Shown here piece after piece: positions 1 through 58,579 of a stretch of 58,579 bases of DNA. The first letter of the stretch is position 1. Every line of letters starts with the position of its first letter. The notes under the pieces were generated by a model. That model was not told the origin of the DNA. It saw nothing but the letters and a program-made list of their open reading frames with translations, and made no database searches. Origin of the DNA: Mycobacteriales bacterium (GTDB lineage: Bacteria; Actinomycetota; Actinomycetes; Mycobacteriales; CADCTP01). The DNA is taken from the NCBI GenBank assembly GCA_035995165.1, contig DASYKU010000090.1, positions 1 to 58,579 of the forward strand, read 5' to 3'. Position numbers and translations under genes: made by a program.

Positions 1-1752
1 GTCGCGGCCGTCCGGGACCGGGCGGCGGCGCTGCGGCTCGGGCTGGAGGTCCCGGGCGCGGACGCGGCCCGCCGGTCCCGGCACGAGCTGGTCCGCCAGG
101 TCGAGGACTACCTGCTGCCGCGGCTGGGCCGGCTCGACGCGCCGCTGCTGGCCGTGGTCGGCGGCTCCACCGGCGCGGGCAAGTCGACGCTGGTGAACAC
201 GCTGGTCGGGGCGCCGATCAGCCCGGCCGGTGTGCTGCGGCCGACGACCCGCTCGCCGGTGCTGCTGTGCGCGCCCGGGGACGAGCGCTGGTTCGCCGAC
301 GGGCGGGTGCTGCCGGGGCTGGCCCGCTCGTCCGGGCCGGCTGCGTCGGGGAACCGTTCGCTGCAACTGGTGCCGCACCCGGCCGTACCGTCCGGGCTGG
401 CGCTGCTGGACGCGCCCGACGTCGACTCGGTGGTGGCCGGGAACCGCGAGCTGGCCGCACAGCTGCTGGCCGCCGCCGACCTGTGGATCTTCGTCACCAC
501 CGCCGCGCGGTACGCCGACGCCGTGCCCTGGGAGCTGCTGCACACCGCTCAACGGCGCGGGACCGCGCTGGCCGTCGTCTGCAACCGGGTTCCCGGCGGC
601 GCGATGCGGGAGGTCATGGGCCACCTCGGGCAGATGCTGGCCGAGGGCGGGCTGAGCCGGGCGGCGCTGTTCGGGGTGCCGGAGGTGCCGCTGTCGGACG
701 GGTTCATCCCGCCGCCGGCCGTGGCTCCGCTGAAGGACTGGCTGCTCGTGCTGGCCGCCGACGCCACCGCCCGGGCCGAGGTCGTCCGGGCCACCCTGGA
801 CGGCGCGCTGCGCAGCATGTCCGAGCGGGTGCCGGCACTGGCCCGGGCCGCGGACGAGGCCGGCGCGGCCGCCGCGGCGCTGCTGGAGGACGCCGACGTG
901 CTCTACGCGGCCGCCATCCGGGACGTCGACGACGGCGTGCGGGGCGGGTCGGTGCTGCGCGGGGAGGTGCTGGCCCGCTGGCAGGAGTTCGTCGGGACCG
1001 GCGAGCTGCTGCGCGGGCTCCAGTCCCGGGTCGGGCGGCTCCGCGACCGCGTGACCTCCGCGGTCACCGGGCGTCCGATGGCCGACCAGGAAGTTGCCGA
1101 GGCGGTCGAGTCGAGCGTCGAGTCGCTGGTCCGGGCCGCGGCCGACCGGGCGGCCGAGCGGACCGCGGAGGCCTGGCGCGGCCGGCCCGGCGGGATCGCG
1201 CTGCTGGGCGCGTCCCGGGCGGTGCTGGGCCGGTCCTCGGAGGAGTTCAGCGAGGCGCTGCGCACCGAGGTGCGGGCCTGGCAGGGCGATGTCCTGGCCT
1301 TGGTGTCCTCGCAGGGAGCACAACGTCGTACAGCGGCTCGGCTCGCGTCCTTCGGCGTCAACGGCGCCGGGCTCACGGTCATGCTGCTGGTGTTCGCCCA
1401 GACCGGCGGGCTGACCGGCACCGAGGTCCTCGTCGCGGGCGGCACGTCGGCGCTGTCGCAGAAGCTGCTGGAGGCGGTCTTCGGCGACGGGGCCGTCCGG
1501 GCGCTGGCGACCCAGGCGCGGCTCGATCTGATGGACCGGGTGGAGAAGCTGCTCGACGGCGAGGCGTCGCGGTTCCGGGCGCTGGTGCTGGCGGGTGCGC
1601 CGGATGCGGGCGCGGCGGCCGGATTGCGGGCGGCGGCGTCGGATCTGGAGCAGGCTCGGCGGGCGACGGAGGCGGTCAGCCGGCCGGCGCCGCCTGCGGT
1701 AGAGCCGCCGGCGCCTCCGAAGACCTCCTGGTGGCGGCGTGCCTTCGGCTGA
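1..1752 (+). CDS. Dynamin-like GTPase, 5'-truncated by window edge
   Basis: The open frame runs from base 1 without a start, so the N-terminus lies outside the window; 583 residues are visible. A P-loop GGSTGAGKST sits at about residues 54-63, followed by a switch-like threonine pair (PTTRSP) and a DAPDVDS segment in the G3 position. CNRVP is a weak G4 match. The rest is mostly alpha-helical, with a hydrophobic stretch near residues 450-485 that could touch the membrane. It ends inside the next gene (14-nt overlap), so the two are probably translationally coupled. Tandem dynamin-like GTPases are known in actinobacteria; the Streptomyces DynA/DynB pair acts at the sporulation septum. Equating this pair with DynA/DynB is inference from layout and topology only. 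Confidence 0.75.
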   Translation, partial: VAAVRDRAAALRLGLEVPGADAARRSRHELVRQVEDYLLPRLGRLDAPLLAVVGGSTGAGKSTLVNTLVGAPISPAGVLRPTTRSPVLLCAPGDERWFADGRVLPGLARSSGPAASGNRSLQLVPHPAVPSGLALLDAPDVDSVVAGNRELAAQLLAAADLWIFVTTAARYADAVPWELLHTAQRRGTALAVVCNRVPGGAMREVMGHLGQMLAEGGLSRAALFGVPEVPLSDGFIPPPAVAPLKDWLLVLAADATARAEVVRATLDGALRSMSERVPALARAADEAGAAAAALLEDADVLYAAAIRDVDDGVRGGSVLRGEVLARWQEFVGTGELLRGLQSRVGRLRDRVTSAVTGRPMADQEVAEAVESSVESLVRAAADRAAERTAEAWRGRPGGIALLGASRAVLGRSSEEFSEALRTEVRAWQGDVLALVSSQGAQRRTAARLASFGVNGAGLTVMLLVFAQTGGLTGTEVLVAGGTSALSQKLLEAVFGDGAVRALATQARLDLMDRVEKLLDGEASRFRALVLAGAPDAGAAAGLRAAASDLEQARRATEAVSRPAPPAVEPPAPPKTSWWRRAFG

Positions 1753-3337
1753 CTCCGCGTTGGCGACCCGGCTGGAGGCGCTGGACGACGTGGTCGCGCT
1801 CGGCCGCGGCCGGCTCGACCGGGAGCTGGTCGACGAGGCGGCCCGGGTCGCGGGCAAGGCCGGCGCCCGGCTCCGGCTGGGCGCCGCGCACACCGTGGTC
1901 GCGCTGGCCGGGGCCACCGGCAGCGGCAAGTCCTCGCTCGTCAACGCGCTGGCCGGGGCCGAGGTCAGCCAGGTCGGGGTACGCCGGCCGACCACGTCCG
2001 CGGCGACCGCGGTGGTCTGGGGCGCGGAGCGGGCCGGGGAGCTGCTCGACTGGCTGCAGGTGCCGCGCCGGCACACCGCCGGCGAGCACTCGCCGTACGC
2101 GGGGGACGGGCTGGTGCTGCTCGACCTGCCCGACTTCGACTCGGTCCGGGTCGAGCACCGGCTGGAGGTGGACCGGCTGGTCGAGCTGGTCGACCTGCTC
2201 GTCTGGGTGCTGGACCCGCAGAAGTACGCCGACGCCGCGGTGCATGACCGCTACCTGCGTCCGCTGGCCGGGCACGGTGACGTGACCCTGGTCGTGCTGA
2301 ACCAGGCCGACCGGCTCGACCCGGCCGCCCGGGACGCCTGCCTCGCGGACCTGCGCCGGTTGCTGGCCGCGGACGGGCTGCCGGACGTGCCGGTGCTCGC
2401 GGTCTCCGCGGTCACCGGGCTGGGACTGCCCGAGCTGCAGAAGGAGCTGGCGGCGCGGTCGTCGGCCCGGCGGGCGTCCGTGCAGCGGCTGTCGGCGGAC
2501 CTCGGTCGTACGGCGGCGGCTCTGGCGCCGGTCTGCCCGGGCGGGCCGACCGCCGGGATCGCGAAGCAGGACCGGACCGCGCTGGTCGATGCGCTGACGG
2601 ACGCCGCGGGCGCGGACACGATCGCGACCGCGGTCGACCGCGCGCACCGGGCCCGGGCCGCGGCCGTGACGGGCTGGCCGTTCACCCGCTGGCTGCGGCG
2701 GCTGCGGCCGGACCCGCTGCGCCGGCTGCGGCTGCCCGAGGCGCCCTCGGAGGCGGTCCGGACCGGGCTGCCCGGGCCGTCGGCGGTGCAGCGGGCCCGG
2801 GTCGACACGGCGCTGCGGCGGCTCACCGACCAGGCCACGGCCGGGCTGCCGGACCCGTGGCCGGGGGTGATCCGGCGGGCGGCGACCGGCGCGACCGCGG
2901 AGCTGCCCGACCTGCTCGACCGTACGGTGGCCGGGACGGATCTCGGTGCCTCCCGGCGGCCGCGGTGGGAGCTGCCGGTCGGGTTCCTGCAGGCGGTGCT
3001 GGCGGTGGCCGCGGTGGCCGGGCTGGTCTGGTTGCTGGTGCTGCTCGCGCTGGACTGGCTGCGGTTCCCGGAGCCGCCGCTGCCGCACGTCGGGCGGGTG
3101 CCGGTGCCGACGCTGCTGCTCGTCGGCGGGGCGCTGGCCGGGCTGCTGCTGGCGCTGCTGGCGCGGCGACTGGCTGCGATCGGCGGCCGGCGCCGGGCCC
3201 GGGCGGCGCGGCGGCGGCTGCGGGGGCGGGTCGAGGAGGTCGCGCAGGCCCGGGTGCTGGCGCCCGTGGAAGAAGAACTGTCCGTCCACACGCGACTCTG
3301 CGCCGCCGTCGGACGTCTCGCCGCCACCCGCCGCTGA
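1739..3337 (+). CDS. Dynamin-like GTPase with two C-terminal membrane helices
   Basis: This 532-residue protein starts at a GTG inside the preceding GTPase gene. The G domain has a P-loop GATGSGKSS near residue 60, RPTT in the switch region, DLPDFDS as G3 and NQAD as G4, so all nucleotide-binding motifs are recognisable. After a helical middle region there are two adjacent membrane spans (roughly residues 415-440 and 455-480) and a basic, Arg-rich C-terminal helix. A G domain with a paired C-terminal anchor suits a bacterial dynamin-like protein that remodels or tethers membrane, probably with its operon partner. The partner has weaker G4 and membrane motifs, so the two are probably not functionally equal. 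Confidence 0.75.
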   Translation: MPSADSALATRLEALDDVVALGRGRLDRELVDEAARVAGKAGARLRLGAAHTVVALAGATGSGKSSLVNALAGAEVSQVGVRRPTTSAATAVVWGAERAGELLDWLQVPRRHTAGEHSPYAGDGLVLLDLPDFDSVRVEHRLEVDRLVELVDLLVWVLDPQKYADAAVHDRYLRPLAGHGDVTLVVLNQADRLDPAARDACLADLRRLLAADGLPDVPVLAVSAVTGLGLPELQKELAARSSARRASVQRLSADLGRTAAALAPVCPGGPTAGIAKQDRTALVDALTDAAGADTIATAVDRAHRARAAAVTGWPFTRWLRRLRPDPLRRLRLPEAPSEAVRTGLPGPSAVQRARVDTALRRLTDQATAGLPDPWPGVIRRAATGATAELPDLLDRTVAGTDLGASRRPRWELPVGFLQAVLAVAAVAGLVWLLVLLALDWLRFPEPPLPHVGRVPVPTLLLVGGALAGLLLALLARRLAAIGGRRRARAARRRLRGRVEEVAQARVLAPVEEELSVHTRLCAAVGRLAATRR

Positions 3338-3376
3338 GCTTCACCCCGCCCGATCGCTCCGCGGCCGGGTGGGGGA

Positions 3377-4291
3377 TCAGGGGCGGGGCGGGAGGGTGAC
3401 GCCGGTGAGCTTCTCGGCTTCGGTCCAGAGGCGGGTGGCGACGGCGGCGTCCCGTCCGGGGGCCGGGATCTTCGCCGGGCCGGTCGGGCCGACGAGGTTG
3501 AACCAGCCGGTCGGCCCGTAGTAGCCGCCGTTGACCGCACCCGGGTCGACGGCCGCGTAGAGCAGCGGCTCGGTGCCGGTCTCCACGCCCTGGGACGGGA
3601 CCAGCGGGATCCGGGTGAACAGCGGCTGCCGCTGCGACTCGCGGCCGAGCGAGGCGCCGGCGGTCTGCAGGTTGGTCCGGGTGTAGCCGGGGTGCGCGAT
3701 CGTGCTGCGCAGGTCCCAGCCCCGGTCGCCGGCGATCGTGGCCAGCCGGAGGCCGAGCATGAGGTCGGCCAGCTTGGACTGCGCGTACGACCCGACGGGG
3801 CGGTAGCGGCGGGTCTCCCACTGCAGGTCGGCGAAGTCGATCCGGCCGCGGGCGGCCAGGCCGCTGCTCATCGTCGCCACCCGGGCGCCCGGCGCCGCCA
3901 GCAGCAGCGGCAGCACGCGCACGGTCAGCGCGAACGCGCCGAGGTAGTTCGTGCCGAACTGCAGCTCGAAACCGTCCTTGGTGGTCATGCGGCTCGGCGG
4001 GGTCATCACGCCGGCGTTGTTGACCAGCAGGTCGATCGGCCGTTCCAGCCGCTCGGCGAACTCCTGGACCGAGGCGAGGTCGGCGAGGTCGAGCCGGCTT
4101 ACCTCGACCTTGGCGGCCGGGTGGGCGGCCAGGATCTCGGCCTTCGCGTCCTCGCCCTTGGCCGGAGTGCGGACCGCGAGCAGCACCTCCGCGCCGGCGC
4201 CGGCGAGCCGTTTCGCCGCCTCCTTGCCGGTGCCGCTGTTCGCGCCGGTGACGACGGCGAACCGCCCGGTCTGGTCGGGAACCTCGTACAT
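3377..4291 (-). CDS. Short-chain dehydrogenase/reductase, TetR-controlled
   Basis: This 304-residue NAD(P)-dependent SDR has the cofactor motif TGANSGTG near its N-terminus, the NNAGV motif, a catalytic serine in MSSGLA and a YxxxK pair in YAQSKLA. The sequence resembles the retinol-dehydrogenase/oxidoreductase branch; the substrate is unknown. The start at 4291 was chosen because an AGGAG ribosome site sits just upstream and the TGANSGTG fold begins at once after it; a much longer open frame upstream is not coding. The gene is divergent from a TetR regulator and its promoter region holds three copies of the presumed TetR operator. It is therefore probably repressed by that regulator and induced by its ligand. 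Confidence 0.85.
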
Positions 4292-4311
4292 GACCTGCTC
4301 CTCGTGTCGAT

Positions 4312-4381
4312 CAGACCGACGGTCTGTTGCCTGGTCAACGCTAGCAGACCATCGGTCTGTACGTAAAGGACCATCGGTCTG
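4312..4381. promoter_or_regulatory. Three operator copies in the SDR/tetR divergent promoter
   Basis: Three 15-bp inverted repeats of the form CAGACC-N3-GGTCTG lie at 4312-4326, 4345-4359 and 4367-4381. The first two are perfect; the third has a degenerate left half (AGGACC). Centres are 33 and 22 bp apart, close to three and two helical turns, so repressor dimers would sit on one face of the DNA. The third site ends only 12 nt before the tetR start codon, which suggests autoregulation. Confidence 0.8.
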
Positions 4382-4393
4382 TAAGATCGGCTC

Positions 4394-5056
4394 GTGGTGA
4401 CCTTCCAGCGCGCCCGCAGCGAGGAGCAGCGGGAGATCCGCCGACGCGCGATCCTCGACGCCGCCGTGGCGATGCTGGGCGAGATGCCGGTCGCCGAGAT
4501 CACGCTCAACGAGCTGAGCCGCCGGGCCGGGCTGGCGAAGTCCAACGTGCTGCGGTATTTCGACTCGCGCGAGGCCGTGCTGCTCGATGTGCTGGAGCGG
4601 GCCTGCCGGGACTGGCTGGAGGCGTTGAGGCCCTCCCTGGCCATCATCCGCGGGACGGTGGTCGCGCGGCGGGAGGCGCTGGCGGTCGTGCTGGCCTCGT
4701 CGCTGGCCGCCCGGCCGGTGCTCTGCGACCTGCTCGGCGCGCAGGCCGCGGTGCTGGAGCGCAACGTGTCGCCGGAGGTGGCGGCGCACTTCAAGCGGTG
4801 CCTGCTGGAGCTCGGCGGGTTGTTCGCGAGCGAGATCGTGGGCGTGCTCCCGGAGCTGGGGGCGGAGAAGACCGAGCGGTTCGTGGCGGCGTCGATGATC
4901 TTCACCGGTGCGGCCTGGTCGTTCTGCCAGCCGTCGGCGGCGATGCTGGCTGCGTACGAGGCGCACCCCGAGCTCGCCGCCCTGCGGATGGATGTCGAGA
5001 CCACCCTTCGTGACGTCTTCGCCACCCTCCTCGCCGGCCTCCACGCCCGCCCGTAG
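4394..5056 (+). CDS. TetR-family transcriptional regulator
   Basis: This 220-residue protein has an N-terminal TetR helix-turn-helix (about residues 15-62). The recognition helix includes the typical [20 protein letters not shown] pattern. The C-terminal ligand domain is alpha-helical and resembles the TetR_C domains of small-molecule-sensing repressors. The GTG at 4394 (or the next codon, also GTG) lies just 12 nt after an operator and has no clear ribosome site, so the mRNA is probably leaderless. The gene is divergent from the SDR gene, which is the obvious target. The ligand cannot be told from sequence. Confidence 0.85.
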
Positions 5057-5165
5057 ACCTGCCCGCGCGTCGGGGACGCGGCCGGGAGTGGAGGGCCGGG
5101 TCGGGCCGCGTGGGGCCGGGCCGGTCGTAGGCCGGGAGGCATACGAGGTCTGGTCGGCGGGCTGA

Positions 5166-5194
5166 TGTCCCGGGAGGGGCGCCGCTCCTAGCGT
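5166..5194 (+). promoter_or_regulatory. Candidate promoter of the ABC/two-component operon
   Basis: A TAGCGT -10-like hexamer at 5189-5194 ends 7 nt before the GTG start of the ABC ATPase gene, and a weak -35 (TGTCCC, 5166-5171) is 17 bp upstream. The spacing implies a leaderless mRNA, common in actinobacteria. The match is weak and unverified. Confidence 0.35.
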
Positions 5195-5201
5195 CGGTCG
5201 C

Positions 5202-5933
5202 GTGATCGAGATCGAGAACCTCACCAAGCGGTACGGCGGGACGCTCGCCGTCGACGGCATCGACTTCACCGTGCCGGCCGGCGTCGTCACCGGCTTCCTC
5301 GGCCCGAACGGAGCCGGCAAGTCCACGACCATGCGGGTGATCGCCGGCCTGGACGCCCCTACCCGCGGCCGGGTGCGGGTCTCCGGCGTCGACTACCGGC
5401 GCAGCCCGGCCCCGATGGCCGAGCTCGGCCTGCTGCTGGAGGCGCGCAGCGTGCACCCCGGCCGGTCCGCCCGCAACCACCTGCTCGCGCTGGCCCGGAC
5501 CAACGGCATCGGCCCGCGCCGGGTCGACGAGGTGCTCGGCCTGGTCGGGCTGGCCGACGTGGCCGGCCGGCGGGTCGGCGGCTTCTCCCTGGGCATGGGC
5601 CAGCGGCTCGGGGTCGCGGCCGCGCTGCTCGGCGACCCGCGGGTCGTCGTACTCGACGAGCCCGTCAACGGGCTCGACCCCGAGGGCGTCCGCTGGATCC
5701 GATCGTTGCTGCGGGGACTCGCGGACGAGGGCCGCACGGTGTTCGTGTCGTCCCACCTGATGACCGAGATGGCGCTGACCGCGACCCGGGTGATCGTGAT
5801 CGGCCGGGGCCGGCTGCTGGCCGACACGACCGTGGTCGGCCTGACGACCCGTGCGGACGGGAGCACCGTGAGCCTGGAGGACGCCTTCCTGGAGCTGACC
5901 GCGGACTTCGTCGACCACCGGGCCGCGCGATGA
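5202..5933 (+). CDS. ABC transporter ATP-binding protein
   Basis: This 243-residue ABC ATPase of the drug/lantibiotic-export type has Walker [10 protein letters not shown] at residues 34-42, a signature-like FSLGMGQR, Walker B VVVLDEP and an H-loop in SSHLMTE. It overlaps the next gene, a six-helix permease, by 4 nt, so the two form one exporter. A histidine kinase and response regulator follow in the same run of overlapping genes, the usual arrangement for an exporter controlled by its own two-component system. The substrate is unknown; antibiotics or membrane-active peptides are typical for this class. Confidence 0.9.
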
Positions 5934-6706
5934 GCGGGGTCACGCAGCTCGGCGTGCTGCGCTCGGAGTGGACCAAGGTGCGGTCGCTGCGCTCGACGGT
6001 CTGGACGTTGCTGTCCGCGCTGGCGTTGATGGTCGGCATCGGCGGCCTGCTGGCCCAGGTGAGCACCGACCAGTACGCGACGATCGCCGACGCCCGCCGG
6101 CACGGCTTCGAGCCGATCTCGGTCAGCCTGAACGGGACCAGCTTCGCGCAGCTCGCGATCGGCGTGCTGGGTGTGCTGATGATCAGCGGCGAGTACGGCA
6201 CCGGGATGATCCGGGCCACGCTCACCGTGGTGCCCCGGCGGCTGCCGGTGCTGTGGGCGAAGCTGGCCGTCTTCGCCGCGGTCGTGTTCGTGGTGGCGCT
6301 GGCCGGCAGCGTGGTCTCGTTCTTCGCCGGGCAGCGGTTGCTGGGCGGGCTCGGGGTCGGCATCGGCGCGCCGGGAGCGGTCCGGTCGATCGTCGGAGCC
6401 GCGCTCTACCTGACCGTCGCCGGCCTGATCGGGGTCGCGCTGGGCGCACTGCTGCGCAACACCGCGGCCGGGATCTCGACGTTCGTGTCGGTGTTCTACA
6501 TCATCCCGCCGCTGTTCTCCGTGCTGCCGGCCTCGGTCGACCAGCACGTCTCGCCGTACCTGCCCTCGAACGCGGGGGAGGCGCTCTATCGGGACTTCCA
6601 GGGGCTGGACTGGTTGTCGCCCTGGGCCGGGTTCGCGGTGCTCTGCGCGTACGCGGTCGCGCTGGTCGGAGTCGCGTCATGGCGTCTTCTCAGGTTCGAC
6701 GCTTGA
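5930..6706 (+). CDS. ABC transporter permease (ABC-2 type)
   Basis: This 258-residue integral membrane protein has about six hydrophobic spans. It is the membrane half of the exporter whose ATPase precedes it; ATGA at 5930 joins the stop and start. An N-terminal cytoplasmic stretch (LRSEWTKVRSLRSTVW) is typical of ABC-2 permeases that pair with short drug-type ATPases. Its end overlaps the start of the kinase gene. No signal peptide or large extracellular domain is seen. Confidence 0.85.
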   Translation: MSGVTQLGVLRSEWTKVRSLRSTVWTLLSALALMVGIGGLLAQVSTDQYATIADARRHGFEPISVSLNGTSFAQLAIGVLGVLMISGEYGTGMIRATLTVVPRRLPVLWAKLAVFAAVVFVVALAGSVVSFFAGQRLLGGLGVGIGAPGAVRSIVGAALYLTVAGLIGVALGALLRNTAAGISTFVSVFYIIPPLFSVLPASVDQHVSPYLPSNAGEALYRDFQGLDWLSPWAGFAVLCAYAVALVGVASWRLLRFDA

Positions 6707-8037
6707 GAATGCGGCGCATGCGACGTGTCCTCGACTGGGTGCTGGCCGTGGGGTCGGCGGCGTCGGTCCTGCCGAACCTGAGCGGGAACCTGCGGCCGTT
6801 CCCGGTCGTCGTGCTCGCGGTCGCGCCGCTGGTGGTCCGGCGGCGGTGGCCGGTGGCGACCGGGGCGTGGTTGCTGGTCGTCTCGGCCGGGATCGCGCTC
6901 TGGGTGCCGGTGGCGGTGCCCGGGGCCGGGCTGCTGGTCGCGCTCTACACGATCGCGGCGCAGCGGCCGCGGTGGGTCGCGCTCGCCGCGGCCGGGGCCG
7001 TCGAGGCTGGTGCGGTCGCGATGGCGGTACGGCTGCCAGGCCCCTGGATCGGCGGCGCCGCCTTCCTGACCGCGCTCATGCTCGCGGCCCTCGGGCTCGG
7101 CCTCGCCGCCGCCGGCCACCGCGCCGCGATGCTCTCCCTCCGAGCCCACGCCGCCGCCCTCGGACGCGAACGGGACGCGGCGGCGGCGCTCGCGGCCGCG
7201 GCCGAACGGGAGCGGGATTCGGTGGGGGCGCTGGCGACGGCGGCCGAGCGGGGGCGGATCGCGCGGGAGATGCACGACATCGTCGCGCACCACCTCACCG
7301 TGATGGTCGCCCTCAGCGATGGTGCGGCCGCGACGGCCGGCGCTTCCGCTGCGGCCGAGGCCATGCGTTCGGTCTCGGCGACGGGGCGGCGGGCGTTGGG
7401 GGAGACCCGGCGGGTGGTCGGCGCCGACCCGACGCTGTATCCGGCACCGGTCCTGGCCGATCTGGACACGCTCGTCACCGAGGTCGGAGCGGCCGGACTG
7501 GCCACGACGCTCGTCATGACCGGTCCGGTGGCGGCGCTCCCGGACGGCGTGCAGCTGGCCGCCTATCGGATCGTCCAGGAGGCCCTCACCAATGCCCTCA
7601 AGCACACCGGCCCCGGCACTCGCGCCGAGATCCTCCTCGACACGCACTCCACCCACCTGACCGTCACCGTCACGAACTCGGCCCCGATCGGCCGGACCGG
7701 CCTGACCGGCCTGACCGGCCGGCTCGGCTCGGCCGGCCTGACCGGCCCGGCCCACTCGACCCGCCCACCTGGGCCGACCGGCCCGACCGGCCCGGTCGAG
7801 AAGCCCGTTCTGGTCCGGGTCGGTGGGCCCGGGGGCGCGTCGGCCGAGGTTGTCGGCGGAGCTGGTCCGGCCCTGCCGATTCGTTCCGGGTCCTCAGGCG
7901 GGGCCGGGATGGTGGGTGTCGGGAACGGGTTGGCGGGGATGCGGGAGCGGGGGCGGGCGTACGGTGGTGAGTTTCGGGCGGGGCCGCGGGCCGAGGGTGG
8001 CTGGCAGGTCGTGGCACGGCTGCGGGTGGAGCCGTGA
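6679..8037 (+). CDS. NarL-type sensor histidine kinase with collagen-like insert
   Basis: This 452-residue kinase has four or five N-terminal membrane helices, then a HisKA_3 dimerisation helix with the phospho-acceptor His at about residue 199 (EMHDIVAHH). The N-box is in [11 protein letters not shown]. The G-box ([13 protein letters not shown]) is separated from it by an unusual 70-residue low-complexity segment (about residues 336-409) rich in Gly-x-Thr/Pro triplets such as [10 protein letters not shown] and GPTGPTGP. In ordinary members the corresponding stretch is much shorter. The start at 6679 has a GGAG 7 nt upstream and overlaps the permease; 6709 and 6718 are alternatives. The kinase should phosphorylate the response regulator encoded next, with which it overlaps by 4 nt. 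Confidence 0.85.
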
Positions 8038-8714
8038 CCCGGGTGCTGCTGGCTGACGACCAGGCCCTGCTGCGGACCGGGTTCCGGCTGATCCTCTCGG
8101 CCGAGGACGGGATCGAGGTGGTAGGCGAGGTGGCCGACGGAGCGGCCGCGGTCTCGGCGGCGGCGGCGCTGCGCCCGGACGTGGTGCTGATGGACGTCCG
8201 GATGCCCCAGGTCGACGGGATCGCCGCCACGGCCGCGATCGTCACCGCCCGGCCGGAGACGCGGGTCCTCATCCTCACCACCTTCGACCTGGACGAGTAC
8301 GTCGTGGCCGGGCTGCGCGCCGGGGCCAGCGGGTTCTTGCTCAAGGACGCTCCGACCGGGGCGCTTCCGGCCGCGATCCGTACGGTCGCCGCGGGCGACG
8401 CCGTTCTCGCCCCGTCGGCGACCCGCCGTCTGCTGGACCGGTTCGCGGCGCTGGAGACGCCGTCGCCGGGGCCGGTGCTGGCCGGGTTGACCGGCCGCGA
8501 GCGCGAGGTCTTCGACCTGCTCGCGGCGGGCCGGTCCAACCGCGAGATCGCCCGATCCCTCTACCTCTCCGAGGGCACGGTCAAGATCCATGTCGGGCGC
8601 ATCCTGGCCAAGCTCGGCCTCCGCGACCGCATCCAGGCCGTCATCCTCGCCTACGAGACCGGCCTGATCCGACCGGGCGCCGCTCCCGGCCCAGCCACCC
8701 GATCATCGACCTGA
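8034..8714 (+). CDS. LuxR/NarL-family response regulator
   Basis: This 226-residue regulator has an N-terminal receiver domain with the acidic pair DD at residues 8-9, phospho-acceptor Asp54 (VLMDVRMP) and a conserved KD near residue 103. A C-terminal LuxR helix-turn-helix follows ([15 protein letters not shown] to about residue 210). GTG overlaps the kinase stop by 4 nt. It is the DNA-binding partner of the preceding kinase and most likely controls the ABC exporter genes upstream. No repeat that could be its binding site was recognised. Confidence 0.92.
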
Positions 8715-8723
8715 GTCCGGACG

Positions 8724-8796
8724 CCGCGCGGACGCCCGTCGGCCCCGCACCGCGCGGACGCCCGTCGGCCCCGCGCCGCGCCCGTCGGCCCGCGCC
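8724..8796. repeat. 26-bp direct repeat, about 2.7 copies, between convergent genes
   Basis: Units starting at 8724 and 8750 share CCGCGCGGACGCCCGTCGG followed by CCCCGC, with a third partial copy from 8776. The array fills the gap between the response regulator and the radical SAM gene, which converge. It may be slippage-generated filler or part of a bidirectional terminator; no T-tract is present. Confidence 0.6.
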
Positions 8797-8830
8797 GTAG
8801 GCCCGCGCTCGTCGCCCAGGCCGTACCGGC

Positions 8831-9844
8831 CTAGGGGACGACAGCTTCGCCGGCGGGGACGCGGGCTTCACGCGGCGTCGCGTACCGCGCGCCGGCTCGT
8901 TCGGCGATCGTGCGGACCCGCGCCGCCAGCGCCTTCTGCTCGGCGTCGGGCAGGTACGGCCGCTGGTAGCGGCGCTCGTAGTCCTCGGCCAGCCCGGGTT
9001 CCCGCGGCCGCAACCAGCCCAGGAAGTGTTCCCGCACGCCGGGGCGCAGGTGCAGCATGATCGCGGTCACCGAGCGCGCGCCGGCCTCCACGCAGGCGGT
9101 GACGACCTCCTCCAGCTGGGCCGGCGAGTCCGACATCCCCGGCAGGATCGGCGCCACCAGCACGCCGGTCCGGATCCCGGCCTCGGACAGCTGGCGGACC
9201 GCGTCCACCCGTCGCCGCGGGTTCGGCGCGCCGGGCTCGGTCGCCCGCCAGACGGCCTCGTCCAGCGTCCCGATCGACAGCGAGACCGACACCTCGGTCC
9301 GCTGCGCCGCCGCCGTCAGCACGTCCAGGTCGCGCAGCACCAGCGCCGACTTGGTCAGCACCGAGAACGGGTTGCGGGCCTCGCCCAGCACCTCGACGAT
9401 GCCCCGGGTCAGCCGGTACTTACCCTCGCACCGCTGGTACGGGTCGGTGTTCGTGCCCATCGCGATCGACTCGCCGGTCCACTTCGGACTGCGCAGCTCG
9501 GCCTTGAGCCGCTCGACCGCGTTGACCTTCACCACGATCTTGCGCTCGAAGTCCTCGCCGATGTTCAGCCCGAGGTAGTCGTGCGTGGGCCGGGCGAAGC
9601 AGTACGTACAGGCGTGGGAGCAGCCGCGGTAGGCGTTGATCGTGAAGCGGAACGGCATCCGGGACGCCGCCGGCACCTCGTTGATGATCTTGCGGGCGTG
9701 CACGTGCAGGAACTCCATGCCGGACATCCGCCCGGTCCCGCGCTCGGTCGTCATGAGGTCGTCGGAGGAGAACAGTGAGCCCTGCCCGGGCGCGTCCGGC
9801 TCGGGGGCGTCGGCCAGCCGCCACCGCAGCGGCACGGCGGTCAT
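8831..9844 (-). CDS. Radical SAM protein (Rv2578c-like)
   Basis: This 337-residue protein has the CxxxCxxC cluster ligand motif in GCSHACTYCFARPTH near residue 75, so it binds a 4Fe-4S cluster and S-adenosylmethionine. The surrounding sequence matches the actinobacterial Rv2578c family, distantly related to spore photoproduct lyase; the reaction is not established. ATGA at 9841-9844 couples it to dnaE2 directly upstream, so it should be expressed with dnaE2 under SOS control. That makes a role in DNA damage handling plausible, but this is inference from context. The long open frame that continues upstream on this strand is a shadow of dnaE2. Confidence 0.85.
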   Translation of the reverse strand: MTAVPLRWRLADAPEPDAPGQGSLFSSDDLMTTERGTGRMSGMEFLHVHARKIINEVPAASRMPFRFTINAYRGCSHACTYCFARPTHDYLGLNIGEDFERKIVVKVNAVERLKAELRSPKWTGESIAMGTNTDPYQRCEGKYRLTRGIVEVLGEARNPFSVLTKSALVLRDLDVLTAAAQRTEVSVSLSIGTLDEAVWRATEPGAPNPRRRVDAVRQLSEAGIRTGVLVAPILPGMSDSPAQLEEVVTACVEAGARSVTAIMLHLRPGVREHFLGWLRPREPGLAEDYERRYQRPYLPDAEQKALAARVRTIAERAGARYATPREARVPAGEAVVP

Positions 9845-12800
9845 CGGAAGTCCCGGGAGGTCGACTTCACCGAGAGCTCGAGCTTGTCGATGCGCTCGGC
9901 GACCACGTTGGTGACGCCGTCGACGCGCTCGAGCATGCCCCGGATCACCAGCGCCGCGGACTCCCGCGCCACCCGCCGGTGCCGGGCCCACACCGCCTTG
10001 GAACAGATCACGTTCACCAGTCCCGTCTCGTCCTCGAGGTTGAGGAAGGTGATCCCGCTCGCCGTCGCCGGCCGCTGCCGATGGGTCACCACCCCGCCCA
10101 CCAGCACCCGCGACCCGTCGTCCACTGTGGACAGACCTTTCGCGGTGAGCACGCCGGCCGCGGCCAGCTGGTCGCGGACGAACTGGGTCGGGTAGCTGTC
10201 CGGGGACACCCCGGTGGCCCAGACGTCCGCCATCGCCGTCTCCACGTCGTTGGGCAGCGGCAGCGGGGGAGCGTCGACGCCGACGGTGAGCCCGGCCAGC
10301 CGATCCGGCCGGTCCTGCGCGACCACCCCGGCCGACCACAGCGCCTGCCGGCGGCTGAGCCCGAAGCAGCCGAACGCCCCCGCGGTCGCCAGCGCCTCCA
10401 GCTGCGTCGAGGTCAGCTCGGTCCGGCGGACCAGGTCGGCCATGTCCCGGTACGGCCGGCCGGCCGCGATCCGCTCCGCCACCTCCGACCCGATCGCCCG
10501 GATCGAGGCCAGCCCGATCCGGACGGCGAACCCGGTCGCGGCCACCAGGTCGCTCCAGTCGGCCGCGACCGAGGCGACCGGCGCCGGCCCGTCCGGGTCC
10601 TCCCGCTCCAGCGCCGGTCCGGCGGCGGAGGCGTTGAGGTCCGGCCCGCGGACGACCACGCCGTGCCGGCGGGCGTCGGCCACCAGCGTCTGCGGCGAGT
10701 AGAACCCCATCGGCTGCGCGTCCAGCAGGGCCGCGCAGAACGCCGCCGGGTAGTAGCGCTTGAAGAACGCCGACGCGTACACCAGGTAGGCGAAGCTGAT
10801 CGAGTGGCTCTCGGCGAAGCCGAAGTTGGCGAACGCGGCGAGCTTCTCGTAGATCTCGTCGGCCGCCTCGCCGACGATCCCGTTGGTGGCCATGCCCGCG
10901 TAGAGACCCTCCCGCAGCTCGGCCATCTTCTCGTGCGACCGCTTGGAGCCCATCGCGCGGCGCAGCAGGTCGGCGAACGCGGGCGTGCAGCCGGCCGCGT
11001 CCATCGCCATCTGCATGAGCTGCTCCTGGAACAGCGGCACGCCCAGCGTGCGCTGCAGGGCCGGCTCGAGCAGCGGGTGCGTGTACGTCACCGGCTCCAG
11101 GCCCTGGCGGCGACGGATGTACGGGTGTACCGAGCCGCCCTGGATCGGCCCGGGCCGGATCAGCGCCACCTCGACCACGAGATCGTAGAACTCCCGCGGT
11201 CGCAGCCGGGGCAGGGTCGCCATCTGGGCCCGGCTCTCGACCTGGAAGACGCCGATCGAGTCGGCCTCGCAGAGCATGTCGTACACGCCCTCGTCGTCGA
11301 CGGGGAGCATGGCCAGCTCGATGGTCCGGCCGTGGTGCTGGCGGATCAGGTCCATCGTGGTGTGCAGCACGGCCAGCATGCCCAGCCCGAGCAGGTCGAA
11401 CTTCACCAGCCCGGCGACCGCGCAGTCGTCCTTGTCCCACTGCAGCACCGAGCGGTCGGTGAACGAGGCCCACTCCACCGGGCAGACCTCGGCCACCGGC
11501 CGGTCGCAGATGACCATGCCGCCGGAGTGGATGCCGAGGTGCCGCGGGAAGTGCATCAGCTCGGTGGCCAGCTCCACGACCTCCCCGGGGATGTCGTGGT
11601 CGACGGTGTCGGTGAGCGGCCCCCAGTGCTCGATCTGCTTGGACCAGGCGTCCTGCTGGCCCGGCGCGTAACCGAGGGCGCGGGCCATGTCCCGTACGGC
11701 CATCCGCGGCCGGTACGTGATCACGTTGGCGACCTGGGCCGCGCGATCCCGCCCGTACCGCTCGTAGACGTGCTGGATGACCTCCTCGCGGCGGCCGGAC
11801 TCGATGTCCAGGTCGATGTCCGGCGGGCCGTCCCGGTCCGGGGCGAGGAACCGCTCGAACAGCAGCCCGTACGCCACCGGGTCGACGGCGGTGATGCCGA
11901 GCGCGTAGCAGACCGCGGAGTTGGCGGCCGACCCGCGGCCCTGGCAGAGGATCCCGCTCTCCGCGCAGAAGTCGACGATCTCGCTGACGATGAGGAAGTA
12001 ACCCGGGAAGTCGAGCCGCGCGATCATGTCCAGCTCGTACCTCAGCTGCTTGTACGCCCCGGGCACCCGCTCCGCGTCGGGTGAGCCGTACCGCCGGACG
12101 GCGCGGGCCAGGGTCAGCTCGCGCAGCCAGCTCATCTCGTCGTGCCCGTCGGGGGTGTCCCAGTCCGGCAGCTGCGGCGCCACCAGCTTCAGGTCGAACG
12201 AGCAGGCCACGCCGAGCTCGGCGGCCCGCTGCACGGCGCCGGGGAAGCGGGCGAACCGGGCCGCCATCTCCGCCCCGGAGCGCAGGTGCGCGGTGCCGGC
12301 GGCGGGCAGCCAGCCGTCCATCTCGTCCAGGCTGCGCCGGGCCCGGACCGCGGCCAGCGCGGTCGCCAGCCTCCGCCGCCGGGGGGAGGCGTAGTGCGTG
12401 TTGCCGGTGGCCACGGTGACCAGCCCGCGGCGGCCGGCCAGCTCGGCCAGCGCGTCGTTGCGGGCGTCGTCGAGCGGGTTGCCGTGGTGCCAGAGCTCGA
12501 CCGCGACGTTGGCCCGGCCGAACCGGCCGACCAGCTCGTCCAGCGCGCGGTCGGCCGCGTCCGTCCCGGCCGGGCCGCCGGCCGCCAGCGCCGCCGGGAC
12601 GGCGCCCTTGCGGCAGCCGGTGAGGACCAGCCAGTGGTCGTCGTGCGCGCCGGCCAGCTCGTCCGCGTCGTAGATCGGGCGGCCCTTGGTGCCGCCGCCG
12701 AGCTGGGCCGCGCTGATCTGGTGGCAGAGCCGGCCGTAGCCCTCGGCGTCGCGGGCCAGCACGAGCAGGTGGTCGCCCTCCGGGTCGGCGTGGCCACCCT

Positions 12801-13197
12801 GCGGCTCGGTCAGCCGGAGGGACAACTCGGCGCCGTAGACGGTCTTCACCCCGTGGACGCGGGCGGCCTCGGCGAACCGGACCACCCCGTACATCCCGTC
12901 GTGGTCGGTGAGGGCGATCGCGTCCAGGCCGAGGCGGGCGGCCTCCTCGGCCAGCTCCTCCGGGTGGCTGGCGCCGTCGAGGAAGCTGAAGTTGGAGTGG
13001 CAGTGCAGCTCGGCGAACGGCACCCGGTCCTCGTCCGGGACCGGCGCCGGGGTGGCCGGCGGGGCGACGTAGTCTTCGCGGCGACGGGACCAGGCCGGGC
13101 TGTCCCCGCCGTCGCCGGGGTGCGTTCCGCCCGGGCGGCGACCGGACAGCGTGCGCTCCAGCTCGGCCCATGGGATCGGTGGGTTGTTCCAGCCCAT
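9841..13197 (-). CDS. dnaE2: Error-prone DNA polymerase DnaE2 (ImuC)
   Basis: This 1118-residue C-family polymerase opens with a PHP domain from about residue 61 (FAELHCHSNFSFLDG, then TDHDGMYG). The catalytic centre includes PDIDLDIES near residue 457, followed by finger and tandem helix-hairpin-helix regions. It ends with an OB domain and the family-typical SRDFR tail. DnaE2 copies damaged DNA together with ImuA' and ImuB. The ATG at 13197 is chosen because a GGGGAGGAG ribosome site lies just upstream; a longer frame to 13290 is not needed. A perfect LexA box 69 nt upstream puts it in the SOS regulon. Its partners lie 3-6 kb away rather than adjacent. Confidence 0.95.
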   Translation of the reverse strand: MGWNNPPIPWAELERTLSGRRPGGTHPGDGGDSPAWSRRREDYVAPPATPAPVPDEDRVPFAELHCHSNFSFLDGASHPEELAEEAARLGLDAIALTDHDGMYGVVRFAEAARVHGVKTVYGAELSLRLTEPQGGHADPEGDHLLVLARDAEGYGRLCHQISAAQLGGGTKGRPIYDADELAGAHDDHWLVLTGCRKGAVPAALAAGGPAGTDAADRALDELVGRFGRANVAVELWHHGNPLDDARNDALAELAGRRGLVTVATGNTHYASPRRRRLATALAAVRARRSLDEMDGWLPAAGTAHLRSGAEMAARFARFPGAVQRAAELGVACSFDLKLVAPQLPDWDTPDGHDEMSWLRELTLARAVRRYGSPDAERVPGAYKQLRYELDMIARLDFPGYFLIVSEIVDFCAESGILCQGRGSAANSAVCYALGITAVDPVAYGLLFERFLAPDRDGPPDIDLDIESGRREEVIQHVYERYGRDRAAQVANVITYRPRMAVRDMARALGYAPGQQDAWSKQIEHWGPLTDTVDHDIPGEVVELATELMHFPRHLGIHSGGMVICDRPVAEVCPVEWASFTDRSVLQWDKDDCAVAGLVKFDLLGLGMLAVLHTTMDLIRQHHGRTIELAMLPVDDEGVYDMLCEADSIGVFQVESRAQMATLPRLRPREFYDLVVEVALIRPGPIQGGSVHPYIRRRQGLEPVTYTHPLLEPALQRTLGVPLFQEQLMQMAMDAAGCTPAFADLLRRAMGSKRSHEKMAELREGLYAGMATNGIVGEAADEIYEKLAAFANFGFAESHSISFAYLVYASAFFKRYYPAAFCAALLDAQPMGFYSPQTLVADARRHGVVVRGPDLNASAAGPALEREDPDGPAPVASVAADWSDLVAATGFAVRIGLASIRAIGSEVAERIAAGRPYRDMADLVRRTELTSTQLEALATAGAFGCFGLSRRQALWSAGVVAQDRPDRLAGLTVGVDAPPLPLPNDVETAMADVWATGVSPDSYPTQFVRDQLAAAGVLTAKGLSTVDDGSRVLVGGVVTHRQRPATASGITFLNLEDETGLVNVICSKAVWARHRRVARESAALVIRGMLERVDGVTNVVAERIDKLELSVKSTSRDFR

Positions 13198-13266
13198 CAC
13201 CGACTCCTCCCCGCTTCTGCACGCCTTCCGACGCCAGTCGATGCCTCTCGACGCAGCCCAGGCTAC

Positions 13267-13282
13267 TCGAACGCATGTTCGA
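13267..13282. promoter_or_regulatory. LexA (SOS) box between dnaE2 and the marR-MFS pair
   Basis: TCGAAC-GCAT-GTTCGA is a perfect 6-4-6 palindrome matching the actinobacterial LexA consensus CGAAC-N4-GTTCG. It lies 69 nt upstream of dnaE2 and 49 nt upstream of the divergent marR-like gene, so LexA could repress both directions. Confidence 0.92.
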
Positions 13283-13331
13283 ACCGTCAAGGCCGATTTC
13301 AGTTACGACAGTGCTGTTAGGGTTCGCGGAC

Positions 13332-13919
13332 GTGACTGATTTCGTGCCCGCCCGCGCGGTCGGGACCGAGCTGCGCACGCTGTTCGAGCAGATGGACTCG
13401 GATGTGGGCACGGCGCTGTCCGAGCTCGGCCTGACCGGCTACCGCGGCCGCTTCTCCCCGTACGTCCGCGTCCTCGCGGAGGGACCGGCCAGCGTCCGGC
13501 AGCTGGCCGCGGCGACCGGGGTGACGCACTCGGCCGCCAGTCAGAGCGTGGCCGCGATGGTGCGTACGGGCTGGGCCGCACAGCGGGTCGGCGCCGACGC
13601 GCGGGAGCGGATCGTCGCGCTCACCGACCGGGCCCGGCAGGCGCTGCCGGCGATCCGGGCCGAGTGGGAGGTCACCGCGGCCGCGCTGGCCGGCCTCGAC
13701 GCCGAGCTGCCGTACCCGCTCTCGACGTTCGTGACCGACCTGCGGGCCGCGCTGGAGCGGCGGCCGTTCCGGGACCGGATGGCCGCCGCGGCCCGGGATC
13801 CCGGCGCCTCGGCCGACGTCGCCGCCCACCGGGAGGTGCTGGGCGCCGACGTCGCCGCCCACCGGGAGGTGCTGGCCGCCGATGTCGCCGCCCATCGCGA
13901 GGTGCTGGGCGGTGCCTAG
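13332..13919 (+). CDS. MarR-family regulator with a repeat tail
   Basis: This 195-residue protein has a winged helix-turn-helix over about residues 40-105 (VRQLAAATGVTHSAASQSVAAMV) flanked by dimerisation helices, as in MarR repressors. The last 35 residues are three near-identical 11-residue units (DVAAHREVLGA), encoded by a 33-bp tandem repeat, which is not part of the family fold. The GTG at 13332 is the first start that keeps the usual MarR N-terminus. It overlaps the following MFS gene by 8 nt, so it probably regulates that exporter. A LexA box lies upstream. Confidence 0.8.
   Translation: MTDFVPARAVGTELRTLFEQMDSDVGTALSELGLTGYRGRFSPYVRVLAEGPASVRQLAAATGVTHSAASQSVAAMVRTGWAAQRVGADARERIVALTDRARQALPAIRAEWEVTAAALAGLDAELPYPLSTFVTDLRAALERRPFRDRMAAAARDPGASADVAAHREVLGADVAAHREVLAADVAAHREVLGGA
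13815..13913 (+). repeat. 33-bp in-frame tandem repeat, 3 copies
   Basis: Three successive 33-bp units encode DVAAHREVLGA, DVAAHREVLAA and DVAAHREVLGG at the C-terminus of the MarR-like protein. The last unit also supplies the ribosome-binding region (GAGGTG) of the overlapping MFS gene. Copy-number change here would alter the regulator tail without shifting frame. Confidence 0.85.
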
Positions 13920-15186
13920 GATCCTGCTCGACGTCCGGCCGCTGCGCGCGTCGGCCGACTTCCGCCGGCTCGCGGTGTCGACGACGATCTCGCAGCTCGG
14001 CGGACAGATGACGACGTTCGCGGTCGCGCTGCAGGTGTACACGCTCACCGGGTCCTCCGCCGCGGTCGGCGGGGTCGGCCTGGCCGCGGCGATCCCGTCG
14101 ATCTCGGCCGGGCTGCTCACCGGCACGCTCGCCGACGCCGTCGACCGCCGGAAGCTCGTGCTGCTGACCAGCACCGGGCTGACCGCGGTGTCGGGGCTGT
14201 TCGCGGTCCAGGCGTTCGCCGGCCAGCGCAGCGTCTGGCTGCTCTACGGCCTGGTCGCCCTGCAGTACCTGCTGTCGGCGATCAACAGCCCGGCCCGCCG
14301 GACGTTCACGCCCCGGCTGCTGCCGCGCGAGCTGATCCCGGCCGGCGCCGCGATCACCATGCTCTCGATGCACCTGAGCCTCATCGCCGGACCGCCGCTG
14401 GCCGGGGTCATCACCGCCGCCGGCGGCCTGCGGTTCTGCTATCTGATCGACGCCGTCAGCTTCACCGCGGCGCTGTACGCGGTGTTCCGCCTCCCGCCGA
14501 TGCCGCCGGACGGGGCCCGGGCCGCGGTCAGCCTGCGCGCGGTCGGCGACGGGTTCCGGTTCATCGTCCGGCGCAAGGTCGTGCTGGGCGCCTTGCTGTC
14601 GGACCTGTCCGCGACCGCGCTGGGGATGCCGATCGCGCTGTTCCCGGCGATCAACGCCGACCGGTTCGGCGGCGCGCCGCAGACGCTCGGCCTGCTCACC
14701 GCGGGCCTGGCCGCCGGCGGCATCCTCGGCACGGCCCTGTCGGGACCGGTCTCGCACGTGGCCCGGCCGGGGCGGGCGATGGTCTTCTGCGGTGTCGGCT
14801 GGGGTCTCGGGCTGGTCGGATTCGGGTTGGCCCACTCGCTGACGCTCACGCTGACGTTCCTCGTGCTCGCCGGCGTCGCGGACGTGCTCACCGTGGTGTT
14901 CCGCTCCACCGTGCTGCAAACGGCGACACCGGATCACCTGCGGGGCCGGACGAGCTCGGCCGAGTTCGTCACCGGCGCGGCCGCGCCGCAGCTCGGCAAC
15001 TTCCGGGCCGGCGTGCTCGGCTCGGTCCTGACGCCGGGGGCGAGCGCGGTGATCGGCGGGGTCAGCTGCGTGGCCGGGGCGGCGCTGCTCGCGCTGACCA
15101 TCCCGGCGCTGCGGACGTACCGGACCGGTGACCCCGAGCTCGAGGTGGTGCCGGAGCCGCAGCCCGAGCCGGATCAGATCCTGTAG
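13912..15186 (+). CDS. MFS exporter (EntS/MFS_3-like)
   Basis: This 424-residue protein has about twelve membrane helices. The MFS loop motif between helices 2 and 3 is recognisable in GTLADAVDRRK, and NSPARRTFTPRLLP matches the corresponding loop of EntS-like MFS_3 exporters. The GTG at 13912 overlaps the marR-like stop and is used because the hydrophobic core begins soon after; a longer start is out of step with the family. It is probably a drug or siderophore-type efflux pump under control of the MarR protein. Its 3' end overlaps the convergent SnoaL-like gene by 13 nt. Confidence 0.85.
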   Translation: MPRILLDVRPLRASADFRRLAVSTTISQLGGQMTTFAVALQVYTLTGSSAAVGGVGLAAAIPSISAGLLTGTLADAVDRRKLVLLTSTGLTAVSGLFAVQAFAGQRSVWLLYGLVALQYLLSAINSPARRTFTPRLLPRELIPAGAAITMLSMHLSLIAGPPLAGVITAAGGLRFCYLIDAVSFTAALYAVFRLPPMPPDGARAAVSLRAVGDGFRFIVRRKVVLGALLSDLSATALGMPIALFPAINADRFGGAPQTLGLLTAGLAAGGILGTALSGPVSHVARPGRAMVFCGVGWGLGLVGFGLAHSLTLTLTFLVLAGVADVLTVVFRSTVLQTATPDHLRGRTSSAEFVTGAAAPQLGNFRAGVLGSVLTPGASAVIGGVSCVAGAALLALTIPALRTYRTGDPELEVVPEPQPEPDQIL

Positions 15187-15542
15187 GGCGCGCGCCAGGC
15201 CGCGGGCTCCGCGCCGCCGGCCACGGTCCAGTACTCGACGGCCTCGGTGACCAGCCCGTCCCGTACGGTCCAGAAGGTCACGGCGCGGTGGTCGTCCGCG
15301 CCCATCGGGACCGACACCTCCGACACCACGGTGTCGCCGTCGGCGACGATCCGCAGGATGTGTATCGACCAGCCCTCCGGGAACTCGGCGTTGATCGCGA
15401 CGAGCGCGTCCCGGCCCTGGAACCGCTCGGCGCTGACCGGGTACGTCAGCCGGACGTCGGCGGCCAGCAGCGCGGCGAAGCCGGCCCAGTCCCGGGCCTC
15501 GATCCGTTCCCACAGGGTTCGTACGACCTCGGCCGGGTTCAT
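15174..15542 (-). CDS. SnoaL/NTF2-like small protein
   Basis: This 122-residue protein fits the SnoaL-like NTF2 fold: an opening helix (VVRTLWERIEARDWAGFAAL), then a beta-rich half containing RFQGRDALVAINAEF and an FWTVRDGLVTEAVEYWT strand pair typical of the family. Such proteins form cone-shaped dimers and bind or isomerise small hydrophobic ligands; no reaction can be assigned. It starts 25 nt from the divergent SDR gene, so the two may share a promoter region. Confidence 0.75.
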   Translation of the reverse strand: MNPAEVVRTLWERIEARDWAGFAALLAADVRLTYPVSAERFQGRDALVAINAEFPEGWSIHILRIVADGDTVVSEVSVPMGADDHRAVTFWTVRDGLVTEAVEYWTVAGGAEPAAWRAPYRI

Positions 15543-15567
15543 GCGGCAGTCTGGCAGGCTGGGATCG

Positions 15568-16371
15568 GTGACGACCATCCTCATCACCGGGGCCACCGAC
15601 GGGCTCGGCCGCGCGCTCGCCGGGCGGCTCGCCGGACCCGGGACGACGCTGCTGCTGCACGGCCGGGACCAGGCCAAGCTCGATGCCGTCGCCGGCGGGG
15701 CCAGGACCTTCCGGGCCGACTTCTCGGCGCTGGAGGAGGTCCGGGCGCTGGCCGCCGCCGTGCTGGACTCGACCGACCGGATCGACGTGCTGGTCAACAA
15801 CGCCGGGATCGGCTCCGGGCTGCCGGTCGGGCGGAGCCGGGCCGAGAGCCGGGACGGCTTCGAGCTGCGGTTCGCGGTGAACTACCTGGCGCCGTTCCTG
15901 CTCACCCAGTCGCTGCTGCCGGTGCTGCGGGCCGCGGCGCCGGCCCGGATCGTGCACGTGGCCTCGCTCGGGCAACACCCGCTGGACTTCGGCGATCTCA
16001 TGCTGGAACGCGACTACAGCGGGTCCCGGGCGTACCGGCAGAGCAAGCTGGCGCAGATCATCTCCGGGTTCGAGCTCGCGTCCCGGCTGCCGGCCGCCGA
16101 GGTCACGGTCAACTGCGTGCACCCGGGTACGCACATGCCGACCAAGATGGTGCTGGAGGAGCACGGCGGCTCGGAGGACGCGCTGGAGATCGGGGTCGCC
16201 TCGATCTTGCGGGCGATCGGCGATCCCGAGCGGGCCGGTGTGACCGGGCGCTTCTACGACCGGCAGCGGGAGGCCCGGGCCGACGCCCAGGCGTACGACC
16301 CGGCGGTCCGGGCTTCGCTGTGGAGCCGGTCCCTGGAGATCACCGGCGCGCCGGACGTCGCTCAGTCGTAG
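15568..16371 (+). CDS. Short-chain dehydrogenase/reductase
   Basis: This 267-residue SDR has TGATDGLG for cofactor binding, NNAGIG, and a YxxxK catalytic pair in YRQSKLAQ. The expected serine is in VASLGQ. Substrate is unknown. The GTG at 15568 places the cofactor motif directly at the N-terminus, as in classical SDRs; the long upstream frame is a shadow of the divergent SnoaL-like gene. Its 3' end overlaps convergent imuB by 10 nt. Confidence 0.85.
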   Translation: MTTILITGATDGLGRALAGRLAGPGTTLLLHGRDQAKLDAVAGGARTFRADFSALEEVRALAAAVLDSTDRIDVLVNNAGIGSGLPVGRSRAESRDGFELRFAVNYLAPFLLTQSLLPVLRAAAPARIVHVASLGQHPLDFGDLMLERDYSGSRAYRQSKLAQIISGFELASRLPAAEVTVNCVHPGTHMPTKMVLEEHGGSEDALEIGVASILRAIGDPERAGVTGRFYDRQREARADAQAYDPAVRASLWSRSLEITGAPDVAQS

Positions 16372-18002
16372 GTCGCCTCCAGCCGCCAGGTGGTGGCGTC
16401 GCGGGTGACGAGCCAGGCCGTGCCGTCGGTGCCGACGAGCTGGAAGCGGGCCCGGCGGGTGGCCGTGGGCGGGTCCCACCAGCGCTCGTCCGCCGGCCAC
16501 GGGCCGGTCCAGGAGACGATCTCCAGTGCCGGCCGGCCGGCGATCGCGAGCCGGGCCGGGGGCGCGGTCACCACGTAGCGGTCGGTCACCCCGACGGGCG
16601 CACCTTCCCGGTCGGTCACCTCGACCGGGATCGGGTCGGGCAGCACGGTGGCCGGGGACGGCGCCGGCAGCCGGCCCGGCCAGGGCTCGTCCGGTGGCCG
16701 GTCCGGGCGGCGCTCGTCGCCCCACGGGACCAGCCGGATCTGGTCGTCCGGGTCGCGGCCGCCGCCGAGCACCGCGGTGAGCACCCGGTCCGGGCCGAGC
16801 ATGCCCTGGACCCGGGCCAGCACCCGGCCGGCCCGCTCGTCGGCCTCGCCCATGCCGCCCCAGAGACCGAGCTGCATCCCGCCGTACGGCATCACCTCGT
16901 CGGGCACCAGCCGCAGCAGCACGATCCCGGCGGTCGGCCGCTCGCCGGGCGGGGCCGGGGCGGAGCCGCCGGCGCCGATCACCGCCAGCGGCACCGGCGG
17001 GGTGCCGGGGGCGGGGGCGCCGGGCCGGGCCCGGGCCGAGCCGGACAGCCAGCCGTCCAGCTGCCAGCGCACCCGGTCCGCGATCGCCGCCGGGGTCAGG
17101 ACGCCCTCGTGCCGCCAGAGCCGGGTCAGCTGCTCGCCGTGCTCGGTCTGGGCCTCGATCGCCACCCGCGTGCAGGCCAGACCGCGGCGGGCCAGCCCCT
17201 CGTGCAGCTCCTCCGCCAGCGCCTTGGCCGCGAACGCGGCCGTGTCGACCCGCTCCACCGGCGGGTCCAGCTCGGTCTGCACGGCCAGCTCCGGGTCGGC
17301 CGGCCGGGCCGCGAGCGGGCGGTCGTCGAGGCCGCGGGCCAGCCGGTGCGCGCGGGCGCCGTCCGGACCGAACCGGGCCAGCACGTCCCGCGGCGGCAGT
17401 TCCGCGAACGCGCCGAGCGTGCGCAGTCCCAGCCGGCGCAGCACGTCGGGCAGGTCGACGACGCCGAGGGCCTCCACCGGGTACGGCGCGAGGTACTGGC
17501 GGGACCCGCCGCGCGGCACCACGATGCCCTGCTGGGCCGCCAGCGCGGCCGCGAACCGGCCGTCGGCGACCCCGACCAGGGCGGTCGCCCGGGTGCGCTC
17601 GGCCAGGTAGCGGGCCAGCCGGTCGGCCACCGCCCGGTCGCCCCCGAAGTACCGCGCGGGGCCGCGGGCGGCGACCGCGCACAGGCCCGGGCGGATCACC
17701 TCCACCCCCGGCGCCAGCTCGGCGACCGCGGCGACCACCGGCTCGAACGCCCGCGCATCCCGGGCCGGGTCCGGCGGCAGCACCACCAGCCGCGGGCAGC
17801 GGGCCTGCGCCTCCCGGCGGCGCAGGCCGCGGCGGACGCCCTCGGCCCGGGCGGCCGGCGTGGTCGACACGACGCGGTTGGCGTAGATCACCGCGGCCGG
17901 GATCTGCCGGGCGCCCTCGGCGTCCACGCCCGACGCGGCCATCGCGCTGATCACCGGCCAGTCCGGACACCGGACCACGACCGTACGCACCGGCACGGTC
18001 AC
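16362..18002 (-). CDS. imuB: ImuB, inactive Y-family polymerase homologue
   Basis: This 546-residue protein has the Y-family palm, finger and thumb layout. The metal-binding DxD normally near residue 8 is absent: the N-terminus reads VVVRCPDWP, as in actinobacterial ImuB. It is therefore a non-catalytic hub that links DnaE2 and ImuA' to the sliding clamp. A C-terminal region (FQLVGTDGTAWLVTRD) matches the conserved end of this family. The start is a GTG overlapping the imuA' stop by 4 nt, behind a GGAGGGG ribosome site. It is co-transcribed with imuA' from the LexA-controlled promoter. Confidence 0.93.
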   Translation of the reverse strand: MTVPVRTVVVRCPDWPVISAMAASGVDAEGARQIPAAVIYANRVVSTTPAARAEGVRRGLRRREAQARCPRLVVLPPDPARDARAFEPVVAAVAELAPGVEVIRPGLCAVAARGPARYFGGDRAVADRLARYLAERTRATALVGVADGRFAAALAAQQGIVVPRGGSRQYLAPYPVEALGVVDLPDVLRRLGLRTLGAFAELPPRDVLARFGPDGARAHRLARGLDDRPLAARPADPELAVQTELDPPVERVDTAAFAAKALAEELHEGLARRGLACTRVAIEAQTEHGEQLTRLWRHEGVLTPAAIADRVRWQLDGWLSGSARARPGAPAPGTPPVPLAVIGAGGSAPAPPGERPTAGIVLLRLVPDEVMPYGGMQLGLWGGMGEADERAGRVLARVQGMLGPDRVLTAVLGGGRDPDDQIRLVPWGDERRPDRPPDEPWPGRLPAPSPATVLPDPIPVEVTDREGAPVGVTDRYVVTAPPARLAIAGRPALEIVSWTGPWPADERWWDPPTATRRARFQLVGTDGTAWLVTRDATTWRLEATYD

Positions 18003-19444
18003 CCCTCCGCAACCGGCGCGGGTCCGGCCCGCGCCGGGCTCGCGGTTCCGGTTCGTGTGGCGCCGGCGGTTCCGGTTCGCGCCGGCCCTGCGGTTCCCGG
18101 CCGGAGGGGAGTGCCGGCCGGGCGGGGCGGCCCAGGCCGGGCGGGGAGACCCGGGTCGGCCGGGGTCGGGTGGGGGGAGCCGGGGCGGGGTGGGCGGGGG
18201 AGGGTGGAGGCGGGGCGGAGGCGGGCGAGTACGTCGGGAGGGACGGCCGGGCGGCGGCCCGTGCCCACGGCCGGGGGTGGGGGTACCGGGGGACCACCCC
18301 CGGCCGGGGCGGTCCGCCCAGCCGGCACGGGGTGACCGGCTGGACGGGGTCTCGGGTGCGCGCGGGCCGGGACGGTGCGGGTCGGGACGGTGCGGGCCGG
18401 GACGGCGCGGGCCGGAGCCGTGCGGGTCGGGACGTGGCCCGTCCGGTGCGTCACGTCCTGCCACAACGCGTCGATCGACGGCGTCCGGACGACGGGCTCC
18501 GGCTCCGAGCTCTCGGCGGCAGCGGGCGGCACCGGGGATGGGGCGCCGGCCGGGAATGCGGCGCCGGTCGGGGATGAGGTTGCGGTGGGAGAAGCGGCGG
18601 CAGTGGGGGAAGCGGCGGTGGTCGGGGAAGCGGCGGTGGTCGGGGAAGCGGCGGGGGCCGGGCGCGCGGTGGGCGGGGACGGCGGTGGGGGCGTGAGGTC
18701 GGGGACCGCGTGCAGGTGCGGGGCCGGCGCTGCGGGTCCCGGCTCGTCCGCGACCGCCGGGGCGGACGGGAGTGCCGACACGGGTGGGACGGCTCGGAGG
18801 GTGGGTTCGTCGGCGGGGCGGATCGCGCCGTCCGGGGCCGGTAACCAGAGCGCCAGCTCGCGGGCCCGGGCCGCCGACCCGCGGCCCTCGCCCCGGACCG
18901 TCACGCGCCGGGACCGCAGGTGCCCGGACCCGTCGCCGAGCCCCTCCCAGGTCCCGGACGTCAGGCTCAGCCGCAGCTCGGCCCCGGGCCAGGCCGCCGG
19001 ACCGTACGGCACGAGGACCGCGCCGCGTTGCCGGGCCCGCGCCGCCAGCCGGCGGACGTCCCCGTCCGCGACCCGGCCCGGCGGGGCGACGACGACTACC
19101 TCCATCGCATCGAGCAGGGCGGCGGCGACCGCGGCCCAGTCCCGGCCGGGGTCGGGTACGAGCGCCAGCCGGTCCAGCGCGACGCCCGCCTCGGCCGCGG
19201 CGACCAGGCCCAGGCCGGGCAGCCCGACCACGCCGCACCAGGCGCCGCGGCCGGACGGCCCGGCCAGCAGCGCGAGCAGCAGGGAGGCCGAGCCGCGCAC
19301 GCTGACCGCGGAGCCGCGGCGCAGCCCGCCGGTGCTGAACAGCGGCTCCAGCGCGGGCAGCACCGGCAGCGGGCGGTCGCCCTCGGACCGTCCGACCGTC
19401 TCCGGCCGGGCCCGCTGCGCGGGCGCCGACACCACCGCCGCCAT
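17999..19444 (-). CDS. imuA': ImuA' (SulA/RecA-fold mutasome factor) with long Pro/Ala/Thr tail
   Basis: This 481-residue protein has an N-terminal half (about residues 1-230) that fits the ImuA'/SulA-like RecA fold. LFSTGGLRRGSAVSVRGSASLLLALLA is in the P-loop position but lacks the GKS/T lysine, so it probably does not bind ATP normally. The second half is low-complexity, with repeated ASPTTA and PARTVPTRT units, and roughly doubles the expected length. ImuA' helps recruit DnaE2 to the ImuB complex. The ATG at 19444 lies 10 nt downstream of a LexA box, so the promoter is SOS-controlled. It overlaps imuB by 4 nt. Confidence 0.85.
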   Translation of the reverse strand: MAAVVSAPAQRARPETVGRSEGDRPLPVLPALEPLFSTGGLRRGSAVSVRGSASLLLALLAGPSGRGAWCGVVGLPGLGLVAAAEAGVALDRLALVPDPGRDWAAVAAALLDAMEVVVVAPPGRVADGDVRRLAARARQRGAVLVPYGPAAWPGAELRLSLTSGTWEGLGDGSGHLRSRRVTVRGEGRGSAARARELALWLPAPDGAIRPADEPTLRAVPPVSALPSAPAVADEPGPAAPAPHLHAVPDLTPPPPSPPTARPAPAASPTTAASPTTAASPTAAASPTATSSPTGAAFPAGAPSPVPPAAAESSEPEPVVRTPSIDALWQDVTHRTGHVPTRTAPARAVPARTVPTRTVPARAHPRPRPAGHPVPAGRTAPAGGGPPVPPPPAVGTGRRPAVPPDVLARLRPASTLPRPPRPGSPHPTPADPGLPARPGPPRPAGTPLRPGTAGPARTGTAGATRTGTASPARAGPAPVAEG

Positions 19445-19454
19445 GGGTCGATGT

Positions 19455-19470
19455 TCGAACACACGTTCGA
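19455..19470. promoter_or_regulatory. LexA (SOS) box of imuA'-imuB
   Basis: TCGAAC-ACAC-GTTCGA is a perfect LexA palindrome, 10 nt upstream of the imuA' start. Its outer half-sites are identical to those of the dnaE2 box at 13267-13282, so both mutasome loci should be induced together. Confidence 0.92.
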
Positions 19471-19516
19471 ACTCGTCAACCCCTCCCGGAGCGTCGCCCA
19501 CCGACACGCGGACCCC

Positions 19517-19740
19517 ACGCGCGGGCCCTTCCGGGTCCGCGCGGCGCGGGAGGTGAGGTGGAACGCCGGCCACCCGCAGACGCCACCCGCGGACCCGAAG
19601 GGTCCGCGGCGCGGGTGAGGAGGTGGGCGTCGGCCACCGACGCGCAGACGCGACCCGAAGGTCGGCGCGGGAGGACGGAAGGAGAGGTGGGGCGTCGGCC
19701 ACCGACGCGCGATCCCGAAGGTCGGCGCGGGAGGCGCGGG
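19517..19740. repeat. Four degenerate palindromic repeats with about 60-bp period
   Basis: The 479-bp gap between imuA' and the PIG-L gene has no convincing gene. It contains a series of hairpin-forming units around a CCCGAAGG core at 19594, 19654 and 19714, with a diverged unit (GGCCCTTCCGGGTC) near 19524. The best hairpin (19587-19609) has a 10-bp stem CCGCGGACCC with a GAA loop. The two right-hand units share GGCGTCGGCCACCGACGCGC and GTCGGCGCGGGAGG. This resembles an extragenic palindromic repeat cluster. From 19741 to 19949 nothing further was recognised. Confidence 0.6.
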
Positions 19741-19949
19741 AGGAGAGGCGGGTCCGGAGCCCATCGGCACGGTGAAGGGCGCGGGCGGTGGGCGGGGGTG
19801 TGGTTGGATACCGGGCGTGACCGTGGACGGGTCGTACTGGGTGGGCCGCCGAGCCCACCACTTCGACCAGCGCTGTCGCTGACACCGCCGGACCGTGCAC
19901 CGCGGCCGGCCGAGGTGTCCGCCGCCCGTCACGCCCCCTGTGAGCAGCC

Positions 19950-20723
19950 GTGTCCGCCGTTCTGGCTCCTGTCCGTACCCGTTCCGACGTCCTGTCCGGG
20001 CGCACGGCCGTCGTCCTGCACGCCCATCCCGACGACGAGGCGATCTTCACCGCCGTGACCATGCGCCGGCTGGCCGACCGGGGTGCCCGCGTCGTGCTGG
20101 TCACCGCGACCGCCGGTGAGCTCGGCCCGGTGCTGCGCCCGCTGAGGAAGGGCGAGACGCTGGCCACCCGGCGCCGCGACGAGCTGGAGGCGGCCGCCGC
20201 CACCCTCGGCGTGGCCCGGCTGGTCCTGCTCGGCCACCGCGACTCCGGCATGGCCGGCTGGGACGACAACGCCCACCCGGACGCGCTGGCCGCCGCCCCG
20301 GTCGAGCGACTGGCGACCCGGCTGGCCGAGCTCTGCCACCGGGAGAACGCCGAGGCGCTGGTCCACTACGACCCGGACGGCATCTACGGCCACCCCGACC
20401 ACCTCGCCGTGCACCGGGCCGGGGCCGCGGCCGCCCGGCTGGCCCGGATCACCGCGTACGAGGCGACGGTGGCGGCCGACCGGCCGCGGACCCGCCGCCC
20501 CCACCTGGTCGACGCGGCCGCGGGGGCCCGGATCGGCCGGGACGACGTGAGCACCGTCGTGGTCGCCGACCCGGCCGAGCTGCGGGCCAAGCGCCGGGCG
20601 ATGGCCGCGCACGGTTCCCAGATCCCGGCCGCGGCGACCCGCCGGGTCGGGTTCACCGCCGCGTACGGCACGGAGTGGTTCCGGCGGGTCGGTGATCCTG
20701 GGTTGCTGGACGGGCTGCTCTAA
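19950..20723 (+). CDS. PIG-L family deacetylase
   Basis: This 257-residue zinc-dependent LmbE/PIG-L deacetylase has the metal-binding motif HPDDE at residues 26-30 and a second ligand in GHPDH near residue 148. In actinobacteria this family includes MshB (mycothiol) and Mca (mycothiol conjugate amidase) plus deacetylases of glycosides. This copy is slightly short for MshB and lacks distinguishing features I can rely on, so the substrate is left open. It stands alone; the next gene starts 64 nt later behind its own promoter. Confidence 0.85.
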   Translation: MSAVLAPVRTRSDVLSGRTAVVLHAHPDDEAIFTAVTMRRLADRGARVVLVTATAGELGPVLRPLRKGETLATRRRDELEAAAATLGVARLVLLGHRDSGMAGWDDNAHPDALAAAPVERLATRLAELCHRENAEALVHYDPDGIYGHPDHLAVHRAGAAAARLARITAYEATVAADRPRTRRPHLVDAAAGARIGRDDVSTVVVADPAELRAKRRAMAAHGSQIPAAATRRVGFTAAYGTEWFRRVGDPGLLDGLL

Positions 20724-20724
20724 A

Positions 20725-20751
20725 GGAACTCCCAAGGCTGCCTCCTACGTT
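20725..20751 (+). promoter_or_regulatory. Candidate ECF-type (SigH/SigR/SigE-like) promoter
   Basis: GGAACT at 20725-20730 followed after 17 bp by CGTT at 20748-20751 matches the GGAA(T/C)-N18-GTT pattern recognised by actinobacterial stress sigma factors. It lies 36 nt upstream of the start of the glycine-rich protein gene. Confidence 0.55.
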
Positions 20752-20786
20752 GGTCAGATGACCCCGACATGAGGAGATGACACGAC

Positions 20787-21422
20787 GTGGGACTCCTGGA
20801 CCGCCTGCTCGGCCGCGAGGAACGACCGCGGCAGGCTTGGAACGCGCCCGGGCCCCAGGCCGAGCCGGCGCAGACCGACGACGAGCGCGCGATCGAGCGC
20901 TACCGCTACATGCTGCGCACCGCCCCGCCGGAGCAGGTCGAGCAGGCGCACGCCGAGGCGTTCGAGAAGCTGACCCCGCAGCAGCGGCAGCAGGTCCTGG
21001 CCGAGCTGTCGGCCGAGGTCCCGCCGGGGGAGCGGGCCCAGTCCGACGACCCGCGGTCGCTGGCCCGGATGGCGACCCGGGCCGAGATGCGCCAGCCCGG
21101 CACGATGGAGCGGGTGCTCGGCGGCGGCGGCCGGGCCGGCGGCATCGGCATGGGCGGTCTGATCGCCGGTGGCCTGCTGGCCAGCGTAGCCGGAGCATTC
21201 ATCGGTACGGCGATCGCGGACGCGATGTTCGACTTCAACGACAGCGGGGAAGGCACGGATGCATCCGCCGACGGCGGAGGTGACGGCGGAAGTGACAGCG
21301 GAGGCGGCGGCGGTGATGCCGCCGGCGACAGCGGCGGCTACGGTGACGCCGGAGGCTTCGACGGAGGCGGTAGCGACTTCGGCGGAGGTGACTTCGGCGG
21401 CGGTGACTTCGGAGGTTTCTGA
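20787..21422 (+). CDS. Uncharacterised protein, one membrane helix and Gly/Asp/Phe-rich tail
   Basis: This 211-residue protein is of unknown function. The first 100 residues are charged and helical (DDERAIERYRYMLRTAPPEQVEQAH is the most conserved-looking part). A glycine-rich hydrophobic segment follows at about residues 115-145 that could cross the membrane. The C-terminus is almost only Gly, Asp, Ser and aromatic residues, ending in repeats of DFGGG. GTG is preceded by GAGGAG at 10 nt. Proteins with an N-terminal MGLLDRLLG start and a glycine-rich tail recur in actinobacteria; a trusted function is not known to me. A stress-type promoter lies upstream. Confidence 0.7.
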   Translation: MGLLDRLLGREERPRQAWNAPGPQAEPAQTDDERAIERYRYMLRTAPPEQVEQAHAEAFEKLTPQQRQQVLAELSAEVPPGERAQSDDPRSLARMATRAEMRQPGTMERVLGGGGRAGGIGMGGLIAGGLLASVAGAFIGTAIADAMFDFNDSGEGTDASADGGGDGGSDSGGGGGDAAGDSGGYGDAGGFDGGGSDFGGGDFGGGDFGGF

Positions 21423-21775
21423 TGGCTCGGGAGGACGACCTGCGCAGCGGTGAGGACGTGCGGGAGGACGTGATGTCGGCCCCCGGCCCGCCGGAGGTCC
21501 GGCGGGACCGGCGCGAGCACGGCGGCGCCCCGGAACGGCTCGACGACGACGCGCTCGCCGAGCGGACCGAGCAGGAGCGGGTGGACGCGGGCATCGACGC
21601 CTACGACCCCGGCGACGTGCCGGCCGCGACCGACGACCCGGTGCCGGTCGACATCACCGAAACCGAGCAGTATCAGGACGAGCGGGCCGAGATCGACGTG
21701 GAGACCGAGAAGGGTCTGCTGTCCAGCGGCGGCGAGCGTCCCGACTTTCCGCCGTCCCGCTACCCGGACAACTGA
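21422..21775 (+). CDS. Small acidic hydrophilic protein of unknown function
   Basis: This 117-residue protein is very rich in Asp, Glu and Arg, with no hydrophobic core long enough for a membrane span; it is probably disordered in part. The segment DDALAERTEQERVDAGIDAYDPGDVPAATD looks like a conserved linear block. It starts one base inside the preceding stop (TGATG), so it is co-translated with the glycine-rich protein and presumably shares its stress-type promoter. No function is assigned. Confidence 0.7.
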   Translation: MAREDDLRSGEDVREDVMSAPGPPEVRRDRREHGGAPERLDDDALAERTEQERVDAGIDAYDPGDVPAATDDPVPVDITETEQYQDERAEIDVETEKGLLSSGGERPDFPPSRYPDN

Positions 21776-21872
21776 CACCCAAGGGATAGTGGTGGGCGGA
21801 AACCCGTCCACCACGAAAGCCCCCGGGGTGTCGTAGCATGGCTGCCGCACGCCCACCGACCCCTCCGGACGG

Positions 21873-22802
21873 GTGATGACCAGCATCAGGCAGCACAGCT
21901 CGTACCGGCATGAGGCCTTCTTCTACGGAGGCGAGGACGACTTCCTCGCGGGCCTCGTGCCCTTCGTGCGCGACGGTCTCGCCGCGGACCAGCCCGTCAT
22001 GGTTGCCGTCCGCGGGGACAAGCTGCCGCCGCTGCGGGACGCGCTCGGCTCCGACGGCGCGAGCGTGATCTTCGTGGACATGGTCGAGCTCGGGCACAAC
22101 CCGGCCCGGATCATCCCGGGCTGGCGCAAGTTCCTGGACGACTTCTGCCGGGACAGCCGGCCGGTGCGCGGCATCGGCGAGCCGATCTGGAGTGGCCGCC
22201 GGCCGACCGAGATCGTCGAGGCCCAGCTGCACGAGGCGCTGCTCAACGTGGCCGTCGACCCGGACACCCCGATGTGGCTGCGCTGTCCGTACGACGTCTG
22301 CGCGCTGACCGACGACGAGCTGGCCGAGGCCGCCCGCAGCCATCCGATCCTGGTCGACTCGGACTCGCTCAAGGGCTCCCGGACGTACGGCGGGATGCAG
22401 CACGTCGAGGACCTGTTCGCGGCCGGCCTGCTCGAGCCCGAGCCGGGCACCGACGGGATCGCGCTGCCGGCCGGCCCGACCGAGATCGCCGCGCTGATCG
22501 GCAAGCACGCCGGCGCGGCCGGGCTCAACGCCGAGCGGACCTGGGCCTTGTCGCTGGCCGTGCGGGAGACCACGGCGGCCGCGGTCCCGGGCTGCACGCT
22601 GCGGGTCTGGGCCGAGCCGAGCGCGTTGATCTGCGAGATCCGCGACCCGGACCCGGTCGACGACCCGATGGCCGGGCGGGTCCGCCCGCGCGGGGCCGAG
22701 CCCGACGCGCGCGGCCTCTGGCTGGCCAACCAGATCTGCGACCTGGTCCAGGTCCGCTCCACCCCGGAGGGCTCGACCGTCCGGATCGTCAGCTGGCGCT
22801 AG
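21873..22802 (+). CDS. MEDS-domain sensor with anti-sigma-type ATPase domain
   Basis: This 309-residue protein begins with a MEDS domain (about residues 8-175; opens with HEAFFYGGEDDFLAGLVPFVRDGLA), a sensory module first seen in DcmR. A HATPase_c_2-like domain (residues about 200-305) follows, with NAERTWALSLAVRETTAAAV as N-box region and GLWLANQICDLV as G-box region. This combination is common in actinobacteria and is thought to act in sigma-factor partner switching. The usual Asn of the N-box is replaced (RETTAA), so ATP-dependent kinase activity is doubtful. Start is GTG at 21873 or ATG at 21876. Confidence 0.8.
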   Translation: MMTSIRQHSSYRHEAFFYGGEDDFLAGLVPFVRDGLAADQPVMVAVRGDKLPPLRDALGSDGASVIFVDMVELGHNPARIIPGWRKFLDDFCRDSRPVRGIGEPIWSGRRPTEIVEAQLHEALLNVAVDPDTPMWLRCPYDVCALTDDELAEAARSHPILVDSDSLKGSRTYGGMQHVEDLFAAGLLEPEPGTDGIALPAGPTEIAALIGKHAGAAGLNAERTWALSLAVRETTAAAVPGCTLRVWAEPSALICEIRDPDPVDDPMAGRVRPRGAEPDARGLWLANQICDLVQVRSTPEGSTVRIVSWR

Positions 22803-22806
22803 CCGC

Positions 22807-23946
22807 TCAGGCGTCGACCAGCACCGACGTGTACGTCCGGGGCACCGGGAAGCCGTTGAAGTCGCTCGCGTAGCTGGTCGTGTACGCGCCCGCGGTCCCG
22901 AGGAAGACCCGGTCCTCGACCTCGAGGTCCACCGACAGCGGCACGTCGAACATGATCGTGTCCTGGCTGTCGCAGGTCGGCCCGGTCAGGTGGGCCGGCT
23001 CCCGGTCGGCCGAGCCGCGCGAGTCGGTGACCGGGAAGCGCAGCTGGTTGCCGCTCTCCAGAGCCTCCATGAACCCGTTGAACGCGCCGACGTCCAGGTG
23101 CACCCAGCGCCGGCCGGCCCGCTCGGCCAGCCCGATCACGGTCGCGACCATGACCCCGGCCTCGGCCGCGAGCGCCCGGCCGGGCTCGATCGCCAGCACC
23201 GGCGGCCGGTACGGCAGGTACCGCGCGATCCCGGTACTGATGACGGCGGCGAAGTCGGCCAGCGGCGGCGGCTCGGCGTCCGCGTACCGCGCCGGGAAGC
23301 CGCCGCCGAGGTCGAGCAGCTCCAGCCGGATCCCCTCCGCGGCCAGCTCGGTCAGCACCGTCCCGGCCTGCCGGAGGGCGGCGTCCCAGGCCGCGGGGGC
23401 GAGCATCTGGGAGCCGACGTGGAAGGCCAGCCCGTACGGCCGGAGGCCCGCGTCCCGGGCCGCCCGCAGCAGCGCGACCGCCTGGGCCGAGTCGACCCCG
23501 AACTTGCCCTCGCTCGGCACCGTGTTGCCGCCCAGCAACGTCCGCAGCCGGGCGTAGACGCAGGCGCCGGGGGCGTGCGCGGCCAGCTTGGCCAGCTCGG
23601 CCCGGCCGTCGAAGGCGAACCGGCGGACCCCGGCCGCCCAGGCCTCGGCGATGTGGGAGGCCGGCTTGACCGGGTTGCTGTAAAGCACGTCGGCCGGGTC
23701 GACGCCGATCTCGACCAGCGTCCGCAGCTCGGCCACCGAGGCGATCTCGAACCGGCCGCCCAGACCGTGCAGCCGTTCCAGGATCCGCTCGTCCGGGTTG
23801 CACTTCATCGCGTAGTGCACGTCCACGCCCGGCAGGGCGGCGGTGAAGCCCAGGTAGGCGGCTGCCACCCGGTCCAGGTCCACGACCAGGAACGGGGTCG
23901 GCCCGGGCAGCCGGGCCAGTCGGTCGGCGGCCAACGGGTCGGTCAT
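22807..23946 (-). CDS. Ornithine/lysine-type decarboxylase (fold III, PLP)
   Basis: This 379-residue alanine-racemase-fold decarboxylase has the PLP lysine Lys48 in YAMKCNP, a HVGSQ motif, glycine loop LDLGGGFPARY, EPGR and a C-terminal GPTCDSQD motif holding the active-site Cys-Asp pair contributed across the dimer. These are features of eukaryotic-type ornithine decarboxylase and its bacterial relatives. Ornithine (giving putrescine) is the first guess; lysine or a diamino acid in a natural-product pathway is possible. Its start overlaps the upstream membrane-protein gene by 4 nt. It ends 4 nt from the convergent MEDS gene. Confidence 0.85.
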   Translation of the reverse strand: MTDPLAADRLARLPGPTPFLVVDLDRVAAAYLGFTAALPGVDVHYAMKCNPDERILERLHGLGGRFEIASVAELRTLVEIGVDPADVLYSNPVKPASHIAEAWAAGVRRFAFDGRAELAKLAAHAPGACVYARLRTLLGGNTVPSEGKFGVDSAQAVALLRAARDAGLRPYGLAFHVGSQMLAPAAWDAALRQAGTVLTELAAEGIRLELLDLGGGFPARYADAEPPPLADFAAVISTGIARYLPYRPPVLAIEPGRALAAEAGVMVATVIGLAERAGRRWVHLDVGAFNGFMEALESGNQLRFPVTDSRGSADREPAHLTGPTCDSQDTIMFDVPLSVDLEVEDRVFLGTAGAYTTSYASDFNGFPVPRTYTSVLVDA

Positions 23947-24674
23947 CGCTTGATCAGCCTCTTCCGCAGTTCGTACGAGGGAATGACGACGGCGTAGAAG
24001 CCCACGTCGGCCAGCAGCTTGCCGATCAGCAGGCCCCAGACCACGCCGGACCCGGCCCAGCCGGCGGCGAGGTAGATCAACCCGGGCCGGACCAGCAGCG
24101 TGTCGGCCAGCTCGGCCGCCAGGAAGTCGGAGACCTCGGTGACGAGGTCGCGCCCGGTCCGCAACAGCCGCCGTACGGGCCGGTGGCCGGCGTGCCGGGC
24201 GAACAGCTCCGGCAGCGTCCGCCGCAGCACCACGCTGTAGTACGCGATGCTCTCGGCCACCGACCCGGCCAGCGCGGCCGAGGCCAGCGACCCGGTGGCC
24301 GCGTGCACGGTGAGCGCGGCGCTGAGCGCGGCGATCGTCCCGACGATCTCGGCCAGCAGGTAGCGCCGGCCCCACTCGCGCAGCTTGTCCCGGACCACCA
24401 CCGCCAGCCGGGCCGGCCGGCGGATCGACGGCGCACCCGCCGTCGTCCAGCCGCGCCCGGCCCGGTCGACCGCCCAGCCCCAGCCGGGGAACCGGGACGG
24501 CGCCGGCGGGACGGGACTCCAGCCGCGTTGGGCGCCGGCATCCAGGGCGATGCCGGCCGGCAGCGTCAGCGGGGTGGTCTTCGGCACCGGTCCTGACCGC
24601 GCGGCGGCAGCACGGGTCTCCTCCCCGACGCCCCGTGTCACCGCGCGAACCGGTTGGTTCGCGACGGCCGTCAT
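23943..24674 (-). CDS. Integral membrane protein of unknown function
   Basis: This 243-residue protein has an N-terminal cytoplasmic stretch of about 95 residues rich in Arg, Pro and Ala. Three or four hydrophobic helices follow (for example YLLAEIVGTIAALSAALTVHA and LIYLAAGWAGSGVVWGLLIG) and a basic C-terminus. Both ends overlap neighbours by 4 nt (GGDEF-EAL protein upstream, decarboxylase downstream), so the three are made together. It might be a small transporter for a substrate or product of the decarboxylase, but no family was recognised. Confidence 0.7.
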   Translation of the reverse strand: MTAVANQPVRAVTRGVGEETRAAAARSGPVPKTTPLTLPAGIALDAGAQRGWSPVPPAPSRFPGWGWAVDRAGRGWTTAGAPSIRRPARLAVVVRDKLREWGRRYLLAEIVGTIAALSAALTVHAATGSLASAALAGSVAESIAYYSVVLRRTLPELFARHAGHRPVRRLLRTGRDLVTEVSDFLAAELADTLLVRPGLIYLAAGWAGSGVVWGLLIGKLLADVGFYAVVIPSYELRKRLIKR

Positions 24675-26983
24675 CCGGTCGGCGCTGGCGCGGGCGTCCG
24701 CACCGGATCGATCTCCGGTGTCCCGGTGCCGAGCCACTCGGCCAGCACGGTCGGCGACATGGGGTCGCCGATTGCGGCCCCCTGCACGGCCCGCACCCCG
24801 TAGGACCGGACGCGGCCGAGCAGGTCGTTGGTGTCCACGCCGTCGGCGACGGCCCGGATGCCGAGCGACTGGGCCAGGCTGATGGTGGACCGGACGACGG
24901 CCTCGTCCGGCCCGCTCTGCAGCACCGAGGCCACGAACGAGCGGTCCAGCTTGAGCTCCTGCACCGGCATCGTGCGCAGCCGGGTCAGCGACGGCGCGGA
25001 CCGGCCGTAGTGGTCCAGCGCCAGCCGGACGCCCAGGGTCCGGAACTGGTTCAGCGCCCGGCGGGTCCGGCCCGGGTCGACCAGCAGCAGGTCCTCGGCC
25101 AGCTCCAGCTGGATCGAGGCCGGCGGCACGCCCGCCTCGCTGACCAGCCGGGCCAGCTCGTACGGCAGCCGGCTGTCGAGCACGTCGGCGGTGGTGAGAT
25201 CGACGGAGACGCCGAGCTGCACGCCGGCGGCCTGCCACCAGGCGCAGCGCCGGACGGCCTCGGTGAGCATGACCCTGGTCAGCCGCCGGGTGAGGCCGGC
25301 CCGGGCGGCCAGCGGCCGCAGGGTGGCCGCGTCCAGCACGCCGTGTTCCGGGTGCACCCAGCGCAGCTGGGCTTCCAGCTCGACCGCGGCCCCGCTGGCC
25401 AGGTCGACCTTGGGCTGGTACCAGGCCACGATCCGGTTGGTCTCCAGCGCGTTGATCAGCTCGGGCAGCAGTCGCGGGCCGAAGTCGCGGCCGATGTCCT
25501 GGGCCGGGTCGTAGACCTCGACCTCGGACTCGGTCGCCTTGGCCCGCCGCAGCGCGTCGCCGGCGCAGCGCAGCAGGTCGCGGCTGTCGGTGGCGTGCAT
25601 GGGGCTCGCGGCCAGGCCCGCGGACAGCTCGATCTCGACCTCGACGCCGGAGAGCCGGACCGGGGTGGCGACGGCCGCGAGCAGGTCGCGGACCGACTGC
25701 TCGGCCCGGGCCAGGTGCCCGTCGAACGGCTGCAGCAGCGCGATCTCGGCCCCGCCGAGGCGGGCCGGCACGGCCCGGTCGCCGACCTGCTCGCGGAGCC
25801 GGCCGCCCAGCGCGCCCAGCAGCCCGTCGCCGTACTCGTAGCCGAGGGTCTCGTTGATCTCCGAGAGGTGCCGGATGCTCACGATGCTCACCAGCAGCGG
25901 CCGGCCGGCGACGGCGCCCGCGGCCAGCGCGGGCAGCTCGTCGTCCAGCACCCGCCGGTTACCGACGGTGGTCAGCTCGTCGGTCCGGGCCTCGGTCCGG
26001 CTGCGGGCCAGCGCCCGGGTCTGCTCGAACGTCAGCGCGGTCCGGCCGCCGGCGGCGAGCAGGCAGGCCGCGGCCAGGATGACCGTGATCGGGTGCAGGT
26101 CGACGAACGCGCTGACCACCAGCACGACGAGCGCGGCCAGCGAGAACAGGATCGGCACCAGCAGCGCGGCGAACCCGCCGATGGCGGCCGGGGCGGCCCG
26201 GCGGCGCAGCGAGCCGGCCAGCGGCACCAGCGCGATGCCGACCATCCAGGTGCCGTCGACCCAGGAGCCGTCGGTGTACCAGGTGTTGGAGCCGAGCAGG
26301 TAGGCCGTGTCCGCGATCGCGAACAGCCCGAACCCGGCGACCAGCAGCCACCAGACCGGCTCGGCCCGCCAGCGGACCATCGACAGCGTCGCGACCGCGA
26401 CCACGATGAGGATCAGGTCACCCACCGGGTACGACAGGTTGGTGATCACCGCGGCGGTCGAGCCGTCGACCCCGGAGATGATCTGCTTGACCGTGAACGC
26501 GGAGAACAGCGCGCCGACGGCGAGCGAGGTGACCAGGCCGTCCAGCAGCACGGACGCGGGGACACGCTGCAGGACCGCGCGGGCCAGCAGGATCAACCCG
26601 ACGTACGCGAGCGGGTAGAGGCCGAGGTAGCCGACGTCCGCGGGGGAGGGCACCGGGATGCTGTCGGCATCGGAGAACATGATCGACCAGTACTGGTCGC
26701 CGACCGCCCAGGCGATCGTGGCCAGTGAGAGCAGCAGCCAGGGCAGCCGGTCCCGCTTGACGACCAGGGGCCGGATCAACCCGGCCAGGGTGACCGCCAT
26801 GATCACGACCCCGTAGAACCAGGTGTCGACCCAGGCAGGCTCGGAGCTCTTCGGCAGGAGCGTGCTCAGCGCGTAGACCGCGGCCAGACCGCCGAGTACC
26901 CAACGGCCGACGCGAAAGGCAGGCGAGTCGAGGATCTCGTCCTCGGTCTGTCTGTCCGGGCCGCTTTCCTGCAGTGATTCCAC
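24671..26983 (-). CDS. Membrane protein with degenerate GGDEF and EAL domains
   Basis: This 770-residue protein has an N-terminal membrane sensor of about ten helices (residues 25-315), then GGDEF and EAL domains. The diguanylate cyclase signature reads GGAEI (near residue 411) instead of GGDEF. In the EAL domain the signature is EAQ (near residue 536), SVNL becomes SVDL, the DDFG metal pair becomes DHYG and VAEGVE becomes VADGVD. Most catalytic acidic residues are thus lost, and neither synthesis nor hydrolysis of cyclic di-GMP is expected. It more likely binds nucleotide or signals by protein contact. It heads the operon with the membrane protein and decarboxylase. The GTG start is 8 nt from a -10 box. 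Confidence 0.88.
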   Translation of the reverse strand: MESLQESGPDRQTEDEILDSPAFRVGRWVLGGLAAVYALSTLLPKSSEPAWVDTWFYGVVIMAVTLAGLIRPLVVKRDRLPWLLLSLATIAWAVGDQYWSIMFSDADSIPVPSPADVGYLGLYPLAYVGLILLARAVLQRVPASVLLDGLVTSLAVGALFSAFTVKQIISGVDGSTAAVITNLSYPVGDLILIVVAVATLSMVRWRAEPVWWLLVAGFGLFAIADTAYLLGSNTWYTDGSWVDGTWMVGIALVPLAGSLRRRAAPAAIGGFAALLVPILFSLAALVVLVVSAFVDLHPITVILAAACLLAAGGRTALTFEQTRALARSRTEARTDELTTVGNRRVLDDELPALAAGAVAGRPLLVSIVSIRHLSEINETLGYEYGDGLLGALGGRLREQVGDRAVPARLGGAEIALLQPFDGHLARAEQSVRDLLAAVATPVRLSGVEVEIELSAGLAASPMHATDSRDLLRCAGDALRRAKATESEVEVYDPAQDIGRDFGPRLLPELINALETNRIVAWYQPKVDLASGAAVELEAQLRWVHPEHGVLDAATLRPLAARAGLTRRLTRVMLTEAVRRCAWWQAAGVQLGVSVDLTTADVLDSRLPYELARLVSEAGVPPASIQLELAEDLLLVDPGRTRRALNQFRTLGVRLALDHYGRSAPSLTRLRTMPVQELKLDRSFVASVLQSGPDEAVVRSTISLAQSLGIRAVADGVDTNDLLGRVRSYGVRAVQGAAIGDPMSPTVLAEWLGTGTPEIDPVRTPAPAPTG

Positions 26984-26991
26984 GAAGGCGC

Positions 26992-27020
26992 ACAGTAGGC
27001 CGCTGTGACCTCGTCGTCAC
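26992..27020 (-). promoter_or_regulatory. Promoter of the GGDEF-EAL/decarboxylase operon
   Basis: On the minus strand, GTGACG (27020-27015) and TACTGT (26997-26992) are separated by 17 bp, and the GTG start at 26983 follows 8 nt later. This fits a housekeeping promoter producing a leaderless mRNA. The rest of the 27021-27252 gap shows only a short hairpin (ATTCC-ATTC-GGAAT near 27075). Confidence 0.5.
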
Positions 27021-27252
27021 CACATTGCGGCTTAGAGGCAGGAGAACGGCCCGATCGGGTGAACCTGAGGGCATTCCATTCGGAATGGCGTCAGTGTCAG
27101 CCGCATCCGTGTGCCGCAAGATCTTGCCGCACCAAGACCGAATCGGCAACGTTGGGCCCGGAGATGGCGGGAAACAGGCCGATCCGGGCCGGGGGCGGCC
27201 CGCTGCCGCGCTGGCTCGCGCCCCCGGCCCGGTGGTACCGGGCCTTCCGTGC

Positions 27253-28680
27253 TCAGTGCCCGAAGGTGAACCAGTTGACGTTCACGAAGTCGGCCGGCTG
27301 CCCGCTGGTGAAGGTCAGGAAGACCGTGTGCACCCCGGTGACGGCCGTGATGTTCGCCGGGACGCTGCGCCAGCTCTGCCAGCCGCCGGTGTTGCCGACG
27401 GCGAAGCTGCCGACCGGCGCGTTGGCCCGGCTGTCCAGCCGCACTTCGATCAGCCCGCTGACGCCGGCGGCCGCGCCGGATGCGACTCGGGCGACGAACT
27501 GGTGCGCGGCGGTGCTGCTGAAGTTCACATTGGAGTACTGCGCCCAGTCACCGTTGCCGATGAAGCCCATGTTTTGGCCGCCGCCGACGTCCGTGGTGGC
27601 CTCGAGCTGGGTGCCGCTCTGGGCGCTGGACGACTCCGCCTGGATCGTGCCGTACGCGCCGGTCCCGCCCGGCGGCGGCGGCGTGGTCGGCGGCGGGGTG
27701 GTCGGCGGCGGGTTCGTGGGCGGCGGGACCGTGCCGCCGCCGGCCGAGTAGATCGCGACGTAGTCGACCAGCATGGGCACGTTGGGCTGGGTGGCCGCGG
27801 TGGGACCGCCGCCGAACGCGGCCGGGAAGCCGCCGCCCATGGCCACGTTGAGAATGACGAAGTAGCCGTGGTTGGTGGCCGCGGTCCAGGACGCCGCGTC
27901 GACCTGGTTCTTGTTCAGCGAGAAGTAGACGGCGCCGTCGCGGTACCAGCGCAGCGTCTCCGGGGTGACGCTCTTGTCCCACTCCACGCCGTACGTGTGG
28001 AAGCTGGTCTGGCAGCCGGGGCAGGCGACCTGCCCGCTGCCGAAGCCGGTGGTCTCGTTGCAGGTGCCCGGAATGGACGGTCCACAGTGGAGGGTTCCGA
28101 ACACCGAGCTGAGCCCGTTGATGTCCTCCATGATGTCGATCTCGCCGATGCTCGGCCAGTTGGTCGCTCCGACCGGGCGGGCCGGGGCGCCCATGCTCCA
28201 GAACGCCGGCCAGTAGCCCGCGGCCGCGGCGCCGGAGACGTTCGGCTGCTGGATGGAGGCCTCGATGCGCAGCTTCCCGCCGGCCGGCGGCTGGAAGTCG
28301 GTGCGCTGGGTCTCGATCCGGGCCGAGGTCCAGTTGCCGGCGGCGTCGCGGCGCGGGGTGATCGCGAGGTGGCCGGCGCCGTCCATGCTCACGTTGGCCG
28401 GGTCGCTGGTCATCCGCTCGACCTCGCCGGTGCCCCAGTTGGTCGCGCCGCCGGGGTAGCCGAAGCCGGTGTCGTAGAGCCAGTTGGCCGTGCTGGGCTG
28501 GGTGCCGGCGGCGCTGTTGAAGTCGTCGCCGAACACGAGCGAGTAGCCCGCCGGCGGGGCCGGAACCGCGCCGGCGGGGCTGGGGACCGCGACCACCATG
28601 GCGGTGACGGCAGCGGCGGCGAACCCGCCGGCCGCGATGATCCGCCATCGGCGGCGGGGTGGAGACGTGGCTGACGGCAT
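27253..28680 (-). CDS. Secreted GH16 beta-glucanase with C-terminal CBM6
   Basis: This 475-residue secreted enzyme has a signal peptide over residues 1-38 (twin basic start, hydrophobic core, AGA cleavage region). It is followed by a GH16 jelly-roll domain with the catalytic motif GEIDIMED. A Pro/Thr linker (PPPTTPPPTT) leads to a CBM6-like domain opening YGTIQAESSSAQSG and containing NGDWAQYSNV. GH16 enzymes with this motif cut beta-1,3 or mixed beta-1,3/1,4 glucans such as laminarin. The ATG at 28680 has GGGAG upstream and begins the signal peptide; the longer frame is non-coding. A LacI-type operator lies 44 nt upstream. Confidence 0.92.
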   Translation of the reverse strand: MPSATSPPRRRWRIIAAGGFAAAAVTAMVVAVPSPAGAVPAPPAGYSLVFGDDFNSAAGTQPSTANWLYDTGFGYPGGATNWGTGEVERMTSDPANVSMDGAGHLAITPRRDAAGNWTSARIETQRTDFQPPAGGKLRIEASIQQPNVSGAAAAGYWPAFWSMGAPARPVGATNWPSIGEIDIMEDINGLSSVFGTLHCGPSIPGTCNETTGFGSGQVACPGCQTSFHTYGVEWDKSVTPETLRWYRDGAVYFSLNKNQVDAASWTAATNHGYFVILNVAMGGGFPAAFGGGPTAATQPNVPMLVDYVAIYSAGGGTVPPPTNPPPTTPPPTTPPPPGGTGAYGTIQAESSSAQSGTQLEATTDVGGGQNMGFIGNGDWAQYSNVNFSSTAAHQFVARVASGAAAGVSGLIEVRLDSRANAPVGSFAVGNTGGWQSWRSVPANITAVTGVHTVFLTFTSGQPADFVNVNWFTFGH

Positions 28681-28723
28681 GCGGGGCTCCCTACTCCTCA
28701 GTTCCCCCCGTGTATGGGAATAA

Positions 28724-28739
28724 CTGGGACCGTTCCCAG
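28724..28739. promoter_or_regulatory. LacI-type operator upstream of the GH16 gene
   Basis: CTGGGACCGTTCCCAG is a 6-4-6 inverted repeat. Read on the minus strand its core TGGGAACGGTCCCA is close to the CebR operator TGGGAGCGCTCCCA known from Streptomyces. It lies in the promoter region of the glucanase gene. A nearby AAACA-GGA-TGTTT repeat (28749-28761) is weaker and unassigned. Confidence 0.75.
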
Positions 28740-28855
28740 GCGTACGGTAAACAGGATGTTTCGGCGGGTCAATACGGCTCACTCGTACGGCGCAATCGGA
28801 GCAGTGATCACGCCATCCTGTCGGATATCGTCGCGCTCATGGCCGCGGCGGCGTC

Positions 28856-28869
28856 TGGGAACGGTTCCA
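28856..28869. promoter_or_regulatory. LacI-type operator upstream of lacI
   Basis: TGGGAACGGTTCCA matches the minus-strand core of the GH16 operator (TGGGAACGGTCCCA) at 13 of 14 positions. It lies 71 nt upstream of the lacI start, so the regulator probably controls itself and the glucanase. Confidence 0.75.
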
Positions 28870-28928
28870 ACGCAGGGCGGCGGATCGGGAGAAGTCCGGC
28901 ATCCGGTCGGGCGGCGGGGTGGGCGCGG

Positions 28929-28934
28929 TATAAC
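28929..28934 (+). promoter_or_regulatory. -10 box of lacI
   Basis: TATAAC ends 6 nt before the ATG at 28941, implying a leaderless transcript. No good -35 hexamer is visible. Confidence 0.5.
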
Positions 28935-28940
28935 GGGCCC

Positions 28941-32391
<3,451 letters not shown>

Positions 32392-32393
32392 TC

Positions 32394-33155
32394 ATGCGAG
32401 TAACGCTGATCCAGACCGAGATCGACGGCTCGCTGCCGCTGGCGGACCGGGTCGCCGGGGTGGCCGAGCAGGTCGCGGCCCGCGCCGGGGACGACCTGGT
32501 GCTGCTGCCGGAGCTGTGGGCGACCGGCTACTTCGCCTTCGACGACTATGCGGCGACGGCCGAGCCGCTGGACGGGCCGCTGGTCACCGCGATGGGCGCG
32601 GCGGCCCGGGCGGCCGGCGTCACGCTGCACGCGGGCAGCATGGTCGAGCGGGACGAGGCCGGGCACCTGCACAACACCAGCCTGCTGTTCGACCCGTCCG
32701 GGACGCTGGTGCACACGTACCGGAAGGTGCACCTGTTCGGGTACGGCTCCCGCGAGCAGGAGCTGCTCACCCCGGGAGACGCGGTCGGCGCGTACGGGTC
32801 GGTGGCGCTGTCGACCTGCTACGACCTGCGCTTCCCGGAGCTGTTCCGGACCCAGGTCGACGCCGGGTCGCAGCTGTTCCTGGTCGCCGCGGCCTGGCCG
32901 CTGTCCCGGCTCGCGCACTGGCAGCTGCTGCTGCGGTCCCGCGCCCTGGAGAACCAGAGCTACCTGCTGGCCTGCAACGCGGCCGGCCGGCAGGGCGGCG
33001 TCGAGCTGGCCGGGCGCAGCGCGGTCGTCGACCCCTGGGGCGAGGTCGTGGCCGAGGCCGGCGCCGGTCCGGGGACGCTCACCGCCGAGATCGACACCGA
33101 CCTGCCCGTCCGCGCCCGCAAGGAGTTCCCGGCCCTGGCCGACCGTCGCCTGTAG
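32394..33155 (+). CDS. Carbon-nitrogen hydrolase (nitrilase superfamily)
   Basis: This 253-residue enzyme has the full catalytic triad of the superfamily: Glu40 (LPELW), Lys111 (YRKVHLFGYG) and Cys142 (STCYDLRFPEL). Length and motifs fit the Nit2/omega-amidase-like branch, which repairs deaminated glutamine or glutathione derivatives; cleavage of other amides cannot be excluded. The ATG at 32394 follows a GGGAGG ribosome site. Its end runs into a 16-bp tandem repeat shared with the convergent FtsX-type gene. Confidence 0.88.
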   Translation: MRVTLIQTEIDGSLPLADRVAGVAEQVAARAGDDLVLLPELWATGYFAFDDYAATAEPLDGPLVTAMGAAARAAGVTLHAGSMVERDEAGHLHNTSLLFDPSGTLVHTYRKVHLFGYGSREQELLTPGDAVGAYGSVALSTCYDLRFPELFRTQVDAGSQLFLVAAAWPLSRLAHWQLLLRSRALENQSYLLACNAAGRQGGVELAGRSAVVDPWGEVVAEAGAGPGTLTAEIDTDLPVRARKEFPALADRRL

Positions 33156-33218
33156 ACAGACCTGTCTGTGGACGGACCTGTCTGTTGACAGGCCTCCCTG
33201 CGGACAGACCTAGCTGTC
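33155..33218. repeat. 16-bp tandem repeat, 4 units, between convergent genes
   Basis: Four consecutive 16-mers fill the gap between two convergent stop codons: GACAGACCTGTCTGTG, GACGGACCTGTCTGTT, GACAGGCCTCCCTGCG and GACAGACCTAGCTGTC. Units 1 and 2 are internally palindromic (ACAGA-CCTG-TCTGT), and CCTGTC-TGTT-GACAGG spans units 2-3, so the array can form alternative hairpins on either strand. It overlaps the last codon of both genes. Confidence 0.85.
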
Positions 33219-35768
33219 CGCGCCGCGCAGCAGGGCGGCGGGCTCGGCCGCGTCGGCGACGCGCTGCGTCTCCAGCGCCCCGGCGAGCGCGACCACCAGC
33301 AGGACGCCGGCACCGATCGCCAGCAGCGCCAGCGGCACCACCAGCACGCCGCCCGGCGGGTAGAGCGGGTTCACGTCGAGCAGGCCGCGGACGGCGGCGG
33401 CGAAGGCGATCGCGCAGCCGGCGCCGAGCAGCCAGCCGACGGCGAGCACGCCGGCCAGCTCGGCGGCCAGCGAGCCGAGGTGGGCCCGCCGGGTCAGCCC
33501 GATCCGGCGCAGCAGCACGTAGGAGATCAGGGTCGAGCGTTGCCGGGCGGACAGGTAGAGGAACAGCCCGGCCACCCCGATCAGCCCGATGAGCACGGCC
33601 AGCGCCTGCAGGTAGCCGAACGTCCAGGTCACCGGCAGCAGCTGGGTCGCGCCGAGGAACTGGGACGGCGAGACCTCGCGCAGCGGCGGCCGGCCGGCCT
33701 TCGTCAGCGTGCTGACCGCGGCGGAGAGGTGGGCGGTGTCGGTCCAGACCTCCTCGACCCGGTTCGAGTACGGATCGAGGTCCTGCAGCGCCGTCCGCGG
33801 CACCACCAGCAGCGCGGAGCCGCGGATCCGGATGCCGGGGAACAGGTCCGCGGTGCCGACCACCGTCGCCGTCAGCGTGCTCTGGCCGGAGGTCAGCCGG
33901 ACCCGCGAGCCGCAGCCGGTGCACCGGATCGCCAGCGCCGGCACGCCCGGCCCGCTGAGCCGCCCGACCAGCCCGGGCAGGCCGGAGCCGAAGATCGACG
34001 GATCGGTGTACGCGAAGCGCAGGAACGTGGCCGGGTCGATGCCGAGCACCTCGGTGTCCGCGCCGGCCACCGTCCCGACGTCCCGGACGAAGCTGACCTG
34101 GGTGCCGGTATCGCCGACCGGCAGCGTCTGGGCCGGCGTCGCGTTGAGCACCAGCGCGTGCTCGGTCCCCGCGTACGTCCGGGCCTTGGCGATCACGTCG
34201 GCGTCCGTGGAGCGGGTCATCGCGCCGGCGTAGCCGAGGATCGCGACCGGCACCGCGGTCGCCACCAGCACGGCCGCGGTCGCCGTCCGCAGCCCGGCCA
34301 GCCGCCGGACGGCCAGGTGCAGCGGGGTGGACGCGGTCGCGGTCCGGCGCCGCAGCCGGGGCAGCAGCGCGGTCAGCACCCGGGCCAGCAGCAGGACCGC
34401 CCCGGCGGTGCCGATCAACCCGAACGCGACCAGCCGGGGATCGACCCGGACCACCGCGAGGCCGTCGGTGACCACGGCCCCGCGGCGGCGCATCGACACG
34501 TACGCCCAGGCGGCCAGCGCGAGCAGCGCCAGCTCCCAGGGGATCGGCGGGAACGAGCGGGGCCGGGACCGCTCGGCCGAGCGCAGCGCGGCCACCGCGG
34601 CGAGCGCGGCCAGACCGCCGGCCAGCGCCGGCAGCACGGCCTCCAGCGCATGCCAGCCGGCGCCCGGCTCCAGCCGCGGGGCCGGGCCGGCCGCGCGGAC
34701 CAGCAGGATCGCCGCGCCCCAGCCCGCCGCGGCCCCGGCCAGCGCCGGCCCGCCCATCTCCAGGCCGGCCTTGGCCGCGATCGCGGGCGGCCCGATGCCG
34801 CGGGCGTCCAGCAGCCGCAGCTCGGCCCGCCGCTGGTCCACCCAGAACGAGGCCGCCGCGCCGACCAGCAGGATCGCGACCAGCACGCCGGCCAGCGCGA
34901 CCGGGGTGATCGCGCCGCGGACGCCGTCGCGGGTGTCGCGGGCGGCCGGCAGGTCGTCGGTCAACCCGGTGCGGACGGCGAACGTGTCGCCGAGCGTGGT
35001 CGCCAGCGCGGCCTGGCCGGCCAGCACCCGGTCGGCCTCGGTCAGCGTGAGGTCGGCGGTGTCGACGTCGGCGTACCGGATGGTCTCGATGCCGCCGGCG
35101 AACAGCCTCCGGTCCCCGGCCAGGTAGGCCGCGGTCAGCCGGGCCATCGTCGGGGTGTCGGCGAGCAGGAACGGCGGCGGCCGGTTCTCCAGCGTCGGCA
35201 CGATCGCCTGCTCCCACGTGCACCAGTACGGCGGGAGCGTGCCGCCGAAGCCGGGGCCGGCGAGGTCCTCGTACAGGCCGGCGACCGGGGTGCTGACCCG
35301 GCCGATGGTGATCCTGTCGCCGATCTTCACGCCGTACCGCCGGGCGTCGAGGTCGGAGACCCAGAGGCCCTCGCCGCCGCCGCGGATCTTGCGGACGTGC
35401 GCGAAGACGTCGGCCCGCGCGTACAGGGTCAGGTCCATGCGGTCGGGGTTGGTGCCGAAGGGGGCGCGGATCTGGTCGGTCGTCACCTCGTACGGGGCGG
35501 GCAGGCCGGCGGCGACGGTCGCGGCCCGGACGGACGCACTCGTCGCCGGGCCGGGCTCGCCGACCACGGCCGGGCGGTCGGCCTCCGGGCACTGCGCGGC
35601 GACCCGGCGTTGCAGCGCGGCCGCGCCGGCCGAGGACAGGAACAGCGGCCCGGACGCGGCCGCGATGGCGAGCAGCGCGCAGGTCCCGGCGATCGCGGCC
35701 AGCACCGCCGGCCGGCGCAGCAGCAGTCCCGGAGCCCGGCGCCACGGTGCGGTCCCCAGAATCCCCAC
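33210..35768 (-). CDS. FtsX-like ABC permease, no ATPase nearby
   Basis: This 852-residue MacB/FtsX-type permease has a first membrane helix near residues 15-45, then a large extracytoplasmic domain. Two blocks of several helices follow with a second extracytoplasmic domain between them that contains a CTGC pair. The last four helices form the FtsX domain. The GTG at 35768 is chosen because GAGGA precedes it; an earlier GTG at 35843 adds only a low-complexity stretch. Such permeases usually need a MacB/LolD-type ATPase, but none is adjacent. Likely roles are lipoprotein or peptide handling at the envelope; the substrate is unknown. Confidence 0.8.
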   Translation of the reverse strand: MGILGTAPWRRAPGLLLRRPAVLAAIAGTCALLAIAAASGPLFLSSAGAAALQRRVAAQCPEADRPAVVGEPGPATSASVRAATVAAGLPAPYEVTTDQIRAPFGTNPDRMDLTLYARADVFAHVRKIRGGGEGLWVSDLDARRYGVKIGDRITIGRVSTPVAGLYEDLAGPGFGGTLPPYWCTWEQAIVPTLENRPPPFLLADTPTMARLTAAYLAGDRRLFAGGIETIRYADVDTADLTLTEADRVLAGQAALATTLGDTFAVRTGLTDDLPAARDTRDGVRGAITPVALAGVLVAILLVGAAASFWVDQRRAELRLLDARGIGPPAIAAKAGLEMGGPALAGAAAGWGAAILLVRAAGPAPRLEPGAGWHALEAVLPALAGGLAALAAVAALRSAERSRPRSFPPIPWELALLALAAWAYVSMRRRGAVVTDGLAVVRVDPRLVAFGLIGTAGAVLLLARVLTALLPRLRRRTATASTPLHLAVRRLAGLRTATAAVLVATAVPVAILGYAGAMTRSTDADVIAKARTYAGTEHALVLNATPAQTLPVGDTGTQVSFVRDVGTVAGADTEVLGIDPATFLRFAYTDPSIFGSGLPGLVGRLSGPGVPALAIRCTGCGSRVRLTSGQSTLTATVVGTADLFPGIRIRGSALLVVPRTALQDLDPYSNRVEEVWTDTAHLSAAVSTLTKAGRPPLREVSPSQFLGATQLLPVTWTFGYLQALAVLIGLIGVAGLFLYLSARQRSTLISYVLLRRIGLTRRAHLGSLAAELAGVLAVGWLLGAGCAIAFAAAVRGLLDVNPLYPPGGVLVVPLALLAIGAGVLLVVALAGALETQRVADAAEPAALLRGADS

Positions 35769-35924
35769 CGGCAGATCCTCGCAGCCGCCCCGCACCGCTT
35801 CCCGCCGGGCGGCGCGCCTGTCCCCGGGCCCGGGACCGGGCACGCGCTGGGCCGGGCTCGGGCCCGGGTGGTGTCGAGGCCGGGCGGCGTCCGACCGTCG
35901 TGCCTGCCCTGACGCCGGGCGGCG

Positions 35925-38006
35925 TCAGGGCAGGGTGATCTCGACGCCGGCCGGGGCCGCGAGGATCTCGACGGTCCCGTCGGCGGACAGGTGCAGGTCG
36001 AGCGGTTCGCCGGCGATGCGCAGGCCGCGGACGGTCAGCTCGCCGACGGGGGAGGGGCGCAGCGGCCGCAGCGTGACCCGCCCGGCCGGCACGTCCGGCT
36101 CCAGCCCCAGCGTCGCGGTCAGCACGACCAGCGCCGCCGCGGCCGACCAGGCCTGCGGCCGGCACGCCGCCGGGTACGCCAGCGGGAGCCGGCCGCCGCC
36201 CGCGGTCTCCCCGCCGTACAGCTCCGGGAGGCGGAAGTCGAACGCCGCCCCGGCCGCCAGCAGCCCGTGCACGTAGCTCGCGGCGGTGGCCCGGGCCGCC
36301 TCGGTCCCGGTCGCGGCCAGCCCGCGCAGCGCGATCGCGGTGTCGTGGGCCCAGACCGACCCGCCGTGGTAGCTGAGCGGGTTGAACCCGGCCGAGCGCG
36401 AGGACATCGTCCGCAGGCCCACGCCGCAGTCCAGGTCGGGCGCGGCCAGCCGGGCGACCACGGCCGCGGTCTCGTCCTCGGCCAGCAGCCCGGAGCCGAG
36501 CAGGTGGCCGATGTTGGAGGTGATCGAGTCGACCGGACGGCCGTCGCCGTCCAGCGCGATCGCCGGGTACCGCCCGGCCGGGTCCTCGACCCAGAACCGG
36601 TCCCGGAACCGGTCCCGCAGCGCACCGGCCCAGTCCCGCCAGCCCGCGCCCCCGTCCCGGCCGAACGCGTCGAGCAGGTCCGCCCCCTGCCGCGCCGCCT
36701 CGTACGAGTAGGACTGGACCTCGCAGAGCGCGATCGGCGGCGGGGCGAGCCGGCCGTCCGCGTACTGCACCGAGTTGCCGGAGTCCTTCCAACCCTGGTT
36801 GGCCAGCCGGCCGCCGCTGTCGGCGTACTTCACGAAGCCGGTGCCGGCCGAGGCCCGCAGCCAGCCCAGGGCCGCCTCCAGGTTGGGCAGCAGCGCCTCG
36901 ACGTCGGCCGCGGGCAGGCCCCAGCGCCAGGCGTCGTGCAGCAGCGAGATCCACAGCGGGGTCGCGTCGACGGTCCCGAAGTAGAGGTCGATCCCGCCCG
37001 GCCCGGTCCGGACCTCGTGCAGGATCTTGCCCGGCTCCTCCTCGGTGTCCGGGTCACGCCGGGTGCCCTGCCGGCGGGCCAGCGTCCGCAGCGTCCCGGC
37101 GGCGAGCTCGGTGCCCAGCGGCAGCGCCATCCGGGCGGCCCAGATCGAGTCCCGGCCGAACAGCGTCAGGTACCAGGGCGCGCCCGCGGTGAGGTAGTGG
37201 TCCTCCGGCGCGTCCGGGTCGGCCGCGAGCAGGCCGGCCAGGTCGGCGACGGCCCGGTCGAGCAGGGCCGGGAACCGGTGGTCGCCCGCGGTGACGGTCG
37301 GCGGCCGCCAGAGCTCCCGGGTCGGCGGGGCCGCGATCGGCGGCCGGCCCGGCGCGGTCGCGGTGACCTCCAGCGTGACCGACCAGCGGCCGCGGGCCGC
37401 CAGCGTCACGTCCCAGCCGGCCAGCACCCGCGACGGCGCCCCGACCCGGACCTCGTCCGGCGCGGGCGCGAGCGTGGCGATCACGGTGATGTCGCCGCCG
37501 ACCGGCCAGCGGACCGTGCCGGGCTCGCCGACCTCGGGCCGGATCGGCGGCGCCGTGCTCGGCCGGCCGGCCTTGATGTCGTCCATGGCGGCCAGGTCGG
37601 AGTCGAGCTCGACGGTGACCGTGCAGGTGAGCGGCTCGGTGGCGCGGGAGACGAGGCTGATCGTCTCGCGCGCGCCGTGCGGCGAGACGGTCCGGTCCCG
37701 CTCCACGAACACGGTCGGGTCGGGGCCCTCGTCGCCGAGGTGCCGGGCCACGCCGACGAACCGGGCGGTCGCGGTGTCCGTCGACTGGCCCCGGACCGGC
37801 GCGGGCTCGTGCCCGTCCACGGTGACCACGAGCCGGGACAGCACCCGGTGGTCGGCGAGGTAGACCCCGCTCGCCGGCGCGGTCAGCTGGCCGTCCGGCT
37901 CGGACAGCACCAGCGCGGGGGCCGCGACCACGGTGACCAGCTCGTGCAGATAGGGCTGCTCGCTGCGGACGGCCGAGTCCCGGGGGGCCACCTCCACTGC
38001 CGACAC
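35925..38006 (-). CDS. Glycogen debranching enzyme-like amylo-alpha-1,6-glucosidase
   Basis: This 693-residue protein has an N-terminal beta-rich GDE_N domain (residues about 15-215, with SGVYLADHRVLSRLVV). An (alpha/alpha)6 catalytic domain follows with GAPWYLTLFGRDSIWAARMAL and GGSVWAHDTAIALRG, typical of bacterial amylo-alpha-1,6-glucosidase/GH63-like enzymes. It should trim alpha-1,6 branches or related alpha-glucans in the cytoplasm; no signal peptide is seen. It starts with GTG 17 nt from a LacI-type operator and is divergent from a LacI regulator and sugar ABC transporter, so it belongs to the same uptake and degradation pathway. Confidence 0.87.
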   Translation of the reverse strand: MSAVEVAPRDSAVRSEQPYLHELVTVVAAPALVLSEPDGQLTAPASGVYLADHRVLSRLVVTVDGHEPAPVRGQSTDTATARFVGVARHLGDEGPDPTVFVERDRTVSPHGARETISLVSRATEPLTCTVTVELDSDLAAMDDIKAGRPSTAPPIRPEVGEPGTVRWPVGGDITVIATLAPAPDEVRVGAPSRVLAGWDVTLAARGRWSVTLEVTATAPGRPPIAAPPTRELWRPPTVTAGDHRFPALLDRAVADLAGLLAADPDAPEDHYLTAGAPWYLTLFGRDSIWAARMALPLGTELAAGTLRTLARRQGTRRDPDTEEEPGKILHEVRTGPGGIDLYFGTVDATPLWISLLHDAWRWGLPAADVEALLPNLEAALGWLRASAGTGFVKYADSGGRLANQGWKDSGNSVQYADGRLAPPPIALCEVQSYSYEAARQGADLLDAFGRDGGAGWRDWAGALRDRFRDRFWVEDPAGRYPAIALDGDGRPVDSITSNIGHLLGSGLLAEDETAAVVARLAAPDLDCGVGLRTMSSRSAGFNPLSYHGGSVWAHDTAIALRGLAATGTEAARATAASYVHGLLAAGAAFDFRLPELYGGETAGGGRLPLAYPAACRPQAWSAAAALVVLTATLGLEPDVPAGRVTLRPLRPSPVGELTVRGLRIAGEPLDLHLSADGTVEILAAPAGVEITLP

Positions 38007-38023
38007 CGGCCCAGGCTAGCAAT

Positions 38024-38072
38024 TTGATCGTTCATCAGACAGACTGTCGGCGAATCTGATTTGAACGATCAA
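38024..38072. promoter_or_regulatory. Paired LacI-type operators between the debranching gene and lacI
   Basis: TTGATCGTTCA (38024-38034) and its exact reverse complement TGAACGATCAA (38062-38072) flank 27 bp in the divergent promoter region. Each arm is half of a TTGA-N4-TCAA palindrome as bound by LacI regulators; the second site (TTGAACGATCAA, 38061-38072) is complete. Centres are about 38 bp apart, allowing repression of both directions and perhaps looping. Confidence 0.75.
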
Positions 38073-38134
38073 CCGCGGGGAACGATCGCAGCACCTATCC
38101 ATCGGCACCCTTCATCGGCGGAGCAGGGTCGGCA

Positions 38135-39226
38135 ATGGCAGCCGCACGAGCACCGGGAACGCGACCGACGGTCAAGTCCGTCGCGCGGCATGCCCAGGTG
38201 TCCCGGCAGACCGTGTCGAACGCGCTCAACGCCCCGCAGCGGGTCCGCCCGGACACGCTGTCCCGGGTGCTGGCCTCGATCAACGAGCTCGGCTACCGGC
38301 CCAACACGGCCGCCCGCAACCTGCGTACCCAGTCGACCCGGCTGCTGGCCTGCCGGCTGCTGCCCTCGCTGCAGATGGGCACCGGCGGCGTCCTGGACCG
38401 CTTCCTGCACGCGCTCTGCGACGCCGCCCGCGACCGCGGCTACGACGTGCTCAGCTTCGCCGCGCCGACCGACGACGCCGAGCTGGACGTGGTCGACGAC
38501 CTGCTGCGCCGGCACGCCGTCGACGCGTACGTCATCTCCGGCACCCACAACGTCGATCCCCGCCCGGACTGGCTGGCCGCCCGCGGCGTGCCGTTCGTCG
38601 CGTTCGGCCGGCCCTGGGGCGAGTCGGACACCGGCCACTCCTGGGTGGACGTGGACGGCGCGGCCGGTATGGACGCGGTCGTCGAGCACCTGGTCGCCCA
38701 CGGGCACCGGCGGATCGCGTTCGTCGGCTGGCCCGAGGGCAGCGGCGTCGGCGACGACCGGTTCGCCGGCTTCACCCGGGCCACGCTGCGGCACCGGCTG
38801 TCCACCCGCGGACTGGTCCGCCGGGGCGAGGACGGGATGGCCTCCGGGGCCGCCCTGACCGACCGGTTCCTGGACCTCGCGCAGCCCCCGACCGCGGTGG
38901 TCTGCGTGAGCGACGTGATGGCGCTCGGCGCCATGCGCGCCCTGGACGACCGCGGCCTGCGTCCCGGTTCGCAGGTCGCGGTCACCGGGTTCGACGACAG
39001 TCCACTCGCGACGGTCGTCCGGCCCGGGCTCACCAGCGTCCGGCAACCGCTGGAGGCCGTCGCGGAGCAGGTGATCGAGCTGCTGCTCGAGCACCTGCAC
39101 GGCACCCGCAGCGCGCCGACCCAAGTGCTTCTCGACCCCGCACTCGTGGTGCGGGACAGCAGTGATCGCGGCGGTGTCCCCCTGCCGACGCGGCTGAATC
39201 CCCGAGTAAGGAGAGATCGACGATGA
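38135..39226 (+). CDS. LacI-family regulator of the sugar ABC operon
   Basis: This 363-residue regulator has a helix-turn-helix in VKSVARHAQVSRQTVSNALN, hinge YRPNTAARNLRTQ, and a sugar-binding effector domain. The ATG at 38135 has GGAG upstream. It overlaps the binding-protein gene by 4 nt (ATGA), so the repressor and transporter are one transcript. Operators upstream face both this operon and the debranching enzyme. The inducer is probably the transported alpha-glucoside. Confidence 0.92.
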   Translation: MAAARAPGTRPTVKSVARHAQVSRQTVSNALNAPQRVRPDTLSRVLASINELGYRPNTAARNLRTQSTRLLACRLLPSLQMGTGGVLDRFLHALCDAARDRGYDVLSFAAPTDDAELDVVDDLLRRHAVDAYVISGTHNVDPRPDWLAARGVPFVAFGRPWGESDTGHSWVDVDGAAGMDAVVEHLVAHGHRRIAFVGWPEGSGVGDDRFAGFTRATLRHRLSTRGLVRRGEDGMASGAALTDRFLDLAQPPTAVVCVSDVMALGAMRALDDRGLRPGSQVAVTGFDDSPLATVVRPGLTSVRQPLEAVAEQVIELLLEHLHGTRSAPTQVLLDPALVVRDSSDRGGVPLPTRLNPRVRRDRR

Positions 39227-40491
39227 TCCGACGGACCCGGGCTCCCCTGGCGCTGGTCGCCGGGGTCGGCCTCATGCTGGCCGCGGCCTGCGGTGGCGGC
39301 GACAACGGCTTCAACGGCAACAGCGGCGGCAACGCGGCCGGCGGCGGAGCGACCTCCGGCGTCAAGCTCACGATGCTCATCGGCTCCTCCGGTGACGCGG
39401 AGACCAAGGCGGTCACCGACGCCAGCAACGCCTGGGGCCAGAAGGGCGGCAACACGGTCACCGTGACGCCGGCCAAGGACCTGACCCAGGAGCTGACCCA
39501 GGCGCTGGCCGGCGGCAGCCCGCCGGACGTCTTCTACGTGGACGCGTCGAAGTTCGCCGGGCTGGTCAAGGGCGGCGCCCTGGCCGCGTACGGCGACCAG
39601 ATGCCGAACAAGGACGACTTCTACCCGAACCTGCTGCAGTCCTTCACCTCCGACGGCAAGGTCTACTGCGTGCCGAAGGACTTCTCCACGCTGGCGTTGG
39701 AGATCAACAACGACATGTGGACGAAGGCCGGTCTGACCGCGGCCGACTACCCGACCACCTGGGACCAGCTGCAGACGGTGGCCAAGAAGCTCACCACCGG
39801 CGGCGTCACCGGGCTGGTCATGAGCGACACCCTCGACCGGGTCGACGCGTTCATGCGGCAGGGCGGCGGCTCCTTGGAGAACACCGACGGGACCGCGTTC
39901 ACCGCGGACTCGCCGCAGAACCTGAGCGGGCTGCAGTTCGTGCAGAAGATGGCCCGCGAGGGCGTGCTGAAGTTCCCCAAGCAGACCGACACCGGCTGGG
40001 GCGGCGAGGCCATGGGCAAGAACAAGGCCGCCATGGCGATCGAGGGCAACTGGTTCGTCGGCGGCGTCGTGAACGACTACCCGAAGCTCAAGTACACCGT
40101 CGTGCCGCTGCCGAAGGGCGCGCAGCAGGCGACGCTGTCGTTCACCAACTGCTGGGGCATCGCGGCCAAGAGCAAGAACCAGGCCGCGGCGATCGACCTG
40201 GTGAAGTACCTGACCTCGACCGACCAGCAGCTCGCGTTCGCCAAGGCGTTCGGCGTGATGCCGTCGGTGAAGTCGGCGCAGGCGCAGTTCGCGCAGCAGT
40301 TCCCGGCCCAGAAGGCGTTCGTGGACGGCGCGGCGTACGCGACCGGCCCGACCAGCATCCCGGGCTTCGACCAGGTGCAGAAGGACTTCGACTCGAAGAT
40401 CCTCGGCCTGTCCGACGGGTCCTCGGATCCGAAGGCGATGCTGACCGCGTTGCAGAAGAACGGCTCCGCGGCGCTGAAGGCCGCGAACTAG
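39223..40491 (+). CDS. Sugar ABC transporter substrate-binding lipoprotein
   Basis: This 422-residue extracellular solute-binding protein (family 1, MalE-like) has a type II signal peptide ending in the lipobox LMLAAAC with lipidated Cys23, then a Gly/Asn-rich linker and the two-lobed binding fold. AAGGAGAG precedes the start. Two MalF/MalG-type permeases follow and an alpha-glucosidase and debranching enzyme flank the locus, so maltodextrin or another alpha-glucoside is the likely ligand. A strong hairpin directly after the stop separates it from the permeases. Confidence 0.92.
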   Translation: MIRRTRAPLALVAGVGLMLAAACGGGDNGFNGNSGGNAAGGGATSGVKLTMLIGSSGDAETKAVTDASNAWGQKGGNTVTVTPAKDLTQELTQALAGGSPPDVFYVDASKFAGLVKGGALAAYGDQMPNKDDFYPNLLQSFTSDGKVYCVPKDFSTLALEINNDMWTKAGLTAADYPTTWDQLQTVAKKLTTGGVTGLVMSDTLDRVDAFMRQGGGSLENTDGTAFTADSPQNLSGLQFVQKMAREGVLKFPKQTDTGWGGEAMGKNKAAMAIEGNWFVGGVVNDYPKLKYTVVPLPKGAQQATLSFTNCWGIAAKSKNQAAAIDLVKYLTSTDQQLAFAKAFGVMPSVKSAQAQFAQQFPAQKAFVDGAAYATGPTSIPGFDQVQKDFDSKILGLSDGSSDPKAMLTALQKNGSAALKAAN

Positions 40492-40498
40492 CGACGCG

Positions 40499-40536
40499 GC
40501 GGCGGGCGGACCCGAGGGGAGGGGTCCGCCCGCCGC
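40499..40536 (+). terminator. Strong intra-operon hairpin after the binding-protein gene
   Basis: GCGGCGGGCGGACCC pairs perfectly with GGGTCCGCCCGCCGC across an 8-nt loop (40514-40521), followed by only a short GTTT. In sugar ABC operons such hairpins often cut or protect the message so that the binding protein is made in excess over the permeases. Full termination is unlikely without a U-tract. Confidence 0.75.
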
Positions 40537-40602
40537 GGCGTTTCCCGCGTACGTCCACACACGACGATCCGGCCACCGTCGTGTCCCGCGGAAGGACTGC
40601 CC

Positions 40603-41703
40603 ATGACCTCGTCAGTCGGATCGACCACCGGAGCAGCCGGCGCGGACGTCCCGGCCGGGACCCTGGCCGCGACCGCCGAGCCGCCGCCGCGCCGCCGCCG
40701 GGGCAGCGCGCTGCGCCGGCAGGAACGCTGGGCCGGCTGGCTGTTCGTGCTGCCGGCGCTGGCCATCCTGCTGATCTTCCTGGTCATCCCGATCGGGCTG
40801 GCCTTCTACGTCAGCCTGACCCGCTGGGACGGGCTGTCCAGCCCGTTCGGCGGCGGCGCGAAGTTCGTCGGGCTGGACAACTACAAGAGCCTGATCACGG
40901 TCGACAACCTGACCCGGCAGAACTTCGCCACCTCGATCCGCAACAACTTCTACTTCGTGCTGTTCGTGGTGCCGCTGCAGACCATCCTGGCGCTGGGGCT
41001 GGCGGTGCTGCTGAACAACAAGTTCCTCAAGGGCCGCAGCTTCTTCCGGACCGCGTTCTTCTTCCCGTCGGTCACCAGCAGCATCGCCACCACGCTGGTC
41101 TTCCTGTTCCTGTTCTCCGGCAGCGGCGCGATCAACTCGCTGCTCGGTTTCGTCGGCATCCACGGTCCGAACTGGACGGCCGACTCGCGCGGCGACTTCC
41201 ACCAGGTGCTCAAGGTCGTCGGGGTCGACTCGGCGCCGGGCTGGGCCCAGCACCAGTTCTTCAACCTCACCTGGTGGGACTGGCTGTCCGGGCCGTCGGT
41301 GGCGCTGACGGTCATCATCATCCTGGTCGTCTGGACGACCTCGGGCACGTTCATGCTGATGTTCCTGGCCGGGCTGCAGAACATCAACGACGAGGTGCTG
41401 GAGGCCAGCGAGGTCGACGGGGCCACGTCCTGGCAGACGTTCCGGATGGTGACGCTGCCGATGCTGCGCCCGACGCTGATCCTCGTGCTCACGCTCGGGC
41501 TGATCAGCACCTGGCAGGTCTTCGACCAGATCTACCTGACCGGCAACAACCCGGCGACGGTCACGCCGGCGTACCTGTCGTACAACCAGAGCTTCCAGAA
41601 CTCGGCGTTCGGCATCGGCGCGGCCATCGCGTTCCTGCTCTTCGCGCTGATCATCCTGCTGGCCGCGATTCAGCGCCGGCTCGTCGGCACCGGGGAGGAC
41701 TGA
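40603..41703 (+). CDS. Sugar ABC transporter permease, MalF type
   Basis: This 366-residue protein has a disordered N-terminus of about 45 residues and six membrane helices. The EAA-like cytoplasmic loop reads EVLEASEVDGATSWQTFRMVTLPML and would bind the ATPase. It is the first membrane subunit of the transporter whose binding protein precedes it, and it is followed after one base by the second permease gene. No ATPase gene is present; actinobacteria commonly use a shared MsiK-type ATPase encoded elsewhere. Confidence 0.92.
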   Translation: MTSSVGSTTGAAGADVPAGTLAATAEPPPRRRRGSALRRQERWAGWLFVLPALAILLIFLVIPIGLAFYVSLTRWDGLSSPFGGGAKFVGLDNYKSLITVDNLTRQNFATSIRNNFYFVLFVVPLQTILALGLAVLLNNKFLKGRSFFRTAFFFPSVTSSIATTLVFLFLFSGSGAINSLLGFVGIHGPNWTADSRGDFHQVLKVVGVDSAPGWAQHQFFNLTWWDWLSGPSVALTVIIILVVWTTSGTFMLMFLAGLQNINDEVLEASEVDGATSWQTFRMVTLPMLRPTLILVLTLGLISTWQVFDQIYLTGNNPATVTPAYLSYNQSFQNSAFGIGAAIAFLLFALIILLAAIQRRLVGTGED

Positions 41704-41704
41704 G

Positions 41705-42565
41705 ATGGCCTCGCGCGACTACTCGCCGCCGTGGCGGCGCGGCCTGGGCTACTTCGGGCTCATCGTGTTCGGGCTGATCTTCATCGGCCCGTTCCTGATC
41801 CAGCTCGCGACGTCGTTCAAGACCGACGCGGACGCGGCGAACAACTCGCTCTCGCTGATCCCGCACCCGGTCACGTTCGGCGCCTGGCAACGGATCTTCG
41901 GCTTCACCGACAACTCCGGGATCCCGTTCGGACGGTGGCTGACCAACAGCGTCATCGTGGCCACGGTCATCACGCTGGGCCGGGTCTTCCTGGACAGCCT
42001 GGCCGGCTACGCGCTGGCCCGGCTGAAGTTCCCCGGCCGGCAGGCGGTGTTCTGGAGCGTCCTGGCGGTGCTGGCCGTGCCGGGCGCGGTGCTGCTGATC
42101 CCGCGGTTCCTGGTGCTGAAGGAACTGACGCTGTTCAACTCGTACCCGGGGATGATCCTGCCGATCATCGCCGACGCGGCCGGCATCTTCCTCATGCGGC
42201 AGTTCTTCATCGGGATCCCGCAGACGATGGAGGAGGCGGCCCGGATCGACGGCGCCGGCGTCTTCCGGACCTACTGGACGGTGATCCTGCCGCTGGCCCG
42301 GCCGGGACTGATCACGCTGACGATCCTGAGCTTCCAGGGCTCGTGGAACGAGTTCCAGCTGTTCCTGGTGGCGACGTCGGACCCGAAGTACAACACCCTC
42401 ACGACCGGGCTGGCGAAGTTCTCCAGCGGTCAGCTCGGCGCCGGGACGCAGTATCCGCTCACGCTCGGGGCCGCGTTGCTGTCCACGATCCCGGTCGCGA
42501 TCGTGTTCTTCGCCTTCCAGCGGCACTTCATCGGCGGTCAGCTCGCCGCCGCGGTCAAGGGGTGA
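41705..42565 (+). CDS. Sugar ABC transporter permease, MalG type
   Basis: This 286-residue protein has six membrane helices and a well-kept EAA loop (MEEAARIDGAGVFRTYWTVILPLARPG). It pairs with the preceding MalF-type permease. GGGGAGG upstream serves as ribosome site. Its 3' end overlaps the convergent GH13 gene by 11 nt. Confidence 0.92.
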   Translation: MASRDYSPPWRRGLGYFGLIVFGLIFIGPFLIQLATSFKTDADAANNSLSLIPHPVTFGAWQRIFGFTDNSGIPFGRWLTNSVIVATVITLGRVFLDSLAGYALARLKFPGRQAVFWSVLAVLAVPGAVLLIPRFLVLKELTLFNSYPGMILPIIADAAGIFLMRQFFIGIPQTMEEAARIDGAGVFRTYWTVILPLARPGLITLTILSFQGSWNEFQLFLVATSDPKYNTLTTGLAKFSSGQLGAGTQYPLTLGAALLSTIPVAIVFFAFQRHFIGGQLAAAVKG

Positions 42566-44135
42566 GCCGGTAGATCCCGTAGCCGAAGCCGTCGGCCTTG
42601 ATCAGCCCGTCCCGGACGTCGACGCCGCTGACCTCCAGCGCGACCGCCTCGCGGCCGGCCAGCTCGGCCGGGGAGACGGAGACCGGCTCCCCGGCCGGGT
42701 TGACCACGACCAGGTGGTCCTCGCCGCGTAGGTACGCCAGCGGGTAGCCGCGGCTGAGCACGGTCGTCGCCGCCGCGGTCCGCAGCGCCGGCGTCTCCCG
42801 GCGCAGCCGGACCAGCCGGCGGACCCGGTTCAGCGTCGAGTCCGGGTCGTCCTGCTGGGCCGCGACCGTGGGCCGGCCCGGGTCCGGATCCTGCGGCAGG
42901 TAGAGCTGATCGGCCGGCGCGGAGGAGAAGCCCGCGTTGGGCTGATCGTCGTCCCACTGCATGGGGCTGCGGCAGCCGCTGCGGTTGTACGCCGGGTCGT
43001 AGATGCTGCCCTCCTTGTCCGGCAGGCCGGGAAGGTAGCGCATGCCGATCTCGTCGCCGTAGTAGATCGCCGGCACCGTCCCCCAGGTCAGCAGGAACGC
43101 GTACGCGACGCCGAGCTGCTCCTGGGTCCGGGTGCCGGCCGCCAGCCGGGAGTAGTCGTGGTCGGCCGAGCCCATCACGACCAGCCGGTCCGCGCCGGCG
43201 ACCCGGCGGTGGTCGGCCCAGATCCGCAGGAAGAGATCGAGGTCGGCGGCGCCCGCACCGTCCGCGTCGAAGTAGCAGCGCTCGTGCTCGGGCAGCCAGG
43301 ACAGCGTGCCGGCGCCGCCGTTGTTGAACAGCGCGCTGTGGGCGGCGTGGATGACGAGGAAGAAGTCGGCGTCGAAGCCGCCGCGGACGCCGATGTCGGC
43401 GGCGGCCCGGCTCTCGCTCTCCGGCAGCAGGATCGCGTCCGGGTACGCCGGGTGCATCCAGCCCGCGATGTCCTGCCAGAGCGCGCCGGTGGCGGCGAAG
43501 TCCGGGTCGTCCTTCACCAGTGAGTACGCCATGTCGACGCGGAAGCCGGCCACGCCGCGGTCCAGCCAGAACGCGATGATGTCCTTGAGTGCCTGCCGGT
43601 TCGTGGCCGGCCCGGGCGCGTCGACCGGCTCCCGCCACGGCTCGGCCGGGTCCGTCCGGGCGTAGCCGAAGTTGAGCGCCGGCTGGGTGTCGTAGAAGTT
43701 CTTCAGATAGTAGCCGGGGCGGCTGCCGGGGGAGGCCACGAAGCCGGGACCGGGCCGGTCCGACCAGATGTAGCGGTCGTCGGCGGGGTCCGCGGCCGAG
43801 CGCCGGAACCACTCGTGCTCGGTGGAGGTGTGCCCGGCGACGAGGTCCAGCACGACCCGGATCCCGCGCTCCCGGGCCGCGTCGACGAACCCGACCATGT
43901 CGTCGTTCGTGCCGTACCGGGGGGCGATCCGCAGGTAGTCCGAGACGTCGTAGCCGGCGTCCTGGAACGGGGACGCGAAGCAGGGGTTGAACCAGACCGC
44001 GTCGACGCCGAGCGAGGCGATGTGGTCCAGGTGCGCGAGCGCTCCGGGCAGGTCCCCGACCCCGTCGCCGTCGGAGTCGGCGAAGGACTGCGGGTAGATC
44101 TCGTAGAACACGGCGTCCGCAAGCCAGTCGGTCAC
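42555..44135 (-). CDS. GH13 alpha-glucosidase/oligo-glucosidase
   Basis: This 526-residue cytoplasmic GH13 enzyme shows the conserved regions in order: VVLDLVAGHTS, GFRVDMAYSL with the nucleophile Asp near residue 200, LLPESES with the acid/base Glu near 238, and SADHDY with the third Asp near 325. Length and opening (WLADAVFYEIYPQSFADSDGDG) match oligo-1,6-/alpha-glucosidases and trehalose-type relatives. It presumably hydrolyses the alpha-glucoside imported by the adjacent ABC system. The 227-bp region upstream of its start (44136-44362) holds both divergent promoters; a TTGCAAGGATTTGC stretch near 44245 is only a weak operator candidate. Confidence 0.92.
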   Translation of the reverse strand: MTDWLADAVFYEIYPQSFADSDGDGVGDLPGALAHLDHIASLGVDAVWFNPCFASPFQDAGYDVSDYLRIAPRYGTNDDMVGFVDAARERGIRVVLDLVAGHTSTEHEWFRRSAADPADDRYIWSDRPGPGFVASPGSRPGYYLKNFYDTQPALNFGYARTDPAEPWREPVDAPGPATNRQALKDIIAFWLDRGVAGFRVDMAYSLVKDDPDFAATGALWQDIAGWMHPAYPDAILLPESESRAAADIGVRGGFDADFFLVIHAAHSALFNNGGAGTLSWLPEHERCYFDADGAGAADLDLFLRIWADHRRVAGADRLVVMGSADHDYSRLAAGTRTQEQLGVAYAFLLTWGTVPAIYYGDEIGMRYLPGLPDKEGSIYDPAYNRSGCRSPMQWDDDQPNAGFSSAPADQLYLPQDPDPGRPTVAAQQDDPDSTLNRVRRLVRLRRETPALRTAAATTVLSRGYPLAYLRGEDHLVVVNPAGEPVSVSPAELAGREAVALEVSGVDVRDGLIKADGFGYGIYRLTP

Positions 44136-44362
44136 GCTCGCGTCCTCCCCTCGGCACCCCCGCGCCCGCGCGCGGCATGATCTCGCATGCTGAGCCTAGA
44201 GCCCACGCCACCGTGCCCGAGGGAGTTCCGAGGCGTCCGGAATTGCAAGGATTTGCGGTCACCCGATGCGGTGGACCATGCTCACAGCGTGATGCGCAAT
44301 CCTGCCTCAGGCCTTACCGTCGAAGCACGGGGACCCGTCAGCTCACGTACGAGGTGAGGGCT

Positions 44363-45376
44363 ATGTCGCGTTCTCGCATTGCCAGCGTCGAACACGCCGA
44401 GTGGCGGCAGGAGCACGAGCGTGCTGCCGCCGAGGCCCGCAGAGCCGAGCGGGCGTCCCGCAAGGCCCGCCTGGAGCGGGCGACGCAGCAATATCTTGCG
44501 GAGCGGGCGGCCGAGGCGGAGCGGCGTACGCGCCGGGTGGACGCTCAGGTCACCGAGCTGCGGACCGTGCTGGAGCACGGGCTGCGGCACAACCCCCGCA
44601 TCGACCTGGCGGCGCTGCGCGAGCAGTTCGCCCAGCCGGCGCCGGACCTGAGCTCGGTCGGCTGGCGCCCGTTCCCGCCCGACTGGTCCCGGTACGAGCC
44701 GTCCACGCCGTCGGTGCTGGGCCGGGTCGTCTCCGGCGCGCGCCATCAACAGCAGCTCGCCGCGGCCCGGACCCGGTACGAGAAGGCGCTCGTCGACTAC
44801 GAGCGGGCCGAGCACGACCGGCAGCGCCGCTTCGCCGACGCCCGGGCCCGGTACGCGGCGCAGGTGGCCGAGGAGCGGCTGCGGGTCGACGAGCACAACC
44901 GTTCGGTCGACGCGTTCGCCTCGGCGCTGCGGCGGCGGGAGCCGGACGCGGTCGACCGGCACCTGGCCATGGTGCTCGACGCCGTCCCGCTGCCCGAGGA
45001 CTTCCCGCACCGGGTCGAGGTCGGCGGGTCGGTGGCCCGGTTCGAGCTGCCCGACCCCTCGGTGGTGCCGTCCGTCCGCGGCTTCCGCTACGACCAGGCC
45101 ACCGACGAGCTGGTCGAGATCTGGCGCCCGGCCGAGGAGGTCGCCGAGCTCTACCGGCTGGTGCTCGCCCAGGTCGCGCTGCTCTGCCTGCGGGACGTGT
45201 TCGCGGCCGACCCGGGGCTGGAGTCGGTGACCTTCCACGGGGCGGTCCGGGGCGAGCGGCTGGTCGCGGTGCGCACCCGCCGGGAGCCGCTGGAGCGGGC
45301 TCTCGCCCGCGACCTCCGGCCGGTAGAGGCACTGTCCACTCTGGACAGTGAAGCCGAGCTGCGCTGGGCGTCCTGA
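44363..45376 (+). CDS. Mrr-type restriction-system accessory domain without nuclease
   Basis: This 337-residue protein starts with a highly charged coiled-coil (residues 5-70) and a second helical hairpin (about 125-190). A beta-rich domain follows, with DAVPLPEDFPHRVEVGGSVARFELPDP and VPSVRGFRYDQATDELVE. The order matches the N-terminal part of actinobacterial Mrr-like restriction-endonuclease proteins as I know them, but the C-terminal Mrr catalytic domain is absent: the protein stops soon after RDLRPVEALSTLDSE. No nuclease remnant follows before the convergent gene. It may be a stand-alone regulatory domain or a truncation. ATG follows GAGGTGAGG. Confidence 0.6.
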   Translation: MSRSRIASVEHAEWRQEHERAAAEARRAERASRKARLERATQQYLAERAAEAERRTRRVDAQVTELRTVLEHGLRHNPRIDLAALREQFAQPAPDLSSVGWRPFPPDWSRYEPSTPSVLGRVVSGARHQQQLAAARTRYEKALVDYERAEHDRQRRFADARARYAAQVAEERLRVDEHNRSVDAFASALRRREPDAVDRHLAMVLDAVPLPEDFPHRVEVGGSVARFELPDPSVVPSVRGFRYDQATDELVEIWRPAEEVAELYRLVLAQVALLCLRDVFAADPGLESVTFHGAVRGERLVAVRTRREPLERALARDLRPVEALSTLDSEAELRWAS

Positions 45377-45398
45377 CCGGTCTGTTCCAGCTGCTGTC

Positions 45399-46337
45399 CT
45401 AACGGGACAGTCGGCGGCGGAGGCGGAACGCCAGCGCCCGCGCCGCCTGCTTGGCCAGTGCCACCTTGCCCGGGTCGTTGTAGACGACGAACGTGCCGAA
45501 CGGGTGCACCCCGCGCTCGCCGGCGACCTTCTCCGCCGCGTCCTGAACCGCCCGCAGATCCGCCACGGTCAGCTGCGGCGGCAGCTCGTCGGGCTGGTAG
45601 AGCGCGGCGAACGGGTAGTCCCGGCCGGCCGTCCTGGTCATCTCGACGTGGCAGCCGAACACGTGCGTGACATCGCGCGCCTCGGCGAGCTCGATCATCC
45701 GCCGCAGGCTGTCCAGGAACGCCGGCATGTCCTCGACGAGCAACCGCCCCGGCAGGACGGTGTCGCCGGTGAGCAGCAGCCCGGACCAGGGGTCGTAGAT
45801 CGTCACCGCGGTGACGTGGTGGCCCGGGGTCCCGGTGATGTCCAGGGTCCGGCCGCCGAGCTCGAACCGGACCACCTGGGAGGGCCAGTCGGTGAACTCG
45901 AAGTACTGCCGGACCGAGTCCAGGTCGGTGCCGACGACGTCGGTGTACGGCCGGTCCGCGAACTGCCCGTCGCCGGCCCGGTGGTCGCCGTGCCCGTGGG
46001 TGTGCGCGACGACCAGCGGGTAGATCTCGCGCGGGTGGGTCGCCAGCCAGCCGGCGATCAGCCCGTCGACGGTGTCGCGCAGGGTCCGGTCCTTGGTCGC
46101 ACCGGTGTCGAGCAGCAGCGCCCGCTCGTCGCCCAGCAGCAGCACCACGAACGGCGCCTCGAACGTCACGTCCTTGCTCTGCCGGAGCAGGTAGGTGTGC
46201 TCGTCGTACGCGTGCACCTGGATCGGCGGGTCCGTCCGGACCCGGCGGCGGGGTGAGCCGTGGATCCAGGACACGTCCAGGTCGCCGTGGACAGGGGTGG
46301 GCCCGGCGAAGGCGCTGTCATCCATGTCGGACATCAT
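45399..46337 (-). CDS. Metallo-beta-lactamase-fold hydrolase
   Basis: This 312-residue protein has the MBL metal-binding motif HTHGHGDH, a downstream metal His in TPGHH and Asp in LLTGDTVLPG, and a final HVEM-type ligand region. These are the hallmarks of the glyoxalase II-like MBL hydrolases; the substrate is unknown. Three ATG codons (46337, 46334, 46325) are possible starts. The first is only 6 nt from the divergent epimerase start, so the two genes have almost no shared leader. Confidence 0.85.
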   Translation of the reverse strand: MMSDMDDSAFAGPTPVHGDLDVSWIHGSPRRRVRTDPPIQVHAYDEHTYLLRQSKDVTFEAPFVVLLLGDERALLLDTGATKDRTLRDTVDGLIAGWLATHPREIYPLVVAHTHGHGDHRAGDGQFADRPYTDVVGTDLDSVRQYFEFTDWPSQVVRFELGGRTLDITGTPGHHVTAVTIYDPWSGLLLTGDTVLPGRLLVEDMPAFLDSLRRMIELAEARDVTHVFGCHVEMTRTAGRDYPFAALYQPDELPPQLTVADLRAVQDAAEKVAGERGVHPFGTFVVYNDPGKVALAKQAARALAFRLRRRLSR

Positions 46338-46343
46338 GGACGG

Positions 46344-47246
46344 GTGACGGTCCCTTCCGGTAGGCAGATCCAGCTCGAGCACGGTGTGCACCGGGCGGTC
46401 GTGGTCGAGGTCGGCGGCGGCCTGCGCGAGTACACAGTGGACGGCGTCCCGGTGCTCGACGGCTACCCGTCCTCGGAGATGGCCAGCGGCGGGCGCGGCC
46501 AGACGCTGCTCCCGTGGCCGAACCGGCTGGCGGGCGGGCGGTACTCGTTCGGCGACAGCTCGTACCAGCTGGCGCTGACCGAGCCGACCAAGGGCAACGC
46601 GATCCACGGGCTGACCCGCTGGGTGAACTGGACGGTCGACTCGCAGACCGAGTCCGGGGTGGTCATGGCGCTGTCGCTGCATCCGCAGCCGGGCTACCCG
46701 TTCGCCCTGGAGTTCCGGCTGGAGTACACGCTGTCCGACGCGGGCCTGACCGTCCGGACCACGGCGACCAACGTCGGCGACGCGCCGTGTCCGTACGGGA
46801 CCGGCGCCCATCCCTACCTCACGGCCGGGACCGACACCGTGGACGGCGCCACCGTGCAGGGGCCCGGCCGCCGCTACCTGCCGACCGACGACAACGGCAT
46901 CCCGACCGGGACCGAGGACGTCGAGGGCGGGCCGTACGACTTCCGCCAGCCGCGGTCGCTGGACGGCGCCGAGGTCGACCACTGCTTCACCGACCTGGAG
47001 CGCGACGAGGACGGGATCGCCACCGTCACGCTGGCCGGGCCGGACCGCTCGGTCCGGCTCTGGGTCGACGGCGGGTATCGCTACCTGCAGGTCTTCACCG
47101 GGGACACGCTGGTGCCGGAGCGGCGGCGGCGCGGGCTCGCGGTCGAGCCGATGACCTGCCCGCCCGACGCGTTCCGCAGCGGCGAGGGGCTGATCGTGCT
47201 CGAGCCGGGTGAGACCACGATGACGACCTGGGGGGTCGCCCCGTGA
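46344..47246 (+). CDS. Aldose 1-epimerase family protein
   Basis: This 300-residue galactose-mutarotase fold protein contains GQTLLPWPNRLAGGRY and NAIHGLTRW with the catalytic His region. YGTGAHPYLTAG holds the second active-site His, and EVDHCFTDL the acidic residue area. It interconverts alpha and beta forms of a hexose. The GTG at 46344 gives the usual N-terminus, but with no ribosome site and the divergent gene 6 nt away it must be leaderless. It overlaps the following hydrolase by 4 nt. Confidence 0.85.
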   Translation: MTVPSGRQIQLEHGVHRAVVVEVGGGLREYTVDGVPVLDGYPSSEMASGGRGQTLLPWPNRLAGGRYSFGDSSYQLALTEPTKGNAIHGLTRWVNWTVDSQTESGVVMALSLHPQPGYPFALEFRLEYTLSDAGLTVRTTATNVGDAPCPYGTGAHPYLTAGTDTVDGATVQGPGRRYLPTDDNGIPTGTEDVEGGPYDFRQPRSLDGAEVDHCFTDLERDEDGIATVTLAGPDRSVRLWVDGGYRYLQVFTGDTLVPERRRRGLAVEPMTCPPDAFRSGEGLIVLEPGETTMTTWGVAP

Positions 47247-48082
47247 CGGAGATGGTGCGGGCCGGGTCGGTCGAGCTGTGCGCGCAGGCCTTCGGGACGC
47301 GCGGCGACCCGGCCGTCCTGCTCATCAGCGGGTCGAGCTCGTCGATGGACTGGTGGGAACCGGGGTTCTGCACGGCGCTGGCCGGCGGCGGCCGGTTCGT
47401 CATCCGGTACGACCTGCGGGACACCGGCCAGTCGGTGCACTACCCGGTCGGGTCGCCGGACTACGGCTCCCGGGACCTGGTCGCGGACGTCGCCGGGCTG
47501 CTGGACGCGTACGGGGTCGAGCGGGCCTGCCTGCTGGGGATCTCGATGGGCGGCGCGATCGCGCAGCTGACGGCGTTGCTGCGGCCGTCGCGGGTGAGCG
47601 CGCTGGTGCTGCTGTCGACGTTCGCGCCGGGCGGGCCTCCGGTCGGGATGGATCCTGCGCTTGCGGAGTACTTCCAGCAGGCCCCGGAGACCGACTGGTC
47701 CGACCCCGCGGCCGTGCTGGATCAGCAGATCGACTACCAGCGGGAGCTGGCGGCTGAGTCTGTGCCGTTCGACGAGCCGGCCGCCCGGGCGCTCACCGAG
47801 GCCGCCTTCGCGCGGACGCTGGACGTGCGGGCCTCGTTGACGAACCACGACCTGATCCGGTCGGACGTCGACGACTGGTACTCGCGGCTCGGAGAGATCC
47901 GGGTGCCGACGCTGGTCGTGCACGGCGCGGAGGACCGGTTCATCCGGCCGGCGCACGGAGAGGCGCTGGCCCGCTCCATTCCGGGCGCTCGGCTGCTCCT
48001 GCTGCCCGGCGTCGGGCACGAGTTCCCGCGGCGGGCCTGGGGTCCGGTCGTGCCGGCCGTGCTGGAGGTGTCCGGTGCCTGA
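47243..48082 (+). CDS. Alpha/beta hydrolase
   Basis: This 279-residue alpha/beta hydrolase has nucleophile Ser101 in GISMGG, an acidic residue in HGAEDRF and His in GVGHEF. The oxyanion region (LLISGSSSSMDWW) and overall pattern resemble aclacinomycin methylesterase-like and other small esterases. It is coupled to the epimerase upstream (GTGA) and overlaps the iminopeptidase gene by 8 nt. Substrate unknown. Confidence 0.85.
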   Translation: MTEMVRAGSVELCAQAFGTRGDPAVLLISGSSSSMDWWEPGFCTALAGGGRFVIRYDLRDTGQSVHYPVGSPDYGSRDLVADVAGLLDAYGVERACLLGISMGGAIAQLTALLRPSRVSALVLLSTFAPGGPPVGMDPALAEYFQQAPETDWSDPAAVLDQQIDYQRELAAESVPFDEPAARALTEAAFARTLDVRASLTNHDLIRSDVDDWYSRLGEIRVPTLVVHGAEDRFIRPAHGEALARSIPGARLLLLPGVGHEFPRRAWGPVVPAVLEVSGA

Positions 48083-49022
48083 CCGCTACCCGCCTATCGA
48101 GCCGTACGCGTCGGGTCTTCTCGACGTCGGTGACGGGCACGAGATCTACTGGGAGACCTCGGGAAATCCGTCCGGGAAGCCCGTGGTCTGGTTGCACGGC
48201 GGGCCGGGCGGGCCGCCGGTGCCCAACCAGCGGCGGCAGTACGACCCGGCGGCGTACCGGATCGTGGTGTTCGACCAGCGCGGCTGCGGGCGGTCCCGGC
48301 CGCTGGCTTCCACTGCCGCCGCGGATCTCAGCACCAACACGACGCAGCACCTTCTGCAGGACATCGAACTGCTGCGGGAGCACCTCGGCATCGAGCGGTG
48401 GGTGGTGACCGGCGGGTCCTGGGGCGTGACGCTCGCGCTGGCCTACGCGCAGCAGCACCCGTCCCGGGTTCTCGCGATGTCGCTGGCGGCCGTCACCGCC
48501 GGGCGGCGGCTGGAGGCCGACTGGATCATTCGCGACATGCGGCGGATCTTCCCGCGGGAGTGGGACGCGTACGCGGCCGAGTTGCCGGAGTCCGAACGCG
48601 ACGGTGACCTGGCCACGGCGTACGCGCGCCTGCTGGCCTCGCCCGACCCGGCCGTGACCGAGCGGGCGGCCTACCAGTGGTGCGTCTGGGAGGACACCCA
48701 CATGTCGCTGGCGCCCGACTGGGAGCCCTGGCTGCAGCACCGGGATCCGTCGTTCCGGCAGGTGTTCGCGCGGCTGGTCACGCACTACTGGTCGAACGGG
48801 TGCTTCCTCGACGACACCCCGATCCTGGCCGCGATGGACCGGATCGCCGCGATCCCCGCCGTCCTCATCCACGGCCGGTACGACGTGTCCGGGCCGCTGG
48901 ACACGGCCTGGGACCTGCACCGGGCCTGGCCGGCGTCGCGGCTGGTGGTGCTGGAGGACGCCGGGCACGGGGGCACGTCGATGACGGCGGCGATGCAGGC
49001 GGCGCTGGACGAATTCCGTTAG
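48075..49022 (+). CDS. pip: Proline iminopeptidase
   Basis: This 315-residue S33-family enzyme has HGGPGGPP (oxyanion), FDQRGCGRS, nucleophile Ser115 in GGSWGV, Asp in HGRYDVSGP and His in DAGHGG, all typical of proline iminopeptidase. It removes N-terminal proline from small peptides in the cytoplasm. The open frame uses a GTG that overlaps the upstream hydrolase gene. Confidence 0.93.
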   Translation: MPDRYPPIEPYASGLLDVGDGHEIYWETSGNPSGKPVVWLHGGPGGPPVPNQRRQYDPAAYRIVVFDQRGCGRSRPLASTAAADLSTNTTQHLLQDIELLREHLGIERWVVTGGSWGVTLALAYAQQHPSRVLAMSLAAVTAGRRLEADWIIRDMRRIFPREWDAYAAELPESERDGDLATAYARLLASPDPAVTERAAYQWCVWEDTHMSLAPDWEPWLQHRDPSFRQVFARLVTHYWSNGCFLDDTPILAAMDRIAAIPAVLIHGRYDVSGPLDTAWDLHRAWPASRLVVLEDAGHGGTSMTAAMQAALDEFR

Positions 49023-49044
49023 CCGGGCTGCCTAGGCTCGGATC

Positions 49045-49746
49045 GTGCTTCCGTTCCTGCAGCCGTTCGTCGCGCCGTTCACGCCGGTTTCGCCCGTGAC
49101 CGTGGACGGGCTCTCCCTCTACCTGCCCCCGGAGCCTTCCCGGCCGGCGCCGGCGGTCGTGCTGGTGCACGGCGGGCCGGTGCCGGCGGAGCTGCCGCAG
49201 CGGCCGCCGTCCTGGCCGGCGTACGTCGGCTATGGCTCGCTGCTCGCGGCGGCCGGCGTGGTCGGGGTGATGTTCGAGCACGGCTACCGGACGCCCGATT
49301 CGCTCGACACGGCCGCTCTTGACGTGCGCCGGGCGGTGTCTGTTGCCCGGGAGCATCCGTCCGTCGACAGTGGACGGACGGTGCTCTGGTTCTTCTCCGG
49401 TGGCGGGGTGCTGGCCGGGGACTGGCTCGCCGCACCCCCGCCCTGGCTGGCCGCCGTCGCCCTGACCTACCCGATCTGCGATCACCGCCCCGGCGTCCAG
49501 ACGTCGGTGGTCACGCCGATCGCCGCCGGCGCGACGGTGCCGGTGCTGCTGACCCGGGTCGAGCACGAGTTCGACTTCGTCGTGCCGACGCAGGAAGCGT
49601 TCCTGCGGGCGGCCCCGGCTGTCTCGGTCATAGACGTCCCCGGCGCCGAACACGGCTTCGAAACCATCAACGACACCGACGCGGCCCGCTCCGCAATCTC
49701 CTCCGCCGTCACCTGGACGACGGGTCACGCGCTCGGCCGCCCGTAG
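49045..49746 (+). CDS. Alpha/beta hydrolase (dienelactone hydrolase-like)
   Basis: This 233-residue protein has an HGG oxyanion loop (VLVHGGPVP), a nucleophile-elbow candidate Ser118 (WFFSGGG) and a C-terminal His in GAEHGFET. The layout fits a dienelactone hydrolase or small esterase. It is the third hydrolase in a row and is probably on the same transcript as the iminopeptidase (22-nt gap). Substrate unknown. Confidence 0.8.
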   Translation: MLPFLQPFVAPFTPVSPVTVDGLSLYLPPEPSRPAPAVVLVHGGPVPAELPQRPPSWPAYVGYGSLLAAAGVVGVMFEHGYRTPDSLDTAALDVRRAVSVAREHPSVDSGRTVLWFFSGGGVLAGDWLAAPPPWLAAVALTYPICDHRPGVQTSVVTPIAAGATVPVLLTRVEHEFDFVVPTQEAFLRAAPAVSVIDVPGAEHGFETINDTDAARSAISSAVTWTTGHALGRP

Positions 49747-49866
49747 GCCGGCGTCGTGGTCGGAGGGTCGGACCGCCGCCCCCCGCGCCGCCGATCGGCA
49801 TGACACGTTGTTCAGCAGTCGCCACGACATCGCGGCCCGGACCGCTTTGCGGCCGCGGCCGGACGG

Positions 49867-50946
49867 TTGAACTCTGTGTCCAGCGGGCCCGTGTACCCCA
49901 GCGTGGCCTCCGTGCGCGCAGGTGCGGTCGGGTTCGGTCGGGCGGTCCGCCGGTTGGGCCCGTTGTTGCTGCGCCTGGCCGGCGGCGTCACCGTGCTGTG
50001 GTTTCTCGCGCGGCTGGTGGGCGCGGCGCCGTTCGAGGACGGCCTGCGGGCGGTCACCTGGCCGGCGGTCGTGGCCGCTGCCATGCTCACTGCGCTGACC
50101 ACGGCGTGTTCGGCCTGGCGGTGGCGGGTCGTCGCCCGGTCACTCGGCATCGGAATCGGGCTGCCGCGCGCGATGGGCGCCTACTACCGTTCCCTGTTCC
50201 TCAACTCCGTGCTCGTCGGCGGGGTCGTCGGTGACGTGCACCGAGCGGTCACTCATGGTCGGCGCGCTGGAGACGTGGCGCGGGGGATCCGCGCGGTGGC
50301 GTGGGAACGGTTGTGGGGTCAGGTCATCCAGGCTGTGGTGACCGCCGTCGTACTGCTGACGATGCCCTCGCCGGTCCGGCCCGCGCTGCCGTACGTCCTC
50401 GCGGGTGTGGCGGTCGTGGCCGGGTGCGCTGCGCTGGTGGTGCGCGGCGCAGCTCGCCGGGGCCGGTCGCGGCTCGCCCGCACGGCCCGGGCCGCGTCTG
50501 ATGACCTGCGTCGCCAGCTGCTGGCCCCGGACGTGTGGCCCCAGCTCATGCTGGCGTCGGTGCTGGTCGTGACAGGGCACACGGCTACGTTCGTCATCGC
50601 GGCCCGGGTCGCCGGCTGCACCGCGCCGCTGGGCGTACTGGTCGCGCTCCTGATGGTGGTCCAGACTGCAGCGGTGATCCCCCTGAGCATCGGTGGGTGG
50701 GGGCCACGCGAGGGTGCTGCCGCCTGGGCCTTCGCCGCGGCCGGGCTCGGCGCGGCCACCGGGGTCACGGTCGTCACGCTCTACGCGGTGCTCATGCTGG
50801 CCGCGGTGACCCCGGGCGCCGGCCTGCTGCTGGGGGACATCGTTCGCCGCGCACGCGGCCCGGGTCACCCGGACGGGTCGGGACAACCCGATCTGGCCCC
50901 CGCAGGCGTTGGGGGGCGCTCGTGGCTGACCGGCGGCACCGGGTGA
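49867..50946 (+). CDS. Lysylphosphatidylglycerol synthase-type membrane protein
   Basis: This 359-residue protein has about seven or eight membrane helices. It contains the family segments SAWRWRVVARSLG and YYRSLFLNSVLVGGVVGDVHRA and the late IPLSIGGWGPREGAAAW, as in the LPG_synthase_TM (UPF0104) family. Members act as lipid flippases or accessory domains of MprF; here the synthetase domain is absent. The start is uncertain: TTG at 49867 or GTG at 49876. The 120 bp upstream show no clear promoter. Confidence 0.8.
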   Translation: MNSVSSGPVYPSVASVRAGAVGFGRAVRRLGPLLLRLAGGVTVLWFLARLVGAAPFEDGLRAVTWPAVVAAAMLTALTTACSAWRWRVVARSLGIGIGLPRAMGAYYRSLFLNSVLVGGVVGDVHRAVTHGRRAGDVARGIRAVAWERLWGQVIQAVVTAVVLLTMPSPVRPALPYVLAGVAVVAGCAALVVRGAARRGRSRLARTARAASDDLRRQLLAPDVWPQLMLASVLVVTGHTATFVIAARVAGCTAPLGVLVALLMVVQTAAVIPLSIGGWGPREGAAAWAFAAAGLGAATGVTVVTLYAVLMLAAVTPGAGLLLGDIVRRARGPGHPDGSGQPDLAPAGVGGRSWLTGGTG

Positions 50947-51067
50947 CCGGCCCCGCCGGCCGCCTCGGGTCGATCCGTGTCCACCCTTTCGCCGTGCCAT
51001 CCGGTGTCCTGCAGGACGGATCGGTGGCGACTTATTTTCAGTTCGGCCCGAGGCTGGAGGCTGGCTC

Positions 51068-51529
51068 ATGACAATCAGAACCGAGAGCCGCATAACAATC
51101 GCTAGCAGCGTCCGCGATGCGTGGGCGTATTTCTGTGACGTCGGACGCTGGCCGGAGTGGGCACCGACGGTTCTCGAGTGCTGGGTTCGCGGGGGAGCTC
51201 CGCTTCAGCCCGGCTCGCGGGTCGAGCAGCGGGCGAAGGACCTGTGGCGGACGCACCGCCGGAGCCAGGAGGTGACCGCTGTCGAGGCGCCCCGCTACGT
51301 GGCTTTCGCCGGGTCAATGGGTACGTCCGCGGCGCGCTGGGGAATGGAACTCGAACCGGTGGACGACAGGCAGACCGACGCCAAGATGTGGATCGAGGTC
51401 GACCCCGCGGGCATCATGCGCGTGGCTCCCGGCCTTCTCAAGGGCAGTATTCAGCGCGTAAGCGATCGCGAGATGGCGGCGATCAAGGCTGCGGTCGAGT
51501 CCGCGGCGCGGGAAGGCGCGGAGTCCTAG
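51068..51529 (+). CDS. SRPBCC (START-like) family protein
   Basis: This 153-residue protein follows the polyketide-cyclase/START-like SRPBCC pattern: an opening strand and short helix (SSVRDAWAYFCDVGRWPEWAPTV), a curved sheet, and a long C-terminal helix (REMAAIKAAVESAARE). Such proteins hold hydrophobic ligands in a central cavity. GGAGG precedes the ATG. It lies 52 nt upstream of a methyltransferase gene and may be co-transcribed with it. Confidence 0.8.
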   Translation: MTIRTESRITIASSVRDAWAYFCDVGRWPEWAPTVLECWVRGGAPLQPGSRVEQRAKDLWRTHRRSQEVTAVEAPRYVAFAGSMGTSAARWGMELEPVDDRQTDAKMWIEVDPAGIMRVAPGLLKGSIQRVSDREMAAIKAAVESAAREGAES

Positions 51530-51581
51530 ATGAGGTGGCACCCCGTGCTAGCGCGACGCCACCGAGATCGAGGAGCACACC

Positions 51582-52292
51582 GTGAACCACATTGACCGAA
51601 AGCGCGAGCGTCTGATCGACATATACCGCAAGAAGGCGAAGCACTACGACCTCACCTCCCGGCTCTACCCCGCGCCCTGCTACCCCCAGCCGGGGCAACG
51701 CCTCCGGGCCGTACAAGCGCTCGGGCTTCGCGCGGGTGACAGCGTGATCGACGTCGCCTGCGGCACAGGTCTGAACTTCCCGCTGATCGAGGAGGTGATC
51801 GGTCCCGAGGGCCGGATCGTCGGCGTCGATCTGACCGACGCGATGCTCGCCCAAGCCCAGAATCGGATAGGGACGAAAGGCTGGAGCAATATCAGCCTCG
51901 TGCAAGCCGACGCGGTCGACTTCGACTTCCCCACCGGGGTCGACGCGATCCTGTCCACGTACGCCCTGTCGCAGGTGCCCGAGAGCGCGGAGGTCATCGC
52001 CCACGGCGCCGCAGCCCTCTCCGGAGGCGGCCGCTGGGTGGTGCTGGATCTCAAGGTTCCCAACAGCACGCCTGGGTGGCTGGCACAGCTCGGAACCGCG
52101 ATTGTGCGGCCTTACGCCTCCATAGATGAGTGGATCGCGCGCCACCCGTGGGAGGCGATTCGCGCAGCCATGCAGGAAGAACTGACCGATGTTTCCTGGA
52201 CCGAGTTGTTCTTCGGGACCGCATTCCTCGCGGCCGGGTCCCGCGACAGTGGAACCGTCGGCGTACGACCGCCGGGCAGCGGCCATCAGTGA
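51582..52292 (+). CDS. Class I SAM-dependent methyltransferase
   Basis: This 236-residue methyltransferase has motif I VIDVACGTGLNFPLIEE, an acidic loop VGVDLTDAMLAQA and motif II/III in VDFDFPTGVDAILSTYALSQVP. The pattern resembles UbiE/phosphatidylethanolamine-type methyltransferases; the acceptor is not identifiable. GTG follows GAGGAGC. It marks the left side of the accessory region. Confidence 0.85.
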   Translation: MNHIDRKRERLIDIYRKKAKHYDLTSRLYPAPCYPQPGQRLRAVQALGLRAGDSVIDVACGTGLNFPLIEEVIGPEGRIVGVDLTDAMLAQAQNRIGTKGWSNISLVQADAVDFDFPTGVDAILSTYALSQVPESAEVIAHGAAALSGGGRWVVLDLKVPNSTPGWLAQLGTAIVRPYASIDEWIARHPWEAIRAAMQEELTDVSWTELFFGTAFLAAGSRDSGTVGVRPPGSGHQ

Positions 52293-52443
52293 CCGTGGGC
52301 TGAGCAAGCGGTGACTCCGGCCTGCTCACCGGTCGCTCGGATCGACGGCGAACAGGCCCGTGCTCCTCTCAGTTCGGTTCGGCCCGGGCGGTTGAAGGGG
52401 GTCGAGGCCCGGGAGGATCTGCGCGGAGCCGCTGTGTCCGGAT

Positions 52444-52520
52444 CGCCGCCGGTCTGCCGGAGTCCGCTTGCACGACCTACGGCATACCTGCGTAACGCTC
52501 CTGCTCGACGCCGGGGGTGC
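52444..52520 (+). pseudogene. Tyrosine recombinase relic (C-terminal HxxR box)
   Basis: The 281-bp gap between the methyltransferase and GNAT genes contains a short stretch encoding LHDLRHTCVTLLLDAG, which is the HxLRHT active-site box of tyrosine recombinases (phage integrases). The frame continues on both sides without recognisable integrase sequence, and no start or tyrosine box is present. It is a fragment of a lost mobile-element integrase. Confidence 0.7.
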
Positions 52521-52573
52521 CTCCGTCTCCTCCACCGTCAGCTGGACCGCCGACCACGCCTCGACCGCCGGTG

Positions 52574-53032
52574 ATGCCTCTCGTCGTACGGCCAGTGAAG
52601 ACCGGCGACTTCTCGTCGGTGGCGGTGCTGCTGGCCGAGATGGACGCGTTCTACGGCCAGTCCGGCCGCGAGTCCTCAGCCGTCAAGATCGCGAACATGC
52701 GCCGCTACCTGTTCGGGCCGGCGCCGTCCGCGTACCTCCTGGTCGCCGTCTCGGATGCGACCGTGGTCGGCATCGCGGCGTACTCCTACCTCTGGCCGGC
52801 CGGCGGCACCACCCGCAGCGTTTACCTCAAGGACCTCTTCGTCGCCGCGACCCACCGCCGCACCGGCGCCGGCCGCCTCCTCTTCACCGCCCTGGTGGAC
52901 AAGGCCCGCTCCGAAGGCTGCACCCGCCTCGACTGGACCGCCGACCTCCCCAACAAGGAAGCCCAAGCCTTCTACGCCTCCCTCGGCCTAACCGCCAACC
53001 CCACCAAACTCCCCTACCGCCTCCCCCTTTGA
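52574..53032 (+). CDS. GNAT N-acetyltransferase
   Basis: This 152-residue GNAT-fold protein has the acetyl-CoA loop in VAATHRRTGAGRLLFTALV (the RRTGAG replaces the usual Q/RxxGxG/A). KEAQAFYASLGLT follows as in family members. N-terminal VVRPVKTGDFSSVAVLL is the first strand and helix. The substrate is unknown. ATG at 52574 or GTG at 52571; no good ribosome site. It is convergent with the adjacent VapBC pair, 4 nt apart. Confidence 0.85.
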   Translation: MPLVVRPVKTGDFSSVAVLLAEMDAFYGQSGRESSAVKIANMRRYLFGPAPSAYLLVAVSDATVVGIAAYSYLWPAGGTTRSVYLKDLFVAATHRRTGAGRLLFTALVDKARSEGCTRLDWTADLPNKEAQAFYASLGLTANPTKLPYRLPL

Positions 53033-53036
53033 CCCC

Positions 53037-53462
53037 TCAGGCGCCGGTCAGGGCGGTAGCGAGGCCGAGCTCGGCGCAGGCTGCCAGCAGGTCCTTGTCG
53101 CCGCTGGCGACCACGAGGTCCGGAGCCTCGATCCTCTCGGCAGAGGCGCAGTGCACGGCGTCGTACCCGCGCAGCGCCTGACGGTCCACCAGCTCGGCGG
53201 CGCGGCGGGTCAGAACTTCGTCCACCTCGACGACGCGGAAGTCGCGCCAGAGGTCGCTCAGCGAGGCCGCGGCCGTCCGATGGTGCTCATCGGCGATCCG
53301 GCCCATCCGGCGGGCCCGGGCGAGTGCCGCGGCGGCCTCGAGGAACAGCAACCGTGAGGTCACCACCTCGTCGGCGGACTCCCACAGCTCCTGGCTCACC
53401 TCGGTGCCGGGCTCGGTGACGAGCAGCGGCACGAACGCCGAGGTGTCGAAGTAGACGATCAC
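53037..53462 (-). CDS. VapC-type PIN toxin
   Basis: This 141-residue PIN-domain ribonuclease shows all acidic residues: Asp6 (YFDTSAFV), Glu in LFLEAAAAL, Asp in LRGYDAVHC and Asp in SGDKDLL. VapC toxins cut tRNA or rRNA at specific sites when not bound by their antitoxin. ATGA at 53459-53462 couples it to the antitoxin gene upstream, the usual order. Confidence 0.92.
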   Translation of the reverse strand: MIVYFDTSAFVPLLVTEPGTEVSQELWESADEVVTSRLLFLEAAAALARARRMGRIADEHHRTAAASLSDLWRDFRVVEVDEVLTRRAAELVDRQALRGYDAVHCASAERIEAPDLVVASGDKDLLAACAELGLATALTGA

Positions 53463-53704
53463 CGTCGCTGCTCGGCCACGAGGTCGCTCACGGAGCCGTC
53501 GGCCGGCACCGGATGCGGCGTTCCCCGCCGGTGCCGCTGCGGCGGCCGTACGACGCCCTCGGCGACGAGCCGTTCCAGCGTGCTCGGACCGTCGACCGGA
53601 ACGATCCGCGCCACGGCCCGTCCGTGGTCGGTGATCGTGACGGTGTGCCCCTTGCGCACCTCAGCCAGGTGCTTGATCAGCGGATAGCACGCAAGGTGCA
53701 ACAT
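53459..53704 (-). CDS. Phd/YefM-type antitoxin with atypical N-terminus
   Basis: This 81-residue antitoxin of the VapC toxin that follows has a core HLAEVRKGHTVTITDHGRAVARIVPV that is typical of the Phd/VapB DNA-binding domain. The C-terminal half would wrap the toxin. The first eleven residues (MLHLACYPLIK) do not match the usual RELR-type start, so the DNA-binding N-terminus may be altered by a small rearrangement or the start misplaced. The gene sits 29 nt downstream of the DUF1801 gene on the same strand. Confidence 0.8.
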   Translation of the reverse strand: MLHLACYPLIKHLAEVRKGHTVTITDHGRAVARIVPVDGPSTLERLVAEGVVRPPQRHRRGTPHPVPADGSVSDLVAEQRR

Positions 53705-53733
53705 TCATTTTCACTTGCAGCGGGGTTCGGCCG

Positions 53734-54180
53734 TCATTGGCGCGGGCGCTGCTTCTCCGATATCGATTTGATCAGTAGTTCCCGACCGGCGGAGTCGTTC
53801 ATTGCCGTGGAAGCGAGTTCGAGGGCGGCTTCCATCAAGGCCACGACGTCAGGTCTGTCGAGAACGTCGGCTGCGGGAAGGGCGACGTTGCGGACTTTCT
53901 TTCCGGTTCCCCGCAGAATTCCGGTCGGGTCGGGCAGATCCGGTCCTCGTTGCAAGAAGCATAGAATGATGCCGCGAGCATGGGCCGCGAGCGAGAAGAT
54001 GGCGTCTGAGGCACGTGACGTCGGACCGAACCCGATGACCAAGAAGTTGTAGTTGTCGTAAACCATCTGGACAGCGGTCGGGAACCGCTTCTCCATCTTG
54101 TCCCGGCATGCTTCGATGCGGCGCTGCATCTCAGGAGTGAACTTGGCAATGAACCCGGCCAGCTCAGACTCGGCGGTCAC
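53734..54180 (-). CDS. DUF1801 (YdhG-like) domain protein
   Basis: This 148-residue protein has a YdhG/DUF1801-like pattern: FTPEMQRRIEACRDKMEKRFPTAVQMVYDNYNFLVIGFGP, then FSLAAHARGIILCFLQRG and a C-terminal helical region. The function of the family is not established; members are often found near stress genes. The GTG at 54180 gives the family-like length. Its codon use is less GC-biased than that of the core genes, in keeping with the accessory region. Confidence 0.75.
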   Translation of the reverse strand: MTAESELAGFIAKFTPEMQRRIEACRDKMEKRFPTAVQMVYDNYNFLVIGFGPTSRASDAIFSLAAHARGIILCFLQRGPDLPDPTGILRGTGKKVRNVALPAADVLDRPDVVALMEAALELASTAMNDSAGRELLIKSISEKQRPRQ

Positions 54181-54274
54181 AGCCGGCAACGTACGCCAGC
54201 GGCCGTGCTGAGGTCGTGATCGGCGCGTCGCCCCGAGGGACGCACCGACCCGGCGCCGAACGCTCGGCGGCCGG

Positions 54275-54456
54275 CCGACGCGCTCGCGAGCACCTGAGCC
54301 GTCTTCGCGCCGAAGGGACAAGCGCGGGGGCGGCGGCCCTTGCCGAGCACCGCGGCGGTCCAAGGTCGAGGTCCAGGTCGTCCAGTGAGAGACCGGCCTG
54401 CTCGGAGAGGCGCATGCCGGTGTCCGCGAAGAGGCGCGCGAAACCAGACGCTCGGC
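54275..54456 (-). pseudogene. Frameshifted tyrosine recombinase relic (core region)
   Basis: On the minus strand one frame encodes FARLFADTGMRLSEQAGLS and DDLDLDLG (ATG codon at 54415). After a one- or two-base shift another frame encodes VLGKGRRPRACPFGAKTAQ. Together these are the arginine-I region and following beta-hairpin of XerC-like integrases. No complete frame remains. The gap 54181-54514 holds nothing else I recognise. With the fragment at 52444-52520 this brackets the GNAT, VapBC and DUF1801 genes. Confidence 0.75.
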
Positions 54457-54514
54457 GCGACGGGGCACGGCCGATCTGCGACCGTCGGCTGAATCCCAGC
54501 TCAGAAGGGGTATG

Positions 54515-54645
54515 TGCGCCCGGCAGGACTCGAACCGGCGGCCAAATGCTTAGAAGCCATCCGGCGCCCGACGCCGTGCTGACCAGCCTTGTTGCAGGTC
54601 GCCGCCGAGCGAGATCGCCATAGTTATCTGCTCGCTCAGCGATCT
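54515..54645 (-). repeat. 131-bp tRNA-Arg(UCU) 3'-half repeat, copy A
   Basis: On the minus strand the last 42 bases (54556-54515) read as the anticodon loop CTTCTAA, variable region, T-arm and 3' acceptor strand of a tRNA-Arg(UCU). The T-stem has one mismatch (GCCGG/CCTGC). The upstream 89 bases are not tRNA-like but are shared with copies B and C. The matching 5' half (GCGCCCG acceptor and D-arm) is absent, so this is not a functional tRNA gene. By hand alignment it is about 87% identical to copy C over 131 bases without gaps. It directly follows the antitoxin A gene. Confidence 0.8.
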
Positions 54646-54648
54646 ACG

Positions 54649-54936
54649 TCAGCCTGCTTCGAGGTAGCGGTTGATGGCGTCGCGGACCCCTGCGGTGGTC
54701 TCGGTCGGCAATCCGCTGGATCGCCTCGTCGCCTGATCGTCCACGCGGAGGTCGACCCGCTTGGAGTGGCCGGCCCGTCCCGACAGCGAGGGCCGGTCCG
54801 CCTGCCTGCGGGTCAGGGTGGCTGGGTCGAAGCCGGCCTCGGCTTCCGCCGCCAAGCGCTGCTCGTAGTCGGGGTCGAGGCGGGTTCCCGCCGTGGCGAT
54901 CATCGGCTCGTCGGCTGGCCGCCCTACTGTCGCCAT
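54649..54936 (-). CDS. Ribbon-helix-helix antitoxin homologue, copy A, internally frame-garbled
   Basis: This 95-residue paralogue of the antitoxin at 55954-56253 has a near-identical N-terminal region (AGTRLDPDYEQRLAAEAEAGFDPATLTRR), KRVDLRVDD and the end RDAINRYLEA. The helix pair between them is replaced by unrelated residues. The DNA still encodes the expected IQRIADRDHRR in a shifted frame, followed by a deletion that restores the original frame. Two compensating indels therefore destroyed the core helices while leaving an open frame. GAGGAGG precedes the ATG. Its expected toxin partner is missing upstream, replaced by a VapBC pair. It is probably non-functional. Confidence 0.75.
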   Translation of the reverse strand: MATVGRPADEPMIATAGTRLDPDYEQRLAAEAEAGFDPATLTRRQADRPSLSGRAGHSKRVDLRVDDQATRRSSGLPTETTAGVRDAINRYLEAG

Positions 54937-55013
54937 CTCGTCGCCTCCTCGTACAGGTGGCGGTGGTGCCCGGCTGGTCGGGTCCAGGAGTCTTCGAGCG
55001 GTGTTACCGGCGC

Positions 55014-55409
55014 TCAGAGGTCGACGAGCGCTAGGTCGGTCTTGGTAAAATCTTCGCCGATATACAACAGGGGCTCGTCGGCGAGGCGACTGATGGCATA
55101 CGTAAGGCAGTCACCGAAATTCAGCGCAGCCGGGTGTCGGCCCTTGCCGTACTGCAAGTATGCGTCGACGGCGACAGCCCAATGCTCGTGGGAAAAATCG
55201 ATCTGTCGCATCCCGCTTTCTTGAATAAAGCGCGCGAGCAGGGTCTTACCCGGTATACCGAGGCGGGCGGCAAGCACTATTCCGGTCTCAACCAGTGTCG
55301 GCGTACCTATGCCTGGCGGTTGCTGCGCGGTGGCGATGCGATCGAGCAACGCGTCCCAGCCCGGTTCGCGCAGCAGAATAGCCACCACGGCTGAACTGTC
55401 GACGATCAC
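55014..55409 (-). CDS. VapC-type PIN toxin
   Basis: This 131-residue PIN-domain RNase has Asp4 (MIVDSSAVVAIL), Glu in PTLVETGIVL, Asp in ALNFGDCLTYA and Asp in YIGEDF, the complete catalytic set. It overlaps the antitoxin gene upstream by 4 nt (ATGA). Pair and length match the VapBC group whose antitoxin resembles Rv0623. It lies upstream of antitoxin A and repeat A on the same strand. Confidence 0.93.
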   Translation of the reverse strand: MIVDSSAVVAILLREPGWDALLDRIATAQQPPGIGTPTLVETGIVLAARLGIPGKTLLARFIQESGMRQIDFSHEHWAVAVDAYLQYGKGRHPAALNFGDCLTYAISRLADEPLLYIGEDFTKTDLALVDL

Positions 55410-55678
55410 ACGCCCTCCGGACCGTATCCGAGGATGTCCTCCCTTTCGGTCTTACTCAGGGACGTACCGAGAATCTCTGTCGGGATCTGAGGCCACGCCT
55501 CCTCGCTGAGGAATCGGCGTAGGCGCTGAGCGCGACCGGCGGTGGTGCGGGTCGCAGTAAGGCGCGCCTTACGCTCCTGCAGGGCGATGTTGATGGCGCG
55601 TGTCTTGGTCTCCGCAGCCAGCGTGGCCACCTCAGCGGCGAGCTGTTCCGTCTCGAGGTCCTTGATGTTCAGCGCCAT
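55406..55678 (-). CDS. VapB-type antitoxin
   Basis: This 90-residue antitoxin opens MALNIKDLETEQLAAEVATLA, the Rv0623/PSK-type DNA-binding region seen in many mycobacterial VapB proteins, and ends with a toxin-binding tail (SLSKTEREDILGYGPEGV). It precedes its VapC toxin with 4-nt overlap. A perfect 14-bp palindrome lies 20 nt upstream of the start and is the likely autoregulatory operator. Confidence 0.92.
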   Translation of the reverse strand: MALNIKDLETEQLAAEVATLAAETKTRAINIALQERKARLTATRTTAGRAQRLRRFLSEEAWPQIPTEILGTSLSKTEREDILGYGPEGV

Positions 55679-55698
55679 GGTGTAAGGGTATCATCGGA

Positions 55699-55712
55699 GG
55701 TGTACGTACACC
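55699..55712. promoter_or_regulatory. Palindromic operator of the vapBC pair
   Basis: GGTGTACGTACACC is a perfect 14-bp palindrome, 20 nt upstream of the vapB start. Its position and symmetry suit binding by the VapBC complex. From 55713 to 55804 no gene is recognised. Confidence 0.75.
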
Positions 55713-55819
55713 AAGACATGACTCAACGTGCGTGGACCAGTGGCCCGCTCGAGCAGCGGTCAGCGGGGAACGAACGCCGCGCCGCGCACTGATCCATACA
55801 TCCAGGTCAGGGCGGTGTG

Positions 55820-55950
55820 TGCGCCCGGCAGGACTCGAACCTGCGGCCAAGTGCTGAGAAGCCATCCTGCGCCTCGCGCCGTGCTGACCGGGCTCTTCGC
55901 AGGTCGACGCTGAGTGAAACGTCGATAGTTATGTGCTCGCTGATGGATCT
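55820..55950 (-). repeat. 131-bp tRNA-Arg(UCU) 3'-half repeat, copy B
   Basis: This has the same layout as copy A, with an intact T-arm (GCAGG-TTCGAGT-CCTGC) and acceptor strand. The anticodon loop carries one substitution (CTTCTCA). By hand alignment it is about 85% identical to copy C, again without length change. A further 15 or so bases to its left (GTCAGGGCGGTGTG) match copy C. It starts 3 nt downstream of the antitoxin B stop, in sense orientation. Confidence 0.82.
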
Positions 55951-55953
55951 TCG

Positions 55954-56253
55954 TCAGCTTGCTTCGAGGTAGCGGTTGATGGCGTCACGAACGACGTCGC
56001 TAACTCGGCGGTTGTCACGCTCCGCGATGCGCTGAATCGCTCCGTACGTCTCATCGTCGACCCGCAGGTCGACCCGCTTGGAGTGACCAGCTCGCCCGGA
56101 CAGCGAGGGCCGACCGGCGTGCCGGCGGGTGAGGGTGGACGGATCGAAGCCGATCTCGGCATCATCGGCCAGTCGTTGCTCGTAGTCCGCGTCGAGCCGC
56201 GTGCCAGCCTTGGTGACCTCCGGCTCTTGCACGGATCGCTTCACTGTCGCCAC
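55954..56253 (-). CDS. Ribbon-helix-helix antitoxin, copy B (intact)
   Basis: This 99-residue protein has a C-terminal ribbon-helix-helix (KRVDLRVDDETYGAIQRIAE, then RRVSDVVRDAINRYLEA), the dimeric DNA-binding fold of CopG/VapB-type antitoxins. The N-terminal half (RLDADYEQRLADDAEIGFDPSTLTRRHAGRPSLSG) would bind the toxin. GTG follows GAGGAGG. It overlaps the broken toxin gene upstream, giving a toxin-before-antitoxin order. With its toxin damaged it may persist as a free repressor or an anti-addiction remnant. Confidence 0.85.
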   Translation of the reverse strand: MATVKRSVQEPEVTKAGTRLDADYEQRLADDAEIGFDPSTLTRRHAGRPSLSGRAGHSKRVDLRVDDETYGAIQRIAERDNRRVSDVVRDAINRYLEAS

Positions 56254-56526
56254 TTCTTCGCCTCCTCGTCAGGTCGTGGTAGCTGGACCGCATCCGCATG
56301 GCGTGGATGACTCGGATTCGTCCATCGGCTAACTCGACCCCGACAACCTCCAGTGCGGTGCCGGTGGCGTCGTCACCGAGGAACAGCAGCGCCTCGTCAG
56401 GCCTTGCCGGAGGGGCGGCCGGCTGGGCGAAGAACAGCCCGGCATTGTCGAGGACGTGGCGCACCTGGTCGCGGGACACCCGATGCTTGCGCGCACCGGC
56501 GTCCACGACAACCCGGAGAAGTCCAC
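56162..56526 (-). pseudogene. Small BrnT-like toxin partner of antitoxin B, frameshifted
   Basis: The protein in frame from about 56513 reads ARKHRVSRDQVRHVLDN, then LLFLGDDATGTALEVVGVEL and IRVIHAMRMRSSYHDL. This is the pattern of small BrnT/DUF4258-like toxins that pair with this antitoxin type. The family-typical start MDFSG is present at 56526 (GTG) but in another frame: one extra G in the GGG run near 56513 would join them. The start is leaderless behind a good promoter, so the gene was probably once functional. The reading frame also runs 92 nt into antitoxin B, suggesting a second change at the 3' end. A sequencing error is possible. Confidence 0.6.
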
Positions 56527-56532
56527 GGAGGT

Positions 56533-56561
56533 ATTATGTCGGACACAACCGGCGGGAGCAA
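56533..56561 (-). promoter_or_regulatory. Promoter of the toxin B/antitoxin B unit
   Basis: Minus-strand TTGCTC (56561-56556) and CATAAT (56538-56533) are spaced by 17 bp and the GTG at 56526 follows 6 nt later. This is one of the best consensus promoters in the window and implies leaderless expression. Confidence 0.6.
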
Positions 56562-56583
56562 CCGGCGGCGCGCGATCTGGGAC

Positions 56584-57756
56584 TCACACTCTGCAGGCGG
56601 GGCAAAGCCGCGGCTTGCGTCCGCGGGTCACCGCCCGCTCCCAGTGCGTCCCACAATTCTCACAGGTCAGAGTCTCTATAGCCGCCCGCGGTGCAGTATC
56701 CCGTCCGACGCTGCTTGTCGTGGTACGGGCGACCGGGCCTGCCAGTTTGGCTGAGTAGGCGGACACGCGCTTTCTCAGGTCTTCGACCGCGTCCGGCCGG
56801 GCCACGTCTTCGCCGTAGAGCGCCAAGCCCCGCTGTGACCAGCGTAGAGCCTCGGTCCAGTTCTTCGCCTTCTGCTGCCGGACTGCCATCTGGCGGTAAG
56901 TGTCCAGCAGGGGAATTACGCCGAACTTGGCCAGCAGTGACTCTCGGATGCCATCCATCTCCATATCGTGTAACGAACAGGCCTGGTCGTAGTCATCGAG
57001 GGCCGATGTGAAGACCTCTCGGGACTTGTACAGTCGTTCCTCAAGTTCGCAGTACATGAAGTGTCGGTCTATCGGATCCGGATCATCCTTCAACAGGTCA
57101 CGCAGTCGCGCGATAGATGCGACGTTGTCGCTTGGGAGGCTGCTCAACCACGACAGATCGTAAGAGTCGTCGGCTTCGTCGGTGAGAATGGCCTCGGTGA
57201 GTCCGGTCATGATGTTGCCGCGAAGCGTCCATGGCGCGGGCGGAACCACTACTTCGACGTCGAAGTCAGCGGGAGTGCAGTAGAGCCACACTCCTAGAAA
57301 GCCGAGTCGCCCGTCCTCGCGAAGTCCTCCGCCGGTCACAACTCCGTTCAACGCAACGTGAGCGCGATTCTCCTCGTACAGCTTTATTAGGCCAGCCCGA
57401 TAAGCCTGCGCGTCCTCGCGGCAGAAGTAGCCGACCTTACGGCCATCTATCCACACCGATATTGCATTGGGGTCATAGGGATTATCAGGCTCGGTTGCGA
57501 CGACCGCGAGGACATCGACTCGTACTCGTTCACTGTTCTGTCCGCCCACCACTCGCCATAGCGCCTCTTGATAGTTGCTCTCGCCCACGATCTCAAGGTC
57601 GTGACTTCCAGCGTGAACCACGTGGCGGTCAAAATAGGTGATCAAGTCCGTCCAACTCCGCGATGCCTGCCGGGCTTGAACGGCGACCCGTTCCTCACCC
57701 TCGCCGAAGAGCCGTCGCAGTATCCCCATCCCGCCATCATGGCTGTCGACGGACAC
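56584..57756 (-). CDS. HIRAN-domain protein with C-terminal zinc ribbon
   Basis: This 390-residue protein has a HIRAN-like domain at about residues 53-125 (LEIVGESNYQEALWRVVGG, then ATEPDNPYDPNAISVWIDG and KVGYFCREDA). HIRAN domains bind DNA ends or single strands in repair helicases and also occur alone in bacteria. An alpha-helical, TPR-like middle (about 200-330) and a zinc ribbon with CENC and CPAC pairs (about 365-388) follow. Codon use is distinctly less GC-rich than in the core genes, a sign of transfer. Start GTG at 57756 or ATG at 57729. It stands alone between TA units B and C and could be a defence or DNA-end-sensing protein; function unknown. Confidence 0.75.
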   Translation of the reverse strand: MSVDSHDGGMGILRRLFGEGEERVAVQARQASRSWTDLITYFDRHVVHAGSHDLEIVGESNYQEALWRVVGGQNSERVRVDVLAVVATEPDNPYDPNAISVWIDGRKVGYFCREDAQAYRAGLIKLYEENRAHVALNGVVTGGGLREDGRLGFLGVWLYCTPADFDVEVVVPPAPWTLRGNIMTGLTEAILTDEADDSYDLSWLSSLPSDNVASIARLRDLLKDDPDPIDRHFMYCELEERLYKSREVFTSALDDYDQACSLHDMEMDGIRESLLAKFGVIPLLDTYRQMAVRQQKAKNWTEALRWSQRGLALYGEDVARPDAVEDLRKRVSAYSAKLAGPVARTTTSSVGRDTAPRAAIETLTCENCGTHWERAVTRGRKPRLCPACRV

Positions 57757-57899
57757 TCATGTCCCAGTTTTGTCACAACGTCGATCCGTTGATCGGGCTT
57801 GCCAAAGACGCTTGTCGCGATCAGTGGGTCGGTCACGGAGCGCGGTGCGACGGGCCGACCCGCGCGACCAGCGAAAGGATGCTGGTCAGGGGCGGTGTG

Positions 57900-58030
57900 T
57901 GCGCCCGGCAGGACTCGAACCTGCGGCCAAGTGCTTAGAAGCCATCCGGCGCCCGGCGCCGTGCTGACCTGTGTGCGCGCAGGTCGCGGCTGAGCGAGAT
58001 GTCGATAGTTATCTGCTCGGTAAGCGATCT
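57900..58030 (-). repeat. 131-bp tRNA-Arg(UCU) 3'-half repeat, copy C
   Basis: This is the best-preserved copy: anticodon loop CTTCTAA (57941-57935), intact T-arm and 3' acceptor strand CGGGCGCA, then 89 upstream bases shared with A and B, including GATAGTTATCTGCTCG. The 5' half of the tRNA is missing. It starts 10 nt downstream of the VapC stop at 58041, in sense orientation, and has the left flank GTCAGGGGCGGTGTG in common with copy B. Confidence 0.83.
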
Positions 58031-58040
58031 TCCGATCGGC

Positions 58041-58454
58041 TCAGGTCGTCGTCAGCCGCTCGATCGGTTGGCCGGTGACATCTGCGATGATCTCGAAGTC
58101 CTTGTCGAGGTGCAGCACGGTCAGGCCGGCGAGTTCGGCCGTAGCGGCGATGATCAGGTCCGGAATCGACGGAGCCCGGTGTTGCCCCCGATCGGCGAGC
58201 AGTGTCAGCACTTCGACCGATCGGTCTTCGATCGCGGGTGTCTGGTATTCGACCGGCATGGAGGACAGCGGCGGCCGGCGCAGCCCGACCCGCAGGTCTG
58301 GGCCCGACCGGACTGAGTAGCCGATCTCGAGCCGGGTGATGGTGGCGATCCGGACGAGGCCGCGCTCGATGCGGGCGGCCCAGTCGGCGGCGTCCGGGCT
58401 CCCGGCGAGGCGGACCAGCGCTGACTTGTCGATCAGCCAGGACGTCAGTGCCAC
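58041..58454 (-). CDS. VapC-type PIN toxin
   Basis: This 137-residue PIN-domain RNase has Asp9 in [11 protein letters not shown], Glu in TRLEIGYS, Asp in [12 protein letters not shown] and Asp in LDKDFEII. The GTG start overlaps the antitoxin stop by 10 nt. It is unrelated in detail to the other two VapC proteins here, so the three TA units are different acquisitions. Its transcript would run straight into repeat C. Confidence 0.93.
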
Positions 58455-58579
58455 GCCTGGTCCATGACATCGGGGTCGGCCAGGTCCGCGGTGAGCTCGG
58501 CGAGTCGGGCCAGATCGGACACCGCGACGGAGGAGCCGGACACCTCGGCGTCCTGGGCGAGCCGGCGGCGCACGTACTC
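58445..58579 (-). CDS. VapB-type antitoxin, truncated by window edge
   Basis: Only the C-terminal 44 residues are in the window, ending PDVMDQAWH. They continue in frame to the last base, so the start lies beyond the window. Position directly upstream of, and overlapping, the VapC gene identifies it as the antitoxin; the visible tail is the toxin-binding part and does not show the DNA-binding family. Confidence 0.7.

Follow-up and report, generated by a model that had tools for sequence, protein, structure and literature searches.

The window analysed here – the whole 58,579-nucleotide contig C90 of a Mycobacteriales genome (GCA_035995165.1) – carries towards one end a row of small elements, among which copies of a 131-bp unit recur. 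Three copies, with the tRNA strand being the minus strand, lie at 54515–54645, 55820–55950 and 57900–58030 (copies 1, 2 and 3) and align without gaps; taking copy 3 as the reference, copy 1 is 87% and copy 2 is 86% identical (E = 4e-42 and 2e-42, respectively). These values bear out an earlier reading made from the sequence only, which had described three gapless units of about 85–87% identity, and a fourth copy can now be added on contig C56 of the same genome (16091–16226; 85%, E = 4e-38).

Each unit consists of an 89-bp arm joined to the 3' half of tRNA-Arg(UCU), which begins exactly at the anticodon loop, and a further piece of about 20 bp (box CTGASCWGS) is conserved beyond the tRNA end. 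ARAGORN does not recognise a tRNA gene in the unit, whose Rfam tRNA score falls short of the cut-off. Compared without gaps, the arms of any two of the four copies are 75–85% identical, against a mean of 27–28% and a maximum of 48% in shuffled controls. Homology between copies 1 and 3, and between copies 2 and 3, ends abruptly at the arm boundary; a homologous ribbon-helix-helix (RHH) antitoxin gene precedes copies 1, 2 and 4 – not copy 3 – so that the repeated block exceeds 131 bp at the three copies that have it.

The stacked elements are 1.3–2.1 kb long, consist mostly of toxin–antitoxin modules and encode no integrase, and in all four copies it is toxin–antitoxin genes that adjoin the P arm (Table 1). 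The BrnA-like antitoxin at copy 2 shares 84% protein identity with its C56 counterpart and 65% with the one at copy 1, while comparison with the C56 copy reveals a frame change in the neighbouring BrnT-like frame (56165–56506). An antitoxin protein search of the genome contigs found no relatives.

Table 1. Features of the array in the window, listed from the contig end inwards.
Feature	Position	Strand	Remarks
VapB-like RHH antitoxin, cut by contig end	58451..58579	-	98% over 43 aa to C56 copy
VapC-like PIN toxin, element ending in copy 3	58041..58454	-	PF01850 E 2e-10
Copy 3, attP P arm, 89 bp	57942..58030	-	79–83% to other own copies; model R1 116 bits
Copy 3, tRNA-Arg(UCU) 3' half, anticodon loop to discriminator base	57900..57941	-	identical to C56 14487–14528
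P' arm after copy 3	57838..57889	-	box CTGACCAGC 57889–57881 at +12; box GCACCGCGCTC 57848–57838 at +53
HIRAN-like protein, 390 aa, C-terminal zinc ribbon, element ending in copy 2	56584..57756	-	PF08797 E 8.5e-5, just below cut-off
BrnT-like toxin reading frame, C-terminal end frameshifted	56165..56506	-	PF04365 E 0.014, weak
BrnA-like RHH antitoxin adjoining copy 2 P arm	55954..56253	-	PF01402 E 2e-5
Copy 2, attP P arm	55862..55950	-	model R1 111 bits
Copy 2, tRNA-Arg(UCU) 3' half	55820..55861	-	
P' box CTGACCTGG after copy 2	55802..55810	-	
VapB-type antitoxin (Rv0623-like)	55406..55678	-	PF07704 E 2e-16
VapC-type PIN toxin	55014..55409	-	PF01850 E 6e-11
Orphan BrnA-like RHH antitoxin adjoining copy 1 P arm	54649..54936	-	65% to copy 2 antitoxin; no toxin partner seen
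Copy 1, attP P arm	54557..54645	-	model R1 117.5 bits
Copy 1, tRNA-Arg(UCU) 3' half	54515..54556	-	
P' box CTGAGCTGG after copy 1	54496..54504	-	
Relic of cognate tyrosine integrase	54257..54457	-	Arg-I region and LGKGRRPRACPFGAKTAQVL motif in two frames; N-terminal part lost
Phd-like antitoxin and PIN toxin, outermost integrase-relic element	53037..53704	-	PF02604 E 6e-6 (just below cut-off), PF01850 E 1.5e-15

An intact tRNA-Arg gene with the anticodon TCT is found on C56 (14456–14529), and copy 4 sits 1.7 kb downstream of it. Identity between gene and unit begins at CTTCTAAGC, that is, at nucleotide 32, where the anticodon loop begins, and from there onward copy 3 does not differ from the gene. 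Both the claimed start of the tRNA part at the anticodon loop and the expectation of an intact tRNA-Arg(UCU) gene matching the unit ends – a failure to match any tRNA-Arg having been named as fatal to the sequence-only reading – have thus held. The contigs C56 and C90 are not joined, the 172-bp overlap between their ends being only 93% identical, so that the presumed order of the array, from the tRNA gene through copies 4, 3 and 2 to copy 1, is likely but unproven; in G001, the only congener, the contig breaks in this region.

Integrase-bearing islands occupy tRNA-Arg(UCU) in 3 of the 74 sister-family genomes surveyed (G370, G248 and G339). (The family includes a Blastococcus.) All three islands share one order – tRNA-Arg(UCU), P' arm, Xer-like tyrosine integrase, cargo, and P arm with tRNA 3' half – and their terminal P arms are homologous to the arms in the window. 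Because the homology between these terminal attR sites and our unit takes in the 89-bp arm, the 131-bp unit is best read, at the level of sequence, as an attR composed of an attP arm and the tRNA-Arg(UCU) 3' half. The sequence-only reading had taken the 89 bp of identity beyond the tRNA to argue against reuse of one attB; this was mistaken, since elements using the same attB share their attP arm, and the 89 bp are that arm.

Model R1 scores full units at 94–118 bits in only 5 of 76 genomes (our own, G370, G240, G339 and G248) and reaches at most 54 bits elsewhere among them. Integrases of at least 82% identity occur in only three of the 76, all within those five (probability by chance, about 1e-4), and are absent at that level from our own genome and from G240. 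The latter, Blastococcus sp. URHD0036, holds a second integrase-less stack with two full units and was the only hit when named genomes were scanned for the unit as an exact pattern. Related arms accompanied by integrases of about 50% identity are found at tRNA-Val(UAC) and tRNA-Met(CAU), with the switch always at the anticodon loop, and a related arm occurs at tRNA-Arg(CCU) too. Arm-only BLAST matches in G287 (C3) and G240 (C5) lie outside a tRNA context and were put down to chance similarity within coding sequence.

As every junction in our genome runs on into a P' arm, the copies there represent internal att sites that separate stacked elements, and both of their arms are conserved with the integrase-bearing islands. 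The P' box CTSASCWGS stands at +11 to +14 in 11 of 11 attL or inner junctions (10 perfect, one 8/9) and is perfect in none of five terminal attR, where the 6–7 matching positions out of 9 are no better than in shuffles. A second box, GCACAGCGCTC, follows at +53 to +55 after the tRNA gene itself, copy 4 and copy 3, with the spacing seen in G370, G248 and G339; the positions after copy 3 (+12 and +53) are those in the attL of integrase-bearing islands. After copies 1 and 2, the P' arms are eroded to one box each. Att sites thus flank the elements on both sides, each inner junction having a P arm, a core and a P' box. In G370 a GATAAC-like box immediately precedes the ATG, which raised the question whether the P' boxes are no more than the integrase promoter; we discarded this idea, since the P arm contains the same boxes and those at tRNA-Val islands stand well away from the start of the integrase.

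No PF00589 match was found in C90 or C56, and our genome has no intact cognate integrase, only a relic beyond copy 1, on the expected strand. By tblastn, this relic matches the integrases of the tRNA-Arg(UCU) islands at 71% over 21 aa and 41% over 51 aa (E 5e-6). Two integrase relics had been proposed earlier: that at 54257–54457 stands, as it resembles the integrases that islands at this tRNA encode, whereas the other (about 52468–52569) has no Pfam hit and resembles a different integrase type. The cognate integrase is Xer-like (XerC match 1.6e-37 versus IntI 4.9e-10, all below curated cut-offs) and, judging from its sequence, appears to have no arm-binding domain. A phage origin of the cognate integrase is not supported, nor is a reading of the array as a prophage remnant: the best phage integrase is only 33% identical, the cognate integrase has no match in plasmids or viral contigs, and no phage gene was detected among the ORFs scanned.

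We favour, with a probability of roughly 0.85, the serial accretion of integrase-less, CIME-like mini-elements at tRNA-Arg(UCU), the units being their attR. Related elements would have entered the 3' half of a single tRNA-Arg(UCU) gene in succession, by crossover in the anticodon loop, each newcomer restoring the tRNA and shifting older ones outward, so that an inner junction would comprise P arm, tRNA 3' half and the P' arm of the next-older element; the outermost element would be the one retaining the relic of the cognate Xer-like tyrosine integrase. Integration probably took place in trans, through a resident or co-entering integrase, and an insertion order may be deduced on the same model. 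Toxin–antitoxin pairs may stabilise the array, whose elements seem immobile now and which is probably in part a fossil. Some copies may stem from recombination between elements, as three of them share the antitoxin gene. The reduced P' arms after copies 1 and 2 and the apparent lack of an arm-binding domain in the integrase also weigh against this reading. The earlier suggestion that small toxin–antitoxin elements accreted serially, in a cassette-like manner, is supported for tRNA-Arg(UCU).

Large integrase-bearing islands might also have decayed by internal deletion (classical CIME formation), each unit being the attR of such an island and not of a small element moved in trans. This account, to which we give slightly less than even odds, accepts the same att reading and departs from the first only on how the elements came by their small size. 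CIMEs have been described as decayed ICEs/IMEs that keep attL and attR (PMC5704250), and the integrase relic beyond copy 1, the broken BrnT-like toxin frames and the eroded P' arms after copies 1 and 2 would all suit such a history, which is harder to square with P' boxes at exact spacing after copies 3 and 4 and no integrase alongside. Several independent shrinkages to a similar 1.3–2.1 kb would also be needed, with the gene module adjoining the P arm kept – and toxin–antitoxin genes adjoin it in four of four.

Segmental tandem duplication, in which one antitoxin–att block was copied by homologous recombination and then drifted, seems improbable. The sequence-only reading had itself named a single duplicated segment with its neighbouring genes as the counter-case, and half of this is seen: the adjoining antitoxin gene is common to copies 1, 2 and 4 (65–84% protein identity; repeat family D2). 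Copy 3, however, shares the arm and tRNA half alone, with homology lost sharply at both att edges, the genes between copies differ, and homologous arms end unrelated islands in other genera and occur at other tRNA genes. Least credible of all is a functional RNA or transcription terminator after toxin–antitoxin operons, with the tRNA fragment incidental: the arm copies do hold inverted repeats (e.g. GACCTGC..GGTC), yet in G370, G248, G240 and G339 these stems are disrupted although the box sequences persist, Rfam yields only sub-threshold matches, and the arm is seen only with a tRNA 3' half, in islands with a cognate or related integrase or in stacks.

The accretion of integrase-less mini-elements can be set beside several known systems. 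AICEs of actinomycetes likewise combine a tyrosine integrase with a tRNA 3' end as attB, but the scanned ORFs of the stacked elements include neither a replication initiator nor an FtsK-like transfer gene. Tycheposons are tRNA-targeting elements with tyrosine recombinases, some of them cargo-only; they belong to a different lineage. Chromosomal (super)integrons resemble the array in their small, largely toxin–antitoxin cassettes, each ending in a recombination site, and the cognate integrase here is Xer-like. It matches XerC far better than IntI, however, and the site is an attP arm with a tRNA half at a tRNA-gene target, with no IntI and no conserved foldback like that of a folded attC. A cassette system that functions in the manner of an integron – a Xer-like integrase with no recognised arm-binding domain moving 1–2 kb integrase-less toxin–antitoxin cassettes in trans, with P arm and tRNA 3' half as ends and an arm code that sister integrases at tRNA-Arg(UCU), tRNA-Val(UAC) and tRNA-Met(CAU) have in common throughout the actinobacteria, the arm occurring also at tRNA-Arg(CCU) – strikes us as doubtful.

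The ssrA genomic islands of Dehalococcoides are arranged in tandem behind one RNA gene, with 3'-end repeats and many without an integration module; they use a serine recombinase and are larger, in contrast to the Xer-like tyrosine integrase and conserved 89-bp arm seen here (PMC3146451). CIMEs and the site-specific tandem accretion of ICEs and IMEs (Pavlovic 2004 and Bellanger 2011, cited in PMC5704250) involve att-bounded elements that have no integration or transfer genes and are stacked at one target by site-specific recombination. The elements in the window, which by PF00589 scan and gene content have no integrase or transfer genes of their own, are similarly att-bounded and, it seems, stacked in the same way; they differ in measuring only 1.3–2.1 kb, in being mostly toxin–antitoxin, in standing several in a row and in having no live cognate integrase in the genome.

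The process is thus a known one, site-specific accretion, here unusually miniature and seen at a near-cassette scale. Its attP arm code (GATAAC and GCACAGCGCT boxes on both sides) makes integrase-less elements findable by their ends alone, and therefore renders the helper-dependent, independent travel of toxin–antitoxin modules as mini-elements directly testable. It also accounts for isolated tRNA 3' halves that have long flanks in common and that automated annotation turns into spurious ORFs, and the same attachment-site code recurs at other tRNA genes across actinobacteria.

The three 131-bp copies reported by the sequence-only reading lie at the positions it assigned and form a gap-free alignment, in which copy 1 is 87% and copy 2 is 86% identical to copy 3. 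The intact tRNA-Arg gene expected elsewhere in the genome (G000; 5.37 Mb in 162 contigs, of which the window is contig C90, ending at base 58579) was found on contig C56, together with a fourth full unit on the same strand. The tRNA match of the units does begin at nucleotide 32, where the anticodon loop starts, and runs to the 3' end of the gene. The 89-bp non-tRNA part is 75–85% identical between any pair among the four copies (shuffled sequences: mean 27–28%, maximum 48%). A homologous ribbon-helix-helix antitoxin precedes copies 1, 2 and 4 (65–84% protein identity); in front of copy 3 lies an unrelated PIN toxin, and homology ends at the arm edge. Open reading frames spanning the tRNA 3' halves (window 55632-55865, 57770-57993 and similar) are annotation artefacts read from tRNA sequence, with translations such as ARQDSNLRP or GRTRTCGQVLRSHPAP.

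The identity of the unit emerged from integrase-bearing islands. Across the 397 genomes of the order that were searched, copies extending beyond the tRNA half were confined to one family. In three genomes (G370, G248 and G339), an intact tRNA-Arg(UCU) is followed by ~85–100 bp, a tyrosine integrase of ~300 aa (frameshifted in G339), cargo and – 3–21 kb further on, at the distal island end – an arm with a tRNA 3' half. These distal arms align with those of the window, with the boxes GACCAGATAACTGTG, CGCTC, GACCTGC and GGTCAGCACAGCGCT in common ahead of the core; the 131-bp unit is therefore an attR, and its 89 bp represent the P arm of attP. R1, a model of the unit that uses sequence alone, gave 94–118 bits on nine units in 5 of 76 genomes (four here, two in G240, which is Blastococcus sp. 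URHD0036 and belongs to that family, and one in each island genome), scores that are high by construction, as R1 was built from these nine; its informative part is the absence of close scorers elsewhere, the other genomes reaching at most 54 bits. Integrases at least 82% identical to the cognate one occur only in G370, G248 and G339, each adjoining tRNA-Arg(UCU), and are absent from G240 and from the present genome, which has no live cognate integrase; three random genomes of the 76 would all fall among the five unit carriers with a chance of ~1e-4. The cognate integrase is of the Xer-like kind: core-binding and catalytic domains are recognised in it, an arm-binding domain is not.

At attL of the integrase-bearing islands, the P' arm carries CTGACCWGC at +12, GCACAGCGCTC at ~+54 and a GATAAC-like box at +71. 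In the present genome, the second box lies at +53 after the tRNA, at +55 after copy 4 and, with one mismatch, at +53 after copy 3. The first is present behind the tRNA, each of the four copies and the inner copy of G240, and is lacking at all five terminal attR sites in other genomes. Copies 1–4 are therefore inner junctions, each composed of one element's P arm, the tRNA 3' half and the next element's P' arm. The tRNA and copy 4 are 1.7 kb apart, copies 3 and 2 are 2.08 kb apart and copies 2 and 1 are 1.3 kb apart; a join of C56 and C90 at their end overlap would place copy 3 ~1.5 kb from copy 4. That join is unproven because the overlap is only 93% identical: either the assembler missed a join or there are two copies of VapBC.

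None of the stacked elements contains an integrase (PF00589 has no match on C90 or C56); their contents are listed in the table, where the BrnT assignments rest on a weak Pfam match (E 0.014). Of the two integrase relics proposed earlier, the one directly beyond copy 1 bears two motifs of the cognate integrase on the expected strand; the other is a short frame with no Pfam match, whose HDLRHT-type motif hints at the remains of a tyrosine integrase of another kind.

Coordinates and contents of the features discussed (G, surveyed genome; C, contig; L, locus)
Feature	Location	Strand	Remarks
Copy 1	window 54515-54645	minus	Ends element with VapBC pair and orphan antitoxin
Copy 2	window 55820-55950	minus	Ends element with HIRAN-like protein, frameshifted BrnT-like frame and antitoxin
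Copy 3	window 57900-58030	minus	If contigs join, ends element with GNAT-like remnant (by eye; no Pfam match) and VapB on C56, VapC before copy 3
Copy 4	C56:16091-16226	as tRNA	Ends element with methyltransferase, broken BrnT-like frame and BrnA-like antitoxin
Intact tRNA-Arg(TCT)	C56:14456-14529	as copy 4
End overlap	window 58408-58579; G000:C56:17010-17181		172 bp, within vapB/vapC
HIRAN-like cargo of 2-kb element	window 56584-57756	-	390 aa; weak HIRAN match; C-terminal zinc ribbon
HDLRHT-type short frame	window 52468-52569	+	Outer edge
tRNA-Val(UAC) locus	G000:C78:44656-46968 (L117)		Eroded arm and tRNA-Val 3' half at 45380-45501; degenerate tyrosine integrase
Degenerate tRNA-Arg(UCU) 3' half behind intact gene	G291:C1:3988371-3990714 (L075)		2.2 kb; no integrase between
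Degenerate tRNA-Arg(UCU) 3' half behind intact gene	G077:C1:3478026-3478899 (L080)		0.8 kb; no integrase between
Arm homologues outside the order	G655 C181/C182, G464 C148, G528 C2/C257, G627 C21 (L138-L143)		G655 and G528 two units each

The family extends to other tRNA targets. Integrases ~50% identical to the cognate one lie directly behind tRNA-Val(UAC) in G169, G212 and G343 and behind tRNA-Met(CAU) in G339, G382 and G386; copies of an arm plus 3' half with a GGTCAGCACAGCGCT-type box accompany the former target in G169 and G212 and the latter in all three genomes, the tRNA sequence again beginning at the anticodon loop. On C78 of the present genome, the eroded copy that follows tRNA-Val(UAC), with a degenerate integrase nearby, is a remnant of a sister island. 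Beyond the order, two families have weaker but clear arm homologues (57–72 bits) joined to tRNA-Arg 3' halves; in one of these homologues, in G528, the half is of the CTCCTAAGC type found in tRNA-Arg(CCU). Separately, the degenerate halves in G291 and G077 are possibly older remnants of small elements.

Insertion of the elements would have relied on an integrase working in trans, supplied either by an older resident island – the relic beyond copy 1 – or by one that arrived with them, and the toxin-antitoxin pairs may have helped to retain the stack. Ageing outward from the tRNA fits the broken BrnT-like frames and the eroded P' arms of the outer copies. The main rival, that full islands decayed in place, may apply to some elements; since both explanations share the att reading, confidence in the two overlaps. 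The process agrees with CIME formation and with site-specific accretion (PMC5704250), and the stack resembles the ssrA islands of Dehalococcoides, among which 15 have no integration module (PMC3146451). No account of such a stack turned up in a limited search of open papers; its distinctive features are the near-cassette size and toxin-antitoxin content of its elements, their run of at least four and an arm code common to several tRNA targets.

Follow-up and report, generated by a model that had tools for sequence, protein, structure and literature searches.

A rare actinobacterial HIRAN protein with a TPR-like middle and an Fpg-type finger, encoded in a tRNA-Arg cassette array

The DNA analysed here (the window, a stretch of 58,579 nucleotides from a Mycobacteriales bacterium, referred to below as contig C90) encodes, inside a small cassette bounded by tRNA-Arg(TCT) repeats, a protein of the HIRAN type in which a HIRAN domain is joined to a TPR-like helical middle and a C-terminal finger of the Fpg type. 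The HIRAN domain is itself known and it is the domain combination that is new, no description of a HIRAN, TPR and zinc finger architecture having been found in the literature searched, although an earlier mention of related stand-alone forms is possible (Iyer 2006 HIRAN paper). In the human fork remodeller HLTF, HIRAN is the part that deals with DNA ends; the HIRAN protein of the window is small, has no helicase and carries a second module that probably binds DNA, and the loci of its family hint at partners.

Our preferred reading, held tentatively and at somewhat below even confidence, is that the protein is an adaptor for DNA structures, without catalytic activity of its own, which integrative elements carry as cargo and which is likely used in sensing abnormal or incoming DNA for defence or in conflict between elements. 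The analysis establishes the domain make-up of the protein, the mobile setting of its gene, and a family that is rare, patchily spread and prone to decay. We infer DNA binding, partner recruitment and a defence role as follows: the HIRAN domain would hold single-stranded DNA or a 3' end, the finger would grip nearby duplex, and the TPR middle would bring to the bound DNA a partner, which might be a helicase, nuclease or SMC machine either of the host or encoded alongside. An adaptor is the simplest reading because the protein has no enzyme part but does have a docking middle and, besides HIRAN, another module likely to act on DNA. Were ends sensed for defence machines, the family would represent a shared sensor; were it a repair adaptor, it would represent a bacterial counterpart of the fork-recognition step.

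Gene and domain architecture

The open reading frame at 56584-57756 on the minus strand is uninterrupted and spans 390 codons if begun at GTG. Because homologues open with MGLLxRL or similar, translation probably starts at the ATG at 57729 (381 aa) rather than at the GTG at 57756 (390 aa). The GC content is 60.6% in the gene (GC3 69.1%) and 62.8% in the cassette, compared with 74.4% across the window's first 50 kb, in agreement with the lower-GC DNA noted in the preliminary description. One copy is present in its own genome, and the gene is absent from the one other genome of the host's taxonomic family that was compared, which belongs to the same genus. Coordinates of the gene, its domains and the surrounding features are collected in Table 1.

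Table 1. Features of the HIRAN-TPR-finger gene and of the surrounding array (window positions)
Feature	Position	Strand	Basis or remark
HIRAN-TPR-zinc finger gene	56584..57729	minus	381 aa from ATG; alternative GTG start at 57756
HIRAN domain, residues about 36-157	57259..57624	minus	Pfam, family profile, AlphaFold models, fold comparison
TPR-like helical middle, residues about 188-332	56734..57168	minus	model and fold comparison
C-terminal finger C356-x2-C-x16-C-x2-C379 with invariant GR, Fpg/IleRS type	56593..56664	minus	profile, alignment
tRNA-Arg(TCT) 3' fragment, one cassette boundary	57900..57941	minus	direct repeat
tRNA-Arg(TCT) 3' fragment, other cassette boundary	55820..55861	minus	direct repeat
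Further tRNA-Arg(TCT) 3' fragment of array	54515..54556	minus	direct repeat
BrnT-like toxin ORF	56162..56506	minus	weak Pfam match, E 0.014, below cut-off; repeat of C56:15486-16226
Ribbon-helix-helix (RHH) antitoxin partner of BrnT-like toxin	55954..56253	minus	Pfam RHH_1; 3 copies in genome
VapB-type antitoxin (PSK_trans_fac)	55406..55678	minus	Pfam
PIN toxin of VapBC pair, neighbouring cassette	55014..55409	minus	Pfam
Decayed RHH antitoxin copy without toxin	54649..54936	minus	repeat comparison
Phd/YefM-type antitoxin	53459..53704	minus	Pfam E 6.4e-6, just below cut-off
PIN toxin	53037..53462	minus	Pfam
PIN toxin, antitoxin cut by contig end	58041..58454	minus	Pfam

The window protein matched Pfam PF08797 at E 8.5e-5 and 22.7 bits, just below the cut-off of 24.7, which was passed by the relatives L027 (33.6 bits) and L085 (27.4 bits). 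A phmmer search with the window protein reached lp_0118 (3k2y) and HLTF at E 0.008-0.14, and an eight-member family profile searched against the PDB matched HLTF HIRAN structures at E 1.1e-5 and 3k2y at E 5.9e-5, with 32 sequences above the first unrelated one, namely six HIRAN sequences and 26 MutM/Fpg sequences matched through the finger. The full-length AlphaFold model (pLDDT 73, pTM 0.44) matched HLTF HIRAN and 3k2y chains with Foldseek probabilities of 0.89-1.0, and for a HIRAN-only model (pLDDT 83.5, pTM 0.76) VIA ranks 1-9 were all HIRAN structures (Z 8.5 to 5.6; 3k2y 8.5, HLTF 7.3-5.7, Rad5 5.8 and 5.6), the next row being unrelated at Z 4.3. The Foldseek superpositions on HIRAN structures were loose (TM about 0.4-0.56), and the assignment therefore rests on rank, sequence and motif jointly. 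Sequence and AlphaFold models thus support the presence of a HIRAN fold; structure prediction without that fold, the outcome named in advance as contrary to the proposed HIRAN domain, did not occur.

The closest structure was that of lp_0118 (rmsd 2.8, 95 aligned), a stand-alone bacterial HIRAN that is also helicase-free but, like small HIRAN ORFs such as L033, is without the TPR middle and finger of the window protein. It had been proposed that HIRAN domains are mostly fused to helicases or nucleases, which did not hold for the other HIRAN ORFs found here, these being, as judged by eye, short or joined to other parts.

According to PMC4666394, a dinucleotide sits in a cavity of the HLTF HIRAN domain that is flanked by Y72 and Y93; binding of single-stranded DNA by this domain is described in PMC4666394 and PMC7804152, the latter reporting it as common to Rad5 HIRAN too, while prokaryotic HIRAN domains are termed uncharacterised in PMC11090510. 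The family shares with HLTF and Rad5 the predicted HIRAN fold and an invariant NxxD motif, the N and D of NPYD being unchanged in 12 of 12 aligned HIRAN domains. It differs from them in the tyrosines of the cavity: the stacking Tyr72 of HLTF has no clear equivalent, and the position of Tyr93 is Tyr in 4 of 8 aligned rows and Tyr, His or Cys across the family (numbering of HLTF pocket residues beyond Y72/Y93 was deduced by counting). As the Asn and Asp never vary but the Tyr93 position does, the pocket for single-stranded DNA or a 3' end appears to be conserved only in part.

In the full-length model, residues about 188-332 form TPR-like helical hairpins that match TPR domains with Z up to 12.1, the best match being an APC/C TPR subunit (residues about 190-329, rmsd 2.7, 123 aligned), and TPR sequence profiles were weak (PF13424 at E 0.22 for the window protein, TPR_2 at E 0.31 for L026). 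Helical repeats inflate Z and give generic values, so that the evidence for the TPR-like middle, likewise suggested in the preliminary description, is moderate. The 14-3-3, SMYD3 and BamD rows of the VIA output for this region were generic helical-repeat matches and were not used for function.

The two-CxxC finger is present as first described, with C356, C359, C376 and C379 in CxxC-x16-CxxC spacing and a G-R pair invariant in 7 of 7 aligned rows. The first PDB matches of this part of the family profile were Fpg/MutM glycosylases (26 sequences, best 1ee8, E 0.034), and against PF06827 (zf-FPG_IleRS, cut-off 21.3 bits) the window protein scored 15 bits and L026 11.6, both below, and L027 from Kribbella 26.2, above. 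The MutM-like ORFs L075 and L114 have an equal 16-residue spacing with GR at the equal place, and the difference from Fpg/MutM is that the window protein is without the glycosylase domain. In a finger search of 394 genomes, 27 matched at E 0.01; the first six by score resemble this finger, and the remainder, judged on part of them, look like MutM or chance. A separate ORF in genome G601 (L073:1-1623), an exonuclease (RNase_T), has two copies of a CxxC-x16-CxxC finger of GRK type.

In the window protein, Pfam gave no catalytic domain and no match to an SNF2 helicase or RING domain, both of which distinguish HLTF and Rad5, and Pfam and NCBIfam gave no HipA/HipS-like or kinase domain, the NCBIfam search yielding nothing useful. 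No PADLOC system component was matched by the window protein (best E 0.012).

Distribution and decay of the family

A scan of GTDB-representative genomes returned 38 loci, of which seven belong to the HIRAN-TPR-finger family and 31 match at the HIRAN level only. The seven are all actinobacterial by record title (Planotetraspora, Kribbella, Jiangella, and MAGs of Frankiaceae, Ilumatobacter, Pseudonocardia and Acidimicrobiales), and genome searches added three more, in G060 (a second species of the Jiangella genus), G600 and G433. Among these 10 loci besides the window, five are intact and full-length (L026, L027, L028, L029 and L070), one is cut by a contig end (L030) and four are damaged, by an internal deletion removing most of HIRAN in G060, by the absence of HIRAN in G433, by an insertion beside a transposase ORF (IS66-like by eye) in the Pseudonocardia MAG and by a frameshift in the Acidimicrobiales MAG. 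Ribbon-only pieces were found in G321 and G221.

So many copies broken by insertion, frameshift and deletion could be expected if the gene were selfish or decaying cargo from which the host now gains nothing. We consider this improbable, as the window ORF is intact, all three domains are kept in the window protein and in the five other intact members, and the four of these that were measured are 44-55% identical to the window protein. The intact relatives all lie in the same phylum.

The gene is accessory, rare and patchy rather than core. Within the class the family was found in 4 of 394 genomes, own included (20 with any match), within the phylum a strong match was found in 3 of 396, own included (7 with any match), and within the Jiangella genus it occurs in 2 of 12 species (among 22 genomes of the order), so that homologues are not universally core, as the island association first proposed would have it. 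No family relative was found in viral contigs; plasmid and phage collections gave only HIRAN-level matches over at most 31% of the query (one plasmid record, two phage records), and PHROGs gave HIRAN-level and weak ribbon matches, all to families of unknown function. In genome G402 (L072:1567-3024), a HIRAN protein (HIRAN E 4.7e-9) has a helical part remotely matching the TPR middle (E 1e-13), which by sequence suggests a wider HIRAN-TPR group.

The tRNA-Arg(TCT) cassette array

An intact tRNA-Arg(TCT) lies at C56:14456-14529 of the same genome, and four 3' fragments of it, with 0 to 3 mismatches, form direct repeats, one at C56:16181-16222 and three in the window, with 0 matches for a reversed-pattern control. 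The sequence immediately ahead of the shared core is alike in all four. The integration scars of the preliminary description are thereby accounted for, and the HIRAN gene lies inside a 2.08-kb cassette between the fragments at 57900-57941 and 55820-55861. Pfam matches to PIN, RHH_1 and PSK_trans_fac nearby agree with its placement among toxin-antitoxin (TA) units. The BrnT-like/RHH pair stands ahead of the fragments at C56 and at 55820, only its RHH part ahead of that at 54515 and only a short tail ahead of that at 57900. This is the pattern that small related elements leave when they integrate repeatedly at a single tRNA, and the cassette has retained no integrase: the ORF list and Pfam gave no integrase-like ORF between its tRNA repeats, and a possible integrase remnant at 52468 (by eye), outside the cassette, had no Pfam match.

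The array as a whole covers C56:14456-17181 and window positions 54509-58579, with cassette spacings of 1.3 and 2.1 kb in the window. The two contigs probably flank one gap; over 172 nt their ends are 93% alike, not identical. In the one same-genus genome compared for an empty site, neither the tRNA pattern nor a gene left of the array was matched.

Placement between att-like repeats is one of two observations in favour of a mobility factor that helps the element to excise or integrate, the other being that an ORF read by eye as a tyrosine integrase lies some 4 kb away from the family gene in the Frankiaceae MAG. The other cassettes of the same array are without the gene, however, and most relatives are without a nearby integrase as far as seen, which makes such a role very improbable.

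Least probable of all is that the protein regulates, or is an antitoxin to, the toxin next to it, whose ORF starts 77 nt downstream of the HIRAN gene. HIRAN is present in putative antitoxins of Hip systems as reported in PMC8262856, where such a role is proposed for HipN, a HipS-HIRAN protein. The window protein resembles HipN and HipL (kinase-HIRAN) in having HIRAN in a TA or defence setting but differs in that no HipS-like or kinase domain, nor any HipA match, was found in it. The toxin, moreover, has its own RHH partner, and the block of toxin, antitoxin and att recurs without the HIRAN gene, its similarity beginning at 56553, 30 nt past the HIRAN stop. A 13-nt sequence between the HIRAN gene and the toxin is common to both copies of this block, which argues for a toxin with its own promoter.

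A general location of the RHH unit at tRNA ends was considered and rejected, an intact tRNA being present at 3 of 19 loci outside its own genome (L137-L155), one of which (L153) has a tRNA direct repeat. In that genome, another of the class, a tRNA-Arg(ccg) and a 93% direct repeat 0.7 kb on (L153:489-590 and 1246-1340) lie near an RHH antitoxin relative.

Neighbourhoods of the relatives and possible roles

In genome G433 (L086:8186-15836), a Wadjet type III operon of JetD, JetC, JetB-like and JetA genes converges on the HIRAN-less copy at a distance of 25 nt, with PADLOC matches to JetC3 (E 1.1e-190), JetA3 (3.6e-105) and JetD3 (9.6e-71). Upstream of the Planotetraspora gene, at about 0.4 kb, is the end of a helicase gene with matches to PDC-M23B (2e-61) and HamB (7.6e-54); the ORF ahead of this helicase matched no family, and the contig edge carries an IS3-like pair (by eye). 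The Acidimicrobiales copy neighbours a UvrD-type helicase matching GajB/RTasHel models, the Frankiaceae copy Phd and ParE-like genes, and the Pseudonocardia copy tRNA-Arg(ccg) and an HTH/Gp49 pair; among neighbours of the Ilumatobacter copy none was recognised. The Kribbella, Jiangella and G600 copies lie in ordinary chromosome, that of Jiangella near gyrA and tRNA-Ile/Ala.

For comparison, 117 neighbouring proteins from 10 loci were set against 113 control proteins encoded in 12 stretches taken from nine of these genomes; the genome of the window contributed no control, and two short stretches were dropped. Genes were called by a simple script, spurious ORFs included. Among the families listed, which were the best 25 of 89 and of 49 (PADLOC) and of 125 and of 177 (Pfam), TA families (PIN 3, Phd 2) appeared on the neighbour side only, four of the five from the window itself, and the control stretches held transposases, a relaxase and generic PADLOC matches. 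We claim no significant enrichment of defence genes: the defence and TA neighbours are striking at a few loci, and ten loci are too few for proof. Because three relatives lie in ordinary chromosome, the link of the family to defence is merely suggestive. The earlier view that this context is typical of anti-phage proteins therefore stands in part, with Wadjet III, the HamB-like helicase and the UvrD-type helicase each at one of 10 neighbourhoods, and is weakened by those three loci and by the PADLOC matches of the control.

Bacterial HIRANs in Hip kinase systems have been proposed to read phage DNA ends (PMC8262856), and HIRAN-HipA-diDNase clusters of Gram-positive islands are reported in PMC11706625. 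The latter are like the window locus in placing HIRAN in actinobacterial islands with defence links, and unlike it in that the genes scanned here included none recognisable as HipA or diDNase. A bolder reading would make the family a new stand-alone group of DNA-end sensors of actinobacterial defence islands, in which a two-handed HIRAN and Fpg-type finger would recognise forks or free ends in the DNA of invading plasmids or phages, pass them through the TPR middle to whichever effector lies nearby (for example the SMC machine of Wadjet or a helicase like that of Hachiman), and travel in minimal tRNA-bounded cassettes; in this specific form we regard it as doubtful.

Better placed, though still unlikely, is a horizontally shared genome-maintenance accessory that would read stalled forks or damaged host ends and aid a repair nuclease or helicase, the island being a mere route of spread. 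HIRAN and Fpg-type fingers are repair-type modules, in G600 a 5'-3' exonuclease gene follows 75 nt downstream of the family copy and in the same orientation, the exonuclease ORF of G601 has the finger twice, and three loci are chromosomal. The exonuclease neighbour is nevertheless found at one locus only, the family is rare and unevenly spread, damage is present at 4 of the 10 other loci, and the window copy sits within an array of mobile cassettes.

In favour of the DNA-structure adaptor we counted the predicted HIRAN fold, the Fpg-type finger, the TPR-type middle, the lack of a catalytic domain in Pfam, the accessory and frequently damaged state of the gene, the cassette between tRNA-Arg repeats, and the adjacent Wadjet III operon in G433 and HamB/PDC-M23B-like helicase in Planotetraspora. 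Against it we counted that the defence neighbours differ between loci and that Wadjet III adjoins a HIRAN-less copy, together with the chromosomal setting of three copies, the PADLOC matches in the control and the retention of Tyr at the Tyr93 position in only half of the aligned rows.

Near the Pseudonocardia copy (L087:7563-10781) there are large genes resembling those of Tc toxin complexes, and Pfam TcA_TcB_BD was matched once among the neighbours.
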